Source: Phycisphaerae bacterium (GTDB lineage: Bacteria > Planctomycetota > Phycisphaerae > UBA1845 > PWPN01). From it: a stretch of 32,662 nucleotides of DNA. The position numbers were made by a program, and so were the translations under genes. The stretch is from positions 1-32,662 of the forward strand of contig JAAYDF010000172.1 in the NCBI GenBank assembly GCA_012729395.1, read 5' to 3'. The notes below the pieces were generated by a model that had not been told where the DNA came from, did not search any database, and was given only the letters and a program-made list of their open reading frames with translations. This document shows positions 1 through 32,662 of this stretch, piece after piece; the stretch's first letter is position 1, and the number at the start of each line of letters is the position of its first letter.

Positions 1-88
1 ACGGGGGAACGTCCGCCGCGGGGGGCGGACGCTACGGGGGACGAACGCCACGGGGGGAACGTCCGCCGCGGGGGGCGGACGCTACGGG
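1..88. repeat. Two direct copies of a palindromic GTCCGCC/GGCGGAC repeat
   Basis: Two near-identical units (about 1-38 and 50-88) each hold a 7-bp perfect stem, GTCCGCC at 11-17 and 61-67 pairing with GGCGGAC at 24-30 and 74-80, with a GCGGGG loop and a following GCTAC box. The spacing between copies is 50 bp. The same architecture recurs at 27223-27247, so this is a dispersed family. The second copy overlaps the stop codon of the minus-strand gene at 82-666, and the hairpins could work as a transcription end for it, although no T-run follows. Confidence 0.8.
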
Positions 89-666
89 ATTCGCGAGGTG
101 GAGCCGGGGGCGTGCGGCGAGGCGGATGACCGCGACGGAACCGATGAGCGTGTCGGGGCGGGGAGATCGGCGGCCGGGGAAGGGGTCGGCGGCGAGGGGG
201 CACCACTCAGCGGGAAGTCACGCAGGATCTTGTTGATGGCCGCGTCGCAGCCCTCCATCGCTTTGCGACACCGGTCCGGGTTGCGATCCCGAGCCGCTTG
301 GCGGAACGTGTGGATCGCCTGGATGAGCTCGCTGCAGTAGGTTCGATACCGAGTCGGATCGTGCGAGCTGCCGGCGTAGGTCGCCAGTTCGAGCACCTCA
401 TCGTTCCACTTGGCGACCTCGTCCAACAGTTTGTCCCAGTTCTGCTGGTGCAGCCGGTTGGTCACCCGGTCCTGCCGGCGCAGAACGTCGCTCATGGCCT
501 CGCTGTGCGGTGCGGCTTGGGCTGCCTGGCCCGATTCTCGACTTGAGGACGACCACGGCGAACTGATCGCCCCGACCTTGACGCCCGGCGCATCGACCAG
601 TACGCACCCGGCAGACCAGAGCGCGAGCGTACCCACGAACATCGTCAGGCCAATGTAGCGTATCAC
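82..666 (-). CDS. Small lipoprotein of unknown function
   Basis: A 194-residue protein that I do not recognise. It starts at a GTG (664-666) preceded on the minus strand by a near-perfect AAGGAGG six bases upstream, which fixes the start. The N-terminus is a type II signal peptide with lipobox SAGC, so the mature protein would begin at Cys21 and be membrane anchored. Residues about 55-150 are charged and predicted helical, with several Cys (in RTYCSEL, DRCRKAMEGCD). The last 45 residues are a Pro/Ser/Ala-rich low-complexity tail. The TAG stop (82-84) falls inside the GCTAC box of the palindromic repeat, so the tail may have been extended or cut by repeat insertion. The gene diverges from prmC across about 275 bp. 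Confidence 0.7.
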   Translation of the reverse strand: MIRYIGLTMFVGTLALWSAGCVLVDAPGVKVGAISSPWSSSSRESGQAAQAAPHSEAMSDVLRRQDRVTNRLHQQNWDKLLDEVAKWNDEVLELATYAGSSHDPTRYRTYCSELIQAIHTFRQAARDRNPDRCRKAMEGCDAAINKILRDFPLSGAPSPPTPSPAADLPAPTRSSVPSRSSASPHAPGSTSRIP

Positions 667-941
667 CCGACTCCTCCTTGATCGCGGCGTGACAGCAGAC
701 GATTCCGGTCTGCCGTTTCCCTTATTGTGTCGGTTGTTTTCGACTCATTTCGCCAGAGATTCAAGGGGGCAGGGGGATGGACGGTCCGGCGTGGCCCGAT
801 CTGCGGCAATGGCATGGCCGGCCGCGGGGACGGTCAAGACCGCAGGCCGCCGAATGTGGGACGAGACGCGAATTCCGGGCTGGGAGCAAAGCCGTGACCA
901 GCGGTTGCGTGGGGTATCGGGGGGCGGCTATAGTGCCGCGC

Positions 942-1859
942 ATGGCGGATACGAGCGAGCAGCAGGCGGGGCAGCAAGACGTCTGGACAGTCGGGCGGCT
1001 GCTGGAATGGACCACGCAGTGGTTCGATCAGAAGCAGGTCGAGGGCGGGCGACTGGCCGCGGAACTGCTGCTCGCCAAGGCGTTGGCATGTCGCAAGATC
1101 GATCTGTACACACGGTGGCAAGTCGAGCCTGACGAAGCCCAGCGCAGCCTGTTTCGGGAGCTGGTTCGCAGCGCCGCCAGGCATGTGCCGATCGCCTACC
1201 TGTTGGGCGTGCGGGAGTTTTTTTCGCTGGAGTTCGAGGTAACGCCGGCGGTTCTGATCCCCCGGCCGGAAACGGAAACGCTGGTCCAACGGATGGTGGA
1301 TCTGTGCCGGGCCTCGGCGGAGCGGACGTGGGAGATCCTCGACGTGGGGACGGGGACGGGGTGCGTGGCGGTGGCTATCGCCAAGTACGCCGCGAACGCC
1401 CGGCTGGTGGCCGGCGACGTGAGTTCTGAGGCGGTGGAGGTGGCCCGCCGGAACGTGGCTCGGCATGGGCTGGATAGACGGATCCAGGTACTCCAGGCCG
1501 ACTGCGTGGCCCTGCCGGCAGACGCTACTCCCGCCGAGGGGTTCGACGCAATCGTGTCGAATCCGCCTTACATCAGCGAAGCCGATTGGCGGACGCTGCC
1601 GCCGCACATCCGCGACCATGAGCCCCGGATTGCGTTGACCCAGGAGGGTAGCGACGGGCTGGTGCTATACCGGCGATTGGCGGCGGAGGCACCGAGTATT
1701 CTGAAGAGCGACGGTTATCTTCTGGCGGAGATCGGGCACAAGCAGCTTGCCGATGTGCGGTCGGTTTTTGACACGGCAGGCGGCTGGCGATTCGTCGGCT
1801 CGCACCGCGACGGCTGCGACCCGCACGAGCGGGTGGTCGAGTTCGTCCGGACAAACTGA
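942..1859 (+). CDS. prmC: Peptide chain release factor N5-glutamine methyltransferase
   Basis: A 305-residue SAM-dependent methyltransferase. PrmC methylates the glutamine of the GGQ motif in release factors RF1 and RF2 in the cytoplasm. Visible signatures are the helical N-terminal domain (about 10-100, including PIAYLLGVREF), IPRPETE at 106-112, the SAM-binding loop DVGTGTG at 134-140, and the glutamine-binding NPPY at 207-210. I chose the ATG at 942 (MADTSEQQ) because the sequence upstream of it has no family resemblance; no good ribosome-binding site is visible, and an in-frame GTG at 933 is an alternative. It leads a tight plus-strand operon; the next gene starts 10 bp after its stop. 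prmC often sits beside prfA, but prfA is not in this window. Confidence 0.93.
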   Translation: MADTSEQQAGQQDVWTVGRLLEWTTQWFDQKQVEGGRLAAELLLAKALACRKIDLYTRWQVEPDEAQRSLFRELVRSAARHVPIAYLLGVREFFSLEFEVTPAVLIPRPETETLVQRMVDLCRASAERTWEILDVGTGTGCVAVAIAKYAANARLVAGDVSSEAVEVARRNVARHGLDRRIQVLQADCVALPADATPAEGFDAIVSNPPYISEADWRTLPPHIRDHEPRIALTQEGSDGLVLYRRLAAEAPSILKSDGYLLAEIGHKQLADVRSVFDTAGGWRFVGSHRDGCDPHERVVEFVRTN

Positions 1860-1869
1860 GGAGCAGGTC

Positions 1870-2811
1870 ATGGCAGCGTTCAGCTTGCGTCATTTTGAAG
1901 GTTGCGATCTTGAGCAGGTGGTGGGGATCTGGAACCAGACTCTTCGTCGTGACCCGACGGACGTGGGACGCTTCAGCAGATGGCTACTGGGCGATGACAA
2001 CTACCGGCCGGGGCCGGACTCGGGCTTCGTCGTGGCGGTAAAGGCCGGCCAAGTGGTAGGCTTCGCCCGGGCGATCGTTCGATACTGGCCCAACGACCGC
2101 CTCGGCCTCGAGCCGGAAGACGGCTGGATCACCGTGCTGGCTGTGCATCCGGAGCATCAGCGCGGCGGGATCGGGCGGGCGCTATTAGCCAACGCGATCG
2201 ACTACCTTCGGGGCAAGGGGCGCCGGCGGATCTGGGCATGCGGCAACACGGGCTCGGCGCCGGGATACGTCTTTCCCGGCGTGGATCGCGACGCCTACGC
2301 GGGCGGACTGCACTTGTTCACCAAGGCGGGCTTCGTGGTCGACCATGAACCCGTGGCCATGTCTCGCGAGACCATCGACTTCGACGTAGCGCGGTTCCAT
2401 GCGGAGGCTTGGGTGAAGGGGAAGGATATCACGATCGAGACGCTGTCGCCGGTTCGTGCCCAGGACTTTCTTCTGTTCATGGCGGAATCCTTCCCCGGCG
2501 ACTGGAACATCGCCGCCCGGCAGCAGATCCGCTCGGGTCGGCTTCACGAGGTGCTCATCGCCCGCCGAGGCGAGACGATCGTCGGCTACTGCCAATGGGA
2601 GGGTGAGCATTTCGGCCCGTTCGGGGTGGCGGCGGCGGAGCGGAAGGCGGGGATTGGCGCCAAGCTTTTCGTCGAGGCGGTACGGCGGATCCGGGCGGCG
2701 GACGGTCGCTCGGTGTGGTTCAACTGGGCGGACGACGCCCCGGCCCGTTTCTACTCAAGGTTCGGGCTGGCGCCGACGCGACGATTCGCGATCCTGCGTA
2801 TGGACCTGTAA
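1870..2811 (+). CDS. GNAT-family acetyltransferase with two tandem GNAT domains
   Basis: A 313-residue protein with two GNAT folds in tandem. The first spans about residues 5-150 and carries a full acetyl-CoA-binding motif A (VLAVHPEHQRGGIGRALL, 89-106). The second spans about 165-313, with a more degenerate motif near 247-266 (ERKAGIGAKLF) and the typical GNAT ending ARFYSRFGLAPTRRF. The architecture is like mycothiol synthase and other double-GNAT proteins, where usually only one half is catalytic. The start follows GAGGAG at 1858-1863, which overlaps the prmC stop, so translation is probably coupled. The substrate cannot be read from the sequence. Confidence 0.85.
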   Translation: MAAFSLRHFEGCDLEQVVGIWNQTLRRDPTDVGRFSRWLLGDDNYRPGPDSGFVVAVKAGQVVGFARAIVRYWPNDRLGLEPEDGWITVLAVHPEHQRGGIGRALLANAIDYLRGKGRRRIWACGNTGSAPGYVFPGVDRDAYAGGLHLFTKAGFVVDHEPVAMSRETIDFDVARFHAEAWVKGKDITIETLSPVRAQDFLLFMAESFPGDWNIAARQQIRSGRLHEVLIARRGETIVGYCQWEGEHFGPFGVAAAERKAGIGAKLFVEAVRRIRAADGRSVWFNWADDAPARFYSRFGLAPTRRFAILRMDL

Positions 2812-2826
2812 CTCCCGGAGGTGAAC

Positions 2827-4425
2827 GTGTCCCACGCTCTCGATTCAGCCATCGTCGCGGCGTACTTCGTGCTGATCTTCGCGGCCGGCGCCTGGCTGGC
2901 CCGCCGCTATGCCCATCGCGGCGACGAGGAGTTTCTCACCGGCGGCCGTTCATTCACTTGGCGGCAAACCGGCTTGACCATGCTCTCGTTCGCCGTGGAC
3001 CCGACGTACATGGGTATGGCGGGTATCGCCTTCTTGTGGGGCATGTACGTCCTGCAATGGACGGCGGTGCACATCTGGTTCACGAGCTGGTTTGCGGCCA
3101 TGTTCCTCGTGCCGATCTACTGGCGAACGCGGATCGTGACCACGCCGGAATACCTCGAAAAAAGGTTCAACCTCCAGTGCCGGGCGCTGTTCTCCGTGCT
3201 GATGGCGGTGGTGCTGGTGATCATCCTGACCAGTGCGTTGTACCTTGGGGCTTTGCTGGTGACGCAGTTGCTGGGCTGGCCTCTGCCTTTGAGCGTCGGG
3301 CTGATCGTGGCAGTGTGCGGGTTCTATGTGATCATCGGCGGGCTGCGTACCGTGCTGGTGCTGGATGTGTATCAGGGCATCATCCTGCTGGTAACGCTGG
3401 CGGTGGTGGCGTGGCGCGTGTTGGCGGAGATCGGCGGACTGAGCGGGCTGGCGTCCTATGACGGCGTGGGCAACGCGGGCGTGTCGATGACCACGCTGAT
3501 CCCGCCGGCGGGCTTCGACCTCCATTCCAAGACATTCTTTCCCGGCTCGGCGATTGCGGTCTGGGCGACGGTGGCCGGGCTGGCGTGGCTCGGCTGCAAT
3601 TTCGGGATGGTGCAGCGGCTGCTGGCGTCGCGCAGTGAGGCGGACGCGCAGAAGAGCCTGCTGTTCCTGGCGGTGCTGGCCAACATCGCCTGTTGCCTGA
3701 CGTTCGTCGTCGGGGTCGCGATGCGCAAGCTTCAGCCGGAGCTGGCCACGCCGGACCGGGCATTCATGGACGTGATGCTGAACCTCTTCCCACGGGGAGC
3801 TCGAGGGCTGCTCGTGGCGGGGATGATGGCTGCGTTGCTCTCGTCGGCGGATGGGCTGCTCACCTCGTCCAGTACGCTGTTAACGCAGGACGTTTACCTG
3901 CGTTTTCTGCGGCCCAACGCGTCGGCGGGGACGACCAAGCTCGTCACTCGCGTGTTTGAGGCGGTGATTCTGGTCATCGCCGTCAGCCTGATCCCAGTAG
4001 CCATGAACATGCAGTCGGCCGTGACCTTCGTGCAGGAGTTCTTCGGCGACGTGCTCGGGGTGGTCGTGGCACTGTACGTTGTGGGGGTGTTCTCGCGGCG
4101 GGCGACGGGCTGGGCGGCATTCATCGCCATGGTCAGCGCGATCGGGCTGGGTGTGGGGTTGCATTACGGAACGGATTGGAACTTCGCGTATCGCGGATTC
4201 GCCTCGTTCGCGTTCGCGGTGGTGGCCACGCTGGTATTGAGCCGGCTGGAGCCGCCACCCGACCCGCAGCGGCTGGTCAACCTGACGGTACATACGTTGG
4301 AGGACGTGCGCGGTCCGTGGGTCGGGCTGCATGCCTGGCCGGGCTTGTGGAAGTGGGCGTTGATCCTCGGCACGGGCTGGTTCGCCCTGACCGCGGCGTG
4401 GGAAGCATACGTTCGTTCGCGGTGA
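2827..4425 (+). CDS. Sodium:solute symporter (SSS family)
   Basis: A 532-residue integral membrane protein of the sodium/solute symporter family, expected to take up a small organic solute with Na+. It has about 13 hydrophobic segments. Family landmarks are FLTGGRSFTW near the N-terminus, GGLRTVLVLDVYQG near residue 172, and ADGLLTSSSTLLTQDVY near residue 341. Starts considered are GTG at 2821 and GTG at 2827; GGAGG at 2817-2821 abuts the first but sits 5 nt before the second, so 2827 is preferred. The gap to the acetyltransferase gene is 15 bp, so it belongs to the same operon. The substrate is unknown; a sugar or sugar acid would fit the PIG-L deacetylase and glycan genes downstream. Confidence 0.9.
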   Translation: MSHALDSAIVAAYFVLIFAAGAWLARRYAHRGDEEFLTGGRSFTWRQTGLTMLSFAVDPTYMGMAGIAFLWGMYVLQWTAVHIWFTSWFAAMFLVPIYWRTRIVTTPEYLEKRFNLQCRALFSVLMAVVLVIILTSALYLGALLVTQLLGWPLPLSVGLIVAVCGFYVIIGGLRTVLVLDVYQGIILLVTLAVVAWRVLAEIGGLSGLASYDGVGNAGVSMTTLIPPAGFDLHSKTFFPGSAIAVWATVAGLAWLGCNFGMVQRLLASRSEADAQKSLLFLAVLANIACCLTFVVGVAMRKLQPELATPDRAFMDVMLNLFPRGARGLLVAGMMAALLSSADGLLTSSSTLLTQDVYLRFLRPNASAGTTKLVTRVFEAVILVIAVSLIPVAMNMQSAVTFVQEFFGDVLGVVVALYVVGVFSRRATGWAAFIAMVSAIGLGVGLHYGTDWNFAYRGFASFAFAVVATLVLSRLEPPPDPQRLVNLTVHTLEDVRGPWVGLHAWPGLWKWALILGTGWFALTAAWEAYVRSR

Positions 4426-4448
4426 TGGGAGTACACAGGAGAACGACG

Positions 4449-5183
4449 ATGAAAGACGGCGAGCGGAAACACGTCCTGGCGATCGGGGCGCATGTGGGTG
4501 ATGCGGAGATCACGGCGGGGCTGATCGTGGCGAAGTACACGCAGGCGGGACATCGGGCGACGATGCTGCACCTGACGGCGGGCGAGCGTGGCAACCCGCG
4601 GATGGACGCCGCCGAGTACCGTCGCCAGCGGGTGCGCGAAGCCGAGGCCGCCGCCAAGAAGCTGGGGGCCGGCGAGTGCCTGGTGCTGGATCATCCGGAC
4701 GGCGAGCTGCACGCCAACCAGGAGAACATCCTGGAGATGTGCGACCTGGTGCGACGATTGCGGCCGGACATCGTACTCACGCACTGGCGAGGCTCGTTCC
4801 ACCGCGACCATCGGGCGGCCTATCAGATCACCATGGAGGGCGGTTTTCTGGCGGCTTTGCCGGACGTGAAGCGCTCGCAGCCGGCCCACCTAATCCGCGG
4901 GTTGTACTACCTCGAAAACTGGGAGGACATGGAGGAGTACCAGCCGGACTTGTGGCTGGACGTGAGCGGCGTGCTGGAGACCTGGCAGGCGGCCTGTCGT
5001 GAGCATGTGCTGCTGCGTGGCGAGATTTCCTTCGACTACCTGCACTACTACACCGGGTTGGCCGCCAAACGCGGCGCCGAGGTCGGGGTGAAGTACGCGG
5101 CCACGGTCAGCCTGCCGCCGATCTCCCGCAAACGCCGCGTGGACCTGCTGCCGGTGGACACCGAGCCGGTGCTGATCTTCTGA
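4449..5183 (+). CDS. PIG-L/LmbE family deacetylase
   Basis: A 244-residue member of the PIG-L family, zinc-dependent hydrolases that remove N-acetyl groups from GlcNAc-containing substrates. The first metal motif, normally AHPDDE, reads AHVGDAE at 14-20, so the usual Pro-Asp pair is Val-Gly, while His15 and Asp18 remain. The second motif HRDH is at 118-121. LHLTAGERG (40-48) is also typical. AGGAG at 4437-4441 sits 7 nt before the ATG and sets the start. The gene follows the symporter by 23 bp. The pairing suggests import then deacetylation of an amino-sugar conjugate, but that is inference. With the general-base Asp position altered, catalysis may differ from classic LmbE proteins. Confidence 0.88.
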   Translation: MKDGERKHVLAIGAHVGDAEITAGLIVAKYTQAGHRATMLHLTAGERGNPRMDAAEYRRQRVREAEAAAKKLGAGECLVLDHPDGELHANQENILEMCDLVRRLRPDIVLTHWRGSFHRDHRAAYQITMEGGFLAALPDVKRSQPAHLIRGLYYLENWEDMEEYQPDLWLDVSGVLETWQAACREHVLLRGEISFDYLHYYTGLAAKRGAEVGVKYAATVSLPPISRKRRVDLLPVDTEPVLIF

Positions 5184-5217
5184 GATAACCGCCGGCATTG
5201 GCGTGGAACCCCTCGCC

Positions 5218-5248
5218 GCACAGCACCTTTGGACAGAGTGCGCTGTGC
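5218..5248 (+). terminator. Hairpin after the prmC-to-PIG-L operon
   Basis: GCACAGC (5218-5224) pairs with GCTGTGC (5242-5248), and inner AC/GT bases can extend the stem with a small bulge. It lies 35 bp after the PIG-L stop and before the next gene. No T-run follows, so it is only a candidate terminator. Confidence 0.4.
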
Positions 5249-5267
5249 AATAGCGGGCACGTTTCGA

Positions 5268-5285
5268 GGACGAAGTTCTTCGTCC
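5268..5285 (+). promoter_or_regulatory. Perfect hairpin just upstream of a ribosome-binding site
   Basis: GGACGAA (5268-5274) and TTCGTCC (5279-5285) form a perfect 7-bp stem with a GTTC loop. It ends 7 nt before the GGGAGGTG ribosome-binding site (5293-5300) of the large secreted protein. It could end read-through from upstream or protect or modulate the leader of the downstream message. Confidence 0.45.
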
Positions 5286-5305
5286 GCCATTTGGGAGGTG
5301 TATAC

Positions 5306-8300
5306 ATGGCTCGGACATGGATTCTTGTCAGCGTAACTGCCACCTGCCTACTGATGGTTTCTCCCGCCAGCGGCGAGGAGCTCGTGTACAAGGACCGCCT
5401 CGCGACCGCTCTGATCGAGCATGTGCCGAAGATCCTCAAGACCTTCGACGCCGAGACTGGCCACTTCGGCGAAGGCGTTTGGATGAGCACCGACCAGAAC
5501 CCGATGTACGTTCTGGCGGTCGCGTACTCCCTGGATCGGCCGGGCAACCGTTACCACAAGGATGCCCGTCTGCTCGAAGTCATCATCAAGGCCGGCGACA
5601 ACCTGATCGCCAACGCCGATGAGAAGGGCCAGTGGGTCTTCGCCAAGAAGGATGGCAGCACATGGGGCAACATCTGGATGCCCTGGATCTACTCGCGATG
5701 GGTCCGCAGCTTCGAGATCATCAAGGCGGACATGCCCGCCGACGCGCGCGAGCGATGGGAGCGTGCCCTGACGCTCGGCTACACGGGCATTCACGGCAGC
5801 CAGCTCGGCCACATGCACAACATCCCCACGCACCACGCGATGGGCCTCTATTTGGCGGGCACGGCCCTCGATCGCCCGCAATGGTGCGCCGACGCGGCCA
5901 AGCATCTGCGCCAGGTCGCCGCCACGCAGGCCGAGGGCGGCTACTGGTCCGAGGGCGGCGGGCCGGTCGTAGTCTACAACGAGGTCTACCTTGAGGCCCT
6001 GGGGATTTACTATGCGGCCAGCGGCGACGAGCAGATCCTTCCCGCGCTCGAGCGGGCGGCCGAGTTCCACCGCCGGTTCACCTATCCAAACGGCCGCGGC
6101 GTCGAGACCGTCGACCAGCGCAACCCGTACGGCACGACGATCCGTAGCGGCAATGCGGGCTTCACCTTCACCCCCGCGGGCCGGGCTCACCTGAAGAACC
6201 AGTGGGCGGCCCTGGGCATCGAGAACCTGTCCGCCGACACCATCGCCGCCCTCCTGCAGTTCGGGCGGGAAGGGCCCATCGCGCCTCCGCCCGCCGCCCA
6301 GGCCGCCGATGTGTTCATCCTCCGCGACCAGGAGCAGGACAAGGCGGCCACCCTGCGCCAGGGGCCATGGTTCGTCTGCCTTTCCGCCTACACCACGCCG
6401 GTGGCGAACAACCGCTGGATCCAGGACCGGCAGAACCTGCTGAGTATCTACCACGATCAGGTCGGCCTCGTGGTCGGCGGTGGCAATACCAAACTGCAGC
6501 CCGCCTGGAGCAACTTCACCGTCGGCGATGAATCCCTCCTCGCGCACCAGCCCGGCGACACCAATCCCAAGTTTCTGCCGCCCGAGGGCAAGCTCTTTCA
6601 CGTCCCCTCCGAGGCGACGCTGCTGACCGAGCCGACGCTGGCATTGAAGCTGACCTATGGACCCGAGACCGCCACCATCCGCGTCGAGCCGAAAGGACCG
6701 AACACGCTGGAGTACGTCTTGACGGCCACGCTCAACTCCGGCCTGCCCGTCGCCGCCCATGTGACTTTGATACCCAGGCTGGGACAGAGCCTGGAGACCG
6801 GCGGCGGACAAAGAGTCAAATTGGATGGGACGGCAATGCAGTTACCTGCCGAGCAGGTCGGGGGCTCGATCACTCATGCGGGATGGCGACTGAAGGTGCC
6901 GGCCACGGCGACGCTGCACTGGCCCGCCCTGCCGCACAACCCCTACCGCAAGGACGGCCGGGCCGAAGCATCCGAAGGCCGCATCTCTCTGCGTATCCCC
7001 CTCGACGCCGAGCATCGCGAACACCGTGTCGTTGTGGAGATCGTCGATCCGGCCGCGGCCGCGGCGCCCACCGGCGAAACGCTCTACAACGGCATCGTCC
7101 TGCCGGCCCAGTGGCCGCCACGGATTCCTGAACTCTCGCGCGAGCCCATGCCCGTGCCCTACCTCGACCAGCGGCCGGAGGTCGTACCCATCGACGTTGG
7201 CCGGCAGTTGTTCGTCGACGACTTTCTGATCGAAGCGACCACGCTGGCGCGCACTCATCACGCTGCCCGCTATTACCCGGACAACCCTATCCTCAAGCCC
7301 GACAAACCATGGGAACGCGACTCGATGCAAGGCAAACCACGCAAGGCGACCTCGATGGTGTTCGGCGGCGGCGTGTGGTACGACCCGGCCGATGAGCTGT
7401 TCAAGATGTGGTACATGGGCAGCAACCTCAAACGCACCTGCTACGCGGTCAGCCGCGACGGCCTGCACTGGGACAAGCCGACGCTCGACATCGTGGCGGG
7501 CACCAACATCCTGCTCGACCAGGAGCGCGACTCGGACACCGTCTGGCTCGACCTCAACGAGCAAGACCCCGCCAAGCGGTACAAGATGTTCACCACCATC
7601 CCGCGGCCCACAGGCGACGGGTTCCGGCCGGCGATTTACTACTCGGCCGACGGCATTCACTGGGGCGAGCCGCTCATCGTCGGCGGCGGGATCGGTGATC
7701 GCACCACCCTCTTCTATAACCCCTTCCGCCAGCGCTGGGTCTACAGCATCCGCAACCTGATCGAGCCCTGGGGCCGCTCACGGCGCTATGCGGAATGCAC
7801 GGACCTCGTCGAGGGCATGGGCAACCTCGGCCGGGACACCGTGCTCTGGGCAACCGCCGACCGGCTCGACCCCGCCAACCCGCACCCCGCCGGTGCGGAC
7901 GGTGGCCCGCAGTTGTACAACCTCGATGTCATCCCCTACGAGAGCCTGCTGGTCGGACTGTTCTCCATCTGGCAGGGTAAATCCGCCGACGACGCGGAGA
8001 AACGCAACGAGATCCTGGTGGGCTACACCCGCGACGGGTTCCACTGGCACCGCCCCTGGCGTCAGCCGTTTGCCGGGGTCAACGAAACCGACGGGGCGTG
8101 GAACTGGGCCAACGTGCAGTCGTGCGCCACCGGCTGCGTGGTCATGGGCGATCTGTTGTACTTCTACGTCAGCGGCCGCGGGCGTTCAGGTGAGCCCGCC
8201 TCGACCGGCTTGGCGGTCCTGCGGCGCGACGGGTTCGTCTCTATGGACGCCGTCGATGAGCCCGGCGTGCTGACCACCCGGCCGGTGACCTTCAGCGGCA

Positions 8301-8677
8301 AGCACCTGTTCGTCAACGCCGATGCGGCCGGCGGCGAACTGCGCGTCGAGATCCTCGACCGCGACGGGCAGCCGCTTGAACGCTTCGCGAAGGATCGCTG
8401 CCTGCCCATCACCACCGACGGGACACTGCACGCGGTACGCTGGACGGAATCGACCGACTTGGCCGCGCTGGCCGGCCGACCGGTGCGATTTCGCTTCCAT
8501 CTGACCCATGGAGAGCTCTACGCGTTCTGGGTCAGTCCCGATCCGTCCGGTGCCAGCTACGGGTACGTCGCGGCCGGCGGCCCAGGGTATACCGAACCGC
8601 GCGATACCGTCGGCCGGGCGGCTTACTCCGCGGCGGCGAAGCTCCCCGCCCCAAGCCGATCCACGAACAACGAGTAA
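5306..8677 (+). CDS. Large secreted glycan-active protein: helical toroid plus five-bladed-propeller-like module
   Basis: A 1123-residue exported protein. The signal peptide is residues 1-23 (cut before EELVYKD). Residues about 27-340 look like an alpha/alpha-toroid of polysaccharide lyases or unsaturated glycuronyl hydrolases, with IPTHHAMGLYLAG and EGGYWSEGGGP. About 350-610 looks beta-sandwich rich (PNTLEYVLTATLNSGLP). About 630-990 opens with RQLFVDDFLIE and holds repeats such as WYDPADELFKMWYMG and YAVSRDGLHWDKP, as in GH32/GH43-like propeller proteins common in planctomycetes. About 994-1123 is a further beta-sandwich ending LYAFWVSP. The ATG at 5306 follows GGGAGGTG at 5293-5300. Each half normally occurs as its own protein, so this looks like a fusion. 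Exact catalytic residues and substrate are not assigned. Confidence 0.8.
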   Translation: MARTWILVSVTATCLLMVSPASGEELVYKDRLATALIEHVPKILKTFDAETGHFGEGVWMSTDQNPMYVLAVAYSLDRPGNRYHKDARLLEVIIKAGDNLIANADEKGQWVFAKKDGSTWGNIWMPWIYSRWVRSFEIIKADMPADARERWERALTLGYTGIHGSQLGHMHNIPTHHAMGLYLAGTALDRPQWCADAAKHLRQVAATQAEGGYWSEGGGPVVVYNEVYLEALGIYYAASGDEQILPALERAAEFHRRFTYPNGRGVETVDQRNPYGTTIRSGNAGFTFTPAGRAHLKNQWAALGIENLSADTIAALLQFGREGPIAPPPAAQAADVFILRDQEQDKAATLRQGPWFVCLSAYTTPVANNRWIQDRQNLLSIYHDQVGLVVGGGNTKLQPAWSNFTVGDESLLAHQPGDTNPKFLPPEGKLFHVPSEATLLTEPTLALKLTYGPETATIRVEPKGPNTLEYVLTATLNSGLPVAAHVTLIPRLGQSLETGGGQRVKLDGTAMQLPAEQVGGSITHAGWRLKVPATATLHWPALPHNPYRKDGRAEASEGRISLRIPLDAEHREHRVVVEIVDPAAAAAPTGETLYNGIVLPAQWPPRIPELSREPMPVPYLDQRPEVVPIDVGRQLFVDDFLIEATTLARTHHAARYYPDNPILKPDKPWERDSMQGKPRKATSMVFGGGVWYDPADELFKMWYMGSNLKRTCYAVSRDGLHWDKPTLDIVAGTNILLDQERDSDTVWLDLNEQDPAKRYKMFTTIPRPTGDGFRPAIYYSADGIHWGEPLIVGGGIGDRTTLFYNPFRQRWVYSIRNLIEPWGRSRRYAECTDLVEGMGNLGRDTVLWATADRLDPANPHPAGADGGPQLYNLDVIPYESLLVGLFSIWQGKSADDAEKRNEILVGYTRDGFHWHRPWRQPFAGVNETDGAWNWANVQSCATGCVVMGDLLYFYVSGRGRSGEPASTGLAVLRRDGFVSMDAVDEPGVLTTRPVTFSGKHLFVNADAAGGELRVEILDRDGQPLERFAKDRCLPITTDGTLHAVRWTESTDLAALAGRPVRFRFHLTHGELYAFWVSPDPSGASYGYVAAGGPGYTEPRDTVGRAAYSAAAKLPAPSRSTNNE

Positions 8678-8925
8678 CCGCCAGCGATGCAGAACTCGCT
8701 ACCGCAAAGGCCCGACGCCAACGCCGGTGAGCAGCACAACTCGGGGCCGCTCAGCAGACCCTGCGTGATGAAGCCCGACATCCGCGTGTCAACTCTGATG
8801 ACGCGCACAGCACGCCGGGAAGCAGAACGCCACACGACCTCCAACACGTTCCGCATCCCCGTCAGCGTGATCGGCCTCGGCCGCCAAAACACTTAGGAAT
8901 TCACCGTTTGCAAAAGCCCAGTTCG

Positions 8926-9037
8926 AGATTTAACATTGGGGATTGGGGGTTGGGGTTCTCAGATTCTCAGATTTGATATTTCAGATTTGATATTTCAGAT
9001 CTGAAATATCAGATTGGGGATTGGGGATTTCAGATTG
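8926..9037. repeat. AT-rich repeat island with tandem 14-mers and a perfect 22-bp palindrome
   Basis: The island contrasts sharply with its GC-rich surroundings. CAGATTTGATATTT occurs twice head to tail (8968-8981, 8982-8995). A perfect 22-bp palindrome spans 8989-9010, with its axis at AGA|TCT. Runs of ATTGGGG/GATTGGGG repeat on both sides (8934-8954 and 9012-9027), and CAGATT words recur throughout. The mix of palindrome and short tandem words suggests a slippage- or recombination-prone element. Confidence 0.85.
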
Positions 9038-9061
9038 CACGCTCCCGCGCACACTTGGGTA

Positions 9062-9092
9062 CGAAGCCGGCGCTGGAGCCGGCTGAGCTTCG
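9062..9092 (+). promoter_or_regulatory. Leader hairpin before the oxidoreductase gene
   Basis: CGAAG (9062-9066) pairs with CTTCG (9088-9092), and the inner CCGG (9067-9070) pairs with CCGG (9079-9082) around an 8-nt loop, with a small one-sided bulge. It lies about 24 nt before the AGAGGAAG ribosome-binding site. No T-run follows, so a 5'-leader structure is as likely as a terminator. Confidence 0.35.
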
Positions 9093-9127
9093 CGGGGAAA
9101 CATGAGCACAAACAAGAGGAAGTAGCC

Positions 9128-10423
9128 ATGAACGAGCGGATCACGCGGCGGCGGTTCCAGGCAGGACTGATGGCAGCAGGCGCTCTCGCGGCGACCCGCG
9201 GCACGGTGTTTGCCCGACTGGGAGCCAACGAACGCATTCGGGTTGGCGTGATCGGCTGCCGCACGCGCGGCTGGCAAGACGCCGGCGACTTCCAGGGAAC
9301 TGGACACTTCGACATCGTCACCTTCTGCGATCCGGACGAGGCGATGATCGCAGAGGGGCTTAACGCCCTGGCGAAACAGCCTGAGCGCAAACGCTTGCCG
9401 CATGCCCCCACGCAGGAGAAGGACTACCGCCGCGTCCTCGAAGACAAGGACATCGACGCGGTGATCGTCGCCGCTCCCGATCACTGGCACGCGATCATGG
9501 CGCTCGAGGCCCTGGCGGCCGGCAAGCACGTCTTCCTCGAGAAGCCCGCCTCGTACTGCATCAACGAAGGCAAGGCCATGGTGGCCGCCCAAGCCAAGTA
9601 TCCCAAACTGACCATCTGCGTGGGCACCCAACAGCGAAGCGGTCAGCACTTCAAAGACGCCCGGGCCTTCATCGCCGAGGGCGGGCTGGGCAAGATCGGT
9701 TTCGCCCGGGCCTACATGATCCACGACCGCGGCATCCTGCCGATCGTCCCCGACACCGACCCGCCGGCCACCATGGACTACAACCTCTGGCTCGGCCCGG
9801 CCCCGTGGCGTCCGCACAACGTCAGCCGTGTCCACTACAACTGGCATTTCATGCGCGACACAGGCACCGGCGACACCGGCAACTGGGGTGCCCACTGGCT
9901 CGACAGCCTTCGCCACCTGCTGGATCTCGGCCTGCCGCGATCCGCGCGAGGGCACGGCGGGCGGTTCATCGTGGCTGACGCCAAAGAGACCGACGATACC
10001 CAGACCGTGGTCTTCGAGTACCCGGAGCTGACCGTCCTGTGGGAGATGCGGCTGTGGAGCAAGACCGGCCCGCACAACAGAGGCGGCGGCGTGGAGATCG
10101 CGGGCGAAAAGGGCTCATTGATGATCGACCGCGGCGGATGGACCTTCCTGCCCAAGGGCGGCAAGCCGGAACAGCACGGCTCCAGCGACATGACTGGACC
10201 GCACGTGCAGAACTTCGCCGCCTGCATCCGGGGCGAGGCTAAGCCGGCCGCCAGCATCGAGGAAGGTCACCGCAGCGCGGCCCTCTGTCACCTGGTGAAC
10301 ATCGTGTGCCGCATCGGGCGCGGCGTGGACTTCGATCCGCAAGCCGAGACGATCGTGAACGACGCGGAAGCGGCAGCACTCATGGGACGCGTGTATCGCT
10401 CACCCTGGAAGCTGCCCGTGTAA
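9128..10423 (+). CDS. Tat-exported Gfo/Idh/MocA-family oxidoreductase
   Basis: A 431-residue NAD(P)-dependent oxidoreductase of the Gfo/Idh/MocA family, which act on sugars and inositols or remove glycosidic bonds by redox chemistry. The N-terminus is a twin-arginine signal (RRRFQAGLMAAGALAA, 7-22), so it would work in the periplasm with its cofactor preloaded. The Rossmann loop is VGVIGCRTRG at 39-48, DHWH is at 118-121 and the conserved EKP at 138-140. The family C-terminal domain continues with a GEKGSLMIDRGG strand. AGAGGAAG at 9116-9123 precedes the ATG. Tat-exported members are abundant in planctomycetes and often sit in glycan loci, in keeping with the propeller protein upstream and GH172 downstream. 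The substrate is unknown. Confidence 0.92.
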   Translation: MNERITRRRFQAGLMAAGALAATRGTVFARLGANERIRVGVIGCRTRGWQDAGDFQGTGHFDIVTFCDPDEAMIAEGLNALAKQPERKRLPHAPTQEKDYRRVLEDKDIDAVIVAAPDHWHAIMALEALAAGKHVFLEKPASYCINEGKAMVAAQAKYPKLTICVGTQQRSGQHFKDARAFIAEGGLGKIGFARAYMIHDRGILPIVPDTDPPATMDYNLWLGPAPWRPHNVSRVHYNWHFMRDTGTGDTGNWGAHWLDSLRHLLDLGLPRSARGHGGRFIVADAKETDDTQTVVFEYPELTVLWEMRLWSKTGPHNRGGGVEIAGEKGSLMIDRGGWTFLPKGGKPEQHGSSDMTGPHVQNFAACIRGEAKPAASIEEGHRSAALCHLVNIVCRIGRGVDFDPQAETIVNDAEAAALMGRVYRSPWKLPV

Positions 10424-10429
10424 ACGACT

Positions 10430-10461
10430 GCCCGCATGGCTTGAAGGAGCCGCGAGCGGGC
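10430..10461 (+). terminator. Candidate terminator hairpin between convergent genes
   Basis: GCCCGC (10430-10435) pairs with GCGGGC (10456-10461), with a nested GGCT/AGCC stem (10438-10441, 10448-10451). It starts 7 bp after the oxidoreductase stop, between convergent genes. There is no clear T-tract, so confidence is limited. Confidence 0.4.
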
Positions 10462-10516
10462 TGCATCGTGAAGAGGCAGACCGGTCACCTCCTCTGCTCT
10501 GTGCGTAGACGGGTCG

Positions 10517-12097
10517 TCACTCGCGTGCCGCACCCGCAGGCACAGGGATATCCTGCGCCTTGTCAACCCACTCGATGATCGATATGACTGCGTTGCCGGT
10601 GTCCTTGAGGTTCACCGCTTTGACTGTCAGCTTGCCGCCGCTGGTTTCGTCGGCGGTCACGGGGATCTCAAGCCAACGGCCTGACACGAAGTCCTCGCAG
10701 ATCGCCGCCTCACGATCGCCTGCCAGCACCTTCTGGCGGCGCCCACCGGCGAAGCGATCCGGATCAATGACGTAGACGCGGAGCGTCCCGGCAACCGACG
10801 CGGGCACGGCCAGCTCGATGGCCACCTCCTTCGCATCCGCCCGGCAGTGGTACACCGGCAGCGTCCAACCGGTCCACGCATAGCCCTGGCGAGCCACCGC
10901 CTCGAAGCCCTGCTCGGCGAAAATGACCTCCTTCTCCGGCCGGCCGCACAGCATGTGCAAACGCACCCCGCGATCGCTTAGCTCGTCGGGCGACGGCAAT
11001 TCCTCCTTGTCCGGCCAGAAGGGCTCCTCGGGGGCCGGGCAGCGCTCGGCCGCGGGCGGCATCACCGGAAAGGGTATGTGCGGCTCCGTCTGATACCAGT
11101 AGCAGGTGCTCGATAGCTGCAGCATCGACCCTGGCTTGCTGAATTGCTCGCGAAACGTCGGATCCTCATGCTGCCCGAAGCCGATGCTCACGCGAAGCCG
11201 ATGCTCGAAGCTGATCGCGTCCCCGAGGAAAAAACGGTAAGCCGTCGCCCCTTGCATGAACGGCCAGTAACCCGTAAGCGGGAAAACGCTCTCGGTCTCG
11301 GGGAAGCCCCAACTGAAGCCGAAGGAATCCTCGATACCCTGGAACTCCACAGAAGGGATCTGCTCGCCATCGATGAAGAACTTCTCGTTCATATCCACGG
11401 GATAGTTCGGCATGCCGGGCCGGCGAACAGTGACATTCCAGCCGATGAACTTGCCCCGACCGCGGGCCCCGAGGGCCACGTAATCCTCCTTGCCGATCAA
11501 GGCGGCCCGCTGGCGCCACTGGGCGTGAAAGTAACCCTGGTCCGCGGGCACATCGGGCAGCGTCCGCCACATCACATACGCATAGCACGGCATCATCTGC
11601 CACAGTCGCTCGCCCGGCGGTTCCGGGCCATCGTAGATCAACTCGACGCGGGCCGACCGGCGGAACGGCATGGGAAAGTAGCAGTTGTACCCTCGCCGCT
11701 TGTTGACCAGCGCGGTATTGACCTCGTCTCGCAGGCCGGCCGGGTCACAGAAGAAATCCACCAGCGGGCAGATGACGCTCGGACGCTGCTCGTCATCCCA
11801 GTACATCTGTAGGAGCAAATCGCGACCGAGCGCGTATTCCTTCGGGGTCGCGATCGAGGCCTGCGGCATCGCGAAGTGGATCATGGTGATCATGCCCGGA
11901 CCTTTGAGATCGGCCACGACGACCCGGCTCGCCGACTTGAACTGCTTGCCCAGCGGGTTCTCCAGCCACAGGGCATTCTCCATGCGCACCCGCCCGGGGA
12001 TGAGGTCCGGCAACTGGGTGAAATCCATACCCCAGGCGGTCGCCGCAGCTATCGCGCCGACCGCTACACAAGCCAATCGAGCGGGCGTTCTGTCCAT
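10517..12097 (-). CDS. Secreted glycoside hydrolase family 172 (DUF2961) protein
   Basis: A 526-residue exported enzyme. The signal peptide covers about residues 1-23 (AAATAWG then MDFTQLP). DUF2961/GH172 hallmarks are in order: GPGMIT at 66-71, YWDDE at 99-103, the P-x-x-DFF segment at 111-116, and NCYFPMPF at 138-145. The second half repeats the jelly-roll pattern typical of the family. Known GH172 members act on alpha-D-fructofuranosides and alpha-D-arabinofuranosides. The start at 12097 is backed by GGGAGGAG just upstream on the minus strand. It lies downstream of an alpha/beta-hydrolase gene on the same strand, 154 bp away, with a promoter candidate in the gap. The exact glycan target is not predictable from the sequence. 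Confidence 0.88.
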   Translation of the reverse strand: MDRTPARLACVAVGAIAAATAWGMDFTQLPDLIPGRVRMENALWLENPLGKQFKSASRVVVADLKGPGMITMIHFAMPQASIATPKEYALGRDLLLQMYWDDEQRPSVICPLVDFFCDPAGLRDEVNTALVNKRRGYNCYFPMPFRRSARVELIYDGPEPPGERLWQMMPCYAYVMWRTLPDVPADQGYFHAQWRQRAALIGKEDYVALGARGRGKFIGWNVTVRRPGMPNYPVDMNEKFFIDGEQIPSVEFQGIEDSFGFSWGFPETESVFPLTGYWPFMQGATAYRFFLGDAISFEHRLRVSIGFGQHEDPTFREQFSKPGSMLQLSSTCYWYQTEPHIPFPVMPPAAERCPAPEEPFWPDKEELPSPDELSDRGVRLHMLCGRPEKEVIFAEQGFEAVARQGYAWTGWTLPVYHCRADAKEVAIELAVPASVAGTLRVYVIDPDRFAGGRRQKVLAGDREAAICEDFVSGRWLEIPVTADETSGGKLTVKAVNLKDTGNAVISIIEWVDKAQDIPVPAGAARE

Positions 12098-12180
12098 CTG
12101 ACCGGCTCCTCCCTTCAGGTTGCCGCCGAACTTCGCACACTGTGGGCCCCGCCCACTTCACGCCATGCACATGAGTCTCC

Positions 12181-12209
12181 AGTATGACCACCAAACGCCA
12201 GCCACACAA
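12181..12209 (-). promoter_or_regulatory. Candidate sigma-70 promoter for the GH172 gene
   Basis: On the minus strand TTGTGT (12204-12209) is followed after 17 nt by CATACT (12181-12186). Matches to consensus are modest. The predicted leader to the ATG at 12097 is about 75 nt and contains a GTGGGC/GCCCAC hairpin at 12142-12156. Confidence 0.35.
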
Positions 12210-12251
12210 GCCGCGAGGCACTCATACTTCCCTCAAGCAATGATCCGTTCC

Positions 12252-13505
12252 TCAGCCTTCCCCCTTCAGTCTTTGGCCTTGAGCCTTCCCCAACCATCGC
12301 GACAGAAACCGCACACCCGCCTCGACGCTCGCCTCGTGGCCGCCGTCGTGCAGGTCCATCTCGATACGCTCGGCCAGCCCCAAAGCCTCGTAATGCCCGC
12401 GAGCGACGGCGAACTCTTCCTGGACCTGTGGCCACCACGCGATGCGGTCCGCCTTACCCGTCTGCACCTGCAATGGCCGCGGGCAAATCAGGCTGACCAC
12501 ATCCGAATCTGTGAACTCCGTCAGCCAGCCGCGGAAGAACGCGTGCTCCTCCGTGACCTCCAGGAAACAACTGTACCGCGGGTCGGGAATGGCCATCTTG
12601 TTGCGACGATGGTTAAACCACGCACACACAACACCCGCCTGGATACGGGGCTCGAGCGGCATCCAGAACATCGTCGCCAGCCCGCCCAGCGACAAGCCCC
12701 ACATGCCCACCCGCTCCTCGTCGATTCGCGGGTCCGCCAGCACCTCATCCAACAATCGCTGCATCCGCACCAGCTCGATGCCCGGCAGCGAAGTATCCGC
12801 CAGCCTACAGAGCCGCTCGATGCGGTTGCGGGCCTCGATACCGTAGAGGTTCATCGGGGCCAGCACGGCAAAACCCGCCTGTACCAGTTCGTGAGCATAG
12901 CGGTGGTACGCGTTGCCTTCATCGAGGACACCAAACGGCCGCTCCGGATAACTGCCGATCCCGTGCTGAACGATGATCAGCGGCACAGGCCCATCCCCTG
13001 CTGGCAACACCAGCAGACCCTCCGCTCGCAAGGGCCCCATCGGCAGACTCAGCCACTGTCCCTCGATACCGCCCGGCAAGACATGGGGCCGACGCTCCAG
13101 CGGACCGCTCACCGGCAAGTCCGGCGGAGAGAGCACCCGCCGCCACCGCTGGCGGTTGGGCTCGACGCTGGCCAGATAAGCCCGCACGCTCGAGTAATCC
13201 CGCCGCCAAGCCCGCTCGGCCCGTAGCGGATACTCCTCCACCAGCCAATGCTGCAGGTAGCGTTCCAGCTCCTGCGCGTACCGCTGGTTGCGCTCCTCCA
13301 CGAACGGCTGAGTCGCCTCGCCGGCCGGCAAGCTCGTCGGCGGAGAGCAATTCGCCACCGGCACCTCCACTAACACCCACAACACCGCTCCTGCCATCCA
13401 GGCCATACGCGGAACCCGGCAAGCCCATTTCCTCCGCCGAATCCTCGCGGCAACAAAGCACGTGGAACGTCCGGCAAGGTCAACGAGGTGCTTTCCTCGG
13501 TACAT
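12252..13505 (-). CDS. Exported alpha/beta-hydrolase (acetyl-xylan-esterase-like)
   Basis: A 417-residue serine hydrolase. The start at 13505 (MYRGKHLV) has GGAGG 7 nt upstream on the minus strand, although the frame stays open further. A basic stretch (RIRRRKWACRVPR, 21-33) and a hydrophobic segment (34-51) form a long signal peptide or anchor. The fold shows the oxyanion strand PLIIVQHGIGSYPERP, the nucleophile elbow GLSLG with Ser272, an acid candidate Asp353 in TGKADRI, and His390 in DGGHE. The layout resembles dienelactone hydrolase/acetyl xylan esterase relatives that strip ester groups from glycans. Neighbours are the GH172 gene downstream and the zinc-ribbon gene 86 bp upstream. Esterase activity is likely; the substrate is inferred. 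Confidence 0.82.
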   Translation of the reverse strand: MYRGKHLVDLAGRSTCFVAARIRRRKWACRVPRMAWMAGAVLWVLVEVPVANCSPPTSLPAGEATQPFVEERNQRYAQELERYLQHWLVEEYPLRAERAWRRDYSSVRAYLASVEPNRQRWRRVLSPPDLPVSGPLERRPHVLPGGIEGQWLSLPMGPLRAEGLLVLPAGDGPVPLIIVQHGIGSYPERPFGVLDEGNAYHRYAHELVQAGFAVLAPMNLYGIEARNRIERLCRLADTSLPGIELVRMQRLLDEVLADPRIDEERVGMWGLSLGGLATMFWMPLEPRIQAGVVCAWFNHRRNKMAIPDPRYSCFLEVTEEHAFFRGWLTEFTDSDVVSLICPRPLQVQTGKADRIAWWPQVQEEFAVARGHYEALGLAERIEMDLHDGGHEASVEAGVRFLSRWLGKAQGQRLKGEG

Positions 13506-13591
13506 CAACTCGCCTCCAACAAGCGCACATCGGCCGCCACAGTGCCACGAAATGACTGGCGGCAGAACGAGGATAACCCAGTGCCTTGGAT

Positions 13592-14521
13592 TCAGACAAG
13601 AGGAATGGGACGATCCGCGTCGTCGTCCCTCTGAGAACGCCCGCCGTCGGTCGCGACCATCGCCAGACGGGCACGGATAATCGCATCGTAATAGTCGTTC
13701 ACCTGCGTCTGCCCGGCATGGAGCTGCCGATAAGGCCTGTACGACCACACCACCACAACCGCCAGAAGCACGGTGACTGACGCCTTAAGCCACAGTCGTC
13801 GCCGAATGCCCGCCCAGATCATCACCGCAAGCACCGCCGAAGCCAGCACAATCCCCCCCCATCGCAGCGTCGCGTCTCGCTGAAGTCGCAGTTCCAGCGA
13901 CTGATTCAAGTACACCCTCGCCTGCTCATCCGAGCCCAACATCCGGTGGTATTCGCCGAGAAGATACAACCGACGCTTGCGTGCTTCCCGGTCGCCGGGC
14001 GAGTCCCGCTCCAGCAGGGCGATCTCCTCTTGAGCCAACCGCAGCGTCTGTTCGTGCGACTCCGAACGGTAATGGTAAATCAGCACCCGATTGAAATCGC
14101 GCCAAAACGATTCATCCCGCCCCAGCAACCGGTTGGTCCGAATCACACGGTCCAGCTTCAACGTGAAAGGGATTTCGTCCGACGAGAGCGGCTCCCACTC
14201 CTCCTCAAAGATCGCCCGTAGCCGTCTGGCATCCTGATCCGAGATGCCCTCGAACCAGTCGCCGGTCTGCGCATACCCGCACTTCGGGCACAGCCAGAAC
14301 CAGAAACGTTCCGACGCGGGGAAGTAAATCAGATCGTACTTCGACTCCCACTCGTAGACGTACGAGCCATAGCTGGCGTAGGTCTTCACCGCGAAGGTGT
14401 GACCGCACACTGGGCAATCGACATCACGGCCCCCTACCGTCACCGCGTCAACACCGCCGGGGGAGGCCAACATCAACACGACAACCACGCACCATCCAAT
14501 AGGCAGGACATGATCCGACAT
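13592..14521 (-). CDS. Exported zinc-ribbon (DUF2225-like) membrane protein
   Basis: A 309-residue protein with signal peptide (about 1-26, ending GGVDA). Two CPxCG knuckles, CPVCG at 36-40 and CPKCG at 78-82, form a zinc-ribbon pair as in DUF2225. Between them lies an aromatic-rich stretch (YASYGSYVYEWESKYDLIYF). About 130-210 is helical and TPR-like (LYLLGEYHRMLGSDEQARVYLNQSLEL), and two transmembrane segments lie near 213-255, followed by a cytoplasmic or periplasmic acidic tail. GGAGG sits 7 nt before the ATG at 14521. The function is unknown. A zinc ribbon next to an export signal is unusual, because such ribbons are mostly cytoplasmic. Confidence 0.72.
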   Translation of the reverse strand: MSDHVLPIGWCVVVVLMLASPGGVDAVTVGGRDVDCPVCGHTFAVKTYASYGSYVYEWESKYDLIYFPASERFWFWLCPKCGYAQTGDWFEGISDQDARRLRAIFEEEWEPLSSDEIPFTLKLDRVIRTNRLLGRDESFWRDFNRVLIYHYRSESHEQTLRLAQEEIALLERDSPGDREARKRRLYLLGEYHRMLGSDEQARVYLNQSLELRLQRDATLRWGGIVLASAVLAVMIWAGIRRRLWLKASVTVLLAVVVVWSYRPYRQLHAGQTQVNDYYDAIIRARLAMVATDGGRSQRDDDADRPIPLV

Positions 14522-15482
14522 GGGACTGCCTCCCTCGGTCGCAAGGTGCCGCCCGTGCTCCGCACCTCCCGGCACCGCCGGAGTTCCGCCCGCAGGTCCG
14601 CGTCGACGCATTCTACAACGACGCCAACTGTCCCATGATCGCGCCGAGGAACCGGTACCCTCCGGGGGTCAAGCAGACTCGCAGAAGCTATACGACCCCT
14701 CATCCCCGACCTGTGATTCGTCGTTCGCAACGACCGATTCCCCGCTTCAGACAGCCCCGCAAAACGGCGATGGGCCAACCAGACATCACCGCATGCCATC
14801 GCCCGCAATCGCTGCCGGGTCTCTGTCGACATAGCGTTCACGTCGCCGTCGTCCGGTATTCGATCCCGCGAACGACCCAACACGAAGCCCACCTGCCTCG
14901 TTCACCAGCCACCGCACACACCCCAACCGCCGCCACACACGATCGCGGCATCGCTCATCAAGCCCCGCCGTACGCGACACAAAATCCGTTGTGTCAGGAA
15001 GTTACACGCTTCATGGGCCCTGCCGAGTCCCTTGCCGCACAGCCCGCAACACCTTCCCGCCAAAGTCCGCGGAACACATCAGGAGCCGGCCGCCCGACAA
15101 GCTGAGCTTTAACTACCGCCTACGCTCCACAATGCTTGATCGGAGGCCACAAGGCCAAGGAAACTCACAAGGTCGAACAAAACAGGCCGCGAGGCCAAAG
15201 CCTACTGTTGACATATTTCATCAAACTGCGTAGACTATTATTGTGGTTTAGCGGGCCGAGCCTCCGATACAACTCTTGCCGGGCGGCGTGCTGCATTCCG
15301 GCGTCTGGGCAGGGTGATTCGCGTGGGTGCCCGTTGGCCGAGCGACAGGTCAGAGCGGGAAGCGGTGGCTTCACTCGATGGGGTGGGTATCCGTCGGCTT
15401 ACGCTCGCACTCAGATCGTGGTTGCACCACATCGTGGCGGTATGCACCGCTACCAGCATGCAAGGATCGGGAGGCATTGACC
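14522..15482. other. Long gene-free region, with leader of the prepilin gene at its right end
   Basis: About 960 bp lie between divergent genes. Several short frames cross it (for example 14635-15105 plus, 14473-14892 minus), but all are Arg/Pro-rich, lack ribosome-binding sites and resemble nothing known. The first 700 bp show no tRNA or repeat that I can identify. From 15208 on there is a strong promoter and a leader of about 240 nt. A degenerate pseudogene or an unrecognised RNA cannot be excluded. Confidence 0.6.
15208..15236 (+). promoter_or_regulatory. Strong sigma-70-type promoter for the prepilin gene
   Basis: A perfect TTGACA (15208-15213) is followed after exactly 17 nt by TAGACT (15231-15236), 4 of 6 matches to the -10 consensus, in a locally AT-rich window. 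Transcription would start near 15243, leaving a leader of about 240 nt before the ATG at 15483. Confidence 0.7.
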
Positions 15483-16367
15483 ATGCATTCAGAAGCCAGA
15501 GACACCCAAACTGGACGTCGCGCAAGCTCGCGATACGGCTTCACCTTGATCGAAGTACTGGTCGTGGTGGCGATTATCGCGCTGTTGATCGCGGTGTTGC
15601 TGCCTTCGCTGGCGAAAGCTCGAGAGATGAGCCGGCGAACGGCTTGCCTGGCCTCGCTGCAACAGCAGGGCGTGGGGCACAGCGCCTACTCGGGTGACAA
15701 CAAGGGGCGACTGCCGATCCGCGGAACCTATGGTTACGTGATTTCGCAACACAAGGACATCCACTACTCGTGGGTGCCAGAGAGCGAGAAGCTCGCGAAG
15801 GATCCCGTTAACTATGGTCGTCTCTACGGCCGGTATATCAGCCGCAATCTGGATATCTTCTACTGCTCGAGCCTCCCCAAGAAGTTCACCGAAGATCCCG
15901 ATTACGGGAAGCCCTCCTTCGGGGTATACGGAAGCGGCTACGTCACCTGGGGCGGGTACATGTATGCGGCGCCTGTGGCCAGCGGCCTGAGTCCCCGTAC
16001 AGACACCAAGAGGCTTTATCCCTCAAGCATATGGAGCGATTACTACTCCATCAGATGGCTCCGCTACTTGGGTTACGCGGGCGACGCGGCTCTTGATTAT
16101 GAGCGGACCATGCCGGCCATGCAGGCACTGCAAACTGACGGCGCCATCGGGGGTGGCGACGATAGCATGCCCCTGACTCGCGGGACGCATGGCAACGGTT
16201 TGAACGCCTTGTACAGCGACTTCCACGCCAAGTTCGTGCAGGACGGTCCGACCCTGCTCAAAGAGGGCGGGAAGAATCTGCGTCTGCTTGAGCTGAAGCC
16301 GAGCAGCGGCCCAGACGGCGCCACCCAGCTCTACGCGATGTGGGACTACATCACACGCAGGTATTGA
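15483..16367 (+). CDS. Prepilin-type N-methylation protein with H-X9-D box
   Basis: A 294-residue protein with a class III (type IV pilin/pseudopilin) signal: basic leader of 19 residues, cleavage after Gly19, mature [17 protein letters not shown] with Glu24 at position +5. A prepilin peptidase would cut and N-methylate Phe20. The C-terminal part carries the planctomycete H-X9-DG-type box in altered form: His236, nine residues, Asp246, then Phe in place of Gly and His248. The bulk between is Tyr/Gly rich ([14 protein letters not shown]). GGGAGG about 10 nt upstream supports the start. Genomes of this group carry many such solo pseudopilins, and no secretion-system gene is nearby. It is probably a surface or secretion-associated protein of unknown role. 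Confidence 0.9.
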
Positions 16368-16376
16368 TCTTCGCGG

Positions 16377-18173
16377 TCACACACAAGGCAGGATAAAGCG
16401 GAAACACGCTCCCTGTCCCTCCTCGCCGATAAATCGGCTGCCGGCAACAGGGCTCAGTTCCAGTGTGCCTTTCATGCTGCGCGCGAGTTGTCGGCTCAGG
16501 GCCAGGCCGAGACCGACACCGGGTGCGGTCCGGGCGGCTTCTTGAGCGGACTTGAAGAACGGCCGAAAAACACGTCGGGCATCCTTGGCGGCGATGCCCG
16601 GACCGTGGTCGCGGACTTGCAGCTCAAGCCGCTCACCAACCTTCTGGGCGGAGAGGTGGATGCGGCGATCGCTGGCGCCGGCGGCATACTTGCAGGCGTT
16701 ATCCACCAAGTTGAACAGGATCTGCTCGACCGCGGAGGTGTCCGCTCGCAGGCAAGCCTTCGACGCCGCCTCGTCCATCTCGACGACCAAGTTCATACCC
16801 GCCGACTCCGCTCGTGTCGCCAATCTCTCGCGCAAACGAGCGATGAGATCCGCGACGGGTACCGACTCCAGGGGGACGGTGGCCCGCCGGCCCTCCAGGC
16901 GTGCGTAGACCAGCACGTTCTCCACCAAATGGCCCAGCCGCAGGGCCTCGGACCGCAGGGTATCGAGGTAGCGTTGGCGATGGGCCTCGTCGGGGACCAT
17001 GCCACCGGCCAGCATCTCCGTGTAGAGCTTGAAGGTAGTCAACGGGGTACGCAGTTCATGGGTAACGGCCGAGACGAACGCGGCCCGTCGTTCGCTGAGC
17101 GACAGAACACCAAGCAGTAGCGCCGCCACGGCCGCCGCGGCCAAAATCGCACACGACCATGCAACCAGCAGTGACCACCGCAGGGGGGACTGCCCGCCGA
17201 TCGGTTTGGTGGATACGGTCCCCGGCACGAGTTCCACGGGCACTGAAGCCAGCATGCGGGTGCCGTTGGGCACGGGATAGCTTAAGGCGGGTCTCAATGT
17301 GGCCTCGGGGAGCAAGTCCGCCACGCCGGCCAGCAATCCCTCGCGGATGGCCGGCCAGTCAAGCCAGCAGCCCTGAAGGTACTCGCTTCCGTCGACACTC
17401 ACCTGGCGGGCCAGGATCAGCAGATCGCCCAGCCATACGGGCCGCATCGGACCGGGCCGGACATCACGGCGCGGCGTCCCGCGAAGGAGAACGTCAAACT
17501 CGACACCCTGACTGAGATTTTCGATCGCCTGGCTGTGGCGGGCCTGCTGCTCGATGGTGTTGCGGGAAGCCTGTTGTCGCGTCATGACCCCGGCGCGATC
17601 AGCACCGCCGACGAGTGCGGGAGACTCCGGCACCCGCGGTGGTTCGACCACTCGCGCCGGCAGCAGGGCAACCAGCCGATCCCGGCTGACCGACCCGGCC
17701 AACTGGTTGAGCAGCTCACGGGCGACCTCCAGATCAACGGAGCGAGTGCTCGCAACCAGCGAGGCAACCGCCGGCGAATCAAGTGAAGGCACCTGCGGCG
17801 AAGTAAGCCGGCCGTCGGGTTCAATCTGGAAGTGCAGGCGGATCTGCGGCGGGCGGGCGGTCAACAACTCGGAGGGCAGGAGGATCTGCCCCGCCCCGAG
17901 GGGCGCGAGATCCCGCGTGTAGGCGAGCAGAGGCGCGTGCAGGGTGGTGTAAACGAAGTATGGCCGAGCACTTTCGGCGGCGATCAGGGGCCCCATGGCC
18001 GAGTCCATTCGCCACAGAGCAAGGCGAATGTTCTCCTCGACGAGGGCTTGTCGGCCGGCCTCGGCTTCGGCATGGTCGAGGCGGAGCACCGTGACCGTGA
18101 GCCATCCCATGACCAACGCGACCACCGCCAGGCACGCACCGAACGCCAACCATGTCAGTCGTGGGCCGAGCAT
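16377..18173 (-). CDS. Membrane sensor histidine kinase
   Basis: A 598-residue two-component sensor. TM1 is about 9-30 and TM2 about 334-357, enclosing a periplasmic sensor region of about 300 residues that matches no domain I recognise. After TM2 come the dimerisation/phosphoacceptor helix with His372 (SAVTHELRTPL), N-box NLVDN at 488-492, G1 DHGPG at 522-526 and G2 GVGLGL at 552-557, so the kinase core looks complete. It lacks a visible HAMP domain: only about 12 residues separate TM2 from the His box. Its start lies 1 bp after the response-regulator stop (TGAGATG), so translation is coupled. The stop is 9 bp from that of the convergent prepilin gene. Confidence 0.95.
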   Translation of the reverse strand: MLGPRLTWLAFGACLAVVALVMGWLTVTVLRLDHAEAEAGRQALVEENIRLALWRMDSAMGPLIAAESARPYFVYTTLHAPLLAYTRDLAPLGAGQILLPSELLTARPPQIRLHFQIEPDGRLTSPQVPSLDSPAVASLVASTRSVDLEVARELLNQLAGSVSRDRLVALLPARVVEPPRVPESPALVGGADRAGVMTRQQASRNTIEQQARHSQAIENLSQGVEFDVLLRGTPRRDVRPGPMRPVWLGDLLILARQVSVDGSEYLQGCWLDWPAIREGLLAGVADLLPEATLRPALSYPVPNGTRMLASVPVELVPGTVSTKPIGGQSPLRWSLLVAWSCAILAAAAVAALLLGVLSLSERRAAFVSAVTHELRTPLTTFKLYTEMLAGGMVPDEAHRQRYLDTLRSEALRLGHLVENVLVYARLEGRRATVPLESVPVADLIARLRERLATRAESAGMNLVVEMDEAASKACLRADTSAVEQILFNLVDNACKYAAGASDRRIHLSAQKVGERLELQVRDHGPGIAAKDARRVFRPFFKSAQEAARTAPGVGLGLALSRQLARSMKGTLELSPVAGSRFIGEEGQGACFRFILPCV

Positions 18174-18174
18174 C

Positions 18175-18900
18175 TCACGCTCCCGCCACCTCGCCGGCGG
18201 ACTGGTCCCCCGTCGCGAACATGTACCCTTTGCCTCGCACAGTCAGGATGATCCGCGGTTCGGTCGGGTCGTCGCGCAGTTTGTCCCGCAGCCGGGCGAC
18301 GTGCATGTCGATGGTGCGGGTGACGATGCCGCGGGGATCGAGCCGCCATACCCGCTGGATCATTTCCTCGCGGGTAATCGCTCGGCCCGCATGGATCGCC
18401 AGATAGCGAAGCAGGTCGCCCTCGCGCTCGGACAGCTCCGCCCTGCCGCCGTCGGTATAGCGGATCTCGCGACGGGCCAGGTCGGCAACCCCCGTCGGCA
18501 GGTCGATGAGCGTCACGTCCGACGGGCGTTCCGGCGAGCGACGCAGCACCGCCTCCACCCGAGCGATGAGCTCCTGTACGCTGAAGGGCTTGACCACGTA
18601 GTCGTCGGCCCCGAGTTGCAGGCCCCGGATTCGATCGTGCTCCGAGCCGAGGGCGGTCAGGATGATGACCGGCAACGTGGGCCGATCGGTCCGCACCTTC
18701 TGGAGGATCTCCAAGCCGTCGCCACCGGGCAGGATCAGATCGAGCAGCACGAGGTCGCACTCGGCGGTCAGCGCCAGGTCGAGGCCCGCCCGGCCGTTGG
18801 CCGCTTCCAGAACGAAAAAACCCTTGAAGCGGAGCACGTCTACCACGCCCGCTCGAATCGCGGGATCGTCCTCAATCACCAGGATCTGCCGCTTGTTCAT
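18175..18900 (-). CDS. OmpR/PhoB-family response regulator
   Basis: A 241-residue DNA-binding regulator. The receiver domain (about 4-115) has the acidic pair Asp11-Asp12, phosphoacceptor Asp54 (LVLLDLILPG), Thr82 and Lys104 (VVKPF). The winged-helix domain (about 135-232) shows LSEREGDLLRYLAIHAGRAITREEM, TIDMHVARLRDKL and the wing VRGKGYMF, as in PhoB/OmpR. The kinase gene directly follows and forms its partner. Only a weak ribosome-binding site is visible, with TAGGAG about 20 nt upstream of the ATG. Possible targets include the DUF4139-like gene upstream on the same strand, but no operator was identified. Confidence 0.96.
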   Translation of the reverse strand: MNKRQILVIEDDPAIRAGVVDVLRFKGFFVLEAANGRAGLDLALTAECDLVLLDLILPGGDGLEILQKVRTDRPTLPVIILTALGSEHDRIRGLQLGADDYVVKPFSVQELIARVEAVLRRSPERPSDVTLIDLPTGVADLARREIRYTDGGRAELSEREGDLLRYLAIHAGRAITREEMIQRVWRLDPRGIVTRTIDMHVARLRDKLRDDPTEPRIILTVRGKGYMFATGDQSAGEVAGA

Positions 18901-19020
18901 GGTTTGCCGCCGACTGGACTCCTACGGAACGTGGTGAGCCTCCGAACCGTGGCGGCTGGCGGGGCTGACACGCGCCGTCGTGTCCCACTGCTGCGTAAGC
19001 ATTGCCTCTCTCCCGAGAAA

Positions 19021-19040
19021 CACTGCTCACAGCAGCAGTG
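19021..19040 (-). terminator. Terminator after the DUF4139-like gene
   Basis: On the minus strand a perfect 7-bp stem CACTGCT/AGCAGTG with a 6-nt loop is followed by GTTTCTC, a short T-rich tail. It lies between the stop at 19184 and the response-regulator start at 18900, so it would separate the two units. Confidence 0.55.
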
Positions 19041-19103
19041 CCACACGGATGAGGCTGCCCCTGAACACAAGATGCACCCTCGGCGAGCTCGGTCGAACCG
19101 CGT

Positions 19104-19133
19104 CCCACCGGTGGGTGCGGCACAGGCCCACCG
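19104..19133 (-). promoter_or_regulatory. Overlapping alternative hairpins downstream of the DUF4139-like gene
   Basis: CCCACCGGTGGG (19104-19115) is a perfect 12-bp palindrome. Its right part CGGTGGG (19109-19115) can instead pair with CCCACCG (19127-19133) around an 11-nt loop. Mutually exclusive pairings are seen in attenuators, but here they may only aid 3'-end formation. Confidence 0.35.
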
Positions 19134-19183
19134 CCTGCGCCACACGAATCCATCCGGTGATGTTAACCCGCACCCGCGACTCG

Positions 19184-20860
19184 TCAAATCGAAGGCACGT
19201 AGCGTTCGTAGGTGTAGGTCAGGGTCTGGCTCTGGCCCGGCTCGATCGTCACCCGCCAGTGGACCGTGCCGCCGCGTTCGAGAAGCTGAAGCTTTTCGGG
19301 ATCGCTGGACAGAATGCCCTGATGAGAGGCGCTGAGTGGCTTGCCGGGGATGGGGGTCACGATCACCACGTTGACCGCCTCGGTCCCGAAGTTGCGCAGC
19401 TTCAATTCACCGTGCAGGGTGACCAGGTCAAGGAACCGATTGTGTTGTGGCTCGTGGGCCTTGAGCTTACGGTCGGCCTCCGATTCGGTCTTCTCGTGGG
19501 CGATGCTGATGGCCGCGGTGATGGGGATCTCGCAGGTGCCGCCCTTGGGGGTGTACTTCAGCAAATCCTCGCCGAGCGGTTGGTGGCCGCCGATAGCCAT
19601 GCACGGCCCGGTGGTCCAGGCGGTGTCGGTGTCGTTCCGCAGGGTGAGAAGATGCTGCATGCGTTGCGGCGGCTGCCAGCGGTAGAGGTGTCCGTAGTGT
19701 ATGTTACGGGTGAACAGGGTCACGATGGCCTTCTCGCCCCGTCGGATGGTAAGGTCGGTCTTGGTGTAGACGGTCAGGTCGGCTCCGCCGGGCCCGTCGA
19801 TGCGCGGCAAACCGGCCAGCACGCTGTTCAGGTCGCCTGGCGGAAGCTCAAGTGCCTCAGGGGCGGCAGCGGATGGGCCGGGAGCGGTGTTGGTGGTGAG
19901 CAGGGCCTGACTCATGATCTGGTTGGCCATTTCGCGAGGCATGCCGCGCTGGGCGACCGCCGCCCCGATCGTACGGATCGCCTGCCCGATGGCGATGGGC
20001 GACAAGTAGTCGGCGTGCAGGAACTGGGGCATACCGACCACAAAGTGCACATCGCAGTGGATGAGGTCTTCGGCCTCGTTGACTACCGTCCCGCGCAGGG
20101 TAAGCTCCGCGGTCGCGTCATCGAGGATCCGCAGCGTGTACTCCGGAATCCAGGTGATGCCCTGCCGCAGGCAAGCCATGCCTAACTCGGTCGACGCTGA
20201 TGTGCCCGCCTCACCTGAGGAGACGTGCACGCGAATCGGCAGTTCGAGAACGCGCATCGAGGTCACCGCCTCAGTGGGCACGGCGAAGGTTTGTGCCTGC
20301 TCCTCGACAATGGCAAATTGCTCACCGGCGGCGACGAGCTTGCCGGTGGCACTGGCGGTCGTCCCTCGATGCGTGTAGCCCAGGGCGACCCGCAGCCCCA
20401 CCGCAGCCTGGAGACGAGCCAGCTTGTCCGCAGGGTCCTTGCGGGCATCGATATCATCAAACTCGACCATTTCGCCCGGCCCGGCACCGACTACATCCAC
20501 GACCTCGTTCTCCTTCTGCGAGTAGATGGCCAGCGTCCCGAACGACGCCGGCGGCACCTGCCCCGCGAGGCACCAGCCGTCCCGCAAGGTGACCTCACCT
20601 GAACGCATGAAGAACCCGAACCCGCTCTTGAAGACGGCGACCGACTTGGTTTGGGGCTTCCAGACGTGGGGGTTGGGCTCCTCGGCTTGCACCAGCGGTA
20701 CCGGCAGCAGGGACAGTAGAAGACCGCCCCCCCAGGCAAGTGCGCAAACCTGCCGAATGCGCGAAGAACCCGGCCGTCCCGCTTCTGAATGACCGCTGCG
20801 ACAGGCCATAGACCTGATGCACTGCTCTGCCGATCGCCGCTTGTGCGTTGCCCCAGTCAT
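19184..20860 (-). CDS. Exported DUF4139-like beta-rich protein
   Basis: A 558-residue protein. GAGGAG six bases before the ATG at 20860 sets the start. The N-terminal extension of about 37 residues precedes a hydrophobic stretch (38-57) with a cleavage site after VQA, so it is probably exported; a start at Met18 would give a more usual signal peptide. The mature part opens with KSVAVFKSGFGFFMRSGEVTL and is beta-rich. ELTLRGTVVNEAEDLIHCDVHFVVG and the ending TVHWRVTIEPGQSQTLTYTY resemble the DUF4139 domain (MuiA-like proteins), but I cannot confirm this without a profile search. A Pro/Ala-rich linker lies near the middle. The function is unknown. It diverges from the acetylesterase gene. Confidence 0.65.
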   Translation of the reverse strand: MTGATHKRRSAEQCIRSMACRSGHSEAGRPGSSRIRQVCALAWGGGLLLSLLPVPLVQAEEPNPHVWKPQTKSVAVFKSGFGFFMRSGEVTLRDGWCLAGQVPPASFGTLAIYSQKENEVVDVVGAGPGEMVEFDDIDARKDPADKLARLQAAVGLRVALGYTHRGTTASATGKLVAAGEQFAIVEEQAQTFAVPTEAVTSMRVLELPIRVHVSSGEAGTSASTELGMACLRQGITWIPEYTLRILDDATAELTLRGTVVNEAEDLIHCDVHFVVGMPQFLHADYLSPIAIGQAIRTIGAAVAQRGMPREMANQIMSQALLTTNTAPGPSAAAPEALELPPGDLNSVLAGLPRIDGPGGADLTVYTKTDLTIRRGEKAIVTLFTRNIHYGHLYRWQPPQRMQHLLTLRNDTDTAWTTGPCMAIGGHQPLGEDLLKYTPKGGTCEIPITAAISIAHEKTESEADRKLKAHEPQHNRFLDLVTLHGELKLRNFGTEAVNVVIVTPIPGKPLSASHQGILSSDPEKLQLLERGGTVHWRVTIEPGQSQTLTYTYERYVPSI

Positions 20861-21036
20861 GTCTGCTCCTCTCAATTGAGTGGATTCCAGGGATGGCACC
20901 TCAGTCGATGCCGTCTGGCAAAATGTAACCCCGTTTTCCCTGCCGGTGTGTAACGTGTCCGTAACACCTTCTGGGTAATCTGGATGCAGCGAGTCGAAAC
21001 GCAACGAGCGAGCGAATGCCAGCCATGCCCTCAAAT

Positions 21037-21060
21037 AAATCATCCTGACACCATTTTTCG
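21037..21060. repeat. Single arm of a REP-like repeat (left of the acetylesterase gene)
   Basis: The core TCATCCTGACACCATTTTT followed by CG matches, in inverted orientation and without mismatch over 21 bp, the sequence at 22719-22739. It is one arm of the palindrome described at 22719-22796. The two copies bracket the acetylesterase gene. Confidence 0.8.
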
Positions 21061-21066
21061 GGGCGG

Positions 21067-21095
21067 TTGCGGTTCGCGTCCGCATAAGCCATACT
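21067..21095 (+). promoter_or_regulatory. Candidate promoter for the acetylesterase gene
   Basis: TTGCGG (21067-21072) and CATACT (21090-21095) are 17 nt apart, starting 7 bp after the REP-like arm. The consensus match is moderate (3 of 6 and 4 of 6). The leader would be about 30 nt. Confidence 0.35.
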
Positions 21096-21128
21096 GCCGG
21101 CATCTTTGTCATATGGGAGCGAAAACCG

Positions 21129-22706
21129 ATGAGAAGACTGAGCCGCGTCAACCGATGTTGTGTAGCGATCCTGCTGGCCATTGCCGCTCCGGCGGTCTGC
21201 TTGGCGGCAGGACCGTCCATGCCCGCGATCTTCAGCGACCACATGGTCCTGCAGCGAGAGAAGCCCATCCCTATTTGGGGCAGAGCCGAAGCCAATGAGA
21301 ACGTCACCGTGACTCTGGCCAAGGGAAAGGAAACCCCGGTCGCCAAGGCAGGCACCCAAGCGGACGCCAGCGGCAAATGGATGGTACGTCTGCCTGCCCT
21401 ATCCGCCGGCGGACCGTATACGCTGCAGATCAAAGCCAAGAAGGCCTTCAAGTTTGAAAACGTCATGCTCGGCGAGGTGTGGGTCTGCTCGGGTCAGTCC
21501 AACATGTATTGGGTCGTCAGCCGTTCCAAGGATGCGGACAAGGAGATCGCGGCGGCGAACTACCCCGATATTCGCCTCTTCTCCGTGAATCTGCGAACGG
21601 CGCCCATGCCGACCGAAGAGGTGAACGGCGGGCCGTGGCAGACATGCACACCGGAGACGATCAAGGACTTCTCGGCAGTCGCCTACTTCTTCGGACGCGA
21701 GCTACATGGCGAGTTGAAAGTGCCCATCGGTCTCATCAAGACCGCGTGGGGCGGCACAGCCATCGAGCCGTGGACGCCCCCGGTGGGTTTCGCGTCAGTG
21801 CCGAGCACCCAGCGGTACTTCGATCAGGTTCAGGAGGCTGACCGCGACTACATCAAGAGCCTTGCCGACCACCTGGACAAGCGGGCCGAGTGGGCTCATG
21901 CCGCCGGCCAAGTGAAACTCGACGAGGGCGATAAGCTGCCGCCCGCTCCGATGCTCCCGGAGCACACCTTCGCCAACGGCGGCAACCGTATGCCCACCGT
22001 CATATACAACGCCATGGTCGATGCCATGGTCCCCTACGCCATCGCGGGGGCCATCTGGTACCAAGGCGAAAACAACTGCTCACGAGGCGACGGCTTGGCG
22101 TATGCCGACAAGATGAAAGCACTCATCCAGGGCTGGCGGGCAATGTGGGACCAGGGCGAGTTCCCCTTCTACTACGTGCAGCTCGCTCCTTATCCGTATG
22201 CAGCCAGACCTCCCCACACTCCCGATCGTCTTCCTCTGATATGGGAGGCACAGCGCATTGCCTTGAACGTGCCGAACACCGGCATGGTGGTTGTGACTGA
22301 CATTGGCGACACCACCAACATCCATCCGACCAACAAGCAGGAGGTTGGACGACGGCTTGCCCTGTGGGCCTTCGCGAACACCTACGGCCGGACGGATCGG
22401 GTCTACTCGGGCCCGCTGTACAAGTCCATGCAGGTCGAAGGCGCGAAGATTCGCATCAGCTTCGACCACGCCGGCACAGGCCTGACCTCGCGGGATGACA
22501 AACCTTTGAGCTGGTTCCAGGTCGCCGGCGAGGACAAAGTCTTCGTTGATGCTCAGGCGGTGGTAGATGGAAACACGGTGGTGGTTTCCAGTGACCAAGT
22601 GAAGCAGCCGGCAGCGGTACGATTTGGCTGGAACGAACTGGCCGAGCCCAACCTGATGAACAAGGAAGGCCTACCGGCCTCGCCCTTCCGCACCGACTCA
22701 TGGTAG
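21129..22706 (+). CDS. Secreted sialate O-acetylesterase-type SGNH hydrolase
   Basis: A 525-residue exported esterase. The signal peptide is about 1-27 (LAIAAPAVCLAAG). Residues about 30-110 form the N-terminal beta-domain (MPAIFSDHMVLQREKPIPIWG), followed by the SGNH catalytic domain: nucleophile Ser124 in SGQSNM, the WGGT block (GLIKTAWGGTAIEPW), AIWYQGENN near 308-316, and the Asp/His box in DIGDTTNIHPTNKQEVG. All catalytic elements are present. The family removes O-acetyl groups from sialic acids or, in environmental bacteria, from other acetylated glycans such as xylan; the latter is more likely here. GGGAGCG precedes the ATG. The gene is bracketed by inverted REP-like repeats with no transposase inside. 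Confidence 0.92.
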   Translation: MRRLSRVNRCCVAILLAIAAPAVCLAAGPSMPAIFSDHMVLQREKPIPIWGRAEANENVTVTLAKGKETPVAKAGTQADASGKWMVRLPALSAGGPYTLQIKAKKAFKFENVMLGEVWVCSGQSNMYWVVSRSKDADKEIAAANYPDIRLFSVNLRTAPMPTEEVNGGPWQTCTPETIKDFSAVAYFFGRELHGELKVPIGLIKTAWGGTAIEPWTPPVGFASVPSTQRYFDQVQEADRDYIKSLADHLDKRAEWAHAAGQVKLDEGDKLPPAPMLPEHTFANGGNRMPTVIYNAMVDAMVPYAIAGAIWYQGENNCSRGDGLAYADKMKALIQGWRAMWDQGEFPFYYVQLAPYPYAARPPHTPDRLPLIWEAQRIALNVPNTGMVVVTDIGDTTNIHPTNKQEVGRRLALWAFANTYGRTDRVYSGPLYKSMQVEGAKIRISFDHAGTGLTSRDDKPLSWFQVAGEDKVFVDAQAVVDGNTVVVSSDQVKQPAAVRFGWNELAEPNLMNKEGLPASPFRTDSW

Positions 22707-22718
22707 GACACATCGCCA

Positions 22719-22796
22719 CGAAAAATGGTGTCAGGATGAATTTTGGGGGCTTATACTGCGGTACAAGCCCCTAAAAATCATCCTGACACCATTTTT
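22719..22796. repeat. REP-like hairpin: 32-bp inverted repeat with 12-nt loop
   Basis: Left arm 22721-22752 and right arm 22765-22796 are inverted copies with only two mismatches over 32 bp; the outer core is AAAAATGGTGTCAGGATGA. The loop is 22753-22764. It lies between the convergent acetylesterase and methyltransferase genes and could end transcription from both sides. The layout fits a REP/BIME-type element mobilised in trans by a REP-associated tyrosine transposase (family knowledge); no transposase gene is in the window. Confidence 0.85.
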
Positions 22797-23728
22797 GCGG
22801 CGGCGAAGAGTGTGGCGGATTCCTGGGGAGATTCCGGGCTTTTTCTGGGCCGGCCGGGCCTGCGGGTCGGTTTCGTTTCGGGCGTGGCGGGCACGCTCGT
22901 CAACGGGTTTTCCACACCATCCAGCGGGTCACCGGCCCGCGTGCCCCGCAAACGCTCATCGATGCGAGCGGCATACTCCGGCGAGAGCTCAAAGCCAAGA
23001 AATTCGCGGCCGAGCTTCTTGGCGACGGCCAGCGTCGTACCGCTGCCGCCGAAGGGGTCAAGCACCAGTTCGCCCTCGTTCGAGCATGCCCGGATGATGC
23101 GGCCCAGAAGCTGCTCGGGCATCTGACAGCCGTGCCAGCCTTTGCGCTCTTTGAACGTGCCGCACACGCGGGGGAAGTACCAGACATCCTCGTCGGCCGC
23201 GAAACCGCCGGGCACATCCTGCGGCCGCAGGATCCAGGTGTCATCAGGCAAGCGCCCGACGGGATTGGCTCGCCGGTCGGCGTAGACCAGTTGCCGCGCG
23301 GAGGGCACGCGGATCGTGTCTTCGTTGAATGTGAAGCATTCCGGATCGCGGATGAAGTAGAACAGGTGGGCGTGGCTGCGGCTGAACTTGTGCTTGCAGT
23401 TGACGCCGAAGGTGTAGTACCAGATCACCCAGCTCCGGCAGATAAGCCCCAGCTCCCGCTGGGCAATAAGCTTGAGCTCGGCCGCGTACTCGTCGCCGAT
23501 CGCCAGCCAGAAGGAGCCCGTAGGCTTGAGGGCCCGGGCTACGCCGGCCATCCATCGCCGCGACCAGTTGAGGTACGTGTCGGCGTCCTTGCGGTCATCG
23601 TAGACGTCGTAGTCGTAGCCGATGTTGAAAGGCGGGTCGGCAAAGGCCAGATCAACGCTGCCCTCATCGAGACGCGCGAGCCCATCGACGCAGTCCATCT
23701 GATGCACGTGATTGGGCTTCAGCCGCAT
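22778..23728 (-). CDS. Orphan beta-class DNA (N4-cytosine or N6-adenine) methyltransferase with AT-hook
   Basis: A 316-residue SAM-dependent DNA methyltransferase. Catalytic motif IV, DPPF at 31-34, precedes motif [10 protein letters not shown] at 224-232, with motif X-like FELSPEY after it; this order defines the beta class. The target-recognition region would be about 110-210. A C-terminal tail (about 265-316) includes the AT-hook-like core RRPGRPRK (289-296). AGGAGG lies 9 nt before the ATG. No restriction endonuclease gene is adjacent, so it appears solitary. The last codons and the TGA stop (22778-22780) lie within the right arm of the REP-like hairpin, which encodes the terminal KMVSG. 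Target sequence and base specificity cannot be stated. Confidence 0.93.
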
Positions 23729-23846
23729 ATCGAGAACCCTCCTGTGTCTGAACGCACATTCGGCAACGCCCGGTCGCTAGACCCGCTGCCCCTTCCTCCA
23801 TCACGACCCGTATCTTGTGGCGCAGCCAGCCCCCATATCAACATCT

Positions 23847-23874
23847 AGTATACACGCTTTGGCGGGTTCGGCAA
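23847..23874 (-). promoter_or_regulatory. Promoter of the DNA methyltransferase gene
   Basis: On the minus strand TTGCCG (23869-23874, 4 of 6) and TATACT (23847-23852, 5 of 6) are 16 nt apart. The predicted leader to the ATG is about 110 nt. The spot is AT-rich relative to its surroundings. Confidence 0.6.
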
Positions 23875-23938
23875 GGACTGCCGGGAAAGCGGTGGGCGTC
23901 TTGCCGGGGTAGCCGGGTGCGTGACGCGGGGGCGCCGC

Positions 23939-24010
23939 AAGCGGCACCGCTAAACGGGAGGGCAAGCAGCACCGCTAAACGGGAGGGGAAGCGGCACCGC
24001 CAAACGACGG
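23939..24010. repeat. 25-bp tandem repeat, 2.7 copies
   Basis: The unit AAGCGGCACCGCTAAACGGG plus AGGGN occurs at 23939-23963 and 23964-23988 (one internal change, G to A), with a partial, more diverged third copy at 23989-24010. It lies about 50 bp past the stop of the polyferredoxin gene. There are no spacers, so it is not a CRISPR array. Confidence 0.85.
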
Positions 24011-24060
24011 ACGAGGAGGTGCTGTCACACGAACCATGTGCATCACGCGAGCCGTTGACC

Positions 24061-25953
24061 TCACGCGAGCCATTTGCGGAGATCGATGTGGGGACCGTCG
24101 GAAGCGTCGGCGCTCCTGAGCAGGAGCAGTGAGCGGTTGCGGTCGCGGTGCGGGTCGTTCTGGGAACGGGTTTCGCCGTCGGGGGTCACATAGACCGCCC
24201 GGCGATCGCCGACGACCGGGCATTCCATCTCGCACTGGCCGCACCCGATGCACAGCTCGGTGTCGATCTTGGGCACCTTGAACTCGAGGTGGACAGCGGC
24301 CACGGCATCGCGGGCGGGGATGCGGCTAAACGCCGACCCGACGAGCACCTCGCCGTCTGCGGGGTCCAATTCGCCGATCATCAACGTATCGCCGTCGTTG
24401 CCGAGGATGCGGTGCGTTTCGCTGGTACCGTCGCGGTGGATGATGTGAACATGGTAGCTGGTGGTCTGGTCGCCGCGGTACTCGCCGGGCCGGAAGGAAC
24501 ACAGATCGCTGATAGTGGTGCCCGGGGCCGGGTACTCGGCCAGGGTCAGCGTGGTAGCCGTCGCGGAGCGCACCAGCTTCTTGCCGTCGCGCACAAGCAG
24601 TTGCATATACTCGGAATGGATCGCCTTGGGCGAAGTGGGGCAGACTTCTTCGCAGACCACGCAGGGGATGTTTTTCGACCAGGGCAGGCAGCGGCCGTGA
24701 TCGTAGTGGGCGGTGCCGAGCTTGACCGGGCCCTGGGCCTCGTAAGGTGCGAGCCCGAGCTTTTCTTCAATGCTCAGTCGTTGGATGGCCCCGGTGGGGC
24801 AGACCTGCCCGCAGGCGGTGCAGTTCAACTGGCAGGAACCCATGCGGAAATTCATGACCGGCGTCCAGAGGCCCTCCAGACCGGCCTCGAACATGGCGGG
24901 TTGCAGCACGTTGGTCGGGCAGACGCGGATGCACTGATCGCACTTGATACAGCGTTCGAGGAACTCGATCTCTTCGACGGAGCCGGGCGGACGGACGACC
25001 TTGGTGGAGAAATCGCGAGTCGTCCGGCCGGAGAGCTTGGCGAACGGATAGAACAGCACGCCGACCACGGCCGCGTAGATCGCTCGTCGGCGTGGCACGT
25101 CCGGCCAGGCCACCTCGTGGTGCCGCTTGGGCAGCAGCGAGAAGCTCAACGCGTCGTGTGGGCAGTCTTCGATGCAGTTGAAGCAGACGAAGCACTCGCT
25201 TTTGCGAAGCTGGGTATGTGGGTCGCAGGCCCCCTCGCAGCTCTGCAGGCACAGGTCGCAATCGATGCACTTATTTGGATCACGTTCGATCCGCCAGAGA
25301 GAGAACCTGCTCAGCACGCCCAGGGTGGCACCCAGCGGGCAAAGCACGCGGCAGAAGAACCGAGGGATCACCAGGTTCATGCTCACCAGGAACAGCAGCA
25401 GGAAGCCGATCACCCAACCAAGCTGGTGCATTTTAGGATCGCCCCACCGCCCCGCGACCGCGTCCGGCATGTTCATCGCCGGCAGCAGCGACGCGGTGAA
25501 CGAGCGGTGCAGCAGGCAGATGGGATCGAGCAACCCGACTTGCAGGCTGCCGAAGACCGCGGCGACGATCATACCGATGAGAATGTAGTACTTCAGAGCG
25601 AAGATACGCCGATAGCGGTTGGACTCGATCCGCTGCTTGGCGTTTCGCGTGTTGAAGACCCAGCCGACGAACTGGTGCATGATGCCGTAGGGGCAGATCC
25701 AGTTGCAGAAGAACCGGCCGAGGAACAGCGTGGGGATGAGCAGAAGTAAGGACCAAAGGAGCCCTTTGTAGACGGTGTGGGTGGCAATCGCGGTGGCGAT
25801 GCCGACCAAGGGGTCGATCTCGAGGAATTTGCTCACCCAGAACTTGAGGGCGGGCATGGCTTCCAGGTGCGACAGCGTGGTGACGAACACGAACGTCAGG
25901 AAGATCGCCACGACGGCGGTCTGCGTGATGATCCGGACGGTTGTGATGCGCAT
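24061..25953 (-). CDS. Membrane polyferredoxin, NapH/NosR/CcoG-like multi-cluster Fe-S protein
   Basis: A 630-residue protein with about five to six transmembrane segments in the first 215 residues plus one near 290-305. Two membrane-edge motifs, CNWICPYG (83-90) and CRVLCPLG (201-208), are the signature of NapH/NosR/CcoG-type quinol or electron-transfer proteins. Six Cys-rich cluster motifs follow: 229-243, 254-264 ([12 protein letters not shown]), 335-345 ([12 protein letters not shown]), about 374-385, 431-438 (CVVCEEVCP, shortened) and 568-578 ([12 protein letters not shown]). A non-cluster insert of about 100 residues (450-560) separates the last two. The ribosome-binding site is weak. 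It lies 56 bp after the DUF362 gene and probably passes electrons across or along the membrane for that partner. It is longer than NapH, and the acceptor is unknown. Confidence 0.88.
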
Positions 25954-26009
25954 TCCCGAGCCCTTCGAATAGCGTACCGTCGCGGCGACGCGTGCCGCGC
26001 GGGCGGCGA

Positions 26010-27164
26010 TCAGCCCTCGATCGTCTCCTCCACCACCTTGCCCTGCTGGCGGTACTCCTGCCAGTGGTGCACGACGAGGCGGGTGGGATCGTGCCCGAAT
26101 TTCTGAAACGCCAGGTCGAGGTAGCTGACGGCGGCTAGATCACGGCCGAGCAGGTTCTGCACGCACCACGAATCGCAGGCCAGTTGATCGACGCTGGCCA
26201 CCACCGCGGGCCGGCCGGTCACGCCCCCGACGCGGATGTCGTCAAGCCGGCCACCCGTCGGGCCGTTTTTCATCATCACCCGCGTGCCGTCCATCACCAT
26301 AAGGGTAGGCTTCATCATGTAGCCCAAGTCGCTGATGATGTGGTGGATCGCCTGGTGAAACTGGTTCCGCCGACCGCCGAGCAGCCCGTACCAGTTCTTC
26401 AGGCCCGCCGACGCGTGGCAGAGATTGTGATCCTTGACCGCGGGAATGCCGATCACCTTGTCGGCCTCGCGCAGGGGCATCCAGAAGATCGGCCAGGTGC
26501 TCAGGGCCTCGCCCCGGGCGGGGTCGGGACTGCCCGGCCTCACCTCGACCGGACGATCATGCGTGCTGGCGTGGATGACCACGGTGGCCCCCTCCGCCTC
26601 GGCCGCCTCTTTGATGCCACTCTTGGCGAAGCACGCGGGCGGATTCTCGATCGGATTATCCGCGACAATAACCTTACTGGCTCCCGCCTCCCTGCAAAGC
26701 TGGATCACCGCTCGCACGACCTGTGGATTGGTCGTGGCCCCCAGTTGCGGACCGCGATCGAACCCGACGTTGGGCTTGACCATGACCACGTCTCCGCGCG
26801 AGACGAAGCGGGCGATTCCCTGCCCATCGAGCCCGCCCAGGGCCGCGACCGTCATCCGCCGCACATGCTCGAGGTCGTCGATCAACTCCGGTTTACCGTA
26901 CGCGGCGGAGATCCGCGGCGCCGCGGCCGGGAAGTCGACCGCCGCGAAGTAATCCTTCAGTCGGATCGGCTCCGGTGGCTGCAGCCCAGCATCGCCGACC
27001 GGATCGTGCAGATACCACCCCGCCGCCACGGCCGCACCGGCTACCGCAACCGTCTGGCCGCCGCGTACCAGCAGATCCCGCCTTGTCCAGGTTCGATGCG
27101 GCGTGCCAGCGGCAGCCTGATCGCCCGCCGGCCGCTCCCCTGTTGCCTGTTTGCTGCTCGCCAT
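26010..27164 (-). CDS. Tat-exported DUF362 protein
   Basis: A 384-residue DUF362 protein with a twin-arginine signal ([23 protein letters not shown], Arg28-Arg29), so it is folded, probably with a cofactor, before export. Family blocks are VKPNVG (128-133), KVIVADNP (163-170) and [14 protein letters not shown] (243-256), followed by Arg264 and His269. DUF362 proteins often carry a C-terminal 4Fe-4S pair; this one ends without CxxCxxC motifs, so Fe-S clusters would come from the polyferredoxin encoded next. The start at 27164 has only a weak ribosome-binding site. It follows the DUF6599 gene by 102 bp, a gap holding a palindromic repeat. Its biochemical role is not established. Confidence 0.87.
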
Positions 27165-27222
27165 CCTGACCCGCCTTGCCTTTCAACGCATCCCGCAGTC
27201 CGTATGACACCGGTGCCCAGCC

Positions 27223-27247
27223 GGCCGCCACGGGGGGCGGCCGCTAC
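27223..27247. repeat. Third copy of the palindromic repeat, with a compensatory stem change
   Basis: GGCCGCC (27223-27229) pairs with GGCGGCC (27236-27242) around an ACGGGG loop, followed by GCTAC. Compared with the copies at 11-34 and 61-84, the second stem pair is G-C instead of T-A, changed on both arms. It lies inside the DUF6599-DUF362 gap. Confidence 0.8.
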
Positions 27248-27266
27248 AGATCCCAAAGCCCGATCC

Positions 27267-29345
27267 TCACTCGGCCGGCAAGCGGTCACGCAACACGGCC
27301 GCCTTCGCCTCCGCCAGCTCGCGATCATCGCACTCGGCCACGCCCCCGAAGTACACCCCGCGATGAAAGGCGACCCCGATGACGCCCAGCGAATCACTCA
27401 CCACCGTCCGCCCGCCGGGCGTCTCCTGCTCCGCAAGGATTTTGTCATACCGCGCCGTCGCCTCGGCATACTGCCGGAACAGCTCGCGGGCCTCGTCCGC
27501 ACTGCCCGTCCGAACCAGATACATCTGGTACCCGAGACCGCCCGTCTCGTAGTTCGCCAGGAACATCTGCTCGATGAAGCCGAAACCCAACCCGCCCGAT
27601 GCCCGGTAGCTCAGCGAATTCGGGACGCGGTCCTCGGCCGGCAGGAGGGCCTCCGCCCACATCGTCTCGTCCTCATCGCGGATCGTATCCGCGATCGCCG
27701 ACGCGATCGCCAGCGACGTCTGGGTCGCCTGGTCGTCGCCCTCCGCGGGGCCAAGCACATAGACGTAGTAACGCCCCTTCCAGAAGAAGACGCTTGTGCC
27801 GGATGTGTACCCCCCACGTCCCAGTGGGATCTCTTCGAGCTCGCCGCTGCGCTCGGTCATGTAGATACCCATCGCGTTGGCGGGCCCCGCCATATCGTAG
27901 ATGTACACGTCAAAGACCTGTCGGGCACGCGAGTTGACGTACTGGCCGCAGCGCAACTCGACGAAATCGAACGAACGGAACTGGGCCTCTCGCCCGTCGA
28001 TCTTCTCGTAGAGGTTGTCGGTATAGCGTTCGATTTGCGTCGGGGGGATCAGATCGTCCCGTTCCAGAGCGGGAAACCGTGCCTGCCCGCCCACCGACGC
28101 CGCGGGAGCAACCTCGGCCATCCCGGCCGCGATGCTCGCATCACGCATCGACCATCGCTCGCACAGCGTTGCGGCCAAATCGTTCAGCCTCGCGACATCG
28201 CCGCCCAACGCGATGAACAGATACGGCCCGGCCGCGGAAGCCACCGCAACGCGCCCATCAAGACGACCGACCACCGAATCGCCCGGCTCCGTATCGTCAG
28301 CAGCTTCTTGGACAGAGCCCGGCGACCGCTCCGCGCCGTTTTCGTAGCCGCCTTCATCGGTCATACCGGTAGACTCGTCGCCGGCGGCCGCAAGCTGCTC
28401 GCGAAGCTCCCGCAGTATCGCGTCTCGCCGCGCCGGTGTGGGCCTCATGACCCCCAGCGTCACCTCGCCCGCGTAGTCCGCAATCCAGCAATCAGCAAGC
28501 GGAGCCAACCCCCATGCCGCCCGGCGAACAAACCGCAGACTATCCGCGACCCGCCCCTCGTGAGGCAAGACGGACTCCGCCCAGAACGGCCCGCCATACA
28601 CAAGCTGCGAACGAACCAAGGCCCGCGCCGCCGTTTCCAGCATCGGTGAAGAGGTCGGCGAAACGATCGATAGTTCCGTATAGTGCCGACCAGCCCAGAA
28701 GGCCAGGCGCCCGGCGGCCTCGTCTATCCAGCCGGCTCGCCCGACGCTGATCGGCCTGATCGCGGCCGGTCTTCGCGACCGCCAAAGCCCGAACGCATGC
28801 TCCGGCTGGCCGGCGTCCACAATACTGGCTGCTAGAGGCAGATCTCCCTCAGGTAGCTGGTACGTCGCCCGATACAGCCATTGAGCGCCGAAGGAGACTG
28901 CCGCCACCATCAAGTCGTCGGCGGCGACCGCGCCCGCATCGACCATCGCGACGCCCAGATCCGTGCGACGGGCCTCCTCCAGGGGATCGGGCAGCAAGGT
29001 CGCCCCCGCCTGGACCTCGTGCGACGGCGGTGGCGGCTGCAGATTGGCCGGATCGACCGCAAACAACGGCCGATCGGAAATCCCCAGCACCGCCTTGGCC
29101 CCTCGCGCCGGTGCCGACCGGCTCAGCGCGTCGCCCAGCAAGCCGCTGGTCAGCAGGAACGCGGCCACAATCAGGCTCAACAGCCCCAACACCGCGAGCC
29201 CAATGAGACGCTCACGGAACGACGGCTGGTCGCGCATGTATCGACGCGCAAAAAAAGTCGGCATGATCGCCTGGCTCCCCATGCGTGGCGGCAGGGGTAC
29301 CCGCAGAGTCGCGGCAGCCCGCCGGGCGTGGCCCGGGGTCCCCAT
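27267..29345 (-). CDS. Membrane-anchored DUF6599-family protein with internal duplication
   Basis: A 692-residue protein. I start it at 29345 because AGGAGGTGCCC lies directly upstream, the best ribosome-binding site in the region; an in-frame ATG at 29411 has none. One transmembrane helix lies at about 47-68, with the bulk outside. The body is two homologous halves. Half A runs about 141-400 and half B about 440-692. Matching blocks are VDAGQPEHAFGLW and YDMAGPANAMGIY; WAESVLPHEGRVADSL and WAEALLPAEDRVPNSL; the helix-strand pairs after each; and VVGRLDGRVAVASAAGPYLF and VVSDSLGVIGVAFHRGVYFG. Half B (YTDNLYEKIDGREAQF) is the better DUF6599 match. It is the first gene of the three-gene unit. 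The function is unknown. Confidence 0.8.
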   Translation of the reverse strand: MGTPGHARRAAATLRVPLPPRMGSQAIMPTFFARRYMRDQPSFRERLIGLAVLGLLSLIVAAFLLTSGLLGDALSRSAPARGAKAVLGISDRPLFAVDPANLQPPPPSHEVQAGATLLPDPLEEARRTDLGVAMVDAGAVAADDLMVAAVSFGAQWLYRATYQLPEGDLPLAASIVDAGQPEHAFGLWRSRRPAAIRPISVGRAGWIDEAAGRLAFWAGRHYTELSIVSPTSSPMLETAARALVRSQLVYGGPFWAESVLPHEGRVADSLRFVRRAAWGLAPLADCWIADYAGEVTLGVMRPTPARRDAILRELREQLAAAGDESTGMTDEGGYENGAERSPGSVQEAADDTEPGDSVVGRLDGRVAVASAAGPYLFIALGGDVARLNDLAATLCERWSMRDASIAAGMAEVAPAASVGGQARFPALERDDLIPPTQIERYTDNLYEKIDGREAQFRSFDFVELRCGQYVNSRARQVFDVYIYDMAGPANAMGIYMTERSGELEEIPLGRGGYTSGTSVFFWKGRYYVYVLGPAEGDDQATQTSLAIASAIADTIRDEDETMWAEALLPAEDRVPNSLSYRASGGLGFGFIEQMFLANYETGGLGYQMYLVRTGSADEARELFRQYAEATARYDKILAEQETPGGRTVVSDSLGVIGVAFHRGVYFGGVAECDDRELAEAKAAVLRDRLPAE

Positions 29346-29416
29346 GGGCACCTCCTCCGCAACGCCGAGACTGTCGCCTTCTCGCCGCGGCCCTTTCCCA
29401 GGCTGCAACACATGTT

Positions 29417-29444
29417 ATTATGAGTGCTTGCGGCGGGAAGTCAA
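29417..29444 (-). promoter_or_regulatory. Promoter of the DUF6599-DUF362-polyferredoxin unit
   Basis: On the minus strand TTGACT (29439-29444, 5 of 6) and CATAAT (29417-29422, 5 of 6) are 16 nt apart in an AT-rich patch. Transcription would begin near 29410, about 65 nt before the ATG at 29345. Confidence 0.65.
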
Positions 29445-29463
29445 AGTCGCGAGCCCTCCGGGT

Positions 29464-29493
29464 TTGACAGCCGTCGGCCTGACCGGGTAGAGA
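29464..29493 (+). promoter_or_regulatory. Candidate promoter of the Mla operon
   Basis: A perfect TTGACA (29464-29469) is followed after 18 nt by TAGAGA (29488-29493), a weak -10. The -35 is good but the -10 is not, so an activator or an alternative start may be involved. The leader would be about 165 nt and contains the degenerate palindrome. Confidence 0.4.
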
Positions 29494-29582
29494 TTACCTC
29501 CGCCCGTTTGGCGTTGTGGGGCTCGGTGCAGCGGTCGCCCTCCCCTCGCGTCGGTTGGGCAACATCCACGCCGCCGAGTCCG

Positions 29583-29603
29583 GCCGCCACGGTCGGCGGC
29601 TAC
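29583..29603. repeat. Degenerate copy of the palindromic repeat
   Basis: GCCGCC (29583-29588) pairs with GGCGGC (29595-29600) around ACGGTC, followed directly by TAC. It resembles the copy at 27223-27247, with two loop changes and loss of two bases before TAC. Confidence 0.5.
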
Positions 29604-29666
29604 GGCAAGACCGAAGAGTACCCGCGACACCGTGTGGCGCCGCGCGTTCGGATGGAGGCCGTCCTG

Positions 29667-30503
29667 ATGGCTGCCGAGATCACCATGAATGGGCCCATCG
29701 CCCGGCTTGGGCGACTGACCCTCGAACGGCTCGACGCCATGGGCGATATCTCCGTGTTCGCCCTGCGAACCTTCAGCCACTGCCTGCGTGCCACCGTTCA
29801 CAAACGCGACCTGGAGCGGCTCATCCCGCAATTCCACAGCATCGGCACACTCAGCGTCCCGGTCATCATGGTCACCGGCCTCTTCGTGGGCATGGTGCTG
29901 GCCATCCAGGCTATCGAGCAGTTCCGCGCGGCAGGCCTCGAAAACCGCATGGGCGTGATCGTCAGCCTGTCGGTCGTCCGCGAACTCGGCCCGGTGCTGG
30001 CCGGCATTATGCTCGCCGGCCGGGTCGGCGGGGCCCTCACCGCCGAACTCGGGACCATGCGCGTCACCGAGCAGATCGACGCCCTCCGCTCCATGGGCTC
30101 CGACCCCATCCGCGTCCTGGTCGTCCCACGATTCCTCGCCTGCCTGCTACTCACGCCCGTCCTCACCCTCTACTGCAACCTGGTCGGCGTGCTGGGCGGT
30201 TGGCTGATCAGCGTGCCGATCTTCAACGTCTCCAATTGGGCCTACTGGACCTACACCGAACTCGCCGTCGAAACCTGGGACATCGCCAGCGGGTTGTTCA
30301 AGAGCGTGTTTTTTGGCGCGACCATCGGAATGATCTCCTGCTACAAAGGTTTCAACTGCGGCCAGGGAGCTCAGGGCGTGGGCAAGGCCTGCACCGAATC
30401 GTTCGTGGCCGGGTTCGTCGTCATTCTCATCTTGGACTTCTTCATCGCCCTACTGCTCAAGGGAGCGTACGAGGCGATCTGGGGCTTCAAGATGATTTTC
30501 TGA
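29667..30503 (+). CDS. mlaE: MlaE-family ABC transporter permease
   Basis: A 278-residue inner-membrane permease of the MlaE family, part of the phospholipid transport complex between inner and outer membrane. The family core is unmistakable: MGVIVSLSVVRELGPVLAGI, LAGRVGGALTAELGTM, VTEQIDALRSMGSDP and RFLACLLLTPVLT. About five hydrophobic segments are visible. GGAGG at 29654-29658 with an 8-nt spacer places the start at the ATG at 29667 rather than 29652 or the far upstream open frame. The MlaF gene starts 22 bp after the stop. The N-terminal region (about 1-40) is hydrophilic, as in other MlaE proteins. Confidence 0.95.
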   Translation: MAAEITMNGPIARLGRLTLERLDAMGDISVFALRTFSHCLRATVHKRDLERLIPQFHSIGTLSVPVIMVTGLFVGMVLAIQAIEQFRAAGLENRMGVIVSLSVVRELGPVLAGIMLAGRVGGALTAELGTMRVTEQIDALRSMGSDPIRVLVVPRFLACLLLTPVLTLYCNLVGVLGGWLISVPIFNVSNWAYWTYTELAVETWDIASGLFKSVFFGATIGMISCYKGFNCGQGAQGVGKACTESFVAGFVVILILDFFIALLLKGAYEAIWGFKMIF

Positions 30504-30525
30504 GGTCCGGCCGTCGGGCCGGGGC

Positions 30526-31335
30526 ATGGCAGGCATGAGCAACGCGTCCAGCACCATCATCGAGATGCGCCAGGTGTACAAGCGGTTCGGGCCACTCGAA
30601 GTCCTGCGCGGCATCGACCTCTCGCTCGCCAAGGGCAGAACCACGGTCGTCATCGGCGAATCGGGCACCGGCAAGAGCGTACTCATCAAGCACATGATCG
30701 GGCTGATCCGCCCGGACGCCGGTGAGATCCACATCGACGGCCAGCGCGTCGATCCACTGCATGAGAAGCAGTGGGTACCGATCCGTCAGCGATTCGGCTA
30801 CCTGTTCCAGATGGGAGCCCTCTTCGACTCGCTCACCGCGGGCGAGAACATCGCTTTCCCGCTCAAAGAGCACACGGGCCTGTCCGACGCCGAGATTCAC
30901 GACATCGTCGCCCGCAAGCTCGACCTGGTGGGACTCGACGGGGTGCAGAACAAGTGGCCGTCCGAGCTGTCCGGCGGGCAACGCAAGCGCGTCGCCCTCG
31001 CGCGGGCCATCGCCATGGACCCGGACATCATTCTGTACGATGAGCCCACCACCGGACTCGACCCCATCCGCTCAGATACCATCAACGACCTGATCATCAA
31101 GCTCAAGGATGAGTTGGCGGTCACCAGCATCGTGGTCACCCACGATATGACCAGCGCTTTCAAGGTGGCCGACCGCATCCTCATGCTCAACCAGGGGCAG
31201 TTCATTGCCGACGGGACGGCGGATGATTTCCGCAACACCCGCGACCCGCGCGTCCGGGCCTTTGTCACCGGGGATGCCGACCTGAACATCATCGAGGAAT
31301 CGGCCACGCCGCCCACTCGAGGAGAGTCATCATGA
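30526..31335 (+). CDS. mlaF: MlaF-family ABC transporter ATPase
   Basis: A 269-residue ATP-binding subunit for the MlaE permease. Walker A is GESGTGKS (44-51), Q-loop FQMGALFDSL (93-102), signature LSGGQRKR (148-155), Walker B IILYDEPTTGLD (168-179) and H-loop His206 (VVTHD). The MGALFDSLT stretch after the Q-loop is typical of the Mla/Ttg2 group rather than general importers. I keep the ATG at 30526; an ATG nine bases later (MSNASS) is also possible, and neither has a strong ribosome-binding site. The last bases overlap the mlaD start (ATGA), so the two proteins are made in step. Confidence 0.95.
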   Translation: MAGMSNASSTIIEMRQVYKRFGPLEVLRGIDLSLAKGRTTVVIGESGTGKSVLIKHMIGLIRPDAGEIHIDGQRVDPLHEKQWVPIRQRFGYLFQMGALFDSLTAGENIAFPLKEHTGLSDAEIHDIVARKLDLVGLDGVQNKWPSELSGGQRKRVALARAIAMDPDIILYDEPTTGLDPIRSDTINDLIIKLKDELAVTSIVVTHDMTSAFKVADRILMLNQGQFIADGTADDFRNTRDPRVRAFVTGDADLNIIEESATPPTRGESS

Positions 31336-32408
31336 CCGATCGGAAGCAGAACGTACTCGTCGGGCTGTTCGTGCTGGCCGGGCTGATGTGCCTCGCCACG
31401 CTGATCGTCCTGTTCGGTGAATCGCGAGCGCTGTTCGGCCAGCGGTATCAGATCACCGCCCGGTTCGACCGCGTCGAGGGCGTGCGCGAGGGCACGGACG
31501 TGAACCTGGCCGGCGTGTGGGTTGGCAGCGTGCTCAAGGTGATGCTCGCCGATCCGAGCCAGCCCCACGAGGGCGTCCACGCCATCCTGGACATCGACCC
31601 CAAGTACTCGGTGCCCCAGGGTTCGATCGCCGTGGTGCTCACGCCCCTCATGGGCCAACCGATCATCAACATCATACCGCCGCCTGTGGCCGCCGCCCTC
31701 CTACCGCAGGACGGCACCGCCGCCATCCGCGGCGAGGTCAAGAACCCCCTCGAACAGGTCATCGATCCCGGACTGATGGCCACCCTGGAGAAGACCACCT
31801 TCAAGATCGGCGAGTTGGCCGGGGCCTTGACTCCCGCCGCCCAAGCCCTTGAGAAACTGCTCGAACAGCGGAGCATCGAACAGGTGGATCGGCCTACGCT
31901 CACGCCCGAAGCGGTCACCGCGAATCTCTCGACCGCCGTCGAACGGCTCGACAACGTGCTCAAACACATCGGCACCGTCCTGGGCGACCCCGAGGTGCAG
32001 AGCAACCTGAAGCAGACCCTGGCCAACTTCAAGGCCGCCAGCGAGGAGGCCAAACTCGCCGTCGGCGGCCTCAACGCTTTCGCCGAGCAGGCCCAGAAAA
32101 CGATGGTCAGTGCCCATGGCGTGGTCGAGAAGGTCGACGCCACCGTCGTGAGCGCCCACCAACACATCGACGCCCTGGGCATGAGGCTACGCACCAACAC
32201 AGAGCAGTTGTCCCGCGTGCTCGACCACATGACCGCCGTCGGGCAACAGATGGCCGAGGGCGAGGGCACCGTCGGCATGCTGCTGCGGGATCCCAAGTTC
32301 TACGACGAGCTCATGCTCACCGTGCAACGGCTGGGCAGCGCCGCCGGCGAACTGGAAGTGCTGATCAAACAGTGGCAAAAGCAAGGCCTGCTCGGCGCCG
32401 CCCGCTGA
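31332..32408 (+). CDS. mlaD: MlaD-family MCE-domain lipid-binding protein
   Basis: A 358-residue membrane-anchored protein. One N-terminal helix (about 6-28) is followed by the MCE domain (about 35-120: RYQITARFDRVEGVREGTDVNLAGVWVGSV, then the P-L-x-G-x-P-x-I strand PLMGQPIINIIPP). MCE domains assemble as hexamers that shuttle lipids. About 140-358 is a long helical, probably coiled-coil region, ending in an MCE-family tail (GEGTVGMLLRDPKFYDELMLTVQRL). It overlaps mlaF by 4 bp and has GAGGAGAG upstream. No MlaB or MlaC gene is seen before the window ends; planctomycete systems may lack them or carry them elsewhere. Confidence 0.93.
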   Translation: MTDRKQNVLVGLFVLAGLMCLATLIVLFGESRALFGQRYQITARFDRVEGVREGTDVNLAGVWVGSVLKVMLADPSQPHEGVHAILDIDPKYSVPQGSIAVVLTPLMGQPIINIIPPPVAAALLPQDGTAAIRGEVKNPLEQVIDPGLMATLEKTTFKIGELAGALTPAAQALEKLLEQRSIEQVDRPTLTPEAVTANLSTAVERLDNVLKHIGTVLGDPEVQSNLKQTLANFKAASEEAKLAVGGLNAFAEQAQKTMVSAHGVVEKVDATVVSAHQHIDALGMRLRTNTEQLSRVLDHMTAVGQQMAEGEGTVGMLLRDPKFYDELMLTVQRLGSAAGELEVLIKQWQKQGLLGAAR

Positions 32409-32411
32409 CCG

Positions 32412-32431
32412 CCGGGGACGCGAGTCCCCGG
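32412..32431 (+). terminator. Hairpin with GNRA tetraloop after mlaD
   Basis: CCGGGGAC (32412-32419) and GTCCCCGG (32424-32431) form a perfect 8-bp stem closed by a GCGA tetraloop, starting 4 bp after the mlaD stop. The very stable stem makes a 3' end or transcript-stabilising structure likely, but no T-run follows. Confidence 0.5.
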
Positions 32432-32662
32432 GTGGCGCCCCTCGCAAACCATCCGCTTGACGGGATCAGCGATGTCGCATTCCACACACGAACCTGTCGG
32501 GTTCCCATCGACGGCAACAAGCAGAGCCGCGCCCGTCAGGAAGCGGTTCTTCTTCACTGGGAAGCCACCACAAACGCGCCTGGTCCGTTTGCCCATCCAC
32601 CCGGCCCGCTTTCCCATTCCCCTGCCGACCCCAACGGGGTCGTTCTGACAGCCCAGGGTGAA
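32432..32662. other. Window end, no gene identified, one hairpin
   Basis: Short frames (32457-32648 plus, 32300-32617 minus) lack ribosome-binding sites and known features. CGACCCC (32626-32632) and GGGGTCG (32636-32642) form a 7-bp stem with an AAC loop, followed by TTCT; it might be another 3'-end structure. Confidence 0.5.

Follow-up and report, generated by a model that had tools for sequence, protein, structure and literature searches.

The question raised by this locus is whether a carbohydrate acetylesterase gene that lies between inverted repeats belongs to a unit that can move or invert. The window, by which we mean the whole stretch of DNA that was analysed (32,662 nucleotides from a Phycisphaerae bacterium), contains three copies of the core AAAAATGGTGTCAGGATGATTTTT, at positions 21037 to 21060 (minus strand), 22720 to 22743 (plus strand), and 22774 to 22797 (minus strand). 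A first-pass annotation had described a perfect inverted match of 21 bp around the esterase gene and a second, opposite arm at 22765 to 22796, and had suggested a composite structure that might move or invert the gene. We use the term REPIN as it has been defined, for an inverted REP doublet whose variable spacer retains a hairpin (PMC3116915). The features that enter the argument are the following.

21037 to 21060, minus strand: solo REP arm, which reads GAAAAATGGTGTCAGGATGATTTAT on the minus strand; intergenic, upstream of the esterase gene and of a divergent gene starting near 20862
21129 to 22706, plus strand: SASA-type carbohydrate acetylesterase of 525 aa (PF03629, E = 1.9e-20)
22720 to 22797, no strand assigned: complete REPIN, consisting of a plus arm (22720 to 22743), a variable palindromic interior, and a minus arm (22774 to 22797)
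22778 to 23728, minus strand: N6/N4 DNA methyltransferase (PF01555), convergent with the esterase gene

Repeat arms around the esterase gene

The perfect 21-bp match was confirmed both in its coordinates (21040 to 21060 and 22719 to 22739) and in its exact reverse complementarity, and it is far above chance: the expectation for an exact inverted match of this length within 2 kb is about 5e-7, and the window holds three core matches with at most three mismatches, against a mean of 0.25 in shuffled sequence. The match can be extended to 29 nt with 93% identity (21037 to 21065 and 22714 to 22742), and the arm at 22761 to 22796 pairs with 22721 to 22756 over 36 nt with 92% identity. The opposite arm that had been annotated does exist, but the grouping needed correction, as the second and third arms make up one complete hairpin element and the first stands alone. 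The complete element (78 bp) has a DNA fold of -34.4 kcal/mol (z = -11.3) and is extragenic, except where it runs into the end of the methyltransferase gene; an Rfam search of the window returned no match. For the solo arm, no partner was detectable in the roughly 500 bp inward of it, and this arm probably remains from a REPIN that has decayed.

The full REPIN spans the interval from one convergent stop codon to the other. The last codons of the methyltransferase gene (KMVSG) and its stop codon TGA are provided by the right arm of the element; homologues of the methyltransferase terminate at a similar position and with different residues. The exact fit between two convergent stop codons, one of which the element itself supplies, the very stable fold, and the presence of T5 at the end on both strands would all agree with a domesticated role, in which this REPIN has been retained since it ends convergent transcription or protects the mRNAs. 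On the other hand, the element was not called by a simple terminator scan and shows no conservation in the relatives compared, none of which is of the same genus; we consider such a role rather unlikely, and it would in any case be compatible with the main explanation developed below. Separately, the arms with at least 150 open codons number 22, 16, and 9 in the three frames, and since this excess is only mild, we do not claim that the in-frame TGA of the arm is preferred as a host stop codon.

The repeat family across the genome

The label "REP-like" proved to be correct, as the arms are members of a genome-wide REPIN family. The source genome is a GC-rich 5.74-Mb draft in 370 contigs (99.6% complete, 3.4% contamination), in which the motif AAAATGGTGTCAGGATGA occurs in about 140 copies with at most two mismatches, the reversed control giving 0. 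Most motif copies were fetched for pair analysis, and among these, from a copy list that is not fully exhaustive, there were 60 distinct close inverted pairs, besides roughly a dozen arms that stand alone. Where neighbouring arms lie no more than 220 bp apart, the order is plus/minus in 59 of 64 cases, minus/plus in none, and tandem in the other five. The interiors of the pairs measure 19 to 165 nt (median, 51 nt), nearly all of them are different, and folding is more stable than in shuffled sequence (z < -2) for 18 of 59. Several REPINs contain long, near-perfect palindromes that are mutually unrelated, while the 24-bp arms stay constant. It is conceivable, if improbable, that the interior palindrome is made anew with each REPIN, as could happen if template switching primed by the transposase copied neighbouring DNA in inverted orientation. 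The exact 22-mer was not found in the viral contigs searched, and a literature search with the core 9-mer returned only unrelated primers.

Gene-sized gaps between neighbouring copies, counted where they are whole in the fetched regions, number 13, of which 12 are of minus/plus order and one is of plus/minus order; this single plus/minus gap contains a transposase gene. Random placement would be expected to give 1.5 to 2.7 gene-sized gaps, showing that the elements are clustered, and stretches flanked by REPINs on both sides are therefore common in the genome. In one region (C279:1-6300, L083), six REPINs lie within 5.8 kb and leave five gaps of about 0.8 to 1.2 kb, a density well above that of random placement.

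These arrangements bear on the idea that the inverted arms bound a composite transposon with the esterase gene as its cargo, for which the perfect 21-bp match on either side of the gene speaks. A working element consists of a plus arm, an interior, and a minus arm, and the esterase gene lies between a minus arm and a plus arm, so that it is outside both elements: the solo arm is oriented away from the gene, and the gene's stop codon precedes the start of the full REPIN. Cargo of a composite transposon would be placed between repeats in the element's own orientation, whereas the order here is the reverse. Twelve other gene-sized gaps share the minus/plus order because complete elements follow one another, and the transposase gene is the only gene in a plus/minus gap. 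Esterase orthologues (about 50 to 68% identity) are moreover common, being present in most genomes of the family; they stand at other loci, with a gene order that is not conserved between genera, and the GTGTCAGGA core is absent from the seven orthologue loci that were read with longer flanks. The first-pass annotation had held that repeat-free relatives with the gene and its neighbours in synteny would speak for an independent arrival of the repeats; the orthologue loci that were read are indeed repeat-free, but they are not syntenic. With the arms pointing the wrong way, the composite structure proposed at the outset is not supported, and we regard the esterase gene as cargo with great scepticism. 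It is probably a bystander between two neighbouring elements, and the repeat arrangement around it is therefore ordinary.

Hardly more credible is the proposal that the arms act as recombination sites that invert the esterase gene as a phase switch. The size and identity of the extended 29-nt inverted arms (93%), which are 1.65 kb apart, would be in keeping with it; against it, many unrelated genes in the genome have such arms around them, no recombinase was noticed, in passing, near the locus, and the esterase gene has its own start, with no invertible promoter identified. Rare inversion by recombination between the arms of 21 to 29 bp may nevertheless take place.

A transposase gene between two arms

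A REP-associated transposase elsewhere in the genome, which the first-pass annotation had proposed to look for, was found on another contig, with the same repeat on either side. Y1_Tnp was matched 11 times in the genome, and one of these Y1 (HUH) transposase genes (C260:85358-86044, minus strand) sits between arms of the same repeat at 85346 and 86084. The protein scores above the cut-off for PF01797 and reaches 56 bits against the NCBIfam model "REP-associated tyrosine transposase", which is below the cut-off of 80 bits. In an alignment of 10 sequences, H61-W-H63 of the HUH motif and the catalytic tyrosine Y123 are invariant. In this transposase, as in several relatives, the C-terminal residues KSS come from the downstream arm, which supplies the stop codon too.

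Among named genomes, a scan gave 80 transposase homologues, the closest of which are found in Phycisphaerae and other Planctomycetota MAGs. Where identity is at least 60%, 14 of 15 loci have an arm on either side; in L136, the left arm is weak. In this group, the left arm, AAAAGGTGTCAGGA(T/A)GA..., lies about 52 bp upstream of the start codon (-53 in L123) and is followed in most cases by TTGAC, and the right arm overlaps or follows the stop codon. Among homologues of lower identity, a matching sister motif (GGTGTCAGGAACC, GGGGTCGGGAGTC, or GGGGACGCAG) was present on both sides in 23 of 28 sampled loci, and the variant is usually identical in the left and right arms of one locus. Across 61 genomes, the presence of at least two exact repeats is associated with a close transposase (5/6 versus 3/55; Fisher p = 5e-5).

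We put at roughly 0.9 the probability that the repeats form one high-copy REPIN family on which the Y1 transposase acts in trans, the bracketing of the esterase gene being a by-product of two neighbouring insertions. The data show directly the copy number, the paired architecture, the hairpin, the arm order, and the association of the transposase with the arms in different genomes. Two 24-bp inverted arms and the variable interior between them form, when single-stranded, a single long hairpin. For the action of the transposase on these elements and for the history of the solo arm, we infer the following course of events: (i) the folded arms are most likely recognised by the RAYT/TIRYT-type HUH Y1 transposase, whose gene itself sits between such arms; (ii) the transposase would copy or move the short elements in trans; (iii) one REPIN would have inserted where the convergent esterase and methyltransferase genes meet at their 3' ends; and (iv) a second REPIN would have inserted upstream of the esterase gene and then decayed to a single arm.

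Several further observations concern the surroundings of the transposase genes. At the source genome's own transposase locus (L035, 1914 to 1937), the upstream arm, about 52 bp away from the start codon, directly abuts the -35-like hexamer TTGACA, and the same is seen in most relatives (L122 to L201). The gene adjoining the transposase gene (L035, 1918 to 2739, minus strand) resembles by eye an undecaprenyl-diphosphatase gene; its product ends in ...AAPKMVSG, and its last residues and stop codon come from the repeat arm, as in the methyltransferase gene of the window. Other Y1_Tnp genes, in L031 (C67) and L040 (C199), have around them long direct repeats of up to 217 and 266 bp and different inverted repeats, which suggests that the genome holds further repeat/transposase families.

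Relation to described systems and to an insertion sequence

Most described REPs are defined by a GTAG tag. No unpaired GTAG or GTGG tetranucleotide was found at the ends of the arms, and because the tag is absent, the repeat is not a GTAG REP. The resemblance to the REPIN/RAYT system of Pseudomonas fluorescens SBW25 (PMC3116915, PMC2817692) is otherwise extensive: both consist of high-copy inverted doublets with conserved ends and a variable spacer that keeps its hairpin potential, and in both, the matching transposase gene lies between inverted copies of the same repeat. The arms described here differ in being built of an A-tract, a core, and a T-tract without a GTAG/GTGG head, and in their host, which belongs to the Planctomycetota. 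By structure, this is a REPIN/RAYT system, the elements of which we infer to be mobilised. Such enzymes from E. coli, Stenotrophomonas, and Marinomonas have been reported to cleave REPs in vitro (PMC8266576).

A closer parallel is offered by TIRtrons and TIRYTs, RAYT-like genes whose long terminal inverted repeats have no relation to GTAG REPs; some form dispersed families, and part of them have the motif GGGGWSAS in common (PMC3733652). Here, too, Y1_Tnp genes lie between 24-bp arms without GTAG; the core GGTGTCAG differs from the TIRtron motif by one mismatch, and the sister motifs GGGGTCAG match it. The number of about 140 copies appears high in comparison with TIRtron families, which are called moderately abundant (PMC3733652). 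Judged from these sequence features, the nearest described subtype is the TIRtron/TIRYT (PMC3733652).

The tempting but wrong reading of the locus as a mobile esterase cassette is thus removed, and a large REPIN/transposase system whose arms are without the GTAG tag is identified in the Planctomycetota. Combined with the sister motifs of Nitrospira and other groups, the system offers a natural series in which the co-change of single-strand transposases and hairpins can be followed.

The repeat core also harbours a multi-copy insertion sequence with the terminal repeat GAATGGTACTGCCGTGCGG, which was seen in the source genome at 34 contig-end loci (L052 to L069 and L219 to L234) and gave no match in the 199 relatives searched. 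It is known from its ends only, the interior being missing from the assembly. Of the 34 ends, 28 lie within GTGTCAGGAT or the sister motif GTGTCAGGAAC, and their flanks would fit a target duplication of about 10 bp. In sitting in the repeat core, it resembles the REP-targeting insertion sequences described elsewhere (PMC1525189; ISPpu9, PMC8450116).
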